This document shows positions 1 through 64,000 of a DNA stretch of 64,000 bases, one piece after another (position 1 is the first letter of the stretch; every line of letters starts with the position of its first letter). The DNA lies in the NCBI GenBank assembly GCA_938074205.1, contig CALJES010000006.1:1-64000 (forward strand), read 5' to 3'. Source of the DNA: an uncultured bacterium. GTDB taxonomy: Bacteria > Armatimonadota > UBA5829. The notes under the pieces are model-generated. The model saw only the letters and a program-made list of their open reading frames with translations, was not told the DNA's origin and did not search any database. The position numbers and the translations under genes were made by a program.

Positions 1-72
1 AGCCTGAACCGGAAGCCATTCTTCTATTAGTAGTCTGGGCTTGTTTCGCCCTGAGTCTTTCGAATCGCTCAT
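1..72 (-). CDS. DUF1156 DNA methylase, N-terminal fragment
   Basis: The first 24 codons of a gene that runs off the left edge. The start ATG (72..70) overlaps the TGA of the upstream gene in an ATGA arrangement, so translation is coupled. The visible peptide contains RLLIEEWLPVQA, which matches the conserved opening of DUF1156 proteins. From family knowledge these are large adenine-specific DNA methyltransferases that travel with DUF499 ATPases in defence-type loci. Everything beyond residue 24, including the methylase motifs, is outside the window. The family call rests on this short N-terminus plus the DUF499 neighbour. Confidence 0.75.
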   Translation of the reverse strand, partial: MSDSKDSGRNKPRLLIEEWLPVQA

Positions 73-557
73 CCCACCGCCTCAGTAAGTATCCTGAGCG
101 CCCTTAAGGCGCGCAAGTTGTTATCTTGCGTGAGCATCCCCAACCACCAGGCTGCCTCAACGGGATCGGAGTTTCTGAGATGGCTGGCAGATTTCATAAG
201 ATTTTCGGCATTTCTGAGGCCGGCCGCAAGCAAGCCAAAACAGGCAACGCGGGCTCCCCAGTCGGCATCCAAAGGATAAAACTCTCCAGGCGAGAGGGTG
301 GTCATACGTTGGGGTTCCTCGCCATTTTGCTTACGGCTGCGCCTGCGGCGCGAATTAGGCATTTGGATAACAGATTTGGAAACTGCATCGCGTAGTAGCG
401 GGGTCCCCGCTGTGAACGCCAGCGTCGATAGAGCGACAAGTTTCTGAAGCCTGTCTCTGCCGCGGTTGTCTGGCCTGCGCCTGTAGATAATCGCAGCCCT
501 GCCGGTTCTGCGGTTAACGACTCTGATGGCAAAAGGAGCATATCTTATCGGCTTCAT
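69..557 (-). CDS. Small partner protein between DUF499 ATPase and DUF1156 methylase
   Basis: A 162-residue protein starting at the ATG that overlaps the DUF499 stop (TGATG); a GTG one codon earlier at 560 is also possible. The N-terminal half is strongly basic, with an RRRRSRK stretch near residue 75. The C-terminal half looks alpha-helical and ends in a Leu/Ala/Arg-rich helix (NLRALRALRIL). There is no signal peptide or membrane segment, so it should be cytoplasmic. It overlaps both neighbours by a few bases, so the three products are probably made in fixed ratio and may form a complex. I cannot assign a family. Small proteins of similar size occur in other DUF499-DUF1156 loci, and the basic half would suit nucleic-acid contact, but that is inference. 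Confidence 0.7.
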   Translation of the reverse strand: MKPIRYAPFAIRVVNRRTGRAAIIYRRRPDNRGRDRLQKLVALSTLAFTAGTPLLRDAVSKSVIQMPNSRRRRSRKQNGEEPQRMTTLSPGEFYPLDADWGARVACFGLLAAGLRNAENLMKSASHLRNSDPVEAAWWLGMLTQDNNLRALRALRILTEAVG

Positions 558-3454
558 CACTCGATCTCCTTCCCGAACTTAGCTGAGAGTTTCACATCCT
601 CGGGCGCCGTATCGCGGGCCTGTTCCAAGCTGGCTACAACGTCAGTTCTGCCAGAATCCCCAAAATTCATCGCTATCTCCACCGTGAACTCTGCGTCCTC
701 ATTCATCGCTCGATAGAGCTTCGCCGCCTCGTCTATGGGCCTTAAATTGGTATTGAGCTTAACATTTTCGACCTTATATAATGCGGACCCGCCTTCTTTT
801 AGTTCTCCATTCACGAGGACGGTCATCAAGACAGAATTGGCGCTAAACGGCTGTGCAAGCCTAGCAAGCGTCCTAGCGGTATCTGGACTTTGCGCCTCGA
901 GCTTGAGCGAGAGCATAGGGCGATTTTGAGCAAGATTGATTGCCTCGTGCCAGGTATCTGCGTTTACTGTACCAAGTTTTTCATCGCCGTTACCATTTCC
1001 ATTGATTTCACTGGTTTCACTGATAGCTGTCCATTCGGAGACACACGGAGCATCTGGTGGAGCGACAAGAACATCGCTTGTGAGGTTCATCGTGTACATT
1101 CGGTCGCCGTCGATACGTCTGCGCTCCCCTTCCGGACCGGTTACCTTGCCCTTTGAGTCGTATACGTCGCCATTTGCCAGCCGGACCACCAACTTGCCCG
1201 ATTCGACAGCTTTTATGATGGCGTTGCGAACCGGGGAGCCATCTATCATCAGCCGCAGTTTAATGCTTGCCAGCGCCCGCTCATGAATTGCGCTGGCAGG
1301 ATAAGCACCCTGGTGGTCGAGAGATGGTGTGGAACCTGGGATAATGTCGTTTATTAACAGGTCTACGTCCAGTGAATCTTCGTACTGGTATATTAGTCCT
1401 TCATCATCAAGGAACTTCTTCAGGTTCGCCTGTCCACTGGGCGTCCCGAGCGCACTTTCACTTTGGACAAGATATTTTTCGGCCAGCGAGACGGGCTGCC
1501 TGCCCTGGAAGAAAACGCGATTGAACGCGCGATACGCCGCGATTTGGGCTCGTTTGCGCAGCTGCACAATGATTTCTTCAACCTGAGCCTTGAGCTCTTT
1601 GTTGTCTTTATAGTCATGAAGCACAGCCTCGGCGGCCAGTTCCCATTTTGCAGTCCTGACAGCTTCATCTAATCCTGCCTGGTTGGGCGCGATGGCAAGA
1701 ATAGCGTTTCTGAACCGCCTTGGACGTTTTGACTCAGGATCTGAATCATCTTCAAAATCGCATACCGCCTGTGCGAGCTCTTCGGAATCGCACAGCACAA
1801 GCTTCAGTTTATTAGAGTCCGGCACGTCGCTAGGTCTTTGCGGATATGCTTTCAGGTCAAATGTTGCACCCTTGAAGTAATCAATAACTCTTGTGCGGAC
1901 TCTGGCCAAGGCATCTTCGGTGCTTATTCGAGCCACTGCTTCTTCGATTATCTTGTTTGCGTTAGGTTCGTATCGGAATTGGAACTTTTCGCCAGAGTCA
2001 ATTTTATAAGTATGCCAACACACACTAATAAGCCGGTCAATGGCCTCTCCGGGCTCGTGCCCAACTTCACTGGGCCTTAAAGTGGCCAGGGTGATATCAG
2101 CTTTGTCCATCGCGGCGTTGGCGGTCATAGGCAGACTTTCGAGAAGAAGAGCGGATGCGACTCGACGGTGGATGTCGGTCTGATAGTCTTTGTCGAGTTC
2201 TGCTGCGTGGCGTAGAATGTCGGCGTCTACGGCAGCCTTGAAGTTGTCTCTGTTCAGGCGCTGCAGAAGGTCGGCCTGTATGCTGGAGTTTTCCCAGTTG
2301 ATGTCTCCCGCGGTGATGAGAGGAATATCGGGCTTGCGCTGCCAGATATCGCGCAGAATACGGGCGAACAGGCGAAGTGTGCCACGGCTTTTCTGAAAGC
2401 TCTGTAGGGCCCCCAGCCTGTCTCTGGCGGTATCTAGAAGTCTGGGGTGGAACGGATAGCACTCTACAATGCGCTTGGCATACTCTGCGCTGTCGACACC
2501 TCTGGGAAGCAGCCCCGGGTTTTCTGAGCAGATGCGTTTGTAGGCGTTATAGTATTCTCCCGAAGCCTCGTCCGCGCCAGCGCGGTCAACCTTGGTAAAC
2601 AGACGTCGTATAATGACCTGGGCGGTCTCGGTGCCGATGGGATCAAAGTCTGTCATCTTGCGTCCGAGAACATCATCGAAGCCGGCTGCCGCCTCTGTTT
2701 CCATAGCTTTCTCTAGGTCGGAGGTTTCTTTTTGGTAGGCAGTTTGGTCGGCTGTATCAGTTATGACGAGCACCGCTTGCCTGAGGGCGCTGATCTCAGA
2801 TATGAGAGAGTTGATAAATGATGTCAGTGCATTTTTGCCCCTTTCCGAAAGCTTGCACATATAAAGCACTATTTCGTCAAGCAGTATTAGCACCGGCGCG
2901 CCCGTTGTCAGAATCTCGCGAATGAGGGCGGCGTGAGGGACCTTTTCGGGGTCGTCGATATTCTTGACCTTCTCGTATCCCCTTACGCCACCTAGCTGGT
3001 ATGCTAGCTCGCCCCAGAGGCTGTGTGTTTGGAAGTTAGCATGTTGAAGGAAGACTTCGGTGCCAGCCTTGTCGCCGTCAACACCTGCTACCACTACTTT
3101 TTCTGGTCTACCAGCGGCGTCCAGAAGCTCGGTGCCAATTGATAACTTGTTGATGTTTTTGGCCAGGTGCCAGAGAGCAATGAGAGTGTGAGTTTTGCCG
3201 CCTCCGAAACCCGTGCTGAGCCGAATCCGCGCGCCCGATTCGTTTGGATCGGCAAGACGGCCGAACACGTTATTTACCACTTTTTTAAGCGCAGCGGCAG
3301 GGTGTGTATTCTTGAAAAACTCTTCAGGGTCGAGGTAGACCTTAGGAGCGATCCCTTCGACCACGTGACCAAAATCAGCCGCGAATATCGCGTCGTCCAG
3401 TTCGCCTTGGAGTACTTCGGGACGCAGCTCGCAGCAATCGTAGATGGTCTTCAT
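557..3454 (-). CDS. DUF499 AAA-type ATPase of a methylase-associated defence-type operon
   Basis: A 965-residue cytoplasmic protein. Residues 82-88 form a Walker A loop (GFGGGKT, K87) and residues 187-194 a Walker B strand ending in LLDE (D193, E194). The N-terminus and this spacing fit the DUF499 family of large ATPases. From family knowledge, DUF499 proteins are encoded beside DUF1156 methylases and helicases in loci classed as antiviral (for example Hma-type systems); the mechanism is poorly known. The start ATG follows a good Shine-Dalgarno (GGAAGGGAG). It is the first visible gene of a left-running operon, with a promoter carrying a tandem repeat at 3499-3526. The remaining ~750 residues contain no motif I can name. 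The family call is firm; the defence role is inferred from the neighbours. Confidence 0.85.
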   Translation of the reverse strand: MKTIYDCCELRPEVLQGELDDAIFAADFGHVVEGIAPKVYLDPEEFFKNTHPAAALKKVVNNVFGRLADPNESGARIRLSTGFGGGKTHTLIALWHLAKNINKLSIGTELLDAAGRPEKVVVAGVDGDKAGTEVFLQHANFQTHSLWGELAYQLGGVRGYEKVKNIDDPEKVPHAALIREILTTGAPVLILLDEIVLYMCKLSERGKNALTSFINSLISEISALRQAVLVITDTADQTAYQKETSDLEKAMETEAAAGFDDVLGRKMTDFDPIGTETAQVIIRRLFTKVDRAGADEASGEYYNAYKRICSENPGLLPRGVDSAEYAKRIVECYPFHPRLLDTARDRLGALQSFQKSRGTLRLFARILRDIWQRKPDIPLITAGDINWENSSIQADLLQRLNRDNFKAAVDADILRHAAELDKDYQTDIHRRVASALLLESLPMTANAAMDKADITLATLRPSEVGHEPGEAIDRLISVCWHTYKIDSGEKFQFRYEPNANKIIEEAVARISTEDALARVRTRVIDYFKGATFDLKAYPQRPSDVPDSNKLKLVLCDSEELAQAVCDFEDDSDPESKRPRRFRNAILAIAPNQAGLDEAVRTAKWELAAEAVLHDYKDNKELKAQVEEIIVQLRKRAQIAAYRAFNRVFFQGRQPVSLAEKYLVQSESALGTPSGQANLKKFLDDEGLIYQYEDSLDVDLLINDIIPGSTPSLDHQGAYPASAIHERALASIKLRLMIDGSPVRNAIIKAVESGKLVVRLANGDVYDSKGKVTGPEGERRRIDGDRMYTMNLTSDVLVAPPDAPCVSEWTAISETSEINGNGNGDEKLGTVNADTWHEAINLAQNRPMLSLKLEAQSPDTARTLARLAQPFSANSVLMTVLVNGELKEGGSALYKVENVKLNTNLRPIDEAAKLYRAMNEDAEFTVEIAMNFGDSGRTDVVASLEQARDTAPEDVKLSAKFGKEIE

Positions 3455-3498
3455 ATATGCTCCCTTCCTCCCTTTGTGTTGTAAAACGGCTTTGCGAG

Positions 3499-3526
3499 AT
3501 TCTCTATCTAGTCTCTATCTAGTCAA
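3499..3526 (-). promoter_or_regulatory. Putative promoter of the DUF499 operon
   Basis: Reading leftward, TTGACT (3526..3521) is separated by 16 bp from GAGAAT (3504..3499). The -35 is good and the -10 matches the consensus at four of six positions. It lies about 45 bp upstream of the DUF499 start codon. The spacer consists of a tandem repeat listed separately. Confidence 0.45.
3501..3522. repeat. Tandem 11-bp direct repeat in the DUF499 promoter
   Basis: TCTCTATCTAG occurs twice head-to-tail with no gap (3501-3511 and 3512-3522). The two copies fill the spacer and overlap the edges of the -35 and -10 of the putative promoter, where a repressor site would be expected. Whether a protein binds here is inference. 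Confidence 0.6.
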
Positions 3527-3691
3527 CTACCGGGAAATACAAAGGGCAGACCAGCGCTGCCGACAGCGTAAATGATAATGCGTGCGTGGTGAGATGGTCA
3601 ATATAGGGCAGTAGGATAGTGATGCTTGTGTGCTAATCAGGTGGTGCTGTTATTATGGCGCAAGTATTTCGAGCTCAAAAAACGGGGCTCT

Positions 3692-3766
3692 TGGTGGGCG
3701 GTGTTGGACTTGAACCAACGACCTCTTCGGTGTCAACGAAGCGTTCTCCCCCTGAACTAACCGCCC
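3692..3766 (-). tRNA. tRNA-Val (GAC)
   Basis: A complete cloverleaf on the minus strand: acceptor GGGCGGT/ACCGCCC, anticodon stem CTTCG/CGAAG with loop TTGACAC (anticodon GAC), T arm GTTGG/CCAAC, discriminator A and an encoded CCA (3694..3692). A second valine tRNA with anticodon TAC lies at 60936-61011, so the window covers both usual valine readers. Confidence 0.95.
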
Positions 3767-3790
3767 ACTTGGGGTGTACATCTACATTAT

Positions 3791-3820
3791 ATCATATCAG
3801 GTGCTAGGAGTGCTTGTAAA
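3791..3820 (-). promoter_or_regulatory. Promoter of tRNA-Val (GAC)
   Basis: Leftward TTTACA (3820..3815), an 18-bp spacer, then TATGAT (3796..3791), about 25 bp upstream of the mature tRNA 5' end. An overlapping TATAAT sits a few bases further downstream. Confidence 0.55.
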
Positions 3821-3927
3821 GCCGCTTTTGCAAATGCAGTCATAATTGACTGGGTCAATGTCAGTGAGGCTTGCATTATGAACTCAGACAATGAGAATAA
3901 TGAGTGCGGTTTGCTAGACAACTAGCC

Positions 3928-3956
3928 TTGACTCAGGTTATCACTCATAGCATAAT
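3928..3956 (+). promoter_or_regulatory. Promoter of the ECF sigma / anti-sigma operon
   Basis: TTGACT (3928-3933), exactly 17 bp, then CATAAT (3951-3956). It predicts a start near 3963 and a leader of about 107 nt before the GTG start at 4070. This is a housekeeping-type promoter. I did not find a second, ECF-type autoregulatory promoter. Confidence 0.6.
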
Positions 3957-4069
3957 ACGAACAGCACTTTCATAATGCACAGAACCGGTATTTGTTTCAG
4001 GTGGAGTGCGGGAACGTATGGGCAAGTTGAAACGTATCCATAAAAGGACCGCACTCGGAGGCATGCAAA

Positions 4070-4648
4070 GTGGAAATCGCCGATACCGTTGCTGAAACCG
4101 TTCAGCGCGAGGACCGACGTGAGTTCAACGCTCTTGTTAAGCGTTATCATAAACAAGCCTACAATGTTGCCTACAGAATGGCGGGTAACCACGCCGACGC
4201 TGAAGACCTAACACAAGAAGCCTTCATTCGGGCATATCGGTTCTTCGATCAATACCGCAGAGACCTCCCCTTCGAAAACTGGCTTTACAAAATAATGTCG
4301 AACGTTTTTATAGATATGCTTCGGCGCAAACCTAAAGCCAAATTACGCTCTCTAGACGAACCTATTGCTACCGAAGACGGCGAAACCCAGATGGACTTGC
4401 CGGATCCATCCAGCGGACCGGAAGAAACAGTACTTTCCCATGATATGGACAGACGTATTCAGGCTGCTTTGAATACCCTACCTGAGGTCTTTCGACTCAC
4501 GGTTATATACGCCGACATCGAAGGACTTTCATACGAGGAAATAGCCGAGGCAACAAATACCAACATAGGCACTGTTCGCTCCCGCTTGCATAGAGGTCGA
4601 AAGCTTCTTCGAAACAGAATCCAAGGCTTAGCGAGCGAGTTTGTCTGA
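4070..4648 (+). CDS. ECF-family RNA polymerase sigma factor
   Basis: A 192-residue sigma-70 family protein of the extracytoplasmic-function type, the usual length. Region 2 covers about residues 18-90, with AEDLTQEAFIRAYR for core binding and melting and FENWLYKIMSNVFIDMLRR for -10 recognition. Region 4 covers about residues 130-185, with a helix-turn-helix (LSYEEIAEATNTNIGTVRSR) for -35 recognition. The two are joined by an acidic linker. The GTG start is preceded by CGGAG at about 9 bp. It is followed 46 bp later by its cognate zinc-binding anti-sigma factor, and an HtrA protease lies downstream, which suggests an envelope-stress regulon. The inducing signal is unknown. Confidence 0.95.
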   Translation: MEIADTVAETVQREDRREFNALVKRYHKQAYNVAYRMAGNHADAEDLTQEAFIRAYRFFDQYRRDLPFENWLYKIMSNVFIDMLRRKPKAKLRSLDEPIATEDGETQMDLPDPSSGPEETVLSHDMDRRIQAALNTLPEVFRLTVIYADIEGLSYEEIAEATNTNIGTVRSRLHRGRKLLRNRIQGLASEFV

Positions 4649-4694
4649 CGGGACAGGCACAAATTATAGAATGCGATAAGGCAGGTGTTGAAGG

Positions 4695-5225
4695 ATGAAT
4701 TGCCGCAAAGTAATGAATCTAATTTCTGCATACATAGACGGCGAACTTACGGGTGCAGAAATGCTTGCCATAAGGAGACACCTCTCGGAATGCTCAGAAT
4801 GCACCCGCGAATACGAGTCGCTGCGCGGTTTGAAAGAAGCAATGTCTCGTCTGCGCACAGTAGTGCCTCGCAAAGACCTTGCCGCCGCTGTCGTCGCTAA
4901 GATTGAAGAACAACAGTTCACCCGAACGCACAGGTTTGGTACATGGGCTGCACGGTTAACCTTTGCTAAGCTCAGCCCGGTTACCGCTGCACTCGCGGTG
5001 TTCGGCGCAGCGCTTGTACTGCTTACTGCCGGCGGTATGGAAGGTTTTAACCCGGACATTTCTGGTAATCAGACGGCATTTCTGTCCCAGACTCATCAAG
5101 TATCATTTCTTAGCGAGATAAGTCTTCCCCATGTTGAATTCCAGTTCAGCAAACCTTTGGTTGTTACTAGCGCTGCACAAACCTCCTTTAGTCCTGAAGT
5201 CCAATTTGCCAGCTTCAATAGATAA
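4695..5225 (+). CDS. Zinc-binding anti-sigma factor (ZAS, zf-HC2)
   Basis: A 176-residue single-pass membrane protein. The N-terminal cytoplasmic domain carries the ZAS zinc signature Cys3...His29-x3-Cys33-x2-Cys36, which in this family sequesters the sigma factor encoded just upstream. One hydrophobic segment lies at about residues 93-115, followed by a roughly 60-residue tail outside the membrane rich in Ser, Gln and Phe. Release normally follows regulated proteolysis or redox change; which applies here cannot be read from sequence. The start ATG has AAGGATG context. It is almost certainly cotranscribed with the sigma gene. Confidence 0.9.
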   Translation: MNCRKVMNLISAYIDGELTGAEMLAIRRHLSECSECTREYESLRGLKEAMSRLRTVVPRKDLAAAVVAKIEEQQFTRTHRFGTWAARLTFAKLSPVTAALAVFGAALVLLTAGGMEGFNPDISGNQTAFLSQTHQVSFLSEISLPHVEFQFSKPLVVTSAAQTSFSPEVQFASFNR

Positions 5226-5372
5226 TAAGGACAAATTCTTGCTGCGGCTGGTTTATCCTTGCCACAGATTGAAGTTGCATTGACTGCGGGCGAATGCTCG
5301 ATTCAACTAGTCTGTTGATCCAGATTGCTAACTTACGTTTTTGCTGTTCGTGAGCTTCGTTGTTGGTGAAAC

Positions 5373-5401
5373 GTCTGATTGTTCTCGTTCGTCAATCAGA
5401 C
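5373..5401 (+). terminator. Hairpin downstream of the anti-sigma gene
   Basis: A perfect 9-bp inverted repeat, GTCTGATTG (5373-5381) and CAATCAGAC (5393-5401), with an 11-nt loop, in the 289-bp gap between the anti-sigma gene and htrA. There is no T-run, so it could be a weak terminator or an operator. A possible TATAAT -10 for htrA follows at 5450-5455 without a good -35. Confidence 0.4.
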
Positions 5402-5514
5402 TGGATTGGCGGATGCACAGGGGCGAGCCTCTTTTGATTGTTTAGTGGGTATAATTTTGGAGTCAAACGTCGTAATCTTGTGGTTGTACTATTTATAGAA
5501 AGGAGCTGATAGGC

Positions 5515-6966
5515 GTGAGAAAAAAGCTACTATTACAAAACCAAAATCTGAGCCTTATACTCATTGTTGTCCTAAGTATAGCCCTCGGCTTCTCTCTTGC
5601 TGCTAATTTCTATCGTCGAGACGTTTCGGTGACGGCTATTGCAGCTTCTGAAAACCCTATTCCGCAGCCGTGGCAAGAAGCATTTGTTTTGGTTGCTGAA
5701 AAGCTGCGACCGTGCATAGTGCACATCAAAAGCGAAAAGATGGTAGAGGTTCCGAGGTTCCCGTGGTTTGACGATTTCTTCTGGCCTTTTGGTGGAGGTC
5801 GAAACAGACCTGAGCCAGAAAAGAGGGTACAACAGGCCACGGGCTCCGGGGTAATAGTAAGATCCGATGGATATATTCTCACAAACAATCACGTGGTAGC
5901 TGGGGCAGATAGAGTCACCGTTAAGTTGGCAGATGGTCGAGAGTTCACTGGAAAGGTTTTGTTAGATCCATACTCCGATCTTGCGCTTGTCAAGATCGAT
6001 ACAAAGGATCTCCCGGCAGCTCAATTCGGGGATTCCGACAAGGTTAAAGTCGGTCAGTGGGTAGCGGCGATAGGAAATCCTTTCGGTCTTGAAAACACGG
6101 TTACTGCAGGCGTAGTAAGCGCAGTAAGACACATTTCCAGCTCTGAGGACCCCTTGCCCAAAGCAGAGGTGATCCAGACTGATGCGTCAATCAATCCTGG
6201 CAATTCCGGAGGGCCACTCGTTGATCTGCAAGGCAGAATAATAGGTATCAACTTTGCCATCTACACCACCTCTGGGGGCAGTGTAGGAGTTGGCTTTGCC
6301 ATCCCATCGAACATCGCTAAGAATGTGATGTCTCAACTGATCGAGAAGGGCAAGGTTGTGAGAGGATACCTGGGCGTCATACCCAGGGATCTGACTCCAG
6401 TACTCAAGGAGAAGCTGGGCGTGCAGCAAGGAGCGTTAGTGGAATCGGTAGACAAGGACACGCCTGCGGAAAAGGCAGGCATTAAGGTAATGGACGTTAT
6501 AGTTAGCGTAGACGGCAAAGCCGTGAATAACAGCGCGGACTTACGTCGAATCGTCCAAAACATTGCGCCCGGCACTAAGGTAAAGGTGGTCGTCGTAAGG
6601 GACAAAACCAGAAAAACGCTGGACGTTACTATCGGTGAACTGCCAGTCGAAGGAGGAACTGCAGGCGATGGCAGTGCGGCCGACAAGATAGGTCTGTCTG
6701 TACAGCCTTTAACGCCCGAGATCGCAAGACAACTAGGCCTAGATGAGTCTGTTAAGGGTGTTGTGGTGCGCAAGGTAGAACCCGGCAGCGCAGCTGACCG
6801 TGCAGGCATCCGCCGAAACGACGTCATAGTTGAAATTGACGGCACTCCTATCACTAGCGTGGCTTCATTTACTAGTTCTATAAACAAACTCAAGTCTGGA
6901 GACACGGCCCTTGTAGTTGTACAAAGAGGTGATCGCACTCAGGTCGTCACATTGAGAATAGACTGA
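5515..6966 (+). CDS. HtrA/DegP-type periplasmic serine protease with two PDZ domains
   Basis: A 483-residue protein. Residues 12-31 are an uncleaved signal anchor or signal peptide. The trypsin-like domain carries the triad His126 (NNHVV), Asp155 (SDLAL) and Ser231 (GNSGGP); the His-to-Ser spacing of 105 equals that of E. coli DegP. Two PDZ domains follow (about 275-365 and 385-480), as in DegP and DegQ. It should degrade or refold misfolded envelope proteins outside the cytoplasmic membrane. A linker around residues 75-105 is rich in Phe, Trp, Pro and Arg, like the LA loop of DegP relatives. The GTG start follows AAAGGAG. It lies 289 bp after the sigma/anti-sigma pair and may belong to its regulon. 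Confidence 0.93.
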   Translation: MRKKLLLQNQNLSLILIVVLSIALGFSLAANFYRRDVSVTAIAASENPIPQPWQEAFVLVAEKLRPCIVHIKSEKMVEVPRFPWFDDFFWPFGGGRNRPEPEKRVQQATGSGVIVRSDGYILTNNHVVAGADRVTVKLADGREFTGKVLLDPYSDLALVKIDTKDLPAAQFGDSDKVKVGQWVAAIGNPFGLENTVTAGVVSAVRHISSSEDPLPKAEVIQTDASINPGNSGGPLVDLQGRIIGINFAIYTTSGGSVGVGFAIPSNIAKNVMSQLIEKGKVVRGYLGVIPRDLTPVLKEKLGVQQGALVESVDKDTPAEKAGIKVMDVIVSVDGKAVNNSADLRRIVQNIAPGTKVKVVVVRDKTRKTLDVTIGELPVEGGTAGDGSAADKIGLSVQPLTPEIARQLGLDESVKGVVVRKVEPGSAADRAGIRRNDVIVEIDGTPITSVASFTSSINKLKSGDTALVVVQRGDRTQVVTLRID

Positions 6967-6983
6967 GAAACTCGCCAAGAACT

Positions 6984-7026
6984 GATGCCCGCCTGACATG
7001 AATTACCCTCAGCGTCGGCGGGCATC
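6984..7026. terminator. Hairpin between convergent htrA and mutL
   Basis: A perfect 10-bp inverted repeat, GATGCCCGCC (6984-6993) and GGCGGGCATC (7017-7026), with a 23-nt loop, placed 18 bp after the htrA stop and 88 bp before the mutL stop. The GC-rich stem suits transcription termination in either direction, although neither side has a clear T-run. Confidence 0.55.
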
Positions 7027-7113
7027 AACATTCTGGGGATGAAATCTTGCTCAGCCTATAGGTTGGTTGATCATTCTTTTAGCCAGTGGGTAACTGGTAA
7101 TACCTAGCGCGTT

Positions 7114-9003
7114 CTACGTGCGCTTGAACTTTCGGTCCAGTTCCCAGTTCGACAGGCTTACAATAATAGGTCTCCCGTGCGGACATACAAACGGGTTTTC
7201 ACATTTCAGCAGGTCTTCCACCAACTGCTTCATTTCTCGGTCGTCAAGTTTCTCTCCAGCCTTTATAGCCATCTTGCATGCTGTGGTAATAAGAACTTGG
7301 TCGGATCTGACTATCAAGTGGCGCTCTACGGATAACTCGACTAGCTCGGCAATAATATCTCTGAGTATCGCTTCTGCCTGTGAAGGTTTTAGCTGAGGAG
7401 GCGCCCCTCGCAATATGAAAGTATCTCTACCAAACTCCTCGAGATCGAATCCTGCTTGGTTGAGCATATCCAATCGCTGACGCACAACAGTTGATTCGCT
7501 CGCAGATAGGGAAATCGTTATCGGCGTCAGCAACCGCTGTATAGCAGATCTGGATTCCGCGTCGAATCTCAGCAGTTGGTCGTATAAGATTCTTTCGTGT
7601 GCAACGTGCTGGTCAATAACGAGCAATCCGTCATCGCATTCAGCCAGAACGTACATATTCCTAGCCTGACCAATTACCCTTACACCAGTCAGAGCAACCG
7701 TTCTGGGTGCTATGAAATCTGCCTCGGGCACTGGCGATTCTTCGACTGGAACCCCCGATCCCTTCTGCCAACTATCCTCTCCTACATCTGATATTTCGCT
7801 TAGTGCCTGTTCCCTTCTGCGTCGGAGTGCCTCCTGAAAAGCAGACAAGTTCATAGGCTGAATGTGTTGTTGAGTCGCAGCATCCGGCCAGGGTACGAAC
7901 AGTTTGCTTGTGATATCTGCTTGCTCACTGGAAATAGGTGCTGGTTTGCCAAGTGGTTCCGCGTGTTCAGAAATGGTAGGGATAGCGGCGCCGGTCGTTA
8001 GTGCCATGTTCACTGAACGGTATACGGCGCTGTGTACTTCCTGCTCGTTCGAGAACTTGACCTCGGACTTAGCCGGGTGAACATTTACGTCCACCAGTTC
8101 AGGGGGAACTTCCAAAAACAACACAGCGACCGGATATCTGCCGCTCGGCAGCAGCCCGCGATACGCATAGTCTAGTGCGTGTGCTATGATCTTGTTGCGA
8201 ATGGGACGTCCATTCACAAAAAAGATTTGATCGCGTCGATTGATTCGCGTCAGCGAAGGGCAGGAAACAAATCCCTCTACCCGCACACCGGGCAGCTCAT
8301 AATGCACTTCGACAAGCTGCTTTGCGATGTCTTTTCCTAAGACCTCAACTATCGAGTTAAGCCGCTGACCAGTCGCCGGCGAGGATAAAACCTCTCTACC
8401 ACCGTGCAGTAGGCGAAAACTCACTGTGGGCCAAGCTAACGCAAACCATCCGACGTATTCAGCTATGTGAGAAAACTCTGTCTGCGCAGACTTGAGGAAC
8501 TTCAACCTCGCAGGAGTATTGAAAAACAGTTTGCGAACGATTATTGTGGTTCCCTGTGGGGCACCGACCGATTCAAGATTGGTAATACTGCCGGCTTCGA
8601 CTTCCAGACGAGTACCTGCTGGTTGGGATTCGTGTTTGGTAATCATCTCCAAAATTGAGATCGAGGCAATGCTTGGGAGAGCTTCTCCTCTAAAGCCAAG
8701 GGTTCGGATAGCTTTCAAATCAGATGCGGACCTGATTTTGGAAGTTGCGTGGCGCTGTAACGAAAGTATAGCATCCTCGCGCGTCATTCCGCATCCATTG
8801 TCAGTAACTTTTATCAGTTCCTTGCCGCCTTGCTCAATGGAGACTGTTATCTGAGTAGCTCCGGCATCGAGCGAGTTCTCCACCAACTCTTTGACCACCG
8901 AAACAGGTCGTTCGACTACTTCACCGGCGGCGATCCGATTAGCGGTGTGTTCATCTAAGATGATTATGCGACTGGCATCAGAGGTTTCACTTTTACTTTG
9001 CAT
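7114..9003 (-). CDS. mutL: DNA mismatch repair protein MutL
   Basis: A 629-residue protein of normal MutL length. The N-terminal GHKL ATPase shows ENSLDAGAT, DNGCGM and GFRGEAL. The C-terminal dimerisation/endonuclease region has GQARNMY, DQHVAHERILYD (residues 464-475), ACKMAIKA and CPHGRP. The last set is typical of MutL proteins that nick DNA, in organisms without MutH. In the metal motif DQHA-x2-E-x4-E, this protein has Val in place of Ala and Asp in place of the last Glu; both are conservative. The gene starts 6 bp after the mutS stop, so the two are coupled. It matches MutS activation and strand incision in mismatch repair. Confidence 0.96.
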   Translation of the reverse strand: MQSKSETSDASRIIILDEHTANRIAAGEVVERPVSVVKELVENSLDAGATQITVSIEQGGKELIKVTDNGCGMTREDAILSLQRHATSKIRSASDLKAIRTLGFRGEALPSIASISILEMITKHESQPAGTRLEVEAGSITNLESVGAPQGTTIIVRKLFFNTPARLKFLKSAQTEFSHIAEYVGWFALAWPTVSFRLLHGGREVLSSPATGQRLNSIVEVLGKDIAKQLVEVHYELPGVRVEGFVSCPSLTRINRRDQIFFVNGRPIRNKIIAHALDYAYRGLLPSGRYPVAVLFLEVPPELVDVNVHPAKSEVKFSNEQEVHSAVYRSVNMALTTGAAIPTISEHAEPLGKPAPISSEQADITSKLFVPWPDAATQQHIQPMNLSAFQEALRRRREQALSEISDVGEDSWQKGSGVPVEESPVPEADFIAPRTVALTGVRVIGQARNMYVLAECDDGLLVIDQHVAHERILYDQLLRFDAESRSAIQRLLTPITISLSASESTVVRQRLDMLNQAGFDLEEFGRDTFILRGAPPQLKPSQAEAILRDIIAELVELSVERHLIVRSDQVLITTACKMAIKAGEKLDDREMKQLVEDLLKCENPFVCPHGRPIIVSLSNWELDRKFKRT

Positions 9004-9009
9004 AACGGA

Positions 9010-11631
9010 CTATCTTCCCGGCAGGCCGTCTTTACTCAACTTTTTTTGCAATTCATAAAGTTTGTTCAGAGCCTCAATTGGAGACATTGTAGTGATGTCC
9101 AGGTTCTCAAGTTCCTCGATAACCGGGTGCTTGTCTAGAGAAAACAGTGTGAGCTGCAAAGTTTCCTCTCGCACCTTGATCTTTGTACGCCCATCGACCA
9201 AACCTCTACTGGTTCTGTCGGATTCCAGTTCCTTGAGTATTTCTCTGGCGCGCTCGATAGTACTTTGCGGAATTCCGGCGAGACGAGCTACCTCGATGCC
9301 ATAACTCTTGTCTGTTCCTCCGGGTACTATCTTGCGAAGCCACACTATGCGATCTTTCTCTTCGCGCACGGTTACACGGTAGTTCTTGACACCTCTAAGC
9401 TCTTTTTCCAGTTCATTCAAATGGTGATAGTGAGTTGCGAACAGGGTTCTCGCGGATATTTTGTTGATTTCCTCTGCGACTGCCCATGCGATTGACAGAC
9501 CGTCGTATGTTGACGTCCCCCGCCCTATTTCATCCAACACGATTAGACTTCGGCGCGTTGCGTTGTTGAGTATGTTGGCAGTCTCGTTCATTTCAACCAT
9601 AAAGGTCGACTGCCCACTTGCCAGTTCGTCATGCGCTCCGACGCGCGTGAATATACGGTCCACTACACCAATGGTAGCCTCATCAGCTGGTACGAAACTT
9701 CCTATTTGAGCAAGAAGAGTAATTAGTGCTACCTGACGCAGGTAAGTCGACTTGCCCGCCATGTTTGGACCTGTGATGATCAACAACTGATCGCTGTCGC
9801 AGTTAACATACGTGTCGTTAGGAACAAACCTTTCCTGTAGATATGCCTCTACGACAGGATGCCGGCCATTTTTTATGCGAATTTCCTCGCTCTCATTGAC
9901 CACCGGCCTGCAGTACCCTCGCAGAGCCGCAACTTCTGCCAACGAAGATAGAACGTCAATCTCTGCGAGTGCTCGTGCAATCTTGCCCACTTTGCGAGCT
10001 TCTTCCGCAACCTTAGAACGCACTTCACAGAAGAGTTGATACTCCAGTTCTGCTGCTAATTCATCAGCGTGCAGTATTTTCGCCTCTATTTCCTTCAAAG
10101 CCGGGGTAATGAAGCGCTCCGCATTCGTGGTTGTCTGTTTTCTAATGTATTCGTCCGGCACTAGATGGAGATTTGGTTTCGTTACCTCGATGTAATATCC
10201 GAAAACAGTGTTGTAGCTAACCTTGAGATTCTTTATACCTGTGCGTTCGCGCTCACGGGTTTCAAGCGCCGCAACCCAGCTTTTTCCATCAATTGATGCA
10301 CGCCTGAGCTCATCCAGCTCCGAATTATACCCTTGTGCAATGATGCCGCCGTCCCGCACAGCTGCGGGTGGGTCATTAACTATCGCCCTCTCTATCAGCT
10401 CGACAATGCTTTCGAGGTAATCGAGAGCTTCGCGTAGCGTATGCAACCGTTCCGAACGCGAGCCTTCAAGGCTTCTTGCAATACTCGGAACCTTTTTCAG
10501 CGACTGAGCAAAAGCAACCAGGTCTCGAGGGGTAGCTGTTTCTGCTACGATCCTGGACATCAGCCGCTCTAAGTCCTGAACGCCTCCAAGCTGGTCGCGC
10601 ACATCCTTCCGGCTAAGGACGTTGGTGTAAAGTTCCTCCACCGCATCTAGCCGACGATTTATCGCTTCGACGTCTAGCAGCGGTTGGTCCAGCCATTTCC
10701 TCAGCAGTCGAGCACCCATTGCTGTTTTCGTCTGATCAATCACGGAAAGCAGACTCGCACCCTTTGTCGTTCCTGACAGCGACTGCGTCAGTTCTAAATG
10801 TCGCCTGGCTGCAGAGTCGAGAATCATGAAGCCGCTGGTTGAGTATGTGGACATCGAGGATATTGAAGCCAAGGCGTTCTGGTTTGTCTGGCGCAGATAG
10901 TCAATAACCATTGCGGCAGCTTCCAGTGCAGCCGTCATCTGCTCAGCCCCGAAGCCTCTGAGGGATTCGGTGTGGAAATGCTCTAAGAGAAAATCTTTAG
11001 CTGGTTTTCGGTAGAAGCTGTCACACTCATATTTCGTGACGACAGCTGTGGTATTAGCGCGAATGGGTGCTTCAAGATCCCAATCTAACTCCCTAAGCAG
11101 CACTTCAGCAGGAGCTAAGCGCGATATTTCATCCAGAAGCTCACGCGAACCATTTTTCTGACTGATCTCCGTGACGGCGAACTCTCCAGTGGAAATATCC
11201 ACCACTGCCAATCCGTATAGCTCCGGCTCACTTGTCACAGCAACGAGATAGTTGTTGCTTTTCGCATCAAGCATCCCGTCCTCTAAGACGGTGCCGGGGG
11301 TTACAACTCTCGTGACCCCCCGCTTTACAATCTTCTTTGCCTTCTTAGGATCTTCCAATTGATCGCAGATGGCAACTCTGTACCCGCGAGAAATAAGTTT
11401 CGCTACATACTTGTCTACCGCGTGGTAGGGTACTCCACACATTGGAACATCAGCAGCGTAGCCCTGCGATCGAGATGTGAGGACAATCTCCAGTTCTCTG
11501 GAAGCCGTGACCGCGTCGTCCCCGAACATCTCGTAGAAATCTCCCAGCCGGAACATAAGAATCACGTCCGGGTACTGTTCTTTGATCGCTTTGTACTGCG
11601 CTACAAGGGGAGTGATTTTCTTAGCATCCAT
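9010..11631 (-). CDS. mutS: DNA mismatch repair protein MutS
   Basis: An 873-residue MutS. Near the N-terminus, DFYEMF carries the mismatch-reading Phe32-x-Glu34. The C-terminal ABC-type ATPase has Walker A GPNMAGKST (about residues 621-629) and Walker B LIVLDEIGRGTSTYDG. I place the start at ATG 11631..11629 (MDAKKITPL), because this matches the family N-terminus; an in-frame start at 11685 would add 18 residues inside miaB. With this start the gene overlaps the 3' end of miaB by 11 bp, and mutL follows directly, giving a miaB-mutS-mutL operon. The protein recognises mismatches and recruits MutL. Confidence 0.96.
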   Translation of the reverse strand: MDAKKITPLVAQYKAIKEQYPDVILMFRLGDFYEMFGDDAVTASRELEIVLTSRSQGYAADVPMCGVPYHAVDKYVAKLISRGYRVAICDQLEDPKKAKKIVKRGVTRVVTPGTVLEDGMLDAKSNNYLVAVTSEPELYGLAVVDISTGEFAVTEISQKNGSRELLDEISRLAPAEVLLRELDWDLEAPIRANTTAVVTKYECDSFYRKPAKDFLLEHFHTESLRGFGAEQMTAALEAAAMVIDYLRQTNQNALASISSMSTYSTSGFMILDSAARRHLELTQSLSGTTKGASLLSVIDQTKTAMGARLLRKWLDQPLLDVEAINRRLDAVEELYTNVLSRKDVRDQLGGVQDLERLMSRIVAETATPRDLVAFAQSLKKVPSIARSLEGSRSERLHTLREALDYLESIVELIERAIVNDPPAAVRDGGIIAQGYNSELDELRRASIDGKSWVAALETRERERTGIKNLKVSYNTVFGYYIEVTKPNLHLVPDEYIRKQTTTNAERFITPALKEIEAKILHADELAAELEYQLFCEVRSKVAEEARKVGKIARALAEIDVLSSLAEVAALRGYCRPVVNESEEIRIKNGRHPVVEAYLQERFVPNDTYVNCDSDQLLIITGPNMAGKSTYLRQVALITLLAQIGSFVPADEATIGVVDRIFTRVGAHDELASGQSTFMVEMNETANILNNATRRSLIVLDEIGRGTSTYDGLSIAWAVAEEINKISARTLFATHYHHLNELEKELRGVKNYRVTVREEKDRIVWLRKIVPGGTDKSYGIEVARLAGIPQSTIERAREILKELESDRTSRGLVDGRTKIKVREETLQLTLFSLDKHPVIEELENLDITTMSPIEALNKLYELQKKLSKDGLPGR

Positions 11632-12985
11632 TGTAAGCTTCGCTGCCTGATGCGACTTCTGATAACACTTCACCAACGAAGCCATATAGGTGAGCCTCAG
11701 TAAGCCTTACGTTGATGAGTTTGCCTATCTGGTCAGCGCTGCCAGGAAAATTGACAGTCTTATTATTTTTGGTTAATCCAGTCAGACGATGGGGGTCTTT
11801 TGGACTCACACCCTCGACCAAGACTTCCTGTACCTGACCGACCTGAGAGATGTTAATCTCACATGTAACTCTGTTCTGCAGGTCTATGAGCCTCTTCAAC
11901 CGGTTCTTTTTTACCGGCTCGGGAACCTGTTCTGACATACGAGCAGCAGCCGTTCCAGGAATGGGATTAAATGCGAACATAAACGCCGAATCAAATCTAA
12001 TTTCTTCTACCAAACGTAAGGTGTTCTCGAAGTGCTTTTCGGTCTCACCTGGAAAGCCTACAAGCAAATCAGTGGTTATAGCTATTCCAGGAACTGCCTC
12101 ACGCAGTGCGCTTACACGTTCCTTATAGTGTTCGATCGTATATCTGCGGTTCATAGCCCGGAGTATTTCGTCATCACCTGATTGTACAGGAAGATGTATG
12201 TGTTCGCAGACTTTGTCTAGATTGCGCATCGCCAAAATCAGTCTGTCCGATAGGTCCTTGGGATGCGAGGTTGTGAACCGTATTCTTTCGATTCCTTCTA
12301 TATCATTCACCACAGTCAGCAAATCGGCGAAGTCTACAGGAGGATCCAGTGTCGCCCCGTACGAATTAACGTTTTGTCCGACTAGTATGACTTCCTTTGT
12401 TCCAGATTCCGCCAGTTGTCGTACTTCTGCTGCTATGTCTTCAATGCTGCGGCTTCGTTCGCGCCCACGCACGTGCGGGACAATACAGTACGCGCAGAAG
12501 TTGTCGCAGCCGTACATAACCGGGACGAACGCCTTCAGTGGACTTCCTACGTGCGCAGCTCGCGGGTGCACTTTCTTATCTAGTTCAAGCGCTGATGTAA
12601 ATTTGCGCGTGCTCTGGACTTCTTGAATCAGCTCCGGAACACGGTGAACCTGTGCTGTACCAGCCAAAAAGTCTATGAATGGAAATGATTTCTTTAGATC
12701 TTCACCGATCCGCTGTGCCATGCATCCGCAAACCCCTATTACCATATTAGGCCTATTTGCTTTTACTGCTCGAAGCTGACCTAATTTGCTCCTTACCTTT
12801 TCTTCGGGTTTCCTACGAACTGAGCAGGTCACCAGCAATACTATATCAGCTTCTTCCGGAACTTTTGCCGGAGAACAGCCCATCTGCAGCAGCCGGCTGG
12901 CTATCTGTTCGGAGTCGTCCTCATTCATCTGGCAACCCCAGGTAAAAATGAAAAATTTGGGATTTACGGCTGATCTTGTGGACAT
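11621..12985 (-). CDS. miaB: tRNA-2-methylthio-N6-dimethylallyladenosine synthase MiaB
   Basis: A 454-residue radical-SAM methylthiotransferase. The N-terminal UPF0004 domain begins FIFTWGCQMNEDDSEQ with conserved cysteines for one iron-sulfur cluster. The radical-SAM core has GCDNFCAYCIVP (Cx3Cx2C) for the second cluster, and a TRAM RNA-binding domain ends the protein. It thiomethylates A37 of tRNAs that read codons beginning with U. Gene order miaB-mutS-mutL is common in bacteria. It lies downstream of three tRNA genes on the same strand and may share their transcript. Confidence 0.95.
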   Translation of the reverse strand: MSTRSAVNPKFFIFTWGCQMNEDDSEQIASRLLQMGCSPAKVPEEADIVLLVTCSVRRKPEEKVRSKLGQLRAVKANRPNMVIGVCGCMAQRIGEDLKKSFPFIDFLAGTAQVHRVPELIQEVQSTRKFTSALELDKKVHPRAAHVGSPLKAFVPVMYGCDNFCAYCIVPHVRGRERSRSIEDIAAEVRQLAESGTKEVILVGQNVNSYGATLDPPVDFADLLTVVNDIEGIERIRFTTSHPKDLSDRLILAMRNLDKVCEHIHLPVQSGDDEILRAMNRRYTIEHYKERVSALREAVPGIAITTDLLVGFPGETEKHFENTLRLVEEIRFDSAFMFAFNPIPGTAAARMSEQVPEPVKKNRLKRLIDLQNRVTCEINISQVGQVQEVLVEGVSPKDPHRLTGLTKNNKTVNFPGSADQIGKLINVRLTEAHLYGFVGEVLSEVASGSEAYNGC

Positions 12986-13060
12986 TGCAACACAGCACGA
13001 CTCAAGGGATGTTTAATCTCGCATGGGAAAAGGAGCTTCCCGACGCAGAAAGGAAGTCAA

Positions 13061-13148
<88 letters not shown>

Positions 13149-13215
13149 TCAAAAAGTCTCCGTGGCGATACAATACACTAATCGGAGGTCGATAAAGTAC
13201 GACCTCCGATCCAAA

Positions 13216-13291
13216 TGGCGCCCTCGGAGGGAATCGAACCCCCTACGCCCTCCTTAGGACGGAGGCGCTCTATCCGGTGAGCTACGAGGGC
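13216..13291 (-). tRNA. tRNA-Arg (CCT)
   Basis: Cloverleaf with acceptor GCCCTCG/CGAGGGC, anticodon stem CCTCC/GGAGG, loop GTCCTAA (anticodon CCT, reads AGG), discriminator G and encoded CCA. Confidence 0.95.
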
Positions 13292-13298
13292 ATCTGTT

Positions 13299-13374
13299 TG
13301 GTGCGCTTGGAGGGAATCGAACCCCCGACCTAATGGTCCGCAACCATTCGCTCTATCCCCTGAGCTACAAGCGC
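13299..13374 (-). tRNA. tRNA-Arg (GCG)
   Basis: Cloverleaf with acceptor GCGCTTG/CAAGCGC, anticodon stem AATGG/CCATT, loop TTGCGGA (anticodon GCG), D-loop with the arginine-type A20, T arm GGGGG/CCCTC, discriminator A and encoded CCA. Nearly all bacteria read CGU/CGC with an ACG anticodon deaminated to ICG by TadA; a genomic G34 here is unusual. Confidence 0.93.
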
Positions 13375-13402
13375 ACTGTCTACTAATTCTATACCCGCAA
13401 GA

Positions 13403-13432
13403 AGTATAACACAATGCATCTCAGCTAGTCAA
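13403..13432 (-). promoter_or_regulatory. Promoter of the tRNA-Arg/Arg/Ser (miaB-mutS-mutL) unit
   Basis: Leftward TTGACT (13432..13427), an 18-bp spacer, then TATACT (13408..13403) with an extended TGT just before it. It lies about 29 bp upstream of the first tRNA. It could also supply readthrough transcription of miaB-mutS-mutL. Confidence 0.75.
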
Positions 13433-13567
13433 CACAATCAAGCGGCACGATTGTTACAACGAAGCTTTCTTCTGACCTATATTATTTCGGAATAGTATAG
13501 CCTTCTCCGGTGACGAATGGGTATTCGCAGCAAATGCCACAGCTTACAACGTTGCTAAGATACTCGG

Positions 13568-15373
13568 TTACCGTAAGGTTATCTGCACCATACTCTCAAC
13601 TACTGCACCATGGGAATCTACAGCTTGAAATGATACATTGCAGGTGTTTGTGCGTAACAGCGCATTCGACAGCCAGACTGTTGAGTTGCCGATTCCAAGC
13701 GCTTGAGCCTCTTCGTTCTTGTTGGGGGAGTTGGCCGATTTCTGAATGAATGTAACACTGGTGATTTTGACTACGAATGGGTCGCCGTCGGGATCAACAA
13801 TTCCGGTGATCGAAACCGGCTGACAGCCGTTTATCTGAGGCTTGCTGCTATCTATGACCGCAACTGCATTGCTCGTGTCAGGCGGTCGATTTTTTCCTTC
13901 CACTCGAATCCTCCTTACGACCGGTGACCATCGCGGACCGCGAGTTAGTGTTACTCTGAGAGCAAGGTACCTTCCGTCTGCGACTGGGAGAATCTCTCCG
14001 TTGCGAACTGCTACGTAGGTTGATAGAGAAAGCTCACCTGGCGTATCGGCGGTTCGAGCCTCAACTTCCACCTGACCTCCATTTTCCTCAGCCTCCCAAG
14101 TTATTGTTCCCCAAGCCGCACCCTTTATACCTGCATCAATGAGTACAGTCCACGCGCCTTTCGAAGGAATACCTCGCACGTAAACATTCGACGAAAAGGA
14201 GGTATTACTTTGTGGATCCGGTAGTGTCGGCACCGTTTTCGAGATTCTGCAATCCGCTGTATCGATTCCGGTTGCTCTATTGCTTTCTTCGTTGAGTACC
14301 CAAAGCGTGCCGTCTGAATCGAAGCAAAGCTGCCGCGGCGAACCGCTCACCGGGATCTCGTCTATAACGCTGCCATCCATTACGGAGAAATGTGTGACAA
14401 GCCCTTTGACTGGGCAGGAAGCCCAGAGGTCCCCTTCTTTGTCTATTGCTATTCCTGCAAAACCGCCGCAGTAATCCGTTGCGTACCTGAGCAATACCTT
14501 TTGGTCAGGATGGACCACGATCAAAGCACCGTACTCATCGGCTACCCAAACCCGGCCGTAGAAATCGATACACATCCCTGCTGGGCTTGAATCGCCTAGG
14601 TCGTAGACAGCCGAAACTGTGCGCGCCAGGGTCGAGATTCGATATAATGCATGATCTCGTCGGCTGAGCACCCAAATCGACCCGCCACCATCGGCCCAGA
14701 GACCGCTTGGTCTTCCCGGCAGTGTTACGAAAGCCCCTAGTGCTCGAGATTGCACGTCTACTTGTGCAACCGCTAACTTACCTTCAAGTGCAACCCAAAG
14801 CGTGCCGTCACTGTCGAATGTCAGCGCTGACGGTTCGGCTTCGATACCAACATCCACGAGCATATCGACGCAATCATCTTGACACCAATCCAAAACTTCA
14901 TTCGATGAAATAATTCCGTTCCCGTCAGCGTCAGTGCTGGTTCGAATTATGCCATCGCCGTTTGTGTCTCCTGGCACCAAGGAACGAATTCGAACAATCT
15001 TGCCAGACCGCCCAGGACAAGAGCACGCTATGTACGCATTTCCTAGAGGATCCGCAGCTACTGCACAGGGATTCCACTCGCCACCCTTCGGGCCAACTCT
15101 GTAAACGCCTAGTTGACGTCCAGTTCTGCTGTCAATCTTGAGTACGGCGTTTGTTTGTCGGCTAGGAATCCAAAGAATAGGCACGCAATCGATCGTATCA
15201 AGAAGGACAAGACCGCCGATATCGTCAACAAAACCAGTTCGTTCGTGGTTGCCGACTTTGAAGTCTTGTTTCGCAGCAAACTCTTTTATATATAATGCAC
15301 CGGCCGGATTTGCGGCAAAAAGCGCCTGAACTACCGTAATGACGCCAAAGAAGCTACCCGAAATACGTAACAT
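13568..15373 (-). CDS. Secreted NHL/streptogramin-lyase-like beta-propeller protein
   Basis: A 601-residue protein with a signal peptide (residues 1 to about 26, ending NPAGA). Residues ~50-390 consist of repeated units such as FDSDGTLWVA, FYGRVWVADEYG and IDKEGDLWAS, typical of NHL or SMP-30-type propeller blades. Two EF-hand-like calcium loops, GDTNGDG and DADGNG, interrupt one blade near residues 140-155. The C-terminal ~200 residues look like one or two beta-sandwich (Ig-like) domains. The start ATG follows AAGGAGA. It is probably exported and calcium-stabilised; I see no catalytic signature, so a binding or structural role is as likely as an enzymatic one. Confidence 0.75.
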   Translation of the reverse strand: MLRISGSFFGVITVVQALFAANPAGALYIKEFAAKQDFKVGNHERTGFVDDIGGLVLLDTIDCVPILWIPSRQTNAVLKIDSRTGRQLGVYRVGPKGGEWNPCAVAADPLGNAYIACSCPGRSGKIVRIRSLVPGDTNGDGIIRTSTDADGNGIISSNEVLDWCQDDCVDMLVDVGIEAEPSALTFDSDGTLWVALEGKLAVAQVDVQSRALGAFVTLPGRPSGLWADGGGSIWVLSRRDHALYRISTLARTVSAVYDLGDSSPAGMCIDFYGRVWVADEYGALIVVHPDQKVLLRYATDYCGGFAGIAIDKEGDLWASCPVKGLVTHFSVMDGSVIDEIPVSGSPRQLCFDSDGTLWVLNEESNRATGIDTADCRISKTVPTLPDPQSNTSFSSNVYVRGIPSKGAWTVLIDAGIKGAAWGTITWEAEENGGQVEVEARTADTPGELSLSTYVAVRNGEILPVADGRYLALRVTLTRGPRWSPVVRRIRVEGKNRPPDTSNAVAVIDSSKPQINGCQPVSITGIVDPDGDPFVVKITSVTFIQKSANSPNKNEEAQALGIGNSTVWLSNALLRTNTCNVSFQAVDSHGAVVESMVQITLR

Positions 15374-15810
15374 GGTCGTATCTCCTTGCTAGAGGTCAGT
15401 CCTTGTTCCTGTTATTTGTGCCATTTCAGGTATGAGTACCAAGCTGTAGCAAATACTTGAAAGCTCGACCCGGCATTCTGTGAATCTTGGATCAGGTAGC
15501 ATGATGCTTAATCGGGTTCAGGATCAATCTGGCTTCTTTTGCGTCAACCTCATCGATCTGCACAAGTAACCAGGAAAACCATTAAACTGCCTTATTGGCC
15601 GGTTGGCGGTGGCTCGTCTTGTGTTAGGTGATATACTAGTCTCAAAGATGCACCCAGATCTGCCTCAAACTGCACTCACGACATTTACGATGATGAGAAG
15701 AGAAAGCTTGACCACTCAGCCATTGCGCACGATAATAGTAACTTGGTGTTGTTGCCGAGTAGTTGATATGCGCAGCAAAACTTCTCACGCAGCGGGGGGA
15801 GGGCTTGGTA
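15374..15810. other. Divergent intergenic region, 437 bp
   Basis: The region between the left-running propeller gene and the right-running pseudopilin gene. It holds the pseudopilin promoter at 15708-15736. No tRNA, convincing small ORF or repeat was seen in the rest; short frames here have no Shine-Dalgarno or coding character. Confidence 0.6.
15708..15736 (+). promoter_or_regulatory. Promoter of the pseudopilin gene
   Basis: TTGACC (15708-15713), a 17-bp spacer, GATAAT (15731-15736). Predicted start near 15743, giving a leader of about 68 nt before the ATG at 15811. Confidence 0.6.
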
Positions 15811-16527
15811 ATGAAGCGGCAAGGATTTACCTTGATCGAACTACTTGTTGTGATCGCAATTATAGCTATCCTGGCTGCGATGCTGTTTCCGGTGTTCCAG
15901 AAGGCTAAAGACAGCGCTAAAGCTTCCACGTGTCAGAGCAATATGAAACAGATCACGCTTGCAGTATTGACATATGCCGACGATAATGGTGGGCGTCTGC
16001 CGGGGCTGAACATCTTCATGCCAGCTACTGGAACAGGAAGCACCATAGGCGATCTTAACGGCGATCCGACACAAGGCGCTCTATACAAGTATCTGGGCAG
16101 AAGCCGCGGGATAATGAGATGCCCCGCCGATGCTAGATGGCGGCTGCCGACCTTCGCCGGCAAGGATTGGTTCAGCTATTGCGTTAACTCTTATACAACC
16201 TATATCGGTCATCGCTCCGATGGCACCTATGTCGGAGGGTTTACAATAGAAGACCGCATCAAATCCAACACTTCTGGACCTCCGCTGAGTTGGTTCCCTA
16301 GAACTTCAAAGGTGGTCTACCTTGTGGAAGAGATGACTCAGAATCTGCCAAACCAACAGGGGCAATTCATAAACGATGCGCTTTTCCACGATATAGATTG
16401 CACCAGCGATCGCCATATGGGGTTTGCCAACGTGTCTTACCTGGACGGCCACTGTGGCCGAGTGCCCGGAAAGGTTCAGCAGAGCACGGCCAAGTATCCA
16501 GACGGCCGTTACATATTCCATCCGTAA
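15811..16527 (+). CDS. Type IV pilin-like protein with H-X9-DG motif
   Basis: A 238-residue pseudopilin. Residues 1-6 are the prepilin leader (MKRQGF), cleaved before the methylatable Phe; then comes the hydrophobic helix [20 protein letters not shown] with the essential Glu at +5. Near the C-terminus, His-x9-Asp-Gly (H...YLDG) marks the DUF1559/H-X9-DG group, abundant in Planctomycetota, Verrucomicrobiota and Armatimonadota. I chose the ATG at 15811 because GGGGGAGG lies just upstream and it gives a proper leader; in-frame codons further upstream do not. No pilus assembly genes are nearby, so it probably uses a secretion or pilus machine encoded elsewhere. Confidence 0.9.
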
Positions 16528-16630
16528 ACTGAGTTATCTGCGAACATACCCGCTGTTCAGCAATGCGACAGCTGAGAAGCGGGTCTCGCGTTTTGTTAAG
16601 GTGGTGGCACGCGGCTTCTCAGTACGAAAT

Positions 16631-16663
16631 GAAGCGGGCGAGCGTCTTCTGCTTGCCCGCTTC
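16631..16663. terminator. Bidirectional terminator-like hairpin
   Basis: A 13-bp stem, GAAGCGGGCGAGC (16631-16643) and GCTTGCCCGCTTC (16651-16663), with one G-T wobble and a 7-nt loop. It sits between the convergent pseudopilin and PEP-CTERM genes. On the minus strand the stem is followed by a T-rich run (TTCATTT). Confidence 0.7.
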
Positions 16664-16690
16664 CGTGCCCCAAAAGTACTCTGACTTCGG

Positions 16691-17098
16691 TTATCTCCGC
16701 TTTCGGATGGCTCCCGTAATCCCAAGCAGTCCAGCGCCCAAGGTAAGAATTGGCTCTGGAACCGGTGTGTACTCTACGCGCAGGTTCTCGAAGATTAGAG
16801 TATTGTTGCCCTCGAACCCCTTGTTCTGGAAATCGAAGTCGACGACCATATATAGGGTTCCGGTTTTTGTCCCATCGCTGTAGCCTGGAAGCAGTTCACA
16901 GACTACAGTTTGCCATGTCTGGTTCGGAACACCGTCGTTGCCCCATTCGATCGAAGTTGCTGACCGCTTATAGCCGGTTATTTCGACCCAGCAGCGCCAC
17001 TTGGTGTCAGTGTCCAGATCATTGCCGTATACGTCCGCTTTCAGGAAAACGGGCTTGGTCCAATCTATGATCTCACCTGGCGCAGCCCAGTCATTCAT
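16691..17098 (-). CDS. PEP-CTERM protein, 5'-truncated
   Basis: A 135-residue open frame from its first ATG. The C-terminus is a clear PEP-CTERM sorting signal: Val-Pro-Glu-Pro, a hydrophobic segment (ILTLGAGLLGITGAI) and a basic tail RKRR, as recognised by exosortase-type systems. The body has Trp- and Tyr-rich beta strands, like carbohydrate-binding sandwich domains. There is no signal peptide, which such a protein needs for export. Protein-like sequence continues in frame upstream of the ATG (for example VPGYVTWQAGTIAWTRAF) until a TAG at 17188..17186, with no start codon in between. I read this as the 3' part of a gene that has lost its beginning; a short intact gene is less likely. Confidence 0.6.
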   Translation of the reverse strand: MNDWAAPGEIIDWTKPVFLKADVYGNDLDTDTKWRCWVEITGYKRSATSIEWGNDGVPNQTWQTVVCELLPGYSDGTKTGTLYMVVDFDFQNKGFEGNNTLIFENLRVEYTPVPEPILTLGAGLLGITGAIRKRR

Positions 17099-17267
17099 TC
17101 TGAAAGCTCGCGTCCACGCAATCGTTCCTGCCTGCCAGGTGACGTATCCCGGTACGTCTACTCGCGGTGCGCTGTTTGTCCTGCTCTAGGCAATCAGTCA
17201 AGCTCTGCTCGACTTTAGGCAGGATACCGAACCTGAAAACGCTAACCACATTTATTGGAGGAACATT

Positions 17268-17528
17268 ATGGACGACGAATTGCTCAGGGAACTAGGTATC
17301 GAGAAGGACAAGGGCGTCCGGCTAGACGCGTTTCGCCGAGTCATAAGAATAGGCACGTACGTTCTTGCTGAGTTTCAGGATACGATAATTGTCGGCACCG
17401 CAGAAGAATGGGATAGATTTGTGTCGGACATTTTAAATACGATCCTGCCTATCCTGAAAGCAAAAACCGATGGGACAGGTCAAGAGTCACATTTTTACTT
17501 TCTCGGCGGCGATGCCGAAGCGTGTTAG
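17268..17528 (+). CDS. Small conserved-looking protein, function unknown
   Basis: An 86-residue protein behind an excellent Shine-Dalgarno (TTGGAGGAACATT then ATG). It is hydrophilic at the N-terminus (DDELLRELGIEKDKGVRLD), with a central beta-like stretch (YVLAEFQDTIIVGTAEEW) and a helical C-terminus. No signal peptide or membrane segment, and I do not recognise the family. It is followed 43 bp later by the secreted FG-GAP protein, and the two may be cotranscribed. Confidence 0.65.
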   Translation: MDDELLRELGIEKDKGVRLDAFRRVIRIGTYVLAEFQDTIIVGTAEEWDRFVSDILNTILPILKAKTDGTGQESHFYFLGGDAEAC

Positions 17529-17571
17529 ATAGAAAGTTCGCAGACTACATCCAGAGGAGGACTCTTTTCAC

Positions 17572-18996
17572 GTGGCAACCACTGACTCGGCTCGAACGCA
17601 TTCTGCTACTACCATCTTTTCGATTGTTTTATTTTTGATTTGCCTCAGCATTTGCCTTTTCTCGAGTGCTGCACCGGCAAAGTACTCCCTTGCAAACTGG
17701 CCGCAGTACAAGCAGAACCCATTCGTCATCCGAATCGATTTTTCTTTCAGCGATGAGGATGGCGCCGGATCTATCATAACCGCGGATCTGGATGGCGACG
17801 GCCTGATGGATTACCTAGTGACGCGACCCGGTAACCTAGGCGCTTATTCACACTTTGGTAAGCGGCTGTGGCACCTTAAGACAGACATTCAGGTGTCTTC
17901 GTCTTCAGAAACATATGGCTTGCCAGGACTTCACGCTGCAGGGGTGCAGGCGGCAGACATAGACGGTGATGGCAAGACCGAAGTAGTTTTTCTGACAAAG
18001 GAAGGGTTCCTAAACATTGTAGTAGGTGCCACTGGCAAGTCCAAGACGCGCAAGAAATTGCCTTTTCCTAACGAGGCAGAACGCTGGGAGAACGTCATTA
18101 TTGCCAACCTGCGGGGCAAAGGCGACCGCGATCTGATTCTGCAGGCGACCAACCGTGAAGGCTACAGGATGGGCAAATTTCTCGCCGCATATGCGGCAGA
18201 CAATCTGGACGGTAAACCGCTGTGGCAGACCAGCGAATATCTCGGCTGTGCACACACGGGAGCAAGGATTGCCGATATAGACGGTGACGGTCGCGATGAA
18301 GTGCTTGGAGCCACGGTCATCGACCACGACGGGACTCTTAAACGAATATTCGACGTAAGAGGACACTTGGACTCTATATTTGTGAACGACGTACGACCTG
18401 ACATTCCGGGACTGGAGATTGTATCCCTCGAGGAAGGAAGCTTACAGCGAGTGTTCCTTTTCAACAAGGACCGACTCATCTGGGCGTCGGACTACAAGCG
18501 GCAGGAACCGCAGAACGCCGCGGTGGGGGAATTCGATCTTTCTCGAAAAGGACTAGAAATATGGTGCCGGAGCAGATATGACGAGCACCAAAAGCCATTC
18601 GTATTCGACGCCAGGGGCGATGTTATAGCGGATTACGAAATGGATGCAGTTGCTCCCGAGGGCTGGACTATCAAGGGCGTGGAAGAGATCTGGACCATAG
18701 ACTGGACGGGCCAAACTAAACAGTCAGCCGCAGCAAAGGAGAGACACAAGGCTGGGGACGTTTGCATATTTGACCCGACAACCGGTAAGTTTCTCAAACG
18801 CTTCAAAGAGAAGGCTGATAGGCTATACGTTGCCGATGTATCCGGTGACTGGCGCGAAGAAATTATCGTCTGCGCTGGACAGGAGCTCCATATTTACCAC
18901 AATGCGGATCCCAACCCGAATCCGAAGCGCGAGCGCCTGTGGAAGCGCAACCACTATAAGCGCAGCAAAATGATCTGGAATTATTACAGCCCGTAG
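17572..18996 (+). CDS. Secreted FG-GAP/VCBS-repeat beta-propeller protein
   Basis: A 474-residue protein with an N-terminal hydrophobic signal (about residues 14-35, ending AAPA). At least three calcium-binding propeller loops of the form DLDGDG/DIDGDG are visible (ADLDGDGLMD, ADIDGDGKTEV, ADIDGDGRDEV), spaced as in FG-GAP/VCBS propellers. Overall length and blade spacing resemble the propeller of family 11 rhamnogalacturonan lyases, but I see no firm catalytic signature. The GTG start follows AGAGGAGGA. It is convergent with the sialidase-like gene, leaving only 6 bp between the stop codons. Likely an exported polysaccharide-binding or -degrading protein. Confidence 0.75.
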   Translation: MATTDSARTHSATTIFSIVLFLICLSICLFSSAAPAKYSLANWPQYKQNPFVIRIDFSFSDEDGAGSIITADLDGDGLMDYLVTRPGNLGAYSHFGKRLWHLKTDIQVSSSSETYGLPGLHAAGVQAADIDGDGKTEVVFLTKEGFLNIVVGATGKSKTRKKLPFPNEAERWENVIIANLRGKGDRDLILQATNREGYRMGKFLAAYAADNLDGKPLWQTSEYLGCAHTGARIADIDGDGRDEVLGATVIDHDGTLKRIFDVRGHLDSIFVNDVRPDIPGLEIVSLEEGSLQRVFLFNKDRLIWASDYKRQEPQNAAVGEFDLSRKGLEIWCRSRYDEHQKPFVFDARGDVIADYEMDAVAPEGWTIKGVEEIWTIDWTGQTKQSAAAKERHKAGDVCIFDPTTGKFLKRFKEKADRLYVADVSGDWREEIIVCAGQELHIYHNADPNPNPKRERLWKRNHYKRSKMIWNYYSP

Positions 18997-19002
18997 CCGC
19001 TG

Positions 19003-20214
19003 CTACAAGAGCGTTGGTTCCTCAGCGCAAGACACTGGTTCCGGTATGCCGGTGCCGGCGAGTTCTTTCAACTCATCTTCGGTAAATATTGTTGCGCCGA
19101 TGAACCTCAAGCCGGCCGTGCGGTATGTGTATAAGTCTGGGTCCAAGTTCCATTTTTCGCACAATGCCAACGCGGTAGCTTCATCGTAATAGGGTTTATG
19201 CGTATCGTTCAGATTGAAGTAGTACACACAGAGCAACTTGCCATTGGGCAACTCGATTGTCCACGGATAACCCAGGTCTCTCATTGCACCATCTGAGCGC
19301 AGCGCGACGGCTTTACTGATGTCCCATGTCATGCCTTGGTCGTAGCTTGGGAGCACTCTTATGCCAAATGGTTTCTCCCTGTAGCCGTAGCTCATCAATG
19401 TCGTTCCACTTGATGTAACACACAAGTGCATGCAGGACCCTCGCGTCTGGACTGGCCGCACCAGCTCCCACGTCTTGCCGCCGTCGAAGGAATGGGTAAC
19501 GAGTGTGCCTGACTTGGCAACCGTCCAACCGGCAGCAAGAAAATGCTCTTTGTCGTAAACAACGACAGATGGTAAACCAAACGTTAAGTCCTGCTGTTCT
19601 CCGCTCTGCCACGTTGTAATCGTCGAGTAGTATTGCCAAGTACAACCTTGATCCTCGGAAAGGATCAGCACTGCGGCTTCATTGCTAGAATCTTCCAGCC
19701 TAGTGGTGATCGGCATCAATATACTGCCGTTTTCCAACTCGACTACAGATGCGAAAACCCCTGCCATTTTGAAGGGCACCTCGAAGGGGCCTTCCCACGT
19801 ATAGCCGTGATCGCGAGACCGGCAAACCAGTATTCGACGCTCACTCGGAACATAGTAGTAGTCATTACCTCTCACCGGAAGCGCTTTGTCTTGCCACTCC
19901 TGCGGATCCCTTGGGCAAGGTGTAGTAAATACTGTCAGGATAATCGTGCCGTCGCTAAGCGTCGTAAGCGAGGGATCATTTAAGTTTGTTCCCTCACCTG
20001 GATCTAAGGCGGTTGTATACGAGGCGGGATCCCACGTTTGGCCTTGATCTCTGGAACGAATCAGTCCCACGGTTGCCCTGGGATGAACGTGAGCGAATAT
20101 ATGCTCAAACGGAGCCTGACGAAACGCAATTAGCACCTCGCCGTTGGCCGCAATGCAGGCACTTGCGTGGCTGGCATATATTGACTCATTTCGAAATACA
20201 ACAATGTGCTCCAC
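19003..20214 (-). CDS. Sialidase-like BNR/Asp-box protein
   Basis: A 403-residue protein with five Asp boxes (S-x-D-x-G-x-T-W): SRDQGQTW, SRDHGYTW, SEDQGCTW, SFDGGKTW and SYDQGMTW. This predicts a six-bladed sialidase fold. An early arginine in AFRQAP and a late one may belong to the arginine triad that binds the carboxylate. There is no signal peptide, so it is probably cytoplasmic, unlike most sialidases; exo-alpha-sialidase activity is therefore uncertain. It follows the UroD-like gene by 62 bp on the same strand. Similar Asp-box proteins in environmental bacteria are often just annotated as exo-alpha-sialidase without assay. Confidence 0.8.
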   Translation of the reverse strand: MEHIVVFRNESIYASHASACIAANGEVLIAFRQAPFEHIFAHVHPRATVGLIRSRDQGQTWDPASYTTALDPGEGTNLNDPSLTTLSDGTIILTVFTTPCPRDPQEWQDKALPVRGNDYYYVPSERRILVCRSRDHGYTWEGPFEVPFKMAGVFASVVELENGSILMPITTRLEDSSNEAAVLILSEDQGCTWQYYSTITTWQSGEQQDLTFGLPSVVVYDKEHFLAAGWTVAKSGTLVTHSFDGGKTWELVRPVQTRGSCMHLCVTSSGTTLMSYGYREKPFGIRVLPSYDQGMTWDISKAVALRSDGAMRDLGYPWTIELPNGKLLCVYYFNLNDTHKPYYDEATALALCEKWNLDPDLYTYRTAGLRFIGATIFTEDELKELAGTGIPEPVSCAEEPTLL

Positions 20215-20276
20215 CTGCTCTAAATCCTCCCCTTGTGAGCGTTTGCCTTACACCAACCTGTGAACTGGCGAGCAAG

Positions 20277-21371
20277 TCATTGCCAATGTCTATCTGCTGC
20301 CTCGAAGAAGGCGATTACGTTGCGGTCAGGAACTTTGTCGTCCAGTCCTAGTATTGAAATCGAAAGTTTGTCCAAAGGTTTGCCTGCCTCGATAAGCTTT
20401 GCCACGTCGTGATCTATCGCCTCCGGTGAGGCGTGCCGCATTTTCACGGGGCTGTACCGCGCGTTCAGGTGAACATCAGGAAAAAGCGAGCGCACGAACC
20501 TTAGGTCGGAGCCCCACCCTACCTCCAGAAACTTTAGCCCTCGGACCTTTCGATATTCCGGCGCCATTCTCTCAAGGTCAAAACCGCAGTGGTGTATACC
20601 AAAAGGTGGCAAAGCATCGGCCAGGGCTTGATCGCACTCAAGAAGGAAATCCCGGTATATTGATGGCGATATCATCGTGGAGCTGCAATTGGAAGTCACA
20701 AATAAGCGGGGGTCGATCTGTTCGACTATGTTTGTAACCGCGATAGAGCTTGTACCAGTATGCTCTCGGATGAACCTAACAACTTCGATCATGGTTTGGG
20801 TAACAATCCACAGCACCTTCCTGGCGAGCTCCGGCTCCTCTATAAAAAGGAGAAAGATTTCGGCGTCGGCAATGCACATCGCATTATTCAACACGCCCTG
20901 AGGGTTAATGTCGCCTATTACGCGTCCGTAGTGCTCTTCGAGCCACGAGATGTCTGCCGCGACTTTGCGCATTGGCGGTGCATCGAGAACGTCAGGCATC
21001 TGAAGAGCCCGCAACTCGTCACGAGTTAGTTTTTTGGGTATGGTGCAGGGCGTGCTGCCAGGGGAAAAATATGTGTCGCACCCCAGGATTTCGCCCACAA
21101 GGTAATTGAGGGGGGTCATCTGGGTAGAAATAACGGGCACTGGATCTGCGCTCTCGTCACCAAGCCCAACGCAGCCGAAACGATCGAAAAGTGCCCGCCG
21201 CATTTTGCCCTCCAGCTCGGCTCTGTACGCGGGATGGGCGTGAACGTACGATTCGTCGAACGCGATTCCGTAGTGCGCATACCACCAGGATGCGTCAAAC
21301 ATCACGTCAGCTTTAGCTATGCCTGCTCTCCTCATCGTGGCCCAACCTCTGTCTTCTCTATGAGTTAGCAT
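20277..21371 (-). CDS. Uroporphyrinogen decarboxylase-fold (UroD/MtaA-like) protein
   Basis: A 364-residue protein of the UroD superfamily. The C-terminal half shows IHHCGFDLERM and GLKFLEVGWGSDLRFVRSLFPD, resembling the zinc- or substrate-binding end of the barrel in methyltransferase-type members (MtaA, CmuA) rather than haem-pathway HemE. No haem biosynthesis genes are near. An alternative start at codon 13 (21335) has a slightly better Shine-Dalgarno (AGAGG). In Planctomycetota- and Armatimonadota-like genomes such proteins sit beside sugar-catabolism genes; here the partner is the sialidase-like gene. The reaction is unknown. Confidence 0.8.
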   Translation of the reverse strand: MLTHREDRGWATMRRAGIAKADVMFDASWWYAHYGIAFDESYVHAHPAYRAELEGKMRRALFDRFGCVGLGDESADPVPVISTQMTPLNYLVGEILGCDTYFSPGSTPCTIPKKLTRDELRALQMPDVLDAPPMRKVAADISWLEEHYGRVIGDINPQGVLNNAMCIADAEIFLLFIEEPELARKVLWIVTQTMIEVVRFIREHTGTSSIAVTNIVEQIDPRLFVTSNCSSTMISPSIYRDFLLECDQALADALPPFGIHHCGFDLERMAPEYRKVRGLKFLEVGWGSDLRFVRSLFPDVHLNARYSPVKMRHASPEAIDHDVAKLIEAGKPLDKLSISILGLDDKVPDRNVIAFFEAADRHWQ

Positions 21372-21603
21372 AATCCGCGCCTTGAGAATATGTCAAACGC
21401 CAGAAAAGGATAGTGTTTGCTGAAGAAGGTAGAAGCGGTTGGATGCAGCGCAGTCTCGGAGTCGGACGTGAACCTATACTCAATGCTAGTTAAGATCCTG
21501 CTTGGTGCTACAGCGGAAAAGCTAGGCCTTAATTCCCTTTCGAAAATTGGGAGTTTTCTGACTCTTCCCTCTTCCAAGCGTGAAAACCACGCTCAAAGTC
21601 GTT

Positions 21604-21654
21604 ATTTTCCGAGCAACTGGCTAATTTCTGCCGTTTCCGACTTGCTCGGAAAAT
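21604..21654 (-). terminator. 13-bp perfect inverted repeat after cas2
   Basis: ATTTTCCGAGCAA (21604-21616) and TTGCTCGGAAAAT (21642-21654) are perfect complements around a 25-nt loop. The right arm touches the cas2 stop codon, so it is the natural end of the cas transcript. No T-run follows. The rest of the 282-bp gap back to the UroD-like gene contains no array or ORF I can support. Confidence 0.55.
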
Positions 21655-21929
21655 CACACTATTATCAGATGAGGATCTTCGGATACCGTGCCCAAACCCA
21701 AAATTGCTATCTCTGACTTGCACTTCACACACGCTCTATAAATGCGAACTGAATCCTCTTCTTCATTTATTATTCGAAGCAGGCGTCTCTTCATCCTCTC
21801 AAGCTCATCCTTTTCAACGTTGCACTCAAACACGCTATACTGAACTCTGTCTCCAAAAGCCTACAAGGCCTTCGCAACCTTAAATCTTCGCCGATCGTCT
21901 GGAATATCGTAACTGACTATTACGAACAT
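21654..21929 (-). pseudogene. cas2: cas2, interrupted by an in-frame TAG
   Basis: A frame of 92 codons on the minus strand reads as Cas2: MFVIVSYDIPDDRRRFKVA at the start with the metal-binding Asp8, then FGDRVQYSVFEC and a terminal strand ending LIIV. Codon 23 (21863..21861) is TAG, where the reading KAL-stop-AFGDR leaves room for a Glu or Gln as in intact Cas2. All the rest is open, so this is a single-base nonsense mutation in an otherwise complete gene. The ATG lies 8 bp after the cas1 stop. Cas2 normally forms the adaptation complex with Cas1; this copy should give only a 22-residue peptide unless the TAG is suppressed or is a sequencing error. Confidence 0.88.
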
Positions 21930-21937
21930 CTCCAAAG

Positions 21938-22932
21938 CTATTTAACCAGGAACGGTTTATAATCCGGCACTCCGCTCCTAATACACCTTGCCATCAACCG
22001 AGCCTGGTCAATGCACAGCCGGGCGTAGTTTGTTTGACCTGACACCGGATTCAATATGGTATCACGCATCCGCGTTTCGAACGCTGCAAAGAACTTCTGT
22101 TTACCAGACTCGTTGAGATATACCCCGCCCTCGACGTCTTCGAAATCTTCCTCTGGTTTGAGACGTCGCTGGTTACAGCAAAGAATAACTACCGAATCAG
22201 CAATTACTGGCCTGAATTCTTCCATCAGGTCCAGCACTAGTCCCTGTCTACCATAGGTCTCTCGATGAAAATACCTGCAATAGGGATCAAGACCTATTAT
22301 GGAAACTGCCCGCTGTACGTAGTTTTCCAGCAACGTGTAGGCAAAACTGAGCATTGCGTTTACAGGATCCTTTGGCGATCTCCTGTTTCTGCCAGAAAAT
22401 CGAAAAGGCTCGCTTATAACGCTACCAAGCGCAGAGAAATATATACGAGTACCAACTCCTTAGAAACCACGAATCTCTTCGAGCGTATCGGCAGCACCTG
22501 CTTTGACAGCCAAATTTTTGAGATTTGCAATCGTATGTGACAGGTTTTCCAACTGACGTCCGCGGACGTAGCGCATAAGGATTGTTCTCATATTTGCAAG
22601 CTTTGCGGCCACGAATCTTTTTGCTAATCCCACGCAGAATGTTTTATCCTCAGCAAGCGCGTACTGCGTCGCCGTAAGCTTATATCTCTGTTCAGAACAG
22701 TCTCCACTCTACCTACGTAGTCACCACGCTTATCCAGAAACGAAATGTCAATTCCCTGGCTTAGTAGCTCCGTTATTACTGCACTGGATATTGCTGCGTT
22801 CTCCCCTATAACAACTTTTTCCAGATCCCCGACTCGAACGCCGGCAACAGTCTTGCTGTTTTTCTCTACCACTACAAGACCTGCCGAATATCGCAGCATA
22901 GCACCGTACTCGTCAACGTAGAGAACCGCCAT
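21938..22932 (-). pseudogene. cas1: cas1, broken by a frameshift and a nonsense codon
   Basis: Together the frames rebuild a Cas1 integrase of about 331 residues, the normal size. The N-terminal part (22932 to about 22670) reads MAVLYVDEYGAMLRYSAG through VLNRDISLRR. Then a one-base loss between about 22667 and 22676 moves the frame; the next frame continues with QYALAEDKTFCVGLAKRF. This second part is cut at 22462..22460 by TAA, in RGF-stop-GVGTRIYF. After it the frame is open to 21938 and keeps the catalytic-type residues (FHRETYG, LDLMEEFRP). The start overlaps cas6 by 20 bp. The protein cannot be made intact, so spacer integration by this locus is probably lost. Confidence 0.9.
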
Positions 22933-23779
22933 CGGCTGACATTATCACCACTTCTTCTGCGATATCAGCTGCGCTTTCAATGGACTCATCTTCCACTATT
23001 CGACACTGCCCCATTCCCATGGTTGTCTTATATCCGACCCCAGAATAGAACGCCATCTCAGACAGCGCTGAGAAAAGATGCTTCGCATCCTCCGACACTT
23101 GCTTAACCAGTTCATATCTCGCGGTACCTACGAATCCAGCCATTTTGTATCGCGGAAATTTCCAGACGCGCGTATGGCCATCAAATGCACTAACAGCAAC
23201 AGCGCCGATGATTTGTTTAAAAAGTTCTTCGGAGACCTTTTCCTCAGAAAAAGCCTGCCATTTCTGCCAAATACTCTGATAGACCAGCGAAGATTCAGGA
23301 AACGGGATGTTTATTCCTGAACGTCGGAACGTAGTAGGTGAAGTGAAACGCAGTGTTACCTGACGTCGGCTCCGAATCAGCAGGTCAGAGTAGTTGGTCA
23401 CTCCGCCGTAGGGAGGTTCCAATACAGCATTAAGCAATACAAAACCATACTTACCAATCTTGATTTCACTGTTGGCCGCGACCTTGGGAAACAAAGCTTC
23501 TGAGAGGGCTTCAAATATGGTTCTAGTCAGAGTGCATATTCTTAGTCGACACTCTGTGTACTTTGGAATGCTGAGCGAATCTCCTGTTGCCCTGACCTTC
23601 GACCACAGCGTCGAAATGGCAATAGACTTGGTTTGGACGTCATCGTGAAGAGCATTTGAAAGCTTCGGATTCACATCCTGCACTGCGTCGAGCACGGCAG
23701 CGTGCACGAGATGTCCACTCGGGTGCGGTAGTTCAACGTCAGTTTTGGGGTAAAGCCTCAAGTCTACCGCAGCCAACAT
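22913..23779 (-). CDS. cas6: CRISPR-associated endoribonuclease Cas6
   Basis: A 288-residue Cas6. It has two ferredoxin-like halves, a His-rich N-terminal stretch (GHLVHAAVLDAV) that may hold the catalytic His, and the glycine-rich signature GVGYKTTMGMGQ near residue 265. It processes pre-crRNA by cutting at each repeat and hands crRNA to the Csm complex. The start ATG lies 3 bp after the csm5 stop with GGAGG just upstream, so it is part of the csm operon. The frame is intact although the adjoining cas1 and cas2 are not, which argues that crRNA made from an array elsewhere is still used. Confidence 0.9.
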   Translation of the reverse strand: MLAAVDLRLYPKTDVELPHPSGHLVHAAVLDAVQDVNPKLSNALHDDVQTKSIAISTLWSKVRATGDSLSIPKYTECRLRICTLTRTIFEALSEALFPKVAANSEIKIGKYGFVLLNAVLEPPYGGVTNYSDLLIRSRRQVTLRFTSPTTFRRSGINIPFPESSLVYQSIWQKWQAFSEEKVSEELFKQIIGAVAVSAFDGHTRVWKFPRYKMAGFVGTARYELVKQVSEDAKHLFSALSEMAFYSGVGYKTTMGMGQCRIVEDESIESAADIAEEVVIMSADGGSLR

Positions 23780-23782
23780 AAT

Positions 23783-24877
23783 CTAGGTTGCCTCCAATGT
23801 AAATACTGCCCAGCCTGGTGGATACAAACCGTCAAATATTCGGCGAGTCTGAGGATTATATCTGAATTTGTAGTCTATTTTCCTAGGCGGGTGCTTGCCA
23901 GTCGGCTTAACCAGGTTCAGGCCAGTGGAATCCATTCCGCATCCCCAGCCTAATCTAATCAAAGCGCTATGAGGATTTGCTTGCAGCCTCTTTTTCAGCT
24001 CGGCGTATAGTTCTTCAAGTTCATTGTCGCCTCGCCAGTACTGCATGTCTGCTTCTAGAACTGTGCCGTAGAATTGCCTACAGGACTGCAATATGTGTTC
24101 TTTTGTAAGCTTACCACGGCAGAATGAGTAGTGCGGATGGCCAAACCATATTTGCAGTGTGGCTTGAACAGTGTAGTCTTCCGCGTCCGGTTGAAGTATT
24201 CCAGGCAGACATTCGCGATAGTCGACTAGTTGTGCCTGCTTGCCTGACTGTGTGCGCATTCCTACGTGTTCAACATTGAGAACCACTGTTTGCACACCTT
24301 TGGCGGTAGCATCGGATACTTTGAGGTGACGGAGTATGTCGTCTTGGACGTCGCCCGATTTTGATCCCAACGTCTCGCGCTCCCATCTGGAAACACCGTT
24401 TTTTTGTCTAGTATTTGGGATCTGAAGAGGCTTCTTCACCGCCTGGTAAAGCAGCGCTGTTCTTATTGCACCCTTGATGGAACTGCCGGGAACGATAGGA
24501 TTCTGTCCAGACCGCTCGAAGGTGCTGATTTCTAGCATGCTAGTTCCTTCTCCCCAACGGTTTTTTATTTCGCCGCCGACCCTATCGGATACAACAGAAC
24601 GAAACCGCGCGTACTTTTTCACTAGGGTTGTGAAATTTTCTTTTTCGATCGCTTTTTTCACCCAACCAACAGGATCGTCCAAGATCCATTTGCATAATGT
24701 ATCTCTACCTTTAGCTAGTCTGCTGCCAAGATATCCCATATCAACTGCGTATAGTGCATATGAGCCTTTTTCTTGAAAAAGGAAATAATCACCGGGCATT
24801 ATTACTTCGCCGGAACCGATGTGGATTGGCGTCAGCGGTGTGATGGTCATCAGGTAGTTTTCATAGAGTCGTTTCAT
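23783..24877 (-). CDS. csm5: Type III-A RAMP protein Csm5
   Basis: A 364-residue RAMP protein. The N-terminal RRM-like part has TPIHIGSGE, and the core has PIVPGSSIKGAIRTALLYQ, the RAMP glycine loop. Csm5 caps the 3' end of the crRNA in the Csm complex and helps recruit trimming nucleases. The ATG at 24877 lies within the csm4 3' end (17-bp overlap) behind GGGGGTG at 7 bp; a TTG one codon earlier is also in frame. No damage is visible. Confidence 0.9.
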   Translation of the reverse strand: MKRLYENYLMTITPLTPIHIGSGEVIMPGDYFLFQEKGSYALYAVDMGYLGSRLAKGRDTLCKWILDDPVGWVKKAIEKENFTTLVKKYARFRSVVSDRVGGEIKNRWGEGTSMLEISTFERSGQNPIVPGSSIKGAIRTALLYQAVKKPLQIPNTRQKNGVSRWERETLGSKSGDVQDDILRHLKVSDATAKGVQTVVLNVEHVGMRTQSGKQAQLVDYRECLPGILQPDAEDYTVQATLQIWFGHPHYSFCRGKLTKEHILQSCRQFYGTVLEADMQYWRGDNELEELYAELKKRLQANPHSALIRLGWGCGMDSTGLNLVKPTGKHPPRKIDYKFRYNPQTRRIFDGLYPPGWAVFTLEAT

Positions 24878-25952
24878 CAAGCTTCACCCCCAATGGGTAT
24901 GCATAGCCGTATTGAACGACGTGAGGTAGTTGATAGTGAACATTCTTGAGTAAAGTTCCGTGAGGTACACTTGGATCAGCTTTAAACACGGAGCCGGCGC
25001 GGATCATGAGTATGGGCCTTTTCCAGGGGCTGTATTTAAGCACGTACTCCTCACCTAGCTTTCCTCGCTTTACGTGTGTTCGGAAGAAACCCAGCGGCAT
25101 CTTTCCGACAGCAGGCACGTAAGCAGAGGAAAGATTCAAGAAACCATTCGGCGCTTGTACCTCCAGCGGAAACCATTCCTCGAAGTGTATATCTCGGATT
25201 GCGCCGCAGCCACACGATTTGTCACGCCCATAACCCACGGATTCCAAATATCTAAGACAAGCAGATAGCCGCTCTTTTGAAAACACATTCTCGTCTACAG
25301 AGGCCAGGAAATAGAATTCGTGAAACGGAAATGTGTCATCACGAACATATAGGTTGACTGATGCCATGTGAATACGGTCTATAACGTTGTGCATCGTGCG
25401 CATCACAACACTCTCAGGGTAAGAATACGCACAATTGCTAACCTTCGGTGAACCAGTATCGAGAGCTGGACACTCTCGCCAATCCTTACACGCACATTGC
25501 GAAGGAACTCGTTCCGTCATACTTCCCGGGCAAAGTACTAGTCTAAAACAGTCTTCGAGCACGCGCGCCATACTCAGCGGCCAAGCCCTTTGCAAGAGCG
25601 CATCGTATTCGATCCAGGGTTTCTTGTCTACAGCCTTACAGGCGGATGCGAACAAACGTTGTTCAGCGCGATTTTCCGTATCTATTCCAATCCGATTGGA
25701 AAGTTCACGAAGCTCGCTGCTGTAAATTGGGAGCAACGGTCGAGGAAGATAGAAAGAATTGCCGATTACTGGCATGCCATCTGAAACCAGGAGAGGAGTC
25801 TCGCCGTCAGCGTAAGCTTCAAGAAAGCACCTCAGCGAAGCTTCTCCTTCAAGATACCGGATCGCCCAGCATATGTGACCGAACAGCGTATCCGCGTGGA
25901 ATGGTGTGCCAAGCGAAGAAGCCAGGCTAAACCTTATGCGTAGCGCTCGCAT
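24861..25952 (-). CDS. csm4: Type III-A RAMP protein Csm4
   Basis: A 363-residue RAMP protein. It opens MRALRIRFSLASSLGTPFHADTLFGH in two pieces typical of Csm4 (LGTPFHADTLFG being the recognisable part), and a late glycine loop GYGRDKSCGCGAI is present. Csm4 binds the 5' tag of the crRNA and anchors Csm1. I chose the ATG at 25952 because GGAGGT lies 8 bp upstream, overlapping the csm3 stop; an in-frame codon 12 residues earlier lacks this. The run of cysteines around residues 150-170 may bind a metal. Confidence 0.9.
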   Translation of the reverse strand: MRALRIRFSLASSLGTPFHADTLFGHICWAIRYLEGEASLRCFLEAYADGETPLLVSDGMPVIGNSFYLPRPLLPIYSSELRELSNRIGIDTENRAEQRLFASACKAVDKKPWIEYDALLQRAWPLSMARVLEDCFRLVLCPGSMTERVPSQCACKDWRECPALDTGSPKVSNCAYSYPESVVMRTMHNVIDRIHMASVNLYVRDDTFPFHEFYFLASVDENVFSKERLSACLRYLESVGYGRDKSCGCGAIRDIHFEEWFPLEVQAPNGFLNLSSAYVPAVGKMPLGFFRTHVKRGKLGEEYVLKYSPWKRPILMIRAGSVFKADPSVPHGTLLKNVHYQLPHVVQYGYAYPLGVKLDETTL

Positions 25953-25956
25953 CAGC

Positions 25957-26637
25957 TTATACCTCCGGCAGACTCGCCGCCTCGCCATCTACCATCAAAT
26001 CGGTAATGTGAATTTTGCCGTAGCCTCGACTTCCGCTTCCTCCGATGGCGTCCCTTTGCAAAAGTGCCAATCCCTTGAGCAGAGTTTCAAGCAAAGAATC
26101 TGGATCGCCTTCGAATTTACGAAACGACATGTCAAGGTTGAATATCGCGCCTGCAGGCACCCGCTCCGTCTTGCGAAGGCCGGTTTCTACCCTGCTCGTA
26201 ATTCGGTTGATGCTGATTTCTGTCTTTTCCTCAGTGTATGGTAGCCCTACCGATTCCCGCTTTATCCTCTGATTTGACTCCAGAGATTCGTCGATCATGC
26301 AGTCACGGACTATGAGTCGGCCAGGACCGATTGGTGCCTCCGTATTTGCAGCTGCTCCGAATAAGTAACATATGGGGCAGAACTCGTCCTTGCACAAGTC
26401 TCCTTTATATCGATGCAAGTTGCCGTCCTTTTCCAATTTGTCTAAATAAAGCTCCAAAAGAGCCCGCATACGTCCTTTCAGGCTAGAGCCCGGGATGTAA
26501 GGATTACCGTCCTTGGGCAGCCTGACGATGGGATTGTCCACTCCTCCAATTTGAGTAGTTTCAGTACCGGCACCGATGTGCATGCCCGTAAGAAGCTCGA
26601 TTTTGCCGGTGATTCGAAGTATTTTCTCGAGTCTCAT
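25957..26637 (-). CDS. csm3: Type III-A backbone RAMP nuclease Csm3
   Basis: A 226-residue protein, normal for Csm3. GGVDNPIVR contains Asp34, the counterpart of the Asp33 that cuts target RNA every 6 nt in known Csm complexes. PYIPGSSLKGRMRALLE is the RAMP loop, CKDEFCPICYLFG looks like the Csm3 zinc site, and GSGSRGYGK ends the core. Several copies form the helical backbone along the crRNA. Its start overlaps csm2 in an ATGA arrangement. All active residues are present, so target RNA cleavage should be intact. Confidence 0.95.
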   Translation of the reverse strand: MRLEKILRITGKIELLTGMHIGAGTETTQIGGVDNPIVRLPKDGNPYIPGSSLKGRMRALLELYLDKLEKDGNLHRYKGDLCKDEFCPICYLFGAAANTEAPIGPGRLIVRDCMIDESLESNQRIKRESVGLPYTEEKTEISINRITSRVETGLRKTERVPAGAIFNLDMSFRKFEGDPDSLLETLLKGLALLQRDAIGGSGSRGYGKIHITDLMVDGEAASLPEV

Positions 26638-27041
26638 TCTTCCTCACGCCTCCCTTGTGAGCCCTTTGTCTCTTGATAGAAGTAGCCCATAAATGCTTCA
26701 AAGTACTGCCCAAAAGCCTCCACGTCATTCGCATTCTTGATTTCCCGGAGATTATCCTTGAGCCAATCCACGAATAGCTTTGGAAGCTTGACATTTTGCC
26801 TACCGGAAGCATAAGCAGCCTTGGCAATAAGCATCTTCACCGCTGCCTCGTTCTGTTCGTATGTCGCCGGACCGCCGGACTTTATCTTTTGGCGCAGGCT
26901 CAAGTATTCTTGGTAGAACCTACGCATCTGGGACCTAGTGGCTTCTCCAGCGGCTCCTTTTTTAACGACTTCCTTCGCGAGATCCTTTGCGTGAATTTCG
27001 ACGAGCTCAGCCGGCTTGGCTTTGGTAAACACTACTGTCAT
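26634..27041 (-). CDS. csm2: Type III-A small subunit Csm2
   Basis: A 135-residue, mostly helical, basic protein. The N-terminal region (about 20-60) carries TRSQMRRFYQEYLSLRQKI, typical of Csm2, and the C-terminal half is a second helical bundle. Csm2 forms the inner filament against Csm3 and the target RNA. The start has an excellent Shine-Dalgarno (AAGGAGGATTAAT then ATG), 1 bp after the csm1 stop. It overlaps csm3 by 4 bp. Confidence 0.9.
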   Translation of the reverse strand: MTVVFTKAKPAELVEIHAKDLAKEVVKKGAAGEATRSQMRRFYQEYLSLRQKIKSGGPATYEQNEAAVKMLIAKAAYASGRQNVKLPKLFVDWLKDNLREIKNANDVEAFGQYFEAFMGYFYQETKGSQGRREEE

Positions 27042-27042
27042 A

Positions 27043-29481
27043 TTAATCCTCCTTTCTTTCTCTCGTAGCGTAGGAACTCCAAGCTATAGCAGCCTTTAGT
27101 ATTTGCCAGTTTTTTCTTGCGCGCTCGTTTGATTCGAGCAGTGATACCAACTTGCTGTGTAGTTTTTTGTCTACAAGCCTCGAGTTACCGGAGTCATCCG
27201 TATAGTTGCGAGCAATATCATAGGCTAGGTGCGGCCTGAACAACAGAGCGCGTGTATCATGAGTTTCAAAATAGCGCAGTGCCTGTCTTTGGTATCGGTA
27301 TAGTCTGTACAGGAATGCTCTCGAGATGCCTCCTTGTTCAGGACCGAGTTTGAGGCTTCTCGTAAGCATATCTGCCCAGTTTATGAAGAGCTCGAAATCA
27401 GACCAGGGAATAGTAGTGTCAAATACGGTCAATCTGTTCCGCCCAGCCGACTTTGACCGCTCGAGCAGATCACCTGCCTCAACAGAGCTTGTCGCTATAG
27501 GCACTTTTGGTTTGTAAGTTCCAACTGCTGCCGATATCGTAAGGGATTTAGCTGTAAACCTGTCAAACTCGTCAGCGATTCGCTTCGAGAGATTGATAGC
27601 ATCATTCCATGGAGCTATAAGCATCAGATCGTCGCCGCCCGCATAAGCAATATAGGTGTTCTGAAAATCTTGGTTGATGAGCTTCAAAAGCTCAGAATAG
27701 AAGAAAAGGTTGAGCATGCTACTTAGTGTAGCTACACGGCTTAGTGACGCGCGTCCACGCATTCCCAAGCTAAAAACTAAACCCAAGTGATCTACGTCGG
27801 CACGAAGCACGCCAAGTAAATCGTCCCCCGTGGAGGTCCATGCAAGAGCATCAAAGGTTTTAACGTCGCCCTTTTTTGGATGTTCTTCGTCCTGACTTGA
27901 AGTGCGGCTGGTATAAGTTGCGTACCGATGCAATTCCTCTTCGTCAGACCACCGAGGCGCATATCCTGAGCACAACATGAAGCCCGAGGGCATATTGGGC
28001 AATAGAGCAGACCTTTTGAGATTCAAGCAGTACACCGGGTTGAGTTTACTCAATTGATCGTTGAAATCTACCACGTAAGCGTACCAAGTGGGATCCTCAA
28101 GGAAAGCAACGCTCTCAAGATGTTGGGCTTGATTCTCTGAGATTACTAGCCACTCACAGTCTATGAGTCTGCGTCCCAAGGCGGCATCCAGTTCGCAATC
28201 TTTGCAAGGCTCAGGCTCATCCTGCCCACCAGCGGGCAGTCGATCGCATACCGGACAGGCAGGACGACCCTGGAAAGAAATATCTAGTAAGGCTGCGTCT
28301 TCTGACAACAAGTTCCGCATTTTTTGTAACTTGGCAGACGCTAGCCTATCGTGGAGTGAATCTAGAATGTGATCGAAATTACCCTGTCTCAGCTCATCTG
28401 GATTGATGTCGGCCACAGCAAATGCAACGGTAACCTCACCTTGATATGATCTCAGCAGCCAATTCTCTATCCTTTCTTTAAACGAATCCAGAACGGTCAT
28501 TGTCCGTTGAATATTTGGAACTAGGATGTAGAATTGACCTCCTGCAGCAATTATTTTGCACGCCATAGGCAGCTGCAGTTCGTAAATTAACCTGGTTGCA
28601 ATAAGCTCCGTTAGCAAACTGACACGAAAAGATCTCCCTCTCAATCTTTTAGCTACCCCGCCGTGACCTACAGACGCAGTACCGTAAATATAGTCCTGGA
28701 TTCCGGACAAATCGCCCGCGACAATTAGCGCTTTGACTGCCTTGCTGTCGCGAACTCTTTCTTCGTCCCACCCAGTTTCCTCGTGAAACCTGTAAAAGCA
28801 AGCCGCAAGGGCACAAGTAGTCTTTGCGTGGTCCGCTAGACTTATATCCGAATATTCAAGTGTCGTATCGCTTGGCACACACCAGAGGTATTTTTGTAGC
28901 AATGATAAAAGAGTGTCACCCATACGTGCATATGGTTTAGGAAATAGGCCTCGGAAATCGGAAAGGAAATCGTCAACGTAGGCTTCATATTGAGATCTCG
29001 AATGGTTATAATCTTGTGGCATTGGCATGGGGTAAGCCGACGTGTCAGGAATCTTGCCGAGTTTATAACACAAAGCCTCTGCTCTTTGCTTATCCGACGC
29101 AGGAGATCCAATGTCAATTTGCGAGAAGACAGTTCGCAGAGGTGCGCCGGGCCTGAAGCCCATCGCACTCCCGAGCTCTGATCTCTCACTTGACGACAAG
29201 CTGTCTGCTTGGCTTATCAAATATGCAAGCATTCGTGGTTTTTGATCCTTTATGGATTCAGGACGGTCGGAAAAGTCTGTGTAAACGGGAGATTCGTGGT
29301 GATGTGCTACCAGGAGCTTGGTTAGGTCAGGGTTGTAGAAACTGTTTGAAAAAGCCTCGACGAAAGCTGCCGACAGATCCCAATGTCGAGCTTTCAGCGT
29401 AGACGCCCGTTGATAGAACTTTCCTATATCATGCAGCAAAGAAGCACAGACAAAAGAATCAAATTCTTCCAGTCCAAACAC
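27043..29481 (-). CDS. csm1: Type III-A large subunit Csm1/Cas10 (HD + cyclase)
   Basis: An 812-residue Cas10. The N-terminal HD nuclease domain has LLHDIGKF (His17, Asp18). A zinc finger lies in the middle (CPVCDRLPAG...CKDCEL). The second palm domain has AGGDDLMLI, with the catalytic G615-G616-D617-D618 that makes cyclic oligoadenylate from ATP when target RNA is bound. Both catalytic centres look intact, so this complex should cut ssDNA and signal. The start is a GTG right after a GGGGG run; a promoter with TATAAT lies only 24 bp upstream. It is the first gene of the csm-cas operon and is divergent from the CARF-HEPN effector that would sense its product. Confidence 0.95.
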   Translation of the reverse strand: MFGLEEFDSFVCASLLHDIGKFYQRASTLKARHWDLSAAFVEAFSNSFYNPDLTKLLVAHHHESPVYTDFSDRPESIKDQKPRMLAYLISQADSLSSSERSELGSAMGFRPGAPLRTVFSQIDIGSPASDKQRAEALCYKLGKIPDTSAYPMPMPQDYNHSRSQYEAYVDDFLSDFRGLFPKPYARMGDTLLSLLQKYLWCVPSDTTLEYSDISLADHAKTTCALAACFYRFHEETGWDEERVRDSKAVKALIVAGDLSGIQDYIYGTASVGHGGVAKRLRGRSFRVSLLTELIATRLIYELQLPMACKIIAAGGQFYILVPNIQRTMTVLDSFKERIENWLLRSYQGEVTVAFAVADINPDELRQGNFDHILDSLHDRLASAKLQKMRNLLSEDAALLDISFQGRPACPVCDRLPAGGQDEPEPCKDCELDAALGRRLIDCEWLVISENQAQHLESVAFLEDPTWYAYVVDFNDQLSKLNPVYCLNLKRSALLPNMPSGFMLCSGYAPRWSDEEELHRYATYTSRTSSQDEEHPKKGDVKTFDALAWTSTGDDLLGVLRADVDHLGLVFSLGMRGRASLSRVATLSSMLNLFFYSELLKLINQDFQNTYIAYAGGDDLMLIAPWNDAINLSKRIADEFDRFTAKSLTISAAVGTYKPKVPIATSSVEAGDLLERSKSAGRNRLTVFDTTIPWSDFELFINWADMLTRSLKLGPEQGGISRAFLYRLYRYQRQALRYFETHDTRALLFRPHLAYDIARNYTDDSGNSRLVDKKLHSKLVSLLESNERARKNWQILKAAIAWSSYATRERKED

Positions 29482-29504
29482 CCCCAGACATCTAAGTGGC
29501 TGTG

Positions 29505-29533
29505 ATTATAACACAAATGCCATTGGGACGCAA
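29505..29533 (-). promoter_or_regulatory. Promoter of the csm-cas operon
   Basis: Leftward TTGCGT (29533..29528), a 17-bp spacer, and a perfect TATAAT (29510..29505) preceded by TGT, an extended -10. It implies a leader of under 25 nt before csm1. Confidence 0.65.
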
Positions 29534-29660
29534 TCTAGTTTTGTTGCGCTAGCACTTTTTTGACATTGGCGCTACACACAATGCATCCTGACATATAGTT
29601 GCTGCTTATTATGAAACTAAAAAAGCAAACAACAAAATTTGCTAATAATATGTAGTTGGC

Positions 29661-29689
29661 TTGACACAAAATCAGGGTATCTCTACACT
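29661..29689 (+). promoter_or_regulatory. Promoter of the CARF-HEPN gene
   Basis: Perfect TTGACA (29661-29666), a 17-bp spacer, TACACT (29684-29689). Start predicted near 29696, 32 nt before the ATG. An AT-rich stretch with a short inverted repeat (AGCAAA/TTTGCT, 29624-29643) lies just upstream. Confidence 0.65.
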
Positions 29690-29727
29690 TTAATTCGGCA
29701 GTAAATCTCTGACTCAGGTGTATTGTA

Positions 29728-31026
29728 ATGAGAGGAATGGTCATAACCGTTGGAGTCGGTGAAAACGTTCATCACGCGATTGTACAGTCAATCGAAACAC
29801 ATAACCCGGTCGAAGTCGTTTTCATTGTCAGTAGCGGTAGCCGGGATACGCTAGGCAAGGTTGCACATGAACTCGAGAATGCGGGCTATAAACACCTGGC
29901 AGAGCTGTGCACTAAAGAAGATGCACTCGTAGAAGTGGAAGACTTTGAGAACGTTGATTCTTGTTACGAAGCCAGTGTAGCTGCTTTTAGAAAATTGTTC
30001 AATGCTGGGGTCGAACCGAGACGCACTATTGCTGACTTTACCAGTGGCACTAAGGCCATGTCTGCCGGATTGGTTATGGCAGCATCGTTTTTCGGTTGCG
30101 AAACCCTAAGCTATGTTGGAGGCATTAAGCGAAATGGCGCCGGTAGAGTAATTACCGGCGCCGGACAGGTCCATTCTGGTAGACCGTCAATAATACTTCG
30201 AGACCTAACGTTGATGAATGCAGTGGAGGCATTCAACCACTGCCAATTCCAAGCGTGCAGAACTTTGATTATGGGTCTGGATCAGCGCGTTTCTAATCAG
30301 TTGTTACAAACGGCAAAAACTCTCTCCACAGCTGCAGAGTTCTATGATGCTTGGGATCGGTTTGATCACAATACTGCAGCAAGTCTTTGTTCTGACCTCA
30401 AGGAGTTCGATAAGGTTTGGTCCTTGGATACCAAAGCCAACCGATGCTTTGTTGCTCGTGTCGCTAAAAGTAGTGAAGGAGCTGGCCAGAATAGTGGTGG
30501 AGACAACAGTGTGTTTTTTGTAGAGCTTGCTAAATCAGCAGGCGAATTATTGTTAGCCGACTTACTTGCCAACGCACGGCGCCGCGGCGATGAATGCCGG
30601 TACGATGACGCCGTTGCGAGGTTATATCGAGCGATAGAATTAGCTGCGCAGATCGTATTCGCTCGCGATTATGGTCACCACACAGGACGGATACCTGAGG
30701 ACTTTCTCATTGAAAGGGGTTTGGAATCAAAATACCGCTCTAGACTCGCTGAGGGATATGCAAGGCTCGGTTTGAGAGACGCATATGAATTGCTTTCGGA
30801 TCTCGACCACGAATTGGGAAAGAGGCTTGTAAGCAGCAACAAAATTCTCAATTATCTCAATTCGAGGAACGAGTCTATATTGGCGCATGGTCTGAGTTCA
30901 GTGGGATATGAAGCATACCAGAGTTTGTGGAATATTGCCGAACAACTATGCGCGCAAGCTGTGGGTGCTAAATCACTCGATCGCGAACTGGAAAACTGCA
31001 GGTTTCCTAAGGTCCGCTGGACATGA
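29728..31026 (+). CDS. CARF-HEPN ribonuclease, TIGR02710/Csm6-like
   Basis: A 432-residue protein. The N-terminal CARF domain (about 1-150) opens with ITVGVGENVHHAIVQSI and carries DFTSGTKAMSAGL (D103-L115), the ligand-pocket motif of the TIGR02710 CRISPR-associated family. The C-terminal domain ends with the HEPN RNase motif Arg380-Asn-x5-His387 (RNESILAHG). From family knowledge, cyclic oligoadenylate made by Cas10 binds the CARF dimer and switches on non-specific RNA cleavage. It stands where csm6 often lies but is divergent from csm1, with its own strong promoter. Start: ATG after CAGGTG at about 7 bp. All motifs are intact. Confidence 0.9.
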   Translation: MRGMVITVGVGENVHHAIVQSIETHNPVEVVFIVSSGSRDTLGKVAHELENAGYKHLAELCTKEDALVEVEDFENVDSCYEASVAAFRKLFNAGVEPRRTIADFTSGTKAMSAGLVMAASFFGCETLSYVGGIKRNGAGRVITGAGQVHSGRPSIILRDLTLMNAVEAFNHCQFQACRTLIMGLDQRVSNQLLQTAKTLSTAAEFYDAWDRFDHNTAASLCSDLKEFDKVWSLDTKANRCFVARVAKSSEGAGQNSGGDNSVFFVELAKSAGELLLADLLANARRRGDECRYDDAVARLYRAIELAAQIVFARDYGHHTGRIPEDFLIERGLESKYRSRLAEGYARLGLRDAYELLSDLDHELGKRLVSSNKILNYLNSRNESILAHGLSSVGYEAYQSLWNIAEQLCAQAVGAKSLDRELENCRFPKVRWT

Positions 31027-31138
31027 ACTAAGCTATATGCGGAGTTAAGTACAAGCAGGAACAGCGCTTTCCGTTGGGATCGATCTGATTTCACAAATAC
31101 ACATTGCTCGTTAGATTGAACGAAGGATGTGACGTGGA

Positions 31139-32089
31139 GTGGAAAAGGTTCAATTTGCCGAGTTCGAGCTTTCAAAGTTGATGCTGGGCACTGCACAGCT
31201 TGGACTTCAATACGGAATAGCAAACAAGATAGGGCAACCAAACTACGAAGAAGCAAAAGCAATTATTGCAGCTGCCTTTGAGAGCGGAGTCAATTGTTTC
31301 GATACTGCAGCGAACTACGGGGAAAGCGAAGAAGTCATCGGTCGAGCTCTTGGCGAGCTGGGCATCAGCGATAAGGTTATTGTCGTCAGCAAGATTTTGC
31401 CGATGGCTGACGGCTTGACCGCATCTGAAGCCGATCGGATTGTCGAAGAGTCTGTCACGCAATCCTTGAAAAAGCTTCGCTTGCATGTCCTACCAATTTG
31501 CTTGTTCCATGCGGACAACAACTTCATCGAATATGCTGAGTCACTTCTCAAACTGAAGGAAAAGGAACTGGTCCAATACATCGGAGTGTCCGTCAACTTC
31601 CCGGAAATGGCGCTCAAAGCAATTCAGACTGGAAACGCGGAAGCAATGCAGTTGCCGACAAGTGTTCTAGATCAACGGTTCGTTCGCCTTGGCGTTTTCG
31701 ATAAGGGCGCGAAGCTAGGCATAGGTCTCTTTGTCCGAAGTGTTTACCTGCAAGGACTACTCTTTCTTTCTGAAGAAGAAGTGCTGCCGGAACTTGTGGA
31801 TGTCATACCGGTACGAAGGAAAATCCAGCAGCTTGCATACCAAGCAGGAATGAGCCTGTCTGAGCTAGCAATACGGTTTTTGCTCAGTGTTGAAGGGATC
31901 ACTTGCTTGGTAGTGGGAGCCGAGTCGGTTGAGCAAGTTATCGACAACGCTCGACTCGTATCTCTAGCTCCTTTGAGTCCAGATTTGGTTACCGCAGTTT
32001 CAAATGCTGTTCCCGACCTACCTGAGAGAATCCTGTTTCCGAGACGGTGGTCGAAGAGGATCCCAGACGCTAAGCTTGTAGGTAGGTAA
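31139..32089 (+). CDS. Aldo/keto reductase
   Basis: A 316-residue (beta/alpha)8 NADPH-dependent oxidoreductase. The catalytic set is visible: Asp and Tyr in CFDTAANYGESE, Lys in VVSKI and His in LFHADNN. The phosphate-binding end (CLVVGAESVEQV) is near the C-terminus. Substrates are probably sugars or polyols, judging from the following genes (NagA-like deacetylase, aminotransferase, dehydrogenase). The start is a GTG with weak Shine-Dalgarno (AAGGATGTGA). It is probably the first gene of a five-gene right-running unit. Confidence 0.9.
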   Translation: MEKVQFAEFELSKLMLGTAQLGLQYGIANKIGQPNYEEAKAIIAAAFESGVNCFDTAANYGESEEVIGRALGELGISDKVIVVSKILPMADGLTASEADRIVEESVTQSLKKLRLHVLPICLFHADNNFIEYAESLLKLKEKELVQYIGVSVNFPEMALKAIQTGNAEAMQLPTSVLDQRFVRLGVFDKGAKLGIGLFVRSVYLQGLLFLSEEEVLPELVDVIPVRRKIQQLAYQAGMSLSELAIRFLLSVEGITCLVVGAESVEQVIDNARLVSLAPLSPDLVTAVSNAVPDLPERILFPRRWSKRIPDAKLVGR

Positions 32090-32174
32090 ACGCTCGCCCG
32101 GTCCGGCACCTCGTATAGGATCTACGAAGGAGACCCCTATATTTGCAGCCAACAGTAATATGTAGGATTGTAGG

Positions 32175-33335
32175 ATGACCAGTATTTCGGTAAGAAACGG
32201 ATTAGTTCTCCTGGCCGACGGCCGCATTGACCAGTGTGACGTCCTGATTGAATCCGGAGTCATATCTGAAATTGGTGCCGGCCTGATGGCCGACCGCGAG
32301 ATTGATGCAACGAACTGCTATGTGCTGCCAGGTCTTATTGATCTGCATGTTCATGGGATAGGCACAGCGAGTGCAAGTATAAGCAGTTTGGCTGAGATTG
32401 CCAAACTAGAGGCCTCATACGGTGCAACTACGTTCTACCCTACCCTTTTCGCTCCGCCGGAAGAAATAGTAAGCCAGCTCCGACGGCACATAGATGAAAC
32501 AGACGAATTGCGAAGCACGCCGCAGGTTGCCGGCTTCCGATTAGAATCGCCCTACATAGCAAACGCAGGCGGCGGGTTACCCAGATACTGTGCACCGATC
32601 AGTGAAAAAGCCACCAGAACACTCTTGGATGCCGGCAGCGGTCACATTAGGATATGGGATATTTCGCCGGAACTACCAGGAGCACTTCCTGAAACGGCAA
32701 GACTTACCGAGCTAGGAATAGTTGTCAGCATAGCGCACACGTCGGCGAGCATCGAGCAGGCAAATGCGGCGGTGGAATGCGGCGCTCGACTAGTCACCCA
32801 CCTCTTCGATACATTCCATCAGCCACAGCAAACAGAACCCGGCGCGTATCCGGCAGGACTGGTAGACTATTTATTGGTCGAAGACAGAGTGGTCTGTGAA
32901 ATAATAGGCGACGGCACCCACGTGCATCCGCTGCTGGTTGAAAAAGCTTTCAGGTGCAAGACGGCTGACAAGCTGGCATTTGTAACTGACAGCAATGTGG
33001 GAGCGGGTTTGCCTTCTGGACGCTACGAGTTACCTTTGGGATGGGGAACAGCCGAGGTCAAGGGACCTAACAACGGCGTGAGACTTGTCGATCGAGGAAT
33101 GGAACTTTGCGGCAGTGCCTTGACTCCTATTGATGAATTTCGGAACCTGATCAGCATGTTTGGGAAAGATATAGCAACTGCGAGTACAGTGTGTTCCAAG
33201 ACCCCTGCTAGACTTATGGGATTGAACAAAGGCGAGCTTGCATCAGGTAGAGATGGAGACGTCATAGTATTAGATATGAATATCAATCTCGTCTGCACAA
33301 TCGCAGCTGGAGAGGTCATCTGGCAAGCATGGTAG
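32175..33335 (+). CDS. NagA-like amidohydrolase (N-acetylglucosamine-6-P deacetylase family)
   Basis: A 386-residue amidohydrolase of NagA length and layout. Metal-site residues are kept: LHVHG near residue 56, Glu124 (RLESPY), His188 (SIAHTS), His209 (THLFD) and catalytic Asp272 (VTDSN). Around them the sequence differs from typical NagA: HLEGPF is RLESPY, and THLFNAM is THLFDTF. Deacetylation of an acetamido sugar is likely, but the substrate may not be GlcNAc-6-P. There is no nagB (deaminase) beside it; instead an aminotransferase and two dehydrogenases follow. The 3' end overlaps the next gene by 7 bp. Confidence 0.85.
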   Translation: MTSISVRNGLVLLADGRIDQCDVLIESGVISEIGAGLMADREIDATNCYVLPGLIDLHVHGIGTASASISSLAEIAKLEASYGATTFYPTLFAPPEEIVSQLRRHIDETDELRSTPQVAGFRLESPYIANAGGGLPRYCAPISEKATRTLLDAGSGHIRIWDISPELPGALPETARLTELGIVVSIAHTSASIEQANAAVECGARLVTHLFDTFHQPQQTEPGAYPAGLVDYLLVEDRVVCEIIGDGTHVHPLLVEKAFRCKTADKLAFVTDSNVGAGLPSGRYELPLGWGTAEVKGPNNGVRLVDRGMELCGSALTPIDEFRNLISMFGKDIATASTVCSKTPARLMGLNKGELASGRDGDVIVLDMNINLVCTIAAGEVIWQAW

Positions 33336-34651
33336 CCGGTGTTGCAAAGGTGGATATTACGCCATCATCGCCTGTTTTGATGGACGGGATGATTCGTGAA
33401 CACCGGTCGACAGGTGTCCATGATCCGTTGTTTGCGCGCGCCTTGTACTTATCCTCCGACGGTCCCGAAAGGGCATGTGTTATAGTTTCAGTGGACATCT
33501 GTGCGATCCGAGCCGAGGACAGCTGCGCTGTCAGAAATGAAGCGTCGGCTCGAACATCCGTACCCGCGGAGAACATCATAGTCGCAGCGACCCATACGCA
33601 TTCAGGACCTGCTACTAAAGGGTTCTTCAATCCTGTTGAAAACGATTACGTCGCGCAGCTAAGAGCCCAGCTTGTTAAGCTCATAGAGCAAGCAGTATTG
33701 AACTCGAGGCGGGCAGTTGTCGGATGCGCAAGTGTTGAAGAAAGGACGATAAGTCACTACAGAAGACTCCTTGCTGACGATGGACACGTTGTGATGAACT
33801 GGGAACCGTGGCCCCTGGACCGAATAGCACGCCCATTAGGCGAACCTGATCCGGAGGTAGGAGTAATAGCAACTGCGGATGCCATGGATCCGAACACGTA
33901 CTTGTGTATATTGTTTAATCACGCAGGCCATCCAAACGTGATGTCAGGCGATAACTACCTGCTGAGCGCAGACTATCCCGGCTATGCCTGCGCCCAGATT
34001 GAGGGAGCGGTCGGCGGCATAGCAATGTTTGTCAATGGTGCTCAAGGATCTGTCGACATCGACGGGCTGCGAGATAGAGATTGGGGGGGAGTAGAACGAG
34101 CAGGAAGCGCACTGGCAAGGGTTGTAATAGACGCGCTCGGTAGAGTGAATCTGTGTTCCGACATGCCAATTGAAACCGCTGGGACTAGGTATTGCCTGCC
34201 TCGTCGACAACTGACGCGCGAAGAACTCGAGTGGGCGGAAGATATACTAGCTTTCACAAGAGGTAAAATCAAAGCACAGCCTGACGGAATCGGCGATGAC
34301 TTTAAGGCCGCCCTCTACAAGAAGCTTGCAACCGCCCAGGGTGAAGTAGAAGTTGAACAGACGTGCATTGCTATCGGCGATACTGCATTGATCAGTTTTC
34401 CCGGCGAGCTTTTCACCGAAATCGGCAAGCAAATCAAGTCAAAATCTCCTTTTACAAAGACTTACGTTATAGGGCTGGCTAATGGCTGCATCGGTTACGT
34501 TCCCACGCGCGAGGCGATATTCCAAGGAGGATACGAAGTAGATACTAGGCGAATCGATAACGACGCAGAGGATATAATTGTTCAGAAAAGTCTGGATCTA
34601 CTATACAAAACCTATACAGCAATACAAACAAGGGGTGAAGACAGTGTCTGA
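33329..34651 (+). CDS. Neutral/alkaline ceramidase N-terminal domain-like protein
   Basis: A 440-residue protein. VAKVDITPSSPVLMDG at the N-terminus, THTHSGP near residue 90 and FNHAGHPNVMSGDNYLLSAD near residue 195 match the neutral ceramidase catalytic domain (histidine zinc ligands). The C-terminal Ig-like half of true ceramidases is missing, and there is no signal peptide. Family members of this shorter cytoplasmic type occur in sugar-catabolism loci of Planctomycetota and related phyla, where the real substrate is not known and may be another amide. It overlaps the NagA-like gene by 7 bp and the aminotransferase gene by 8 bp, so all three are coupled. Confidence 0.8.
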   Translation: MVAGVAKVDITPSSPVLMDGMIREHRSTGVHDPLFARALYLSSDGPERACVIVSVDICAIRAEDSCAVRNEASARTSVPAENIIVAATHTHSGPATKGFFNPVENDYVAQLRAQLVKLIEQAVLNSRRAVVGCASVEERTISHYRRLLADDGHVVMNWEPWPLDRIARPLGEPDPEVGVIATADAMDPNTYLCILFNHAGHPNVMSGDNYLLSADYPGYACAQIEGAVGGIAMFVNGAQGSVDIDGLRDRDWGGVERAGSALARVVIDALGRVNLCSDMPIETAGTRYCLPRRQLTREELEWAEDILAFTRGKIKAQPDGIGDDFKAALYKKLATAQGEVEVEQTCIAIGDTALISFPGELFTEIGKQIKSKSPFTKTYVIGLANGCIGYVPTREAIFQGGYEVDTRRIDNDAEDIIVQKSLDLLYKTYTAIQTRGEDSV

Positions 34652-35975
34652 AAAGCTTGCAATTGACGGAGGACAGCCGGTAATCAGACGAGAGGAGATT
34701 AAGAACTGGCCCATTATTACAGACGAAGAGCGAAAACTGGTAAATGAAGTGCTCGACAGCGGGATTTTGTCGGGAGGCACGGCACCTCAGGTAACAGCAC
34801 TAGAAAGGGAATGGGCATCGTATACAGGGGCCAAGTACTGCCTAACGACCTGCAGCGGCACAGCTGCCTTGCACATGGCATTAGCGGCAGTCGGGGTAGG
34901 TCCAGGTGATGAGGTAATTACTTCTGCGTTCACGTTTCTAGCCTCAGCATCATGCGCCTTGCACCAGAACGCAATACCTGTTTTTGTAGACATAGATCCC
35001 AAAACCTACTGCATGGACCCAGTAAAGCTTGAAGCAGCCATTACTGAGCGAACCAAGGCTATAATCCCTGTTCATATTCAAGGTTGCCCAGCTGATATGG
35101 ATCCGATTCTCGAAATAGCGAAGAAATACAATCTGTATGTGATCGAGGATGCTTGCCAGGCTCATGGTGCTCTTTACAAGGGCAGGATGGTTGGTACGAT
35201 GGGACACGTCGGTGCATTTAGTCTTAATGCCCTTAAAAACCTCTGCGGCGGCGAAGGTGGATTATATATTACCGACAACGAAGAGTTTCTGAACAAGGGG
35301 ATGCTTATTCGCTGCTTCGGAGATGAGATTGACGAGGAAACACACCGCAGAAAGTATAATGCATCGATTCTAGGATATATGTATCGCAATCAGGAACTAC
35401 CAGCTGCGTTCGCTAGAGCACAGCTCAAACGCCTTGACGAATACAATGCTGCACGTATAGCAAATGCCGATTACCTTACTCGTGAACTTAGCAAGATTCC
35501 AGGCATTATACCGCCATACTGCCCACCTGGCTGTAAGCATGTCTACTTCATGTATAGCATACGATTCGATCCTGCTGCCGCGGGCGTCGAATGCGAGCCG
35601 AGGCGATTCAGAATAGCAGTTGAAAAGGCTCTCTATAAAGAAGGATTGTTGGTTGGTCAGTGGCAAACGATGCCTGTTCCGGCACAAGATATATTCCAGT
35701 CGAAACTCGGATATGGTGGAACCGGTTACCCATGGACGATAAACGAGTCTAAGGGCATAAAGTATGACTACAACCCAAATCAATTTCCTGTGACTCAGAT
35801 GCTTTGCGACACGTACACCGTCATTCACGGCATACATCCGCCGAACGGCAGGGAACAGATGGAAAAGTACGTCGCGGCATTCCAAAAAGTTTTCAGCCAG
35901 TTGGGCGTAGTTCTTGACCATGCAGACGACAAAATCTACCCGGGCTTCGACGGAGCCCTATATGGAGTGGGATAA
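34644..35975 (+). CDS. DegT/DnrJ/EryC1/StrS-family sugar aminotransferase
   Basis: A 443-residue PLP enzyme. The PLP lysine lies in FSLNALKNLCGGEGG, and EDACQAHGALY, SGTAALHMAL and ITSAFTF are further family signatures. Members aminate keto-sugars or keto-cyclitols with Glu or Gln; the length fits the scyllo-inosamine/StsC-like branch better than the 370-residue sugar branch. I place the start at GTG 34644, with AGGGGTG 6 bp upstream; an in-frame GTG at 34635 and a longer frame from 34578 overlap the previous gene more. With the next gene, a zinc dehydrogenase, it could oxidise and aminate (or the reverse) a cyclitol or amino sugar. Confidence 0.88.
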   Translation: MSEKLAIDGGQPVIRREEIKNWPIITDEERKLVNEVLDSGILSGGTAPQVTALEREWASYTGAKYCLTTCSGTAALHMALAAVGVGPGDEVITSAFTFLASASCALHQNAIPVFVDIDPKTYCMDPVKLEAAITERTKAIIPVHIQGCPADMDPILEIAKKYNLYVIEDACQAHGALYKGRMVGTMGHVGAFSLNALKNLCGGEGGLYITDNEEFLNKGMLIRCFGDEIDEETHRRKYNASILGYMYRNQELPAAFARAQLKRLDEYNAARIANADYLTRELSKIPGIIPPYCPPGCKHVYFMYSIRFDPAAAGVECEPRRFRIAVEKALYKEGLLVGQWQTMPVPAQDIFQSKLGYGGTGYPWTINESKGIKYDYNPNQFPVTQMLCDTYTVIHGIHPPNGREQMEKYVAAFQKVFSQLGVVLDHADDKIYPGFDGALYGVG

Positions 35976-35977
35976 GA

Positions 35978-37012
35978 ATGAAAAGCAGAGGACTATATGG
36001 TAGGAAATTTCTTGACATACAAGAGCGGATAACCGAACTGGCTCCTATAGATGAAGACCACGTATTAGTCAAAATTCACGCATGCGGTGTCTGCGGCACG
36101 GATGTCAACTTCGTACGCGACTGGGAAGAAGACTATATGCCGCTGGGACACGAAATAGCCGGAGAGGTTATAGAGGTTGGCAAGAACGTTAGAAGCGTGA
36201 AACCTGGCGACAAGGTCATTGTTGAGGACTGCACTATGTGCGGTATCTGCGTTGACTGTAAGAGCGGACACCCGGAACTGTGCCGGAATATGTACGACAT
36301 GCAAGGCCAACCAGGCATGGGAGAATACATGTCTGTCAGGTTTAATTCGCTTGACAGGTTCGAAGGCCTTGACTACGTGTCGGCTTGTTTAACGGAACCC
36401 CTCGCCGTGGCTCTCACGTCCGTCCAGCTTGCTGAGATACCGTTTGGCGCAAGCGTGGCAATTTTGGGAAACGGACCACTTGGATTAATGGCGGCAAGAT
36501 TGGCGAGAGTGCGGGGCGCCAGCTTCGTAGCCATTACCGGGCTTCCTAAAGATAATGAGCGCGAAAGAGCGCGGTTCTTCGCAGCAGAGAAAATCGGCTG
36601 CGATTTGATGATCGAAGTTGGGAAGCAAAGCGTTGAAGACGAGCTACTGAGTCGTTTTCCAAAAGGCATAGACCGCGTCATAGTCAGCTCCCCACCCGAA
36701 AGTATCTACGATGCTTTGAAGGTCATTCGTTTTGGAGGGATCATAACGTTTTTCGGACTGCACTTCGGCGGCAAGAGCACAATCAACGTAGACATCAACG
36801 ATCTAATATTCCGCAAGATAACGCTTCGGCCTGCATTTGCAGAACCCGCTATCAACTTTCCTGTTTCGATGAAATTATTACGAGAAAAAGTTGTAGATCC
36901 TGAACTGCTGATAACCCACACTTTCTCATTTGGCAGCGCACTCGATGTGTTTAGGGGGATCGTGGAGGGCAGCCAACCTATCGTGAAGGCTGTCATGACA
37001 CCAAATGCGTAA
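35978..37012 (+). CDS. Zinc-dependent alcohol/polyol dehydrogenase (MDR family)
   Basis: A 344-residue medium-chain dehydrogenase. The catalytic zinc site is Cys in CGVCGTD plus GHE (GHEIAGEV). The structural zinc is held by four Cys (EDCTMCGICVDCKSGHPELC). The NAD-binding domain has ILGNGPLGLMAARLA. It probably oxidises a sugar or cyclitol hydroxyl. The start ATG comes 2 bp after the aminotransferase stop with GGAGTGGG just before, so the two are coupled. The gene ends the five-gene unit; an extended -10 promoter for the next gene follows at 37033. Confidence 0.92.
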   Translation: MKSRGLYGRKFLDIQERITELAPIDEDHVLVKIHACGVCGTDVNFVRDWEEDYMPLGHEIAGEVIEVGKNVRSVKPGDKVIVEDCTMCGICVDCKSGHPELCRNMYDMQGQPGMGEYMSVRFNSLDRFEGLDYVSACLTEPLAVALTSVQLAEIPFGASVAILGNGPLGLMAARLARVRGASFVAITGLPKDNERERARFFAAEKIGCDLMIEVGKQSVEDELLSRFPKGIDRVIVSSPPESIYDALKVIRFGGIITFFGLHFGGKSTINVDINDLIFRKITLRPAFAEPAINFPVSMKLLREKVVDPELLITHTFSFGSALDVFRGIVEGSQPIVKAVMTPNA

Positions 37013-37032
37013 AGCAGCAAGCAAACTCACTG

Positions 37033-37041
37033 TGGTATAAT
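37033..37041 (+). promoter_or_regulatory. Extended -10 promoter before the transglycosylase gene
   Basis: TGGTATAAT (37033-37041), a perfect extended -10, 42 bp upstream of the transglycosylase ATG. No -35 is recognisable at 17 bp. Confidence 0.5.
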
Positions 37042-37082
37042 CCTAAGGGATTTCCTTGTGACGCTCGTTTAAGACCTCGCAT

Positions 37083-38096
37083 ATGACTCGTGGAAACAGC
37101 CACCTAAGATGCGTCATTCTCGTGCTTGGGATTGTATTCTTGAGCGGACAGGAAGCTCTGTGCACTACAGGCGCTCTCAGTGCCCGCGAGTACGCCACTT
37201 TGCGCAAGAAACTTGGGGCTATCCCTTTGGCGAAAGCTAAGGCAAATCCTGCCGACTGCTTGGGCAAAGTTACTGAGATTAGAGGTCGTATTGCAGGTGT
37301 TTCAAAGGGTAGCATTGGTACCACGATTATCATCTGCACTCGCGAAGACGACTCCTATCTGATTGACACCGACACACCGCCTGTAGAGAACCCCGGCCCT
37401 GCACTGGCCTGTTTAGTGCGACTAGGAGACACTTGTACCCATTCACTATCCGAACTCAAACTGATAGCGTTCACCTATGACTCTGAACTCAGACGATTAG
37501 AAGAAGCCTGGAGTCGTGCAGACGTGGTGAGATCGAGCGTCTCGCACACAAGAACCCAGTCTGCAGCTGACAACAACTCAAATAGAGTGAGGATATACTC
37601 CACAGAAGACCTCGTCCGCGCCTACAGGCAGGCGGTGAAGCAGTTCAACCCCAAACTGTCCGACTTCCAAGCGGATACCATCGCAAGGAGTATACTCGCA
37701 TTCAGTTATCGCTACGGGATTGACGCGCGGTTGGTCTGCGCTGTGATCCTGGCGGAATCTCGATTTCGAATCACCGCTACGTCGCCTGCAGGTGCGATTG
37801 GGCTAGGTCAGCTTATGCCTACTACGGCGGCCGGACTTGGGGTAAGCAATGCTTTCGACCCTGTGGAGAATATCTATGGCTCAGTAAGATACATCAGGAG
37901 CATGCTGGATCGGATGTCAGGCGGGAAGAAATGGAGTGAGCTCAGCTGGGGCGAACTCGCACTTGCACTTGCCGCTTATAATGCGGGGCCGGGAACTGTT
38001 AAGAAACATGGCGGGATTCCGCCGTATCGCGAAACTCGGAACTACGTGCAAAAGGTTATTTCCATATATAAGCAGCTGTGCGGAGTTAAAGGGTAG
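37083..38096 (+). CDS. Soluble lytic transglycosylase-like (SLT) exported protein
   Basis: A 337-residue protein with a signal peptide (about residues 1-26). Residues ~30-140 are a small domain of unknown type (an OB-like region around DCLGKVTEIRGRIAG). Residues ~190-335 form the SLT lysozyme-like domain: AVILAESRFR with the catalytic Glu, SPAGAIGLGQLMP, and LAAYNAGPG. It cleaves peptidoglycan with formation of 1,6-anhydroMurNAc. The stop overlaps the GTG of the next gene by one base. Confidence 0.9.
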   Translation: MTRGNSHLRCVILVLGIVFLSGQEALCTTGALSAREYATLRKKLGAIPLAKAKANPADCLGKVTEIRGRIAGVSKGSIGTTIIICTREDDSYLIDTDTPPVENPGPALACLVRLGDTCTHSLSELKLIAFTYDSELRRLEEAWSRADVVRSSVSHTRTQSAADNNSNRVRIYSTEDLVRAYRQAVKQFNPKLSDFQADTIARSILAFSYRYGIDARLVCAVILAESRFRITATSPAGAIGLGQLMPTTAAGLGVSNAFDPVENIYGSVRYIRSMLDRMSGGKKWSELSWGELALALAAYNAGPGTVKKHGGIPPYRETRNYVQKVISIYKQLCGVKG

Positions 38097-38506
38097 TGAT
38101 AGGGGCAGTGCACACGGTCGTAGGGGCAGCAATGGGTGCTCTCGCCAAAAGCAAATTGCGAGCGTTTCTGACCGGCGTAGTATCTCATCTGATCACTGAT
38201 GCTCTTCCTCATAAAGACTACAGCCCGGCAGCAGAACTGTCACTACTAGGCGCAGCACTAAGCGGTGTGGCAGCTTGGAAAGGAATTGATTCGCCCGAGT
38301 TCTGGGGAGCAGTCGGAGGAATACTTCCGGATGCGGAACACGCACTCGAATTGGCAGGATACATTGATGCCGAACACAAAGTATTTCCCACACATTTTGC
38401 GGCCGGAAGGTATCACGGGAGAAAAACCCAAGACCGGCGGTTGCAGCTTCTCGTAACAGCAGCATCTCTACTGATTCTGCTTGCAACATACAAATGCAAG
38501 AAATAG
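38096..38506 (+). CDS. Small membrane-associated protein of unknown function
   Basis: A 136-residue protein starting at a GTG that shares its G with the upstream TAG. It has hydrophobic segments near residues 5-20 (VVGAAMGALA), 48-62 and 118-132, and conserved-looking His/Asp patches HLITDALPHKDY and ILPDAEHALE. These recall the small YdjM/DUF457-type membrane hydrolase family, which carries His/Asp clusters, but I could not confirm this. It is coupled to the transglycosylase gene. Confidence 0.6.
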   Translation: MIGAVHTVVGAAMGALAKSKLRAFLTGVVSHLITDALPHKDYSPAAELSLLGAALSGVAAWKGIDSPEFWGAVGGILPDAEHALELAGYIDAEHKVFPTHFAAGRYHGRKTQDRRLQLLVTAASLLILLATYKCKK

Positions 38507-38724
38507 TTTATGCCAAGAGATGAGCTAGTCAGGACCTGCGAATCCCAATTAACCCTGCGTTTAGAGCTTGAATCTCCGCTTACTGTGCTAGCATGGTCCA
38601 AATTGAAGTACAATCATCCCGATGCGCGGTTCGATACTGTTTTTGGGAGATTTTGCTTGCTGTAGCACCGTTGCGTCTGACAAAGAATGAGCGTAAGATA
38701 TTGGCTAACAAAACACTGCTACCT

Positions 38725-39297
38725 GTGAGGTGGACCTTGAGAAGACTTTTGATCGCTACGACAATCCTTGTTCTCGCCACATTGCAAACATACGGCCAAG
38801 ACGAAAAGCCTCCTTTGGATATTCCCGTGTATCCAGGCGGATCCACGACAATGGAAGTCAATATGACGGCCGAGGAGTTAATGAATTTGATAACGGCGAT
38901 TATGCCCTCGATAGCTGAGAAGTTCGGCCCGTTGGGGATGGCTATTTCACCCGAAGAGCTGGCGGATGTGGTGAGAGATGTTAGAAGAATCCAGTATGTG
39001 CAAGTAGATGTTCCGAAGTCTTCCATAACTTTGGATCAAATAGCAGATTTCTACTCGAAAAAACTGCCCCGGGGGGAGTGGTCACGCGTGATCTGGATGC
39101 GAGACGAAGCAAGTGCGGCAACGCTGTACGCACAACCAAACACTCGACAGATATACGGCTTCCGAGTTTCCAGTACCAAGCAAGACGACACCATAGTAAG
39201 ACAGGCGCAAGTTTTCAAGCTCGAAGGCAAAGTCGATTACGTGAAAGCAGTCAAGCTCTTCGCCAAGGTAGGAGTCGAACTAATGCTGCGACCGTGA
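38725..39297 (+). CDS. Exported protein of unknown function
   Basis: About 190 residues from a GTG at 38725, giving a convincing signal peptide (MRWTLRRLLIATTILVLA, cut near TYGQ). A TTG at 38737 with AGGTGG just upstream is equally possible, and the frame is open back to 38593 without signal-peptide character. The mature part has a DIPVYPGG motif near its start and a domain around VQVDVPKSSITLDQIADFYSKKLP. This layout is like secreted proteins that score a protein-stability term, but I do not recognise a function. It precedes the NAPRTase gene by 14 bp. Confidence 0.65.
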   Translation: MRWTLRRLLIATTILVLATLQTYGQDEKPPLDIPVYPGGSTTMEVNMTAEELMNLITAIMPSIAEKFGPLGMAISPEELADVVRDVRRIQYVQVDVPKSSITLDQIADFYSKKLPRGEWSRVIWMRDEASAATLYAQPNTRQIYGFRVSSTKQDDTIVRQAQVFKLEGKVDYVKAVKLFAKVGVELMLRP

Positions 39298-39311
39298 GAG
39301 GAGGTACACTT

Positions 39312-40472
39312 GTGCGCACAGCAACAGAGCAAGAGATCGCGTCCGGCAAGACTACAGACGTGTATTTTCAGCGCACTGCTGAGATATTGACTGGGCTGGG
39401 GATACATAAGGTAGTAAGTGCAGAAGTGAAAGCGGCCTCTCTGCCGGAGAGCATCTCTTGGGGCGTAGCGTGCGGTGTTCACGACGTCTTACGACTTTTG
39501 GAAGGTCGAAAAGTCGATGTGGAGGCAGTGCAGGAAGGGACTATTTTTGGTCCTGACCAGCCGATACTGCAGATAACCGGTGACTATCTGGAATTCTGCA
39601 CTCTAGAAACAGCTCTCCTGGGCTACCTGTGTCTACAGAGTGGTGTTGCGACCAAGGCAGCCAGGTGCCGTAAAGCTGCAGGAAACCGATTTCTGGCAAG
39701 TTTCGGCGCAAGGCGCATGCACCCGGCTTTGGCCCCTGTCATCGATCGCGCTGCCTATATCGGTGGGTGCGACGGGGTTTCGGTGGTTCTTTCAGCAGAG
39801 CTGCTGGGCATAAAACCTTCGGGTACGATGCCTCACGCCCTGGTCATAGTTCTCGGAGACGTTGCTGAAGCTATAAGGCAGTTCGATTCGATAATAGACC
39901 GAGACGTTCCTCGGATAGCTTTGGTAGATACGTTTTCTGACGAGAAAGCAGAAGCCGTGCGAGCAGCAGAGGCCATCGGCAAGAAGCTGGCAGGTGTGCG
40001 CCTTGACACACCTGGCTCTCGGCGCGGCGATATGGCGAAAATACTCGAAGAGGTACGTTGGGAGTTGAATCTGCGCGGTTACGAGCATGTGAAGATCATG
40101 GTCAGCGGCGGACTGGACGAGGATGAGATTCTGCACCTTAACCCATTCGCTGACGGCTATGGAGTTGGAACAGCGATCTCAAACGCGCGGACGATAGATT
40201 TTGCGCTTGACATTATTGAGGTAGAAGGAAGGCCTATTGCAAAGCGGGGCAAGAAGTCAGGGCGTAAACAGGTTCTGCGCTGTGAAAAGTGTTTCAGCAG
40301 CATTGTTGTTCCATACAACTACCCGAAAGTACTACTACAATGCGAATGCGGCGAAAAACGAAGTGAACTCCTCAAACCCGTGATAACAAGCGGCACACTT
40401 ACGGCAAGTTTCAAAAGTGACAAAGAGGTCAGGCAGTTTGTGCTTGAGCAGTTGAATTGCGTTGAAATATAG
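39312..40472 (+). CDS. pncB: Nicotinate phosphoribosyltransferase
   Basis: A 386-residue type II phosphoribosyltransferase of the archaeal/Thermoplasma-like NAPRTase group. Key pieces are TDVYFQRTAEIL at the N-terminus, GARRMHPALAP, GGCDGVS, LVDTFSDEK, RLDTPGSRRGD and MVSGGLDEDEI. The C-terminus carries a zinc-ribbon (CEKCFSS...CECGEKR), as in the zinc-knuckle NAPRTase of Thermoplasma. It makes nicotinate mononucleotide from nicotinate and PRPP in NAD salvage. I chose the GTG at 39312 because GAGGAGGT lies 6 bp upstream. The frame is open well before it, but that part overlaps the previous gene. Confidence 0.9.
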   Translation: MRTATEQEIASGKTTDVYFQRTAEILTGLGIHKVVSAEVKAASLPESISWGVACGVHDVLRLLEGRKVDVEAVQEGTIFGPDQPILQITGDYLEFCTLETALLGYLCLQSGVATKAARCRKAAGNRFLASFGARRMHPALAPVIDRAAYIGGCDGVSVVLSAELLGIKPSGTMPHALVIVLGDVAEAIRQFDSIIDRDVPRIALVDTFSDEKAEAVRAAEAIGKKLAGVRLDTPGSRRGDMAKILEEVRWELNLRGYEHVKIMVSGGLDEDEILHLNPFADGYGVGTAISNARTIDFALDIIEVEGRPIAKRGKKSGRKQVLRCEKCFSSIVVPYNYPKVLLQCECGEKRSELLKPVITSGTLTASFKSDKEVRQFVLEQLNCVEI

Positions 40473-40567
40473 CGCGCCGGTTATCTGTTCCGCTACAAAC
40501 AGGACGCAGGACTTTATATTGGTTGCGAAAGTTCTGACGTAGCAAATAAGCCAAGAGGTGATACGAT

Positions 40568-41911
40568 GTGTCGCTAATGAGTCGACGTGATTTTCTAGTG
40601 AATTGTGCCTCAGCTGTTGCAGCGTCATCGGTCCTAAGCACGGTATATGGCTTGGAAGCTCCGAAGCAGCGCAAACCCAATATGATCTTTATTCTTGCTG
40701 ACGACCTCGGTTATGGAGACCTAGGCTGCTATGGTCAACAGATGATAAAAACACCCTATCTTGATCGTATGGCTCGCGAAGGCGTGCGGTTCACACAATG
40801 CTATGCCGGCAGCGCTGTTTGCGCGCCCTCGAGATGTGCTCTTATGGTAGGACAACACACTGGCCACTGCACCGTCCGAGGTAACGCGCTTGTTCCTTTG
40901 AAACCCGAAGACATTACGGTTGCCGAAGTTTTGAAAAACGCAGGATATGCTACGGCGCTAATCGGAAAATGGGGACTTGGCGAGCCTGGCACAACAGGGG
41001 TACCAAACAAGAAGGGCTTTGATTACTTTTTCGGCTATCTTAATCAAAAACACGCGCACGATTACTATACGGACTACCTGTGGCGAAACGAAGAGCGGGT
41101 AAGTATTCCTCCAGGCACGTACTCGCACGACCTGTTCACTAAGGAAGCACTTGAATGGATTCGGGGTAGTGCAGACAAGTCTTTCTTCTTGTACCTCGCT
41201 TACACAATTCCTCACGCTAACAACGAAATGGGGAACGAAGGAATGCAGGTTCCCAGTGATTACCCTTATTCTAACGAGCCTTGGCCCCAACCCCAGAGAA
41301 ATCACGCAGCTATGATTACTCGAATGGACCGCGACATCGGTCGGCTGATGAACTTACTTTGGGAGTTAGGCTTGGAGCAGGACACCATAGTCTTCTTCTC
41401 GAGCGATAATGGCCCGCATAGAGAAGGAGGCGGCGACCCGGACTTCTTTGATTCCAACGGTCCGCTACGGGGCATTAAACGCGATCTTTATGAAGGTGGC
41501 ATCCGAGTTCCTATGATCGTACGCTGGCCTGGCAAAATAAAGGCGGGACGAGTCAGCAATCAGGTTTGGGCATTTTGGGATTTTCTCCCAACCGCTGCCG
41601 AAATAGCCGGCACACGGCCACCCAGCGGTATTGACGGCATATCGATGCTGCCGGCAATGCTTGATGGGAGACAGAGAGATCACGAATATTTGTATTGGGA
41701 GTTTCACGAGCGCGGTTTCAGCCAAGCTGTTCGGTTTGGCAAATGGAAGGCTGTTCGACTGGGCAAAGACAAGCCTATTGAGATATATGACCTTGAGTCC
41801 GATATAGGCGAAACTCACGATCTTGCAGAAAATCGACCTGATCTTGTTCACAAGGCAGCAGAAATAATGGAGTCCGCTCGAACACCATCAGAACACTGGC
41901 CTGGTAAATAA
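40568..41911 (+). CDS. Exported sulfatase (arylsulfatase A-like)
   Basis: A 447-residue sulfatase. A Tat signal is present (SRRDFLVNCASAVAAS). The metal-binding start is NMIFILADDLGYGDLGCYG. The formylglycine motif is C85-A-P-S-R89 (Cys type, activated by FGE), with further conserved pieces IGKWGLG, FFSSDNGPH and GKWKAVR. It should hydrolyse sulfate esters of polysaccharides or aryl sulfates outside the cytoplasm. The start is a GTG behind AGAGGTGAT; an ATG three codons later is possible. No FGE gene is in the window. Confidence 0.93.
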   Translation: MSLMSRRDFLVNCASAVAASSVLSTVYGLEAPKQRKPNMIFILADDLGYGDLGCYGQQMIKTPYLDRMAREGVRFTQCYAGSAVCAPSRCALMVGQHTGHCTVRGNALVPLKPEDITVAEVLKNAGYATALIGKWGLGEPGTTGVPNKKGFDYFFGYLNQKHAHDYYTDYLWRNEERVSIPPGTYSHDLFTKEALEWIRGSADKSFFLYLAYTIPHANNEMGNEGMQVPSDYPYSNEPWPQPQRNHAAMITRMDRDIGRLMNLLWELGLEQDTIVFFSSDNGPHREGGGDPDFFDSNGPLRGIKRDLYEGGIRVPMIVRWPGKIKAGRVSNQVWAFWDFLPTAAEIAGTRPPSGIDGISMLPAMLDGRQRDHEYLYWEFHERGFSQAVRFGKWKAVRLGKDKPIEIYDLESDIGETHDLAENRPDLVHKAAEIMESARTPSEHWPGK

Positions 41912-41959
41912 AACTGGCAGCGACCAACGCAGGCGGCTGTTTAGTCTGGAGGCACTTGC

Positions 41960-43030
41960 GTGTTAAGAATCGGACTCGTAACAGTTATCCTGTTCGCGAT
42001 CACAATATGCTCATCTGCCGCGGTTCGCAAGAAGGTTATTGAGTACGGCTGGGACGTGCCGGACACCTCTTACCTCCGCGAACACATAAGCGAAATGGAG
42101 AAGATTCCTTTTGACGGCGTTGTCTTCAAGATGAATCCTCGAGGCTTCCCAGGAAGGGAATTTGGATGGAGGGCATTCAGCAGAGAAAGATTCAATTTTG
42201 AGCATATGAGGCCGAATGTCGAAGACCTCAATGCAACGAAGTTTCGGCGCTTTACTGATAACTTTGTGCAGCTGACCGTCTACCCGGGAGATGTAGATTG
42301 GTTCGACCCCGATTGGTCGAACATAGCTCACAATTGTGCTATGCTTGCTCGCATAGCGAAACTGACAGGGTGCAAAGGAATAATGTTTGACCCTGAAGCT
42401 TACGGCAAGCCTATCTGGCAATACAACTCGTTTGATCCGGAGTGCAAAGAAGCCCATACGTTCAAGCAATATACCTGCCAAGTACGCCTGCGAGGACGCG
42501 AGTTCATGTCGGCAATCAACGCTGAGTACCCGGACATCACACTGCTTTGCTTATTCGGGCATTCTACCGGAACCGTCAATTGGGCTGAGATCAAGCCAGA
42601 GGACAGCAGTTTTGGTTTGCTGAGGTACTTCTTTCAGGGAATGCTCGATGTGGCAGATTCCCGGACGATAATCATTGACGGCTGGGAGTCGGCTTACGGC
42701 TACAAGGAAACAAAGAAATTTGCCCGAGCCAGAAGAGCGATGTTGGAAGAAGCGGCAGCGTTCTACGACAATCCAAAGAAGTTCACTCGACATGTGAGGT
42801 GTGCCTTTGGCCTGTGGGTAGATTACGACTGGAGAAACCACGGCTGGAGCTACGACGAGTTTTCTAAAAACTATTTCTCCCCAGACGCTTTCCGAGAAGC
42901 CCTCGCCAACGCGCTTAAGTTCACTGACGAATACGTTTGGGTTTATTCGGAAGAGCTCCGCTGGTGGAATCCTTGCAGAGCACCGGAAGAATACATTAAA
43001 GCGCTGGCCCTTGCACGCCAGCGCTTCTAA
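41960..43030 (+). CDS. Secreted protein, possible TIM-barrel glycosidase-like
   Basis: A 356-residue protein with a signal peptide (MLRIGLVTVILFAITICSSA). Repeated Trp/Tyr/Asp-rich strands (YGWDVPDT, CKGIMFDPEAYG, IIIDGWESAYGY, EYVWVYSEELRWW) suggest a TIM barrel acting on carbohydrate. FDPEAYG has the Asp-x-Glu pattern seen in active sites of several glycosidase families, but no family signature is certain. The GTG start follows GGAGG. It lies 48 bp downstream of the sulfatase gene and is probably cotranscribed, which suggests joint work on a sulfated polymer. Confidence 0.65.
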   Translation: MLRIGLVTVILFAITICSSAAVRKKVIEYGWDVPDTSYLREHISEMEKIPFDGVVFKMNPRGFPGREFGWRAFSRERFNFEHMRPNVEDLNATKFRRFTDNFVQLTVYPGDVDWFDPDWSNIAHNCAMLARIAKLTGCKGIMFDPEAYGKPIWQYNSFDPECKEAHTFKQYTCQVRLRGREFMSAINAEYPDITLLCLFGHSTGTVNWAEIKPEDSSFGLLRYFFQGMLDVADSRTIIIDGWESAYGYKETKKFARARRAMLEEAAAFYDNPKKFTRHVRCAFGLWVDYDWRNHGWSYDEFSKNYFSPDAFREALANALKFTDEYVWVYSEELRWWNPCRAPEEYIKALALARQRF

Positions 43031-43117
43031 AGAAAATGCCGACAACAGACCACGCTTGGTAGCCAGTCCAGAGGCTCATTCTATGCCAGAGTAACGAGTC
43101 CGCCTAAATGTGTTGTT

Positions 43118-43549
43118 CTAGCCACTCTGTTTCACGAAGTTGATCTGTAAGTCACTTACCAGGGCACGAAGAGTGCGCCTGTCATTGTCATCCAAGTATT
43201 GCGCTATTCTGTCAACCATAAAGACTATCGTGTCTATAGCAACTTTCGCTTGAACTAAGTCTTTTTCCGGTTCCTTCTGACCAGGGGCAAGACGAATTCC
43301 CATACGTACCCAAGCCTGCTCTGCCAGCATTCCAACCATAAATTGTATGAGATCGTAGACTTTGGGAAGAGACATTTGCTCAGCTTGTTCTTGAGTAGTC
43401 TGGGCACCAGCTGCTTGCGTATTCTGCTGACTCTCCGAGTTTTGTTCTTTGCTTTGGGCTTCTTGATTTTCTCTTAATGTACCGTCAGGGTTGACACGAC
43501 GTTTGTCCTTCACTTCGTAAGCCTTTTCTTCTTCCGGTTCAGTTGCCAA
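43118..43549 (-). CDS. DUF1844 domain protein
   Basis: A 143-residue protein. The N-terminal ~60 residues are hydrophilic and Gln/Glu-rich (disordered). The C-terminal ~80 residues form the DUF1844 helical domain (SLPKVYDLIQFMVGMLAEQAW, IDTIVFMVDRI, LVSDLQINFV). Its function is unknown; it is widespread as a small cytosolic protein in several phyla. I prefer the TTG start at 43549, because GGAGGT lies 7 bp upstream; an ATG at 43564 would put that sequence inside the gene. Confidence 0.85.
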   Translation of the reverse strand: MATEPEEEKAYEVKDKRRVNPDGTLRENQEAQSKEQNSESQQNTQAAGAQTTQEQAEQMSLPKVYDLIQFMVGMLAEQAWVRMGIRLAPGQKEPEKDLVQAKVAIDTIVFMVDRIAQYLDDNDRRTLRALVSDLQINFVKQSG

Positions 43550-43948
43550 TACCATCACCTCCATCGTTGTTCGCAGCGCAGGATCACCTAGTCATGCCGT
43601 CCTGCAAACCTCGGTTTCTGCAAGAATTGCGCCATTCCGCCTGCACATTCAGTATACCCAACATCACACCGATCATCGCCGCTCCCGCCGAATCGCAGTG
43701 CCAATCTGCAAGGCTGCATTCCCTACACGGCACAAACCATCAGTGGCATCCGCCAAGAGCCCTGTAAGCAACAGCTAATGCAATAGCAATGAAAATGAAT
43801 AGGTATCATCCAGAAAGCGATAGAGCCCCACTACAGAAGGCATCCGGTAACACATAAAGATCCTCTGGACTTTATCCACGTGCGAATCGTAGACTACCTC
43901 AAAAGTAAGTCCTATTTATTACTAAGCTACTGCGGGTAAAGCAGCATG
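43550..43948. other. Intergenic region, 399 bp
   Basis: The region between ligA and the DUF1844 gene, both left-running. It contains the DUF1844 leader with its GGAGGT. A 49-codon minus-strand frame (43584..43733, GTG start, Cys-rich) is open here but has no Shine-Dalgarno. No repeat or RNA was seen. Confidence 0.5.
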
Positions 43949-46024
<2,076 letters not shown>

Positions 46025-46037
46025 TTATCCGACAACT

Positions 46038-46066
46038 ATTATACCCCTGGGTGACCGTTGTGCTAA
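46038..46066 (-). promoter_or_regulatory. Promoter of ligA
   Basis: Leftward TTAGCA (46066..46061), a 17-bp spacer, perfect TATAAT (46043..46038), about 29 bp upstream of the ATG. Confidence 0.6.
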
Positions 46067-46141
46067 AGTTTCGCGGCGCAATGTGATTTGAATTCTGATG
46101 CCGGGGTCAATGTAGGTGCTGAACAATTGAGAAGAGAGATA

Positions 46142-46169
46142 TTGCACCAGTCACAAAGGACCGGTGCAA
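46142..46169 (+). promoter_or_regulatory. Hairpin in the guaA leader
   Basis: TTGCACC (46142-46148) pairs with GGTGCAA (46163-46169); after one mismatch a further GTC/GAC extends the stem around a 6-nt loop. It lies 90 bp upstream of the guaA start in the divergent ligA-guaA gap. No T-run follows. It could be an attenuator or a protein site; it does not match the purine riboswitch. Confidence 0.35.
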
Positions 46170-46259
46170 CGATGTGTGTATAGCAAAGCCGCTAAGATAC
46201 CGAAGGAAAAAATTATTCGAGTGCAGTATCTTATGTAACGTTTACGGGAGGTTTCCTAA

Positions 46260-47222
46260 ATGGTTGAAGAAATACGTGCAGACGAACTTGATCCTGAAAA
46301 GTTCATCGAAGAAAAGATTCGTGAAATAAAAGAAATCGTGGGCGATAGAACCGCAATCAACGCACTTTCTGGCGGTGTTGATTCGTCCGTAGTAACTGTG
46401 CTGGGCCACAGAGCTTTGGGAGATCGTCTGAAGAGTGTGTTTATAGACAATGGGTTGATGCGCGAGGGTGAACCGGAACAAGTAGTCACTCGATTTCGAA
46501 ACCTTGGTATTCCGGTGGAAATGGTAGATGCCCGCGAGGAGTTTTTTGCAGCCTTAAATGGTATTACCGATCCGGAAGAAAAGCGAGAAGCAATCACGCA
46601 GACGTTCTACAAACATGTCTTTGGACGTATTGTTAGACAAAGCGGTGCGAAGTTCTTACTTCAGGGAACGATTTTGACGGATGTAGATGAAACCGTTGCC
46701 GGTATCAAGAGACAGCACAACGTTTTCGAACAGTTGGGCATTGATCCTCAAGAAGCTTTCGGGTACAAAATAATAGAGCCTCTCCTTCAACTTCGCAAGG
46801 ACGGCGTTCGTAAAGTAGGCGAAGCATTGGGTTTGCCGAAAGAGGTATTTGAACGTATTCCCTTTCCAGGACCTGCACTGGCAGCGAGAATTGTAGGCGA
46901 AGTAACGCCAGAGCGTATTGAGATTGTTCGCAAGGCTACCGCCATTGTGGAACGTTTGTTAAAGGATACAGGGGCGTTCCAGTACATGGCCATATTACAT
47001 GCAGATAAGATGACGGGAATCCAAAACGGTAAACGCGACTTCGGACAGCAAATCGAAGTCCGGTGTTGGGACAGCGTTGATGGCCGCACGGCTACGCCGA
47101 CAAGGCTGCCATTTGAAAAACTTGAAGACCTCGCTAATGCTATAATCAGCGAGGTCCCCGGAATTGTGAGTGTAACCTATAACATAGCCCCTAAGCCGCC
47201 TTCCACAATTGAGGCAGTGTAG
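46260..47222 (+). CDS. guaA: GMP synthase ATP-pyrophosphatase subunit, stand-alone (GuaA subunit B)
   Basis: A 320-residue GMP synthase synthetase half: the PP-loop SGGVDSS (residues 37-43), the dimerisation domain (GKRDFGQQIEVRCW) and a C-terminus ending IAPKPPSTIEAV. It amidates XMP using ATP. The ~190-residue glutaminase (GATase) domain that precedes it in nearly all bacterial GuaA proteins is absent: the protein opens directly with MVEEIRADELDPEKFIEEKI, as in archaeal split enzymes. The ATG follows GGGAGGT, so it is not a fragment of a longer frame. The glutaminase must be encoded elsewhere, or ammonia is used. Confidence 0.93.
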   Translation: MVEEIRADELDPEKFIEEKIREIKEIVGDRTAINALSGGVDSSVVTVLGHRALGDRLKSVFIDNGLMREGEPEQVVTRFRNLGIPVEMVDAREEFFAALNGITDPEEKREAITQTFYKHVFGRIVRQSGAKFLLQGTILTDVDETVAGIKRQHNVFEQLGIDPQEAFGYKIIEPLLQLRKDGVRKVGEALGLPKEVFERIPFPGPALAARIVGEVTPERIEIVRKATAIVERLLKDTGAFQYMAILHADKMTGIQNGKRDFGQQIEVRCWDSVDGRTATPTRLPFEKLEDLANAIISEVPGIVSVTYNIAPKPPSTIEAV

Positions 47223-47227
47223 TCCAG

Positions 47228-49231
47228 CTACGGCTTATCGAAGCCGAGGCGCCGGGCCAGTGAGGTCATCTCTTTGATCATATTGTTGATAACTTCGATA
47301 GGCTTGTCTGTAAAACGCGGGTCCGCCGGGCTAAGAACGACTGTGTCCTCCCATCTCGGCAAAGCAGCGCGAGCCTGTTTCAGACCTGCCACGTACTGCT
47401 TGAACCAGTAGTTGGCTACGTCTCGGCGAATAGGCGGCACACCGGCGGGTCTAACAATCTGCTTCAGCTCATAGAGTGCTTTTATCGCTCGTATATATCC
47501 GTCGATGACCAGGCTCTCATACAGGATGCTGGGGATTCCCAGCTCTTTGGCCAGCCTAACTCCCCGAGCAGCAGCTTCAACATCATTGTTCAACTGCGTT
47601 TCGTTTGGAATATTGCCCCATGGAGACGGATAAGCGTCCCACAAAATGAAACCCAAAGGTGGAAGCTCACCCCTTTCCAACCTGGTGGCAACTGTTCCCA
47701 TTGACCTTCTTAGCTCTTCGTTGGGAAATCCGGAACCAAAAACGTCCCATCCCACGGGACCCATCGTCTCCGACCACTCAGCAAACTTTTCTGGGTCTTT
47801 CCAACCTTGTCGGATAGCATACGAGTAGGCGAATTCCTTTGGTGTGCGTCCCCTAAGATTCCATGCCCATTCTGCAGCAGCCTCTACATTGAAACGGTAG
47901 TAATGCACGCGGGGAGTAGCATATCCCAACAACCCTGACAGTCCTTTGGTTACGAACTCAGTCATACGGTAATAAATGAAATGCGCGCCAGTGAACGGTT
48001 CGCAAAACCCGACGGTCGGACTCAAGTTGGGAACTACCCCAACCCACCTGCCACGCGCCGCCTCCTCAGCGATGTACTTTCTCAGCATCGGGCGGCGAAA
48101 CGTATTGTACGTAAGAAGACTGTGATAGTATGCTAGCTCAACCTCAGGCGGAATTTCACGAAAGACCTCGAAATTGCAAAACTCGGTTGATTCAGCTGTC
48201 ATAATGCGCAGTTTGAAAGGTCGGCCCAACCTTTCCTGGGCTTTGCGCCAAGCGTTCACTATTGCCCTAGCCTCCAACACAGGCCAAGGTTTGCCGCTCG
48301 CTTTGCATCTCTCGCATTGGCAACCCACCGCACCGCCCAGGTTTTCCGTCATCCACGTATCCACGCTTGTTACGTTAGGCAAGCTAGCCAGTTGAACCAT
48401 CCACTCTGCAAGTGCCTCCACCACTTCCGGTTGAGAATAGCACATTACACCAGGGTGAGAAGTGCTCTTGCCTTTGACCTGGGGATAAACCTGCATTATA
48501 TGACCTGACGACTGCTCCAAATGAAGAATGACTGGGCTGAACTCGATTCCGTAGCGCGGTCCCTCAGACACAAGCGGTTCTCGATCTTCTTTTAGTTTTG
48601 CGAAGAGCTTGCCATTCTGGTCAACTCCCAGAGCCGATATTTGCTCCATAAGATTCATCTTTCGGTCACCCAGCCATTTTAGGTGGGCGAAATTGTCAGT
48701 CCCCCAGAGCCCCCTTTTCTGCATGTCGGGCCAATCCAACACATCAAGCATAGGCATCGTCAGCTCATAAGTGGTTTTCTTGGCACTAACGAGCTGCTGT
48801 AATGTTTTAGCAGCGTAATATAACCCGCGAGAACTGAGCGCAATTAGCCTAATGGTTCTCTCGTCGGGCGCAGTGATTCTATACGCTTGGTCGGCATTTT
48901 TAAGTTCCTTTAGAGATTCTGACTCAGGTCCTCCGAGAATAAGGGACACAGTAAAAACTGCATCAGCGCTTTCTTCACTTCCGAACAGCTCAGCAAGCTC
49001 TTTGATTGCCTGATCAATCACCATATCTCTCGGGGCATCACAAACGATTCTTACCTTGCGGACGGGCACTGGTACTTTTGCGAAGAGCTTAATGGATTTG
49101 GGAAGCGGAACGGTATACCTTATCCAGTTTGTTGCCTCACTCGCAGTAAGCGTCGACGGCGAAGCTTGGCTTACCGCCGCACACAACACAAATAGTATAC
49201 CGACTACAGTAGACAGCACATTCCGAAACAA
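47228..49231 (-). CDS. Secreted glycoside-hydrolase-like protein (GH20/GH67-type)
   Basis: A 667-residue protein with a signal peptide (cut near SQAS). Residues ~55-155 form a zincin-like alpha/beta domain with SSRGLYYAAKTLQQLV, as precedes the barrel of beta-hexosaminidases and alpha-glucuronidases. Then follows a long barrel region with DVLDWPDMQKRGLWG, TWMTENLGG, a CQCERC cysteine cluster, and aromatic-rich strands. The layout suits degradation of exopolysaccharide or mucin-like sugar. Catalytic residues cannot be fixed by eye. The start is a TTG behind AAGGAGG at 9 bp. It is convergent with guaA, with only 5 bp between stops. Confidence 0.75.
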   Translation of the reverse strand: MFRNVLSTVVGILFVLCAAVSQASPSTLTASEATNWIRYTVPLPKSIKLFAKVPVPVRKVRIVCDAPRDMVIDQAIKELAELFGSEESADAVFTVSLILGGPESESLKELKNADQAYRITAPDERTIRLIALSSRGLYYAAKTLQQLVSAKKTTYELTMPMLDVLDWPDMQKRGLWGTDNFAHLKWLGDRKMNLMEQISALGVDQNGKLFAKLKEDREPLVSEGPRYGIEFSPVILHLEQSSGHIMQVYPQVKGKSTSHPGVMCYSQPEVVEALAEWMVQLASLPNVTSVDTWMTENLGGAVGCQCERCKASGKPWPVLEARAIVNAWRKAQERLGRPFKLRIMTAESTEFCNFEVFREIPPEVELAYYHSLLTYNTFRRPMLRKYIAEEAARGRWVGVVPNLSPTVGFCEPFTGAHFIYYRMTEFVTKGLSGLLGYATPRVHYYRFNVEAAAEWAWNLRGRTPKEFAYSYAIRQGWKDPEKFAEWSETMGPVGWDVFGSGFPNEELRRSMGTVATRLERGELPPLGFILWDAYPSPWGNIPNETQLNNDVEAAARGVRLAKELGIPSILYESLVIDGYIRAIKALYELKQIVRPAGVPPIRRDVANYWFKQYVAGLKQARAALPRWEDTVVLSPADPRFTDKPIEVINNMIKEMTSLARRLGFDKP

Positions 49232-49367
49232 AACCGCATTCCTCCTTATCTAAGAATTGATACTATGGTTGTATGAATCCTATCACTTCTGATGCTCGTT
49301 AGCAAGAGTCACTAAGCAAAGTTTTTGCAATCGCCCTTTTTCTGAAAGAGATCTACAACACAAGATA

Positions 49368-49402
49368 CGGCCCCGGCTGCCATGGCAAGACAGCCGGAGC
49401 CG
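49368..49402 (-). terminator. Terminator downstream of groEL
   Basis: A 12-bp near-perfect stem, CGGCCCCGGCTG (49368-49379) and CAGCCGGAGCCG (49391-49402), with an 11-nt loop, 38 bp after the groEL stop. On the minus strand it is followed by TATCTTGTGTTG, moderately T-rich. Confidence 0.65.
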
Positions 49403-49440
49403 CGAATGCTACAGCCAATCTATGCTGAGATTTCGAGTCT

Positions 49441-51057
49441 CTATGTCGGACCGGCTGGCGGCGTGCCGGCAGGCTCCTTTTTCTCAGGCTTTTCTACTAC
49501 AACCGCCTCTGTTGTAAGCAACATTGATGCTATGCTTGCCGCGTTCTCTAGCGCAATGCGTGTGACTTTAGCCGGATCAACAATGCCCGCCTCCATCAGA
49601 TCCTCAAACTTACCGGACATCGCGTTATAACCCCATCCAGGCTTGCCGGCGCTCTTGATTTGCTCGACAATCACCGAGCCTTCGGCACCAGCATTCTCCG
49701 CAATGCGCCGAGCAGGTTCCTCTAATGCTCTCTTGACTATGCGCACGCCGATCTGCTCGTCACCGTTTACCTCGATCTTTTCCAGCTCAGGAATAGCTCT
49801 CAGCAGCGTGACGCCACCGCCTGGCACGATACCCTCCTCCACTGCGGCGCGCGTCGAGGAAACCGCGTCTTCGATTCGAGCTTTCTTTTCCTTGAGCTCA
49901 GTCTCAGTGGCAGCGCCGACTTGTATGATGGCCACTCCACCAGACAGCTTTGCCAGCCGCTCCTGCAGTTTCTCACGATCGTAGTTCGACTCTGTCTTTT
50001 CGAGCTCGGCCTTGATCTGAGCGATTCTTCCCTTGATTGCCTCAGGGCTTCCTTTGCCTTCGACAATTGTCGTCTTTTCTTTTTCGATGATGACCCTCTT
50101 AGCTTGGCCGAGCATGCTAATGTCGACAGACTCCAACTTAACACCAAGGTCTTCCGTGATGAATGTTCCACCGGTCAGGATCGCGATGTCCTGCATCATG
50201 GCCTTGCGTCTGTCACCAAAACCGGGTGCCTTGACCGCCGCCGCATTAAGCGTGCCGCGCAGCTTGTTTACAACCAGCGTTGCAAGCGCCTCTCCTTCCA
50301 TGTCCTCGCAAATTACGACTAGCGGGCGGCCCACCTGGAGTACTTTTTCCAGCAGTGGAACAATGTCTTGAGCGGCTGAGATTTTCTTCTCATAGAGGAG
50401 TATGAGAGGATCCTCCAGAACTGCCTCCATGCGTTCGGGATCAGTGATCATGTACGGGGAAATGTAACCTTTGTCGAACTGAAGTCCTTCTACCCATTCC
50501 AAACAAGTGGTAGTACCTTTTGATTCTTCTGTGGTGATCACCCCGTCTTTGCCCACTTTTTCCATCGCCTCGGCTACAAGTTCGCCTATCTCCTTGTCAT
50601 TTGCCGATATGCTCGCCACTTGTGCGATCTCTTCGCGCTTCTTGACAGGCTTCGCGGCCTTTTTTATTTCTTCTACAGCTACGGAGACAGCCTTCTCGAT
50701 GCCTCGCTTAAGTGCCATAGGATTTGCCCCGGCCGCTACAGCCAGCATACCTTCGTGAACCATAGCTTGAGCCAGCACAGTTGCAGTCGTGGTGCCATCG
50801 CCAGCTACGTCGTTAGTCTTAGATGCGACCTCTCTGAGAAGCTGCGCACCGACGTTTTCAAATTTGTCTTCAAGTTCTATCTCTTTGGCGATAGTTACAC
50901 CATCGTTGATGACAGTGGGACTTCCGTACTTCTTTTCGATCATTGCGTAGCGGCCTCTGGGACCAAGCGTAACCGCCACTGCATTCGCAAGGGTATCTAC
51001 ACCTTTCTCGAGAGCTCGTCGAGCTTCTTCGTCAAACTTCAGCTCTTTTGCTGGCAT
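49441..51057 (-). CDS. groEL: 60-kDa chaperonin GroEL
   Basis: A 538-residue chaperonin of normal length. Landmarks are [15 protein letters not shown] (ATP site) and [15 protein letters not shown]. It forms the double ring in which GroES-capped folding takes place. The tail is [14 protein letters not shown] and lacks the Gly-Gly-Met repeats found at the C-terminus of most bacterial GroEL. The start ATG follows GGGAGGTGAGAG, 19 bp after groES. Confidence 0.98.
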
Positions 51058-51076
51058 CCTCTCTCACCTCCCGCAC

Positions 51077-51397
51077 TTATTTGTCCTCCTTGCAACAGCC
51101 TTGCTTCTTTTCGGAGTCCAAGATTGCGAGAACGTCTTCCTGGCGCAATATCACGTATTCCTCCGCGCCCACTTTGACTTCTGTGCCCGCGTACTTGCCG
51201 TAAATCACCCGATCACCGACTTTCACATCCATCGGAACCTTCTTGCCAGATGAAAGTTGTGTTCCCGGCCCGACGGCAATGACATCACCTTCTTGTGGCT
51301 TTTCTTTAGCGCTGTCAGGAAGGACGATTCCACCTGCTGTCATCTCTTCGGCTGAAACCGGTTTCACAATGATCCTGTCTCCTAAAGGCTTTAGCAT
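51077..51397 (-). CDS. groES: 10-kDa co-chaperonin GroES
   Basis: A 106-residue co-chaperonin. It opens [14 protein letters not shown], has the mobile-loop region [15 protein letters not shown] and the beta-hairpin [10 protein letters not shown], and ends with [11 protein letters not shown], about ten residues longer than usual with two adjacent cysteines. It caps GroEL. Transcribed leftward with groEL under a CIRCE operator. Confidence 0.97.
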
Positions 51398-51439
51398 GTC
51401 TGTTGCACCTCCCGTAAAGATGTATTGGAGTCAATATGA

Positions 51440-51466
51440 TTAGCACTCTCTGCTACAGAGTGCCAG
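51440..51466 (-). promoter_or_regulatory. CIRCE operator (HrcA site)
   Basis: TTAGCACTC (51440-51448), a 9-bp spacer, then GAGTGCCAG (51458-51466). The left arm is the exact CIRCE consensus; the right arm differs from GAGTGCTAA at two positions. It lies between the groES promoter and groES, where HrcA represses. Confidence 0.9.
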
Positions 51467-51477
51467 CTGAAAATAAT

Positions 51478-51505
51478 TTTATAGGTACGATACCCCATTC
51501 GGCAA
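51478..51505 (-). promoter_or_regulatory. Promoter of groES-groEL
   Basis: Leftward TTGCCG (51505..51500), a 16-bp spacer, TATAAA (51483..51478), directly upstream of CIRCE, so the operator is in the initial transcribed region. Confidence 0.65.
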
Positions 51506-51598
51506 GTACTTCAATCTACTTCTACTTACGCCGATTGGTGTCGAACCGAATTAACTGTCTGCAAGCAAAGTATAACTGAAAAACGAGGTTATACACTG

Positions 51599-51627
51599 TT
51601 GACAAGGGAAGATCCGACTCATATAAT
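51599..51627 (+). promoter_or_regulatory. Promoter of the tRNA-Ile/tRNA-Ala unit
   Basis: Perfect consensus: TTGACA (51599-51604), a 17-bp spacer, TATAAT (51622-51627), 15 bp upstream of tRNA-Ile. Confidence 0.9.
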
Positions 51628-51641
51628 ACTATTGATTAAGA

Positions 51642-51718
<77 letters not shown>

Positions 51719-51764
51719 CAAGTATTGGGGCTTAGCGTAGGCAAGCGTTTCCTTTGTAATGCGC

Positions 51765-51840
51765 GGGGGCTTAGCTCAGCTGGGAGAGCGACTGCTTTGC
51801 ACGCAGTAGGTCAGCGGTTCGAATCCGCTAGCCTCCACCA
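51765..51840 (+). tRNA. tRNA-Ala (TGC)
   Basis: Acceptor GGGGGCT/AGCCTCC with the alanine identity pair G3-U70, anticodon loop TTTGCAC (TGC), discriminator A, encoded CCA. This Ile-Ala pair often lies in rRNA operons, but no rRNA is present here. Confidence 0.97.
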
Positions 51841-51864
51841 ATATAACACAAAAGGTATTGGCAC

Positions 51865-52773
51865 TTGCAACCCCGCCGGTACGAAGCAATCCAGGTTTCC
51901 TTGACCAGCTATGCTATCCGAACTTTTAGCTTTCTCAGCGAAGTCATTTCATACTATAGGAAGCACAACGGCAGTCTCGCCGCTGCGGCACTTTCCTTCG
52001 TCGTGTTCGTAAGTTTCTTTCCGACGATACTGCTCTTCATAGCTGCATTTGGTTATGTGTTTGGTTCGCCCGAGCGAGCGGAAAGTGTCCTGCTTAGCTA
52101 CTTGCGCATATATGCACCTGCGATTCACGACAAGGGAACGATAACCCTCGAACAGATCGTACGCGAAATAGTCGTTGGTCGCGAAGCTGCGACTGGTGCT
52201 GGTATATTGATCCTTCTGTGGTCCGGCTCGACTCTTACATCATATGTTGAACGAGTCGTGAATTTAGCTTGGGACAGCAGTAATGAACGAACATTTCTTG
52301 CCAGACGAATCATAAGTGTAATCTTGCTCTTAACTTCGGCGACACTCTTCCTAGCCTCGTTTCTGGTAACCACAGCAATAGAAGCAATAAAGTCCGGTAT
52401 GTTCGCCACAATATTGCCTAATCTGTCCAACCTGCTGCCCATCTGGACCGCAGCAAGCAGACTGCTTGCGCTTTCGTCAACAGCAGCGGGATTCTTGATG
52501 ATATACAAATTGCTACCTGCCAGGAGAGTGCCATTGACAGCCGCAGCAGTTGGTGCTATCTTCGCGACTTTCCTATGGGAGATAGCCAAAACCTGTTTCG
52601 GCCTCTATGTCACGCGGTACGCATCGTATGGCGTAATCTATGGCCCGCTTGCGGGACTGATAGCATTCCTGATATGGTTGAACTGCTCCTCAATCGTGTT
52701 AATTTTCGGTGCGGAGGTATGCGCAGCTTGGGCAAGAAGAATGACCACAACTCCCGAAGCGCGATCCGAGTGA
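51865..52773 (+). CDS. YihY/BrkB-family inner membrane protein
   Basis: A 302-residue protein with about six membrane segments. NGSLAAAALSFVVFVSFFPTIL and LWSGSTLTSYVERVVNLAW are family hallmarks, as is YGPLAGLIAFLIWLN near the end. YihY/BrkB proteins were long mis-called RNase BN; transport or envelope roles are suspected. The start is a TTG behind AAAGGT, 24 bp after tRNA-Ala, so it may be read from the tRNA promoter. Confidence 0.85.
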   Translation: MQPRRYEAIQVSLTSYAIRTFSFLSEVISYYRKHNGSLAAAALSFVVFVSFFPTILLFIAAFGYVFGSPERAESVLLSYLRIYAPAIHDKGTITLEQIVREIVVGREAATGAGILILLWSGSTLTSYVERVVNLAWDSSNERTFLARRIISVILLLTSATLFLASFLVTTAIEAIKSGMFATILPNLSNLLPIWTAASRLLALSSTAAGFLMIYKLLPARRVPLTAAAVGAIFATFLWEIAKTCFGLYVTRYASYGVIYGPLAGLIAFLIWLNCSSIVLIFGAEVCAAWARRMTTTPEARSE

Positions 52774-53249
52774 GAACTGCCGACGAGAGAGACCTCCCCG
52801 AAATCGCGCGAATCTACAATCAGGCGATTTTGGAGACAACTGCCACATTTGACACTGTCCCCAAATCGGTAGAAGACTGGCAGGAGACAATTGTGTCTCA
52901 CAATGACAAGTTTCCTCTTGTCGTAGCAGAAGGTGACGGCAAGGTCGTGGGTTGGGGTAGCTTGCGACCTTTTATCAAACGTCCGGCGGCTAGTTTCACC
53001 GTCGAGAATGCAGTATATGTAGACCCCAACTACCAAGGCAAGGGCATCGGTTCAGCAATTCTTGCGTTTCTCTTAGAATGTGCACGCCGTGAGAACTATC
53101 ATGCAGTGATAGCGCTCGTAGTCGCAGGGAATGTCTCAAGTGAACGCCTGCACAGCAAGTTTGGATTTGAGTGCGTAGGAGTCCTGCGTGAAGTAGGATA
53201 TAAATTCGGTCGCTGGTTGGATCTCTTGGTGCTCGAAAGGCTTCTCTAG
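52719..53249 (+). CDS. GNAT acetyltransferase, phosphinothricin/Pat-like
   Basis: About 176 residues. IRVRTADERDLPEIARIYN opens the GNAT fold; YVDPNYQGKGIGSAILAFLL holds the acetyl-CoA pyrophosphate-binding Q/RxxGxG/A loop; SERLHSKFGFE is motif B. It resembles phosphinothricin or amino-acid (methionine sulfone) acetyltransferases. The start is uncertain: ATG 52719 keeps the whole first strand but lies inside yihY with GGAGGT directly against it; GTG 52770 overlaps the yihY stop (GTGA) but shortens strand 1. Confidence 0.85.
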   Translation: MRSLGKKNDHNSRSAIRVRTADERDLPEIARIYNQAILETTATFDTVPKSVEDWQETIVSHNDKFPLVVAEGDGKVVGWGSLRPFIKRPAASFTVENAVYVDPNYQGKGIGSAILAFLLECARRENYHAVIALVVAGNVSSERLHSKFGFECVGVLREVGYKFGRWLDLLVLERLL

Positions 53250-53336
53250 AAGCTAGGTTAGTAATCACCTTTCAACTGACGCAGAGCCTGCAGCCTACCT
53301 GATCAACTACGTCCATAGCAAGTACCGCGGAACACT

Positions 53337-54098
53337 TTATCCAGACGGTGGAGTCATTTTGCGGCCAGCCAATAGCACTCTAAATGCTTGGATAACCAGC
53401 GCGATTGCTACTGAGAGTACAATGGCTTGGAATACCCGGGATCGCCAGGCAGTTTGAACACTTGGCCACCAGTCGTTAACGAGGAAGTTTAGCCGGCCAA
53501 TGAAGAGGGTCATTCTTCCCATAACCGTGGCGCCGAATATAGCCCCAAAACCAATCATCAAAAACCAGCGGCCGGCAGCAGCCGTCTTCTGCACAATTGG
53601 ATTTTCGTGCTCAAAACTGAAGAAGAAATAGGCCATAGAAGAAATCAGTATCACATAGAAAACAATCGCGTTTACGCTCTGCCAGTAGCCTACCGAATTT
53701 CCGAAAATGGGCTTCATAGAAGCTCCCATTTGAGGGAAGTAAATCTCGTAAAAATCTCTGAACATCAATCCGGCTGACAACCCCATAAAAAGCCCAAAAA
53801 TGACACGGCTGATCCACGCGTGCCTCTTGGAATACATAAAATAGAACATGCTCCCCAAGACAGCGGCAAACACCCACTGCCACTGGCCCTTGTGTACCAT
53901 AGGTTGCCACCACTTGGGCTCAAGAACTTGAGACCAAGTCACGTAGACGCCAAAACCTGCCGAAAGACCTATGAATATATGCTCAAACAATCGGTAGAAC
54001 CGATTCTCAGCATACAGAACACTGTAGATTGCGAAGGTGGCAATTGCACCACACCATAATGCAATAGTCTTTGTATTTGTCACAAGCCACTCAGACAA
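53337..54098 (-). CDS. Polytopic membrane protein of the six-gene cluster
   Basis: A 253-residue protein with about seven membrane helices (for example TIALWCGAIATFAIYSVLYA and LFEHIFIGLSAGFGVYVTW). I place the start at a TTG at 54098 behind GGGGAGGT at 7 bp, overlapping the previous stop; a longer frame from 54149 adds 17 residues with no such signal. I do not recognise a family. Last gene of the cluster. Confidence 0.75.
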   Translation of the reverse strand: MSEWLVTNTKTIALWCGAIATFAIYSVLYAENRFYRLFEHIFIGLSAGFGVYVTWSQVLEPKWWQPMVHKGQWQWVFAAVLGSMFYFMYSKRHAWISRVIFGLFMGLSAGLMFRDFYEIYFPQMGASMKPIFGNSVGYWQSVNAIVFYVILISSMAYFFFSFEHENPIVQKTAAAGRWFLMIGFGAIFGATVMGRMTLFIGRLNFLVNDWWPSVQTAWRSRVFQAIVLSVAIALVIQAFRVLLAGRKMTPPSG

Positions 54099-54951
54099 TG
54101 CTTTTACCTCCCCTGCGTTGAGGAGAGCGTTTGCTAAGTGCATAACCAAGGTTTCCCAGCACTATGAGGAGGAGGATGAAGATGTGAGCACAGGAAAGAG
54201 CCCAAGATGCAGCAGCAGCATATGTTCTTTCGTTTTCCATTCCAATAAGCGTCTCATATTGTGCAGCACCTATCACACCGTTCAGCATGCCATCCAATTG
54301 TCCTGAGTCCAAGTATGGGTAGGCCTCTGCCGACATAACCGCTGTAGGACAGAACACAAGAGGGATGTTAAAGGGTTGATTAAAATAGGCAATCCATGAT
54401 GAAACAGTTCCCGAAGGAGTTATCTCCACAACGGCACCGATGTCACGATAGTCTCGGACGTCTCTAGTCGCAGGTATGTATTTGAGCTTCTTGCCAAATC
54501 TGTCAACTTTGAACACCCCTTGGAAGCTTTTGCCCAGACCTCGTATGATGGCGTACATGGGTCCAGGATTATAACCCAGGTGAACCCAGTCTGTACCGTA
54601 ACGTTTACCCAACTCCTTGCTAATCTCTGAAGCATCCTCATACGTAAGCTGGGAACCAAGCTGATCCCAACTGAGTATTACGAATCGGGTGCCTTCCCTG
54701 AGCAAATGTCTGACAATTGCCCTTGTCTGGGGTTCATTCTCTGCTCGCGTACCAGGACCCCATACGCACGAGACGATTACTATCTTGTCTTTCGGCACTT
54801 TCCGCAGTGTTTGGTAAGCGTTCTGCACTTCCGAAAATACTATCCGCGGATGGCGACTTGGCCGCTGCAAAAGTGGTACAGCAATAACTACCGCAATCAG
54901 AAGATACAAGATGCGCCTATCTATGGTTTGCAGCTTCTCAAAAACGTTCAT
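54091..54951 (-). CDS. Bitopic membrane protein with a large soluble domain, unknown function
   Basis: A 286-residue protein. Residues ~12-28 are an N-terminal membrane anchor (ILYLLIAVVIAVPLL); a second helix lies near the C-terminus (residues ~250-270, HIFILLLIVLGNLGYAL). The ~200 residues between have an alpha/beta look (VIVSCVWGPGTR, FVILSWDQLGSQL) and a Gly-Pro-rich patch. No family recognised. It precedes the last cluster gene with an 8-bp overlap. Confidence 0.75.
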   Translation of the reverse strand: MNVFEKLQTIDRRILYLLIAVVIAVPLLQRPSRHPRIVFSEVQNAYQTLRKVPKDKIVIVSCVWGPGTRAENEPQTRAIVRHLLREGTRFVILSWDQLGSQLTYEDASEISKELGKRYGTDWVHLGYNPGPMYAIIRGLGKSFQGVFKVDRFGKKLKYIPATRDVRDYRDIGAVVEITPSGTVSSWIAYFNQPFNIPLVFCPTAVMSAEAYPYLDSGQLDGMLNGVIGAAQYETLIGMENERTYAAAASWALSCAHIFILLLIVLGNLGYALSKRSPQRRGGKSIV

Positions 54952-54974
54952 ACATAAGCCTCAGTGGCCACATA

Positions 54975-55811
54975 TTAGAGCTGTCGATCGAAAAAATTAC
55001 CCCTCTCGAGACTGAGCCAGATACGTAAGCCCATCGCCAAACTACCCACAGCAATGCCGAACGCTATAGCCCTCTGAGCCGCCATATTCGGGCTTGTAAG
55101 AAGCCAGTAGCCTACCCTTTCCACCCGCAGTGCAGACAGAATACCGGATTGCGGTAGCCAGTTGGTAATCTCCGCTCCAACAGGCACGAGAGCAAGCATT
55201 ATTATTGCCGCTGCTGCCATCATTAGCCCAGCTTCGAGCGACTTGACGCGAAATGCACGATAAGCGGCAGAAACGATATAGAACGCTATCAGTGAAAACA
55301 TCGTGGCGTCCAAAGATGTCAGGAATCCGCTGAACAAGATAGTGAATACGCTTTCTGAGGCTTTGCGGATAGTGCTACCTTGTGTGTAGTCCTTCAGTAG
55401 TCCAGCACCCAAAATCGCAAGGAATGAAATAAAGAACGCTGCGCTGTTGCACCAGCCTCTGCCGCGTTTCACAACTGCGCGGCCATGTATGACGAACAAA
55501 TTCCAAACCCCAAGAAGCAGAGCAAAACTCCAGATGATTTGCGTAAGGGTTGCAACAAGAGGCTGCACTTCAGATAAAGGGTTCCTAGGTGGTTCGAGTG
55601 GCCAGAAAGCCGGCGGTATCAAGAACTCAAACGCGTAGTACAGGCCTGCCAGGAAAGTAACCGCAGCGACGATAGTCTTCCTATAACGCGGCGGAGTTGA
55701 GGTGAGCATTATCAGCGCTAAACATCCTAGCGATAATGCACCACACAGAAACACAGCGAACTGCCACCCATATCTTGGTGCTGCGATCCAGTTCCATACG
55801 GAACCCATCAT
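54975..55811 (-). CDS. Polytopic membrane protein of the six-gene cluster
   Basis: A 278-residue protein with seven or eight membrane helices (WQFAVFLCGALSLGCLALIML, LVATLTQIIWSFALLLGVW, AGLMMAAAAIIMLALVPVG). Loops are short. No family recognised. It lies 10 bp after the DUF6754 gene and 23 bp before the next, so the whole set is cotranscribed. Confidence 0.75.
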   Translation of the reverse strand: MMGSVWNWIAAPRYGWQFAVFLCGALSLGCLALIMLTSTPPRYRKTIVAAVTFLAGLYYAFEFLIPPAFWPLEPPRNPLSEVQPLVATLTQIIWSFALLLGVWNLFVIHGRAVVKRGRGWCNSAAFFISFLAILGAGLLKDYTQGSTIRKASESVFTILFSGFLTSLDATMFSLIAFYIVSAAYRAFRVKSLEAGLMMAAAAIIMLALVPVGAEITNWLPQSGILSALRVERVGYWLLTSPNMAAQRAIAFGIAVGSLAMGLRIWLSLERGNFFDRQL

Positions 55812-55821
55812 TAGCTTATGA

Positions 55822-56634
55822 CTAGCTCCTCGGGAAGTACTTGGCTATAGTTGCCGTAAAATCGCACAACCAACCCACGGCCGGACAGACAGCCTGAGCC
55901 GTAAATGCAATCGCTCCCAGCACAATGATTCCGATTATTACAAGCTTACCTAGGTCCTGTCCTACAAGGCTGCCGAGCAGCGTAGGCTCTCGCGACAAGT
56001 AAGCGCTGGCAGCATAATACTCGTCACCAATGATGGTGTAATCGCAGGAAGCAAGAAAGAAAGGTATCTGAGTAGTTGCTGGTGTACCGGCCACCTGAAT
56101 CGCACCTACCATCTGACCATTTTCGGCGAGGATCAGAGATTCGGCGAAGTAATAACCGAAGTAGAGAGCTGAAGCAACCTTCTCGCGATGTAGTATCCCT
56201 ACTACCCCAGAGGCCCAAGCGAACTGTCGGTCAGAGAGGAATCTTACATCTTCAGGGTCGAACCGCTCAGGAACTCCCTCCGCATTGTAAGCATCTTTGG
56301 CGACCTCCTCTGCGACTGTATAAAGCACAGGATCAGCTAGTGGCACGATAACTCGGGTGCCGTACCTCGCTGCCTTACGCACTACGTGCGACAAGATCGC
56401 CATTGATTGCAAACCGACAATGTCAAGACCTGAAAGCCCAGGAGCGAATAATATCGGCTTTCCCATTTCGGTAGCACGTCCAACGGCTTCGTCAAGTGCG
56501 GAAAGGCCAGGAATTCTGCGAATGAACAATTCGCGTCCTCGTCTGGCAGATAAAATCTTCCAGAGTATGAAGAAAACAAGTAAGCTTTCAACTATCCACA
56601 CAGCCGGGCTTGCGTATTGACTGGCTTGGCTCAT
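55822..56634 (-). CDS. DUF6754-like membrane protein
   Basis: A 270-residue protein. An N-terminal helix (VWIVESLLVFFILWKIL) and a C-terminal helix (VIIGIIVLGAIAFTAQAV) flank a ~190-residue alpha/beta domain with PILFAPGLSGLDIVGLQS and VASALYFGYYFAESLILAE. The pattern matches proteins annotated as DUF6754, of unknown function; I recall the family from pattern rather than from a search. It overlaps the preceding gene by 4 bp (ATGA). Confidence 0.75.
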   Translation of the reverse strand: MSQASQYASPAVWIVESLLVFFILWKILSARRGRELFIRRIPGLSALDEAVGRATEMGKPILFAPGLSGLDIVGLQSMAILSHVVRKAARYGTRVIVPLADPVLYTVAEEVAKDAYNAEGVPERFDPEDVRFLSDRQFAWASGVVGILHREKVASALYFGYYFAESLILAENGQMVGAIQVAGTPATTQIPFFLASCDYTIIGDEYYAASAYLSREPTLLGSLVGQDLGKLVIIGIIVLGAIAFTAQAVCPAVGWLCDFTATIAKYFPRS

Positions 56635-57023
56635 TTTCTGCTAACCTCAGAGTTTTTGGAAGCAGAGGGCGCACTCAGATCTTCGGATTCTGGGCTGCTG
56701 GGGTCTGCAGGCGACGCATTTGCAGCTGCATCTCTTTCAGCAGCCATTTCCTCTATACGACTTATCAAAAGTTCCACATATTTGCTATCTGCCAGCAGTT
56801 TGCTCAAATCAGCCATGCGGCTCGCACCTATCAATGGTCCCAGAAACGGCATAGCAACTATTGCGGCCTGACTCGCCAGAAACGACAGCGGTTTGTGCAT
56901 CTCAAAAAATAACACTGCTGGTGTCTCGAGCCTGCGGTTCACTATATACCTTGCGATGGAATCTGCCAACGCAGAAGCTTCATCCGGTGTGAGCTGTTTT
57001 GTCAAGTCTAAATCTATAGGCAT
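56631..57023 (-). CDS. Small cluster protein with disordered C-terminus
   Basis: A 130-residue protein. The N-terminal two-thirds are amphipathic (TPDEASALADSIARYIVNRR, LASQAAIVAMPFLGPLIG), possibly membrane-touching; the C-terminal ~30 residues are Ser/Pro/Ala-rich. The start overlaps the stop of the previous gene by 10 bp. No family recognised. Confidence 0.7.
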   Translation of the reverse strand: MPIDLDLTKQLTPDEASALADSIARYIVNRRLETPAVLFFEMHKPLSFLASQAAIVAMPFLGPLIGASRMADLSKLLADSKYVELLISRIEEMAAERDAAANASPADPSSPESEDLSAPSASKNSEVSRK

Positions 57024-57457
57024 AGGTCTCTAGCCGATCTCACAGCTTCAATCACTTGTTCGCGGTTGCCGTTAAATCGCAAGTATACACCTCTGAACGC
57101 TTCAAGCCTTGTACGACCGCCGACAGTACTGAGCTTAATTCCATTTTCATCCAAGAAGCATTTTCTTACTTGGAACCATTCTACTTCTGTGGTCTTCAAC
57201 ACTGTTGTGCACACGGCTTTGGTGGACGTAATTCGATACCTAACGGGAAACACAAATTCAGCTACCGATCCCAGCAATACCAGAACGACTGCGATTGACC
57301 CAACAGCACCGATAACAAACCACGCACTAGATGCGGCCAACACGATCAACAGTATCGTAACCGCCAGCTTGGCTGGATGATTAGCTGCCAAGTGAACCGT
57401 CCACGAAAGTATTTCCCTCTCTTCACTCGATGGTGCCGGCCACGAGACGACTTCCAT
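57014..57457 (-). CDS. Bitopic membrane protein, PH-like domain, first gene of cluster
   Basis: A 147-residue protein. Two hydrophobic segments (about residues 30-65: LAVTILLIVLAASSAWFVIGAVGSIAVVLVLLG) are followed by a cytoplasmic domain with VFPVRYRITSTKAV and RTRLEAFRGVYLRFNG, the pattern of bacterial PH-like (bPH) domains. First gene of the six-gene unit, 60 bp downstream of a strong promoter. No clear Shine-Dalgarno before its ATG. Confidence 0.7.
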   Translation of the reverse strand: MEVVSWPAPSSEEREILSWTVHLAANHPAKLAVTILLIVLAASSAWFVIGAVGSIAVVLVLLGSVAEFVFPVRYRITSTKAVCTTVLKTTEVEWFQVRKCFLDENGIKLSTVGGRTRLEAFRGVYLRFNGNREQVIEAVRSARDLCL

Positions 57458-57777
57458 AAATCTAATCTATCTATTGCAAAACTGCCAGAAGGGACATACC
57501 GAAGAATAACTATCGTCCGCATAATAGTATGGGACGACCGCCCAACCTGTCAAGATTGCCTCGCGGGTCTTACTACAGAACGATTATTTGCATCGGTGTC
57601 AGCAATGAGGTGTGTCGAATTGGAGAAAGGGCTGTTGCGATCTAAGATGGATGCCAGAATAGCATTGTTTGACCGCGGTATTCGTGTAACGAAAACTGGA
57701 GAGCTTATGGAAGCAAGGAACAAATAAGCAAACCTGTTGAAGAAAGGGACAGAGGTGTTGAAGCAGTGCGAAGACTG
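57458..57777. other. Intergenic region between motB and the membrane cluster
   Basis: 320 bp. It carries the cluster promoter at 57524-57553. A 116-codon plus-strand frame (57377-57727) lies here but overlaps the 5' end of the cluster and has no Shine-Dalgarno, so I do not call it. No RNA or repeat was seen. Confidence 0.6.
57524..57553 (-). promoter_or_regulatory. Promoter of the six-gene membrane cluster
   Basis: Leftward perfect TTGACA (57553..57548), an 18-bp spacer, TACTAT (57529..57524). Predicted start near 57517, a leader of about 60 nt. Confidence 0.75.
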
Positions 57778-58584
57778 TCACTGCTTTTCCAGTAGTTCGA
57801 TCTGCTGCCTGCGAAATGCATCTGACAATACTACTACAATCGTAACTCGACGGTTTGCAAAATGTTTGGGATCGCCGGGAACTCTTGGCTTTGTGTCGGC
57901 ATACCCACGAACCTGAGCAAGCTGGTCTCTACGCAGCCCAGCTGCAGCCATGACACGACGTGCGCTGTTAGCCCTATCTGCAGAAAGCTCCCAATTGGTA
58001 TAGCCGTCTGTGCGATTGAGTGGACGCGAATCGGTGTGTCCCTCTATCACAACTTTATTAGGCAACTTTCTGAGTTCTTGAGTGATTAGTGTAAGCAACC
58101 GCGCAGTATGTGGTTTTATTTTCGCACTGCCGCTGTCAAAAAAGAGTGATTCTTTTATTTCCAACAACTCAATTCTCAATCCCTCGCTACCTAGTTTGAT
58201 GTCTACATATTTTCGTATGCCCTTGAGCTCTGGAGTTGCAGCTACTATTTTCTGTATAACTCTTTTCGTCAGTTCCAGCTTGGCTCGTTCGTTGGCGTCA
58301 AACTCTTTCCCTGGAGCACCCTTCTTTGCTGTACCTTCGAGCGAGGAAATAGTAAATGGTGCATTTCCCGCTTTGACTTCCGCCATGAACCTAATGGGAT
58401 CTTTGAAATAACCAGCAATGGCGTCCTTGACTGCCTGGTTCAAGCTGACTATCCACATCACAAGGAAAAAAGCCATCATGGCGGTGACAAAGTCGGCGTA
58501 TGCAACTTTCCAAGCCCCTCCGTGATGACCACCGTGGTGAGAACTACGCTTAACAATACGTATGCTTTGTTCTTCGTCTGCCAA
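57778..58584 (-). CDS. motB: MotB-type stator protein
   Basis: A 268-residue protein. One membrane helix at about residues 27-47 contains the proton-binding Asp31 in AYADFVTAMMAFFLVMW. A plug-like region follows, then a C-terminal OmpA/peptidoglycan-binding domain (VVIEGHTDSRPLNRT, LSADRANSARR). It anchors the flagellar stator to peptidoglycan; proton use is indicated by the Asp and the lack of PomB-like features. A TTG start follows AGAGGT, 9 bp after motA. No other flagellar genes are in the window. Confidence 0.92.
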   Translation of the reverse strand: MADEEQSIRIVKRSSHHGGHHGGAWKVAYADFVTAMMAFFLVMWIVSLNQAVKDAIAGYFKDPIRFMAEVKAGNAPFTISSLEGTAKKGAPGKEFDANERAKLELTKRVIQKIVAATPELKGIRKYVDIKLGSEGLRIELLEIKESLFFDSGSAKIKPHTARLLTLITQELRKLPNKVVIEGHTDSRPLNRTDGYTNWELSADRANSARRVMAAAGLRRDQLAQVRGYADTKPRVPGDPKHFANRRVTIVVVLSDAFRRQQIELLEKQ

Positions 58585-58593
58585 TTCTTACCT

Positions 58594-59484
58594 CTACGCA
58601 GCTTGATCCATCTGCTCAGCAGAATCTACTTTCTTCCGCTTGCGGCATGCGTCTTCCATTTCCGCAAAGCTAGGTCTAAACTCTGGCTCAATATTCCGTC
58701 GAGCGAATTCGACACATATCAATGGAGTGTCACCCCTAGCAAAGGCAACAACAGCGTTCTTTATGCATGAGAGAAACTGCATTTCGCAACTTGCAATGTG
58801 TTCTGTTGCTCTAGCAAGCGGCGCAAATATTCCATAGGCTAATAGGACGCCGAGAAACGTCCCTACTAGTGCGCCAGCGACCTTCTGTCCTACCTGTTCT
58901 GGAGGCCCGCCTACGGCTTGCATTGTAATAACCACTCCTAGCACTGCCGCCACAATTCCGAAGCCAGGCATCGAATCAGCAAGATTGGTCAGTGTATTAG
59001 GTATAGTCATTGCTTCGCGACGCCTGGTTTCTAGGTCAATGTCAATCATCTCTGATAGATCGTATATGTTGACACCGCCCATTATTACGATCTTGAGAGT
59101 ATCCGCGAACAAATCCATAGCGTGGTGGTTGTGGACGAGTGCGGGGTACTTTTCGAACAGTTCGGAGTCGTAAGGGTTCTCTGCGTGATTTTCAAGAGCC
59201 AGAATACCCTCACTGCGCGCCAGGCTAAACACATCGTACATTGCTGTCAGGAGCTCCAAGAATGTGGCGCGCGTATACGGATTGCCTTTGAGAAGATTGA
59301 GAACTGCTTTTATTAACTCGACCGCACCCTTGAAAGAGCTACCAATGACTACACTGCCAAACGCAGCTCCGCCAATGATTATAAATTCCGTATACTGCAT
59401 GAGGGCAGCAACCTTGCCCCCGTGCATAGTGTAGCCAAGAAGAATGCTGACAAATACGATAACAAAACCAATGAGCACGAACAT
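58594..59484 (-). CDS. motA: MotA-type stator protein
   Basis: A 296-residue protein with four membrane helices: two at the N-terminus (MFVLIGFVIVFVSILLGY) and two late (SMPGFGIVAAVLGVVITM and VAGALVGTFLGVLLAYGIFA). The large cytoplasmic loop between them contains the torque-generating charged residues. I place the start at ATG 59484, with AGAGGA upstream and a start like other MotA; the frame is open to a GTG at 59535 without a Shine-Dalgarno. Confidence 0.93.
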   Translation of the reverse strand: MFVLIGFVIVFVSILLGYTMHGGKVAALMQYTEFIIIGGAAFGSVVIGSSFKGAVELIKAVLNLLKGNPYTRATFLELLTAMYDVFSLARSEGILALENHAENPYDSELFEKYPALVHNHHAMDLFADTLKIVIMGGVNIYDLSEMIDIDLETRRREAMTIPNTLTNLADSMPGFGIVAAVLGVVITMQAVGGPPEQVGQKVAGALVGTFLGVLLAYGIFAPLARATEHIASCEMQFLSCIKNAVVAFARGDTPLICVEFARRNIEPEFRPSFAEMEDACRKRKKVDSAEQMDQAA

Positions 59485-59743
59485 TCGTGCAGAATCCTCT
59501 TCCCTGAGTTGCGGTGTGCCGAAGCCTTTCGGCACTCAATGGATGCCGCACAAGCTGATACTCGACGCTACCAACACAGTCAGCACCTGTACTAGGCCGA
59601 ATAGCGCACGAGCTCTGTAAATGACCAGCAATAGGACTATTCCATTTTGGAGACAGCGCGTCAAACAAGGAATTGCACTCTCAGACGGAAACAGGTAGTT
59701 ATACCAGGATTTAAAACACGTGCAGCCCGATCGAAGAGGATAA

Positions 59744-60538
59744 CTATCGACTACTTTCCTTAGCTAGCTCAAGTGCAAACGCCTCAAAGTATGTTTCGAA
59801 TGTGCCTATATCGCGCCGCACTTCGCCGTCTTGCAAAGCAACACAGCAAATTCTGCCGCCGTCTTCAATCATAATCCGAATTGAATCGCTGATCTGGTAC
59901 TCGTTGCCTGTGCCCCGAGGAGTACGGTCGATGTATTCGAATATAGACGGTTTAAAAGCATAACGCCCTGCAACAGCATAGATGCTAGGTGCTTCATCAG
60001 GCAGCGGCTTCTCTACGATATCTTCTATTTCAAATCCAAAACTGCTGTCGACGGCGTCCTTGGGTTTAACTACTCCATAGCGCGACAACTGATCGCGCGG
60101 CGTTGGTTGGACGAGTATAACTGCATCCGCACACGTTTCTTCAAACATATCGAGCACGCGTCTAAACGGGGGCAAGCTGTGCGTGGACTCTATTACGGAG
60201 TCGCCAAGCACGACTGCGAATGGCTCGTCCGCCACGTAATCCTTGGCACATCTGACCGCATCCGCAAGTCCTAGAGGTACAGGTTGATAAGCATACTGAA
60301 ATCTTATATTGCCCACGCTCTCGCCGAAGTGCCGGCGGATCGCGTCTTTAGCGGGGGATATGATAAAGATAATTTCTTCGACGCCACATAGTGTGCATTC
60401 TTCGACCACGTGTTCCAAAACGGGCTTTCTCCCAAGAGGGATTAGTTCTTTGGGAACAGCTTTGGTTAGGGGAAAAAGTCTGGTACCCTTCCCTGCAGCG
60501 GGAATAATTGCCCGCCTGATGCGGTTGGGGATTCTCAT
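59744..60538 (-). CDS. galU: UTP-glucose-1-phosphate uridylyltransferase
   Basis: A 264-residue nucleotidyltransferase. The N-terminal loop AAGKGTRLFPLTKAVPKELI binds UTP, and ELIPLGRKPVLEHVVEEC and GDSVIES are GalU hallmarks, as are RYGVVKP and EKPLPDEAPS. It makes UDP-glucose for polysaccharides. It lies just downstream of four tRNAs on the same strand, while rfbD (another sugar-nucleotide gene) lies 1.2 kb to the right. Confidence 0.93.
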   Translation of the reverse strand: MRIPNRIRRAIIPAAGKGTRLFPLTKAVPKELIPLGRKPVLEHVVEECTLCGVEEIIFIISPAKDAIRRHFGESVGNIRFQYAYQPVPLGLADAVRCAKDYVADEPFAVVLGDSVIESTHSLPPFRRVLDMFEETCADAVILVQPTPRDQLSRYGVVKPKDAVDSSFGFEIEDIVEKPLPDEAPSIYAVAGRYAFKPSIFEYIDRTPRGTGNEYQISDSIRIMIEDGGRICCVALQDGEVRRDIGTFETYFEAFALELAKESSR

Positions 60539-60596
60539 AGAAGCTGCCCCTAGGTATATACTTGAGCGCTATTCTGCAGCGTGGTCGCGATGCTTT

Positions 60597-60671
60597 TGGA
60601 GCCGACGGAGGGATTCGAACCCACGGCCTGAGCTTTACGAAAGCCCTGCTCTACCACTGAGCTACGTCGGC
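60597..60671 (-). tRNA. tRNA-Thr (CGT)
   Basis: Acceptor GCCGACG/CGTCGGC, anticodon stem GGGCT/AGCTC, loop TTCGTAA (CGT), discriminator T, encoded CCA. The T stem GTGGG/CCCTC has one T-T mismatch. Confidence 0.92.
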
Positions 60672-60682
60672 TCGTAAAGAAA

Positions 60683-60758
60683 TGGTGCCGAGGGTCAGAA
60701 TCGAACTGACGACACGTGGATTTTCAGTCCACTGCTCTACCAACTGAGCTACCTCGGC
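60683..60758 (-). tRNA. tRNA-Phe (GAA)
   Basis: Acceptor GCCGAGG/CCTCGGC, anticodon loop CTGAAAA (GAA), T arm GTCAG/CTGAC, discriminator A, encoded CCA. Confidence 0.96.
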
Positions 60759-60818
60759 CCCTCATCTTTATAGGAGTGAGGAACCCACAACCTACGAGGG
60801 TCCCTCACTATTTTAAAA

Positions 60819-60895
60819 TGGCGGGGATGACGAGACTCGAACTCGCGGCCTCCTGCGTGACAGGCAGGCGCTCTAACCGACTGAGCTACACCCCC
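60819..60895 (-). tRNA. tRNA-Asp (GTC)
   Basis: Acceptor GGGGGTG/CATCCCC, anticodon loop CTGTCAC (GTC), discriminator G as expected for aspartate, encoded CCA. Confidence 0.96.
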
Positions 60896-60935
60896 AGACC
60901 AAAGACAACTTAACTAACCACTCAATATTATTTCA

Positions 60936-61011
60936 TGGTGGGCGAAACAGGACTCGAACCTGTGACTTCTTCCTTGTAAGGGAAGCGCTCTCCCATCTGA
61001 GCTATTCGCCC
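60936..61011 (-). tRNA. tRNA-Val (TAC)
   Basis: Acceptor GGGCGAA/TTCGCCC, anticodon loop CTTACAA (TAC), T arm ACAGG/CCTGT, discriminator A, encoded CCA. First tRNA of the leftward cluster Val-Asp-Phe-Thr. Confidence 0.96.
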
Positions 61012-61050
61012 GTGTCAAGGCTCTTACCTACTCGCCCCCGCGACAATATA

Positions 61051-61080
61051 AGTATACCATCAGGACTTTCGGACTGTCAA
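61051..61080 (-). promoter_or_regulatory. Promoter of the tRNA-Val-Asp-Phe-Thr cluster
   Basis: Leftward perfect TTGACA (61080..61075), an 18-bp spacer, TATACT (61056..61051) with an extended TGG. It lies 40 bp before tRNA-Val and may also serve galU by readthrough. Confidence 0.85.
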
Positions 61081-61132
61081 CGCATTCTTGGTTTGTTGCT
61101 GTTTTCTGAATACCTAGTTTGTAGCTCGCAAT

Positions 61133-61522
61133 TTAAACCCAGCGGTCGTAGATTTCTTCCAGTCCATCTTTCCCGTCTTCACGCACTGGCGAAAATGAGA
61201 TAATCGTAACTATGTCGAGCGGCGTAACTACACGATCGTAGATTCGGGAAAGCAGCGTCATCACGTCTTCAGGACTGCGAAACTCAAGGTTCTCCTTTTC
61301 GACCTCCGTCTGGGTAAGTTCCCCAACCTTTTTGACAGTTACGTCATCGATTATCGCTGTAAAAAGCTTCTGGCGAACTTGGTAGCGCCTGCCGACCGTA
61401 ATCCATACGATCTGCCCACTGCGATACTTGTCCGATTTATCGCCTAGCCTAATTGTTGCACCTTTGCGTCCGCGCATAAGCGCGTCTGCGTAGAGTTCAG
61501 GATAGAAATTCAGTGCGAACAT
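61133..61522 (-). CDS. ASCH-domain protein
   Basis: A 129-residue protein with an ASCH (PUA-like, RNA-binding) domain: ALMRGRKGATIRLGD near residue 14 is the conserved K-x-A-T-I-R patch, followed by strands GQIVWITVG and KLFTAIIDDVTV. ASCH proteins bind RNA, and some hydrolyse N4-acetylcytidine; the substrate here is unknown. It stands alone on the minus strand upstream of the tRNA cluster. Confidence 0.8.
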   Translation of the reverse strand: MFALNFYPELYADALMRGRKGATIRLGDKSDKYRSGQIVWITVGRRYQVRQKLFTAIIDDVTVKKVGELTQTEVEKENLEFRSPEDVMTLLSRIYDRVVTPLDIVTIISFSPVREDGKDGLEEIYDRWV

Positions 61523-61687
61523 CTTCCCTTCCGCTAACCTGGTAGCCTGAGAATTATAGAACTCAGCAACTCACTTGTCAAGCTGGCGGTGCGCGACCGC
61601 CTTAATTAATAACTACTTATACGTGCTGCCTAACTGTGGCAGGTATGGTATAACACAATCCCCGCCACTTCGCCGCTTAAATCTCGC

Positions 61688-61717
61688 TTGACCAAGAAGG
61701 AACAGAAGATATATAAT
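61688..61717 (+). promoter_or_regulatory. Promoter of rfbD-ileS
   Basis: TTGACC (61688-61693), an 18-bp spacer, perfect TATAAT (61712-61717). Predicted start near 61724, a leader of about 65 nt that contains a hairpin. Confidence 0.7.
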
Positions 61718-61739
61718 AACAATGTTGTTGAACTATTAT

Positions 61740-61766
61740 GAGCCCCTGGCTGATGAACAGGGGCTC
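61740..61766 (+). promoter_or_regulatory. Hairpin in the rfbD leader
   Basis: A perfect 9-bp stem, GAGCCCCTG (61740-61748) and CAGGGGCTC (61758-61766), 9-nt loop, inside the leader and 22 bp before the rfbD TTG start. No T-run follows, so attenuation or a protein site is more likely than termination. Confidence 0.6.
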
Positions 61767-61788
61767 TGTAGCATGTACGGAGGTAGCG

Positions 61789-62679
61789 TTGCGAATCCTT
61801 GTTACTGGGGCATGCGGCATGCTCGGCCGACTGGTATGTTCGGCCTTGTCTGCCCAGGGGCACACCGTACTCGGCACCGACGTAACTGAGGGATGTGAAC
61901 GGCTGGATGTCTCCAATACCAGCCGTGTGTTCGAAGTCTTCAATTATTTCCAGCCCCAAGCAGTTATACACTGTGCTGCAATGACCGATGTAGACGGCTG
62001 TGAACGCAATCCTGACTCCGCCTACCTTGTAAACACCATTGGCACATGGAATTTGGCCTGTGCGTGTGCGTCAGTGCAATGCCCAATTGTATACGTTAGT
62101 ACAGACTACGTATTTGACGGTGAAAAAACTACGCCGTACTCTGAGTTCGACAACCCTAATCCAATCAATGTATATGGAGCGTCTAAGTTAGCCGGTGAGC
62201 AAGCCGTAAGAGATCTGTGTGCCAAACACTTTATCGTTCGCACTTCTTGGATTGTGGCTCCACACGGCAAAAACTTTGCGTTGACAATACTGGATCTTGC
62301 TCAAAAGCGCATAGCCGAGGGATCAATAGATAAACCTCTCACCATCGTTGCAGACCAAGTGGGCTCTCCCACTTACGCAAAAGACCTCGCAGAGTTTTTG
62401 AGTTCACTCGTCGAATCGCCGCTATATGGGATATACCATTTTACGAACTCCGGCAGCTGCTCATGGTTTGAATTTGCGTCAACTGTTCTAGAGTACGCCG
62501 GAATTAATCAGGTCAAAGTGTTGCCCATAAAGTCCGAAGAATGGCCTACGCCAACTCGGAGACCCAAGTACTCCGTTCTCCGACACTACAGATTAGAACT
62601 CTTGGGCCGCGACAACGTACGCAGCTGGAAAGAAGCAGTTAGGGAGCTTGTTTCGGAATGGACTACAGCAAAACAGTAA
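61789..62679 (+). CDS. rfbD: dTDP-4-dehydrorhamnose reductase
   Basis: A 296-residue short-chain reductase. The NAD(P) loop is ILVTGACGMLG; further pieces are CAAMTDVDGCE, YVSTDYVFDG and the catalytic Tyr-x3-Lys in VYGASKLAGE. It makes dTDP-L-rhamnose in the last step; rfbA-C are not in the window. I chose the TTG at 61789, with GGAGGT just upstream; an in-frame ATG at 61753 lies inside the leader hairpin. It overlaps ileS by 22 bp. Confidence 0.9.
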   Translation: MRILVTGACGMLGRLVCSALSAQGHTVLGTDVTEGCERLDVSNTSRVFEVFNYFQPQAVIHCAAMTDVDGCERNPDSAYLVNTIGTWNLACACASVQCPIVYVSTDYVFDGEKTTPYSEFDNPNPINVYGASKLAGEQAVRDLCAKHFIVRTSWIVAPHGKNFALTILDLAQKRIAEGSIDKPLTIVADQVGSPTYAKDLAEFLSSLVESPLYGIYHFTNSGSCSWFEFASTVLEYAGINQVKVLPIKSEEWPTPTRRPKYSVLRHYRLELLGRDNVRSWKEAVRELVSEWTTAKQ

Positions 62680-64000
62680 ATCTGCCAAAGACTTCCTTTC
62701 CTATGAAGGCAGACTTGCCACACAGGGAACCGGGATTCCAAAAGTACTGGGAAGACATTCGGCTATACGAGCAACTTGCCACACGTGAAACTGCCAAAGG
62801 TACGTTTGTACTCCACGACGGTCCGCCCTACTCCAACGGAGACATTCACATAGGTCATGCGTTGAACAAGATACTCAAAGACATAATCGTGCGCTACAAA
62901 GCTATGAGCGGCTACCGCACACCATTCGTTCCTGGCTGGGATAACCACGGTCTTCCCATTGAAAACAAGGTTATGGATGAGTTTCGCCGCAAAGGTGAAT
63001 CTCCTGACCGTCTGGCGATAAGAAGGGCTTGTCGCGAGTATGCCGCCAAGTGGGTCCACAGGCAAAGAGAGCAGTTCAAGCGGCTTGGGTGTATAGCGAA
63101 CTGGAACGACCCTTATTTGACAATGAGCACTGAATATGAAGCAGCCATCATTAAAGTGTTCGGTGAGCTTGCTGAGCAAGGCTACGTCTACAGGGGGCTT
63201 AAACCGATTCACTGGTGTATATACGATGAGACTGCCTTAGCAGAAGCAGAAATTGAGTACGAGGACCACACATCTCCTTCGGTATTCGTGAGGTTCCCGC
63301 TTGCAAAAGACCCGCACGGATTGTTTGGCGACAAGTCTTTGGAGAACTGTTTCACGATAATTTGGACCACTACCCCTTGGACAATCCCTGCCAACCTTGC
63401 TGTAGCGGTTCATCCAGATTATGAGTATAGTTTCGTTGATTCAGGCGATAATCGCTATCTGATAGCTGCTGAGTTAGCGGCAAAGACAATGGCAGCAGCA
63501 AAAGCGGAATCGTTCTCTGTTGCAAAGACTGTGAGAGGCTCCGAACTAGCTGGCATGGTCTTCAAGCACCCGATATTCGAACGGGATTCGGTTCTGGTTC
63601 ACGCCAATTATGTCACGCTCGACGAAGGCACAGGTGTAGTTCATATAGCACCCGGTCACGGACGCGAGGACTTTGAAACGGGACGGCAATATGGGTTAGA
63701 CGTTCTGTGTCCCGTTGATGAAAAAGGTTACTTTACCGAAGAAGCCGGACAGTTAGCCGGATTGCACATCACTAAGCAAGGCAACTCTGCCGTGTTGAAA
63801 GCACTCCGTGAAGTGGGTCATCTGCTTGCTGAGGATGAGGTAGTTCACAGCTATCCGCACTGCTGGCGCTGCCATAATCCGGTAATTTTTCGAACAACCG
63901 TTCAATGGTTCCTGGCACTTGACCACAAGAACCTTCGCCAGCGCCTGATAGAAGCAATAGAAGAAATAGAGTTCTATCCAAAAGAAACCAAAAATCGCCT
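62658..64000 (+). CDS. ileS: Isoleucyl-tRNA synthetase, N-terminal part (runs off the window)
   Basis: 447 codons visible, open to the right edge. It opens MDYSKTVNLPKTSFPMKADL, typical of IleS. The class I HIGH motif is His64-Ile-Gly-His67 in DIHIGHALNKILKD. The CP1 editing domain begins around residue 180, with WTTTPWTIPANLAVAV and GTGVVHIAPGHG. It charges tRNA-Ile and edits valine. The KMSKS motif and C-terminus are beyond the edge. The start lies inside rfbD (22-bp overlap), which suggests a shared transcript. Confidence 0.96.
   Translation, partial: MDYSKTVNLPKTSFPMKADLPHREPGFQKYWEDIRLYEQLATRETAKGTFVLHDGPPYSNGDIHIGHALNKILKDIIVRYKAMSGYRTPFVPGWDNHGLPIENKVMDEFRRKGESPDRLAIRRACREYAAKWVHRQREQFKRLGCIANWNDPYLTMSTEYEAAIIKVFGELAEQGYVYRGLKPIHWCIYDETALAEAEIEYEDHTSPSVFVRFPLAKDPHGLFGDKSLENCFTIIWTTTPWTIPANLAVAVHPDYEYSFVDSGDNRYLIAAELAAKTMAAAKAESFSVAKTVRGSELAGMVFKHPIFERDSVLVHANYVTLDEGTGVVHIAPGHGREDFETGRQYGLDVLCPVDEKGYFTEEAGQLAGLHITKQGNSAVLKALREVGHLLAEDEVVHSYPHCWRCHNPVIFRTTVQWFLALDHKNLRQRLIEAIEEIEFYPKETKNR

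Follow-up and report, generated by a model that had tools for sequence, protein, structure and literature searches.

We conclude that eight genes very probably make up one functional system: the six genes P1 to P6, which lie side by side in the window (the whole 64,000-nucleotide stretch of DNA analysed, from an uncultured member of the Armatimonadota), and two partner genes elsewhere in the same genome, encoding a MutL/GlmL-type ASKHA ATPase (MutL) and a barrel-sandwich-hybrid protein (BSH). The original prediction had singled out the six window genes as an undescribed system. This view is strengthened by a gene order kept across phyla and by searches in which no member matched a transporter family, a secretion family or a solved structure (Pfam, NCBIfam and PDB by sequence; for P3 and P5 also PDB by fold), and it is now extended by the addition of MutL and BSH as members. 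We give an even chance to the narrower proposal that the cluster encodes the membrane part of a single dedicated, undescribed cell-envelope machine serviced by MutL–BSH.

The six open reading frames occupy positions 53337–57457 of the minus strand, and neighbours overlap or lie no more than 23 bp apart, which bears out the tight coupling first noticed. P1 (147 aa; 57014–57457), which precedes P2–P3 in most Armatimonadota, has one or more N-terminal membrane segments and a C-terminal, weakly PH-like domain, and overlaps P2 by 10 nt. P2 (130 aa; 56631–57023) is the small protein with a disordered tail of the original prediction; it combines a conserved amphipathic/hydrophobic stretch (PAILFLEMHKPLSFLASQ) with a variable disordered C-tail and overlaps P3 by 4 nt. 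P3 (270 aa; 55822–56634) is followed after a gap of 10 nt by P4 (278 aa; 54975–55811), a polytopic protein of about 7 transmembrane (TM) segments with a conserved ATMFSLLAFYIASAAYRAFR core, and P4 after a gap of 23 nt by P5 (286 aa; 54091–54951). The last gene, P6 (270 aa as listed; 53337–54149), encodes another polytopic protein of about 7 TM segments, with a conserved GFGAxFGxTVMARxSLLIGR motif. Its listed start, TTG 54149, gives a 59-nt overlap with P5 and is probably wrong; the in-frame TTG at 54098, with a AGGGGAGGT box about 7 nt before it and an overlap with P5 of 8 nt, is the better candidate and likely the real start.

The cluster had also been credited with a promoter of its own, and a consensus scan places a sigma-70-type promoter (TTGACA-18 nt-TACTAT; 57524–57553, minus strand) ahead of P1. 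Because consensus matches alone mean little (the bare scan returned 12 such sites against 6.3 expected), its conservation matters: the promoter block is nearly identical in a sister species (locus L033), within intergenic DNA that has otherwise diverged. Upstream, the end of motB lies 320 bp from the cluster, and the direct adjacency of motAB in both the window and the sister species would fit a part in a flagellar or gliding apparatus. However, this adjacency is confined to the genus, and the distributions of MotA and P3 disagree in both directions, with MotA present in six P3-negative genomes (G007, G057, G114, G126, G181 and G184) and missing from three P3-positive ones (G028, G082 and G013). 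The originally noted neighbourhood is therefore real but incidental; we reject a link to motility on this co-distribution and regard membership of such an apparatus as scarcely credible.

P3, first described as DUF6754-like, proved to be a full-length member of that family (PF20539; E 1e-95; 320 bits against a cut-off of 27; positions 11–249 of 257), whose Pfam entry carries no function. P1, P2, P4, P5 and P6 gave nothing above cut-off in Pfam or NCBIfam, where neither they nor BSH have a family entry of their own. AlphaFold models of P3 and P5, built on alignments of about 70 relatives, reached pLDDT values of 93.9 and 94.5, and both were modelled as TM, Rossmann-like domain, TM; P5 is the bitopic protein with a soluble domain of the original prediction. 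Despite these similar architectures, homology between P3 and P5 could not be demonstrated (hhalign probability about 1%) and was rejected, as was homology between P4 and P6, which also resemble each other in architecture (about 1%). Compared with PDB folds, the P3 model had no significant match. The best match of the P5 model was a molybdenum cofactor carrier protein, a SLOG/LOG-like Rossmannoid (2IZ5; E 4.6e-4; TM 0.52 on the target; 18% identity), a weak likeness that is probably only at the level of the fold, and P5 differs from it in being bitopic and probably extracytoplasmic.

By far the most conserved of the proteins is P3, with 23 invariant columns over 70 sequences. Rossmann folds usually bind ligands near strand ends, and several of the invariant residues (G66, G160, G203 and E205) lie near strand ends in the model, where they appear to be placed as in ligand-binding Rossmann folds. 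Relatives of P3 in other phyla have an apparent signal peptide and one or more fibronectin-III (FN3) domains ahead of the first TM segment, an arrangement by which the N-terminus should be external and the DUF6754 domain cytoplasmic. P5 starts with a positively charged IDRR stretch and has an RR-rich end after its last TM segment, which under the positive-inside rule argues that its Rossmann-like domain is probably extracytoplasmic.

Using iterated profiles for each protein, we examined 109 P3 copies with enough downstream DNA, taken from two partly overlapping sets of loci. In 98 of them P4-P5-P6 lie downstream on the strand of P3, and five of the 11 exceptions were DUF6754 copies in tandem, with P4 and P5 after them. 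P2–P1 immediately preceded P3 in 47 of 112 copies, mostly from Armatimonadota, and P1–P2 occur in Fermentibacterota too. The original picture of six equally coupled genes is corrected accordingly: the order of P3–P6 is kept across phyla, and P1–P2 precede them mainly in Armatimonadota. Judged by gene order, the universal core is P3-P4-P5-P6, and P1–P2 is an accessory, lineage-dependent addition to it. P1 relatives matched bPH_6 in 5 of 29 cases (best E 0.002), with no bPH match for the window's P1 itself, and P2 gave no match of note in Pfam, PADLOC or PDB. The quartet is repeated in some genomes: two or three tandem copies were seen at four loci outside Armatimonadota (L132, L150, L117 and L140), and a second complete quartet lies at the start of contig C18 of the window's own genome (L157:408-3700).

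The best P3 match among named genomes was from Armatimonadota (JAAYKG010000097, 72% identity). DUF6754 was present in 173 of 201 Armatimonadota genomes sampled across the phylum (127 of the 140 good ones) and in 0 of the 14 model genomes searched. A database of genome contigs gave at least 574 matches. Among 80 of these, the loci outside Armatimonadota included some from WOR-3/Stahlbacteria, Poribacteria, Latescibacterota, Fermentibacterota (Aegiribacteria, Sabulitectum), Zixibacteria, Coatesbacteria, Cloacimonadota, CSSED10-310, Mcinerneyibacteriota and one Planctomycetota MAG, the lineage names being as deposited and some of them surely misassigned. Besides Armatimonadota, a minimum of eight phylum-level lineages carry the P3–P6 cassette, among them WOR-3, Poribacteria, Latescibacterota, Fermentibacterota and Zixibacteria. 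Of 60 genomes from the WOR-3 phylum, 54 had DUF6754, usually in two to five copies; in the phylum to which the Planctomycetota-labelled MAG belongs, the figure was 16 of 59. The family is near-universal in two phyla and looks like housekeeping.

A role in anti-phage defence was rejected on this near-universality, on a PADLOC result limited to one weak match for P2 (E 0.003) and on the lack of plasmid or viral relatives. A phage or plasmid origin was likewise rejected: relatives were absent from the viral contigs and plasmids searched, and PHROGs gave weak matches of unknown function. Neighbouring genes vary among phyla and indicate no substrate; those seen (RecO, GlmU, PrsA, dehydroquinate synthase, EF-G, TonB receptor, Wza-like export and transketolase) share no common theme, and assigning a function through them was abandoned. 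Literature searches returned nothing on this system and no paper naming DUF6754 or PF20539.

Ligand-type soluble domains on either side of the membrane, the FN3 extensions of P3 and a PH-like P1 would also suit a transmembrane sensing or signalling complex, in which P5 (with FN3 in other phyla) would monitor the periplasm and P3 would pass the signal on to cytosolic partners. However, the genes show no consistent link to a kinase, cyclase, response regulator or sigma factor, and near-universality in two phyla is rather the mark of housekeeping; we consider a sensor improbable.

Clustering of the genes neighbouring the loci yielded two more families, the MutL/GlmL-type ATPase (PF13941) and BSH, which is about 370 aa long and whose N-terminus weakly matches barrel-sandwich-hybrid domains (RnfC_N, NqrA_N and biotin-lipoyl; E 2.5e-5 to 0.019). 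In the window's genome they form a two-gene operon on another contig, C12, away from the window cluster (MutL at 64892-66313; PF13941 E 1e-132). In several phyla they share an operon with the quartet. Loci of Fermentibacterota read P1-P2-MutL-BSH-P3-P4-P5-P6, or parts thereof; P1 to P6 are followed by MutL-BSH in one Armatimonadota locus (L053) and in the Planctomycetota MAG (L113); and MutL, BSH and P3 adjoin one another in Fermentibacterota, CSSED10-310 and Zixibacteria as well as in some Armatimonadota. BSH was found in 20 of the 22 non-Armatimonadota genomes tested. Fermentibacterota and CSSED10-310 also encode paralogues in which MutL and BSH are fused (909–1046 aa), and since such fusions exist away from the quartets, the pair may have other clients. 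A number of BSH matches contained an in-frame stop; recoding was rejected, as these matches are where shorter paralogues or MutL-BSH fusions terminate. The likeness of the BSH N-terminus to the RnfC/NqrA barrel-sandwich (PF13375, PF05896) and biotin-lipoyl domains is mostly below cut-off and, unlike RnfC and NqrA, BSH has no detected flavin, quinone or SLBB domain and no Rnf/Nqr membrane subunits nearby.

P3, P5, BSH and MutL are retained or lost together across Armatimonadota. Among the 201 genomes, 169 had both P3 and P5, 4 had P3 only, 3 had P5 only and 25 had neither (Fisher p 1e-24); P3 and BSH were both present in 171, P3 alone in 2, BSH alone in 11 and neither in 17 (p 2e-15); and in the 140 high-quality genomes P3 never occurred without BSH, BSH occurred without P3 in 3 fragmented genomes and both were absent from 10 (p 5e-13), all three p-values overstating the evidence because related genomes are not independent. 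The ten genomes lacking both (G004, G007, G019, G045, G057, G104, G114, G126, G181 and G184) come from four families (f9, f11, f13 and f16), which suggests at least four separate losses. P5 and MutL are absent from the same ten, bar one sub-cut-off MutL match in G104. Loss of the outer membrane was rejected as a cause of absence, Omp85 being present in 25 of 25 genomes.

In many lineages MutL, BSH and the quartet lie on different contigs or far apart, and linkage therefore cannot explain their joint loss. That these are co-transcribed but functionally separate membrane genes, brought together by chance or selfish linkage, is accordingly very improbable, given a gene order conserved across phyla and a joint loss with the unlinked MutL–BSH that goes beyond linkage. 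In many genomes one BSH and one MutL accompany two quartets, and a single ATPase pair thus seems to be shared by several membrane modules.

MutL itself is a member of the GlmL/MutL family (PF13941, TIGR01319), annotated as methylaspartate (glutamate) mutase accessory, and retains the phosphate-binding motifs DCGSTTTK and DIGGATTD. Known members of the family serve enzymes, not transporters, and GlmL, EutA and DdrA are thought to be reactivases or chaperones for B12 enzymes. Unlike GlmL, the partner MutL does not reach the scores required of a GlmL equivalog in those relatives that were tested, and it has BSH and membrane quartets as operon partners, being sometimes fused to BSH. Glutamate mutase subunit E (PF06368) had no match in the window's genome and was absent from 24 of the 25 genomes tested, on which ground a glutamate mutase accessory role was rejected; the one positive genome, G063, has a second, higher-scoring MutL.

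Membership of PF13941 could nevertheless point to a membrane-bound enzyme complex, in which the Rossmann-like domains of P3 and P5 are catalytic or cofactor-binding and MutL–BSH is a reactivase or chaperone that repairs or inserts the cofactor. The extreme conservation of P3, with invariant residues near strand ends as in ligand-binding folds, and the molybdenum-cofactor carrier as best fold match of P5 would agree with this. However, besides the missing mutase subunit, the searches (Pfam; P3 fold search) revealed neither a catalytic motif nor an enzyme family, and anchoring an enzyme does not require as many as two polytopic subunits. We consider an enzyme complex unlikely, and rank it behind transport and ahead of a sensor.

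Transport is the likeliest of these activities, although as a specific claim it is still doubtful: with the help of ATP, the system would move a ligand or a building block of the envelope across the inner membrane or hand it over there. P3–P6 would form an inner-membrane complex, with P4 and P6 as its membrane core, the Rossmann-like domain of P3 in the cytoplasm and that of P5 outside, and P1 and P2 would be accessory proteins at the membrane surface. Cytosolic MutL–BSH may dock on P3–P6, with ATP used to load, open or reset the complex, and one pair would usually serve several quartet copies. The system fits no known kind in the libraries searched; the fold of P4, of P6 or of the complex could reveal a distant known relative.

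Our results bring together eight proteins, seven without a functional name and one from an ATPase family with other clients, that behave as one conserved system of mostly uncultured phyla, whose spread within Armatimonadota is close to that of a housekeeping system. We tentatively propose that it represents a new class of inner-membrane machine assisted by ATP. An ASKHA ATPase of the MutL/GlmL type, together with a barrel-sandwich adaptor, would drive a complex of four subunits whose Rossmann-like domains lie on either side of the membrane, and the machine would belong to the core of the cell envelope in Armatimonadota, WOR-3 and several further phyla. For DUF6754 these are the first partners, among them an ATPase open to testing, and the association suggests that MutL-type ATPases act outside B12 mutases. 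As Armatimonadota include the cultured Chthonomonas and Fimbriimonas, the biochemistry of this system should be possible.

P3 (the DUF6754 protein), P5 (the bitopic protein), and the proposed partners BSH (barrel-sandwich-hybrid protein) and MutL (MutL/GlmL-type ATPase) were all lost together in two genomes of genus g113, family f16 (G181 and G184), which retained MotA and Omp85. These genomes measure 1.5 Mb at 97% completeness, about half the size of related genomes.

The genome of the window carries a complete second P3-P4-P5-P6 quartet on contig C18 (L157:408-3700). Downstream, in the same direction, lie two large genes whose products are apparently secreted: an 819-aa protein with a weak TPR match and an 804-aa protein with a PA14 domain. 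In a WOR-3 genome, two tandem DUF6754 quartets flank an ARPP-1 family gene (PF20208; L140:11090-12004). Cloacimonadota and Mcinerneyibacteriota have P3 relatives about 1000 aa long, whose extracytoplasmic extensions at the N-terminus are very large (L134:359-3394, L134:5787-8720, and L146:567-4049).

Within the window, the true start of P6 is probably TTG 54098, not TTG 54149 (54091-54149). The motB-P1 intergenic region (57458-57777) spans 320 bp versus 157 bp in the sister species, an excess of about 160 bp.

Second MutL-BSH paralogues, distant from DUF6754 quartets, are fused into single genes encoding 1046 aa (L178:325-3465), 925 aa (L181:2057-4834), and at least 909 aa (L182:2-2728), in which the barrel-sandwich segment is duplicated; the MutL-BSH pair may have clients other than the quartets. 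Two other second pairs are unfused (L179:118-2933 and L180:2-2832), and their BSH is devoid of the C-terminal KOW-like segment; an M1-peptidase-like gene follows the L179 pair.
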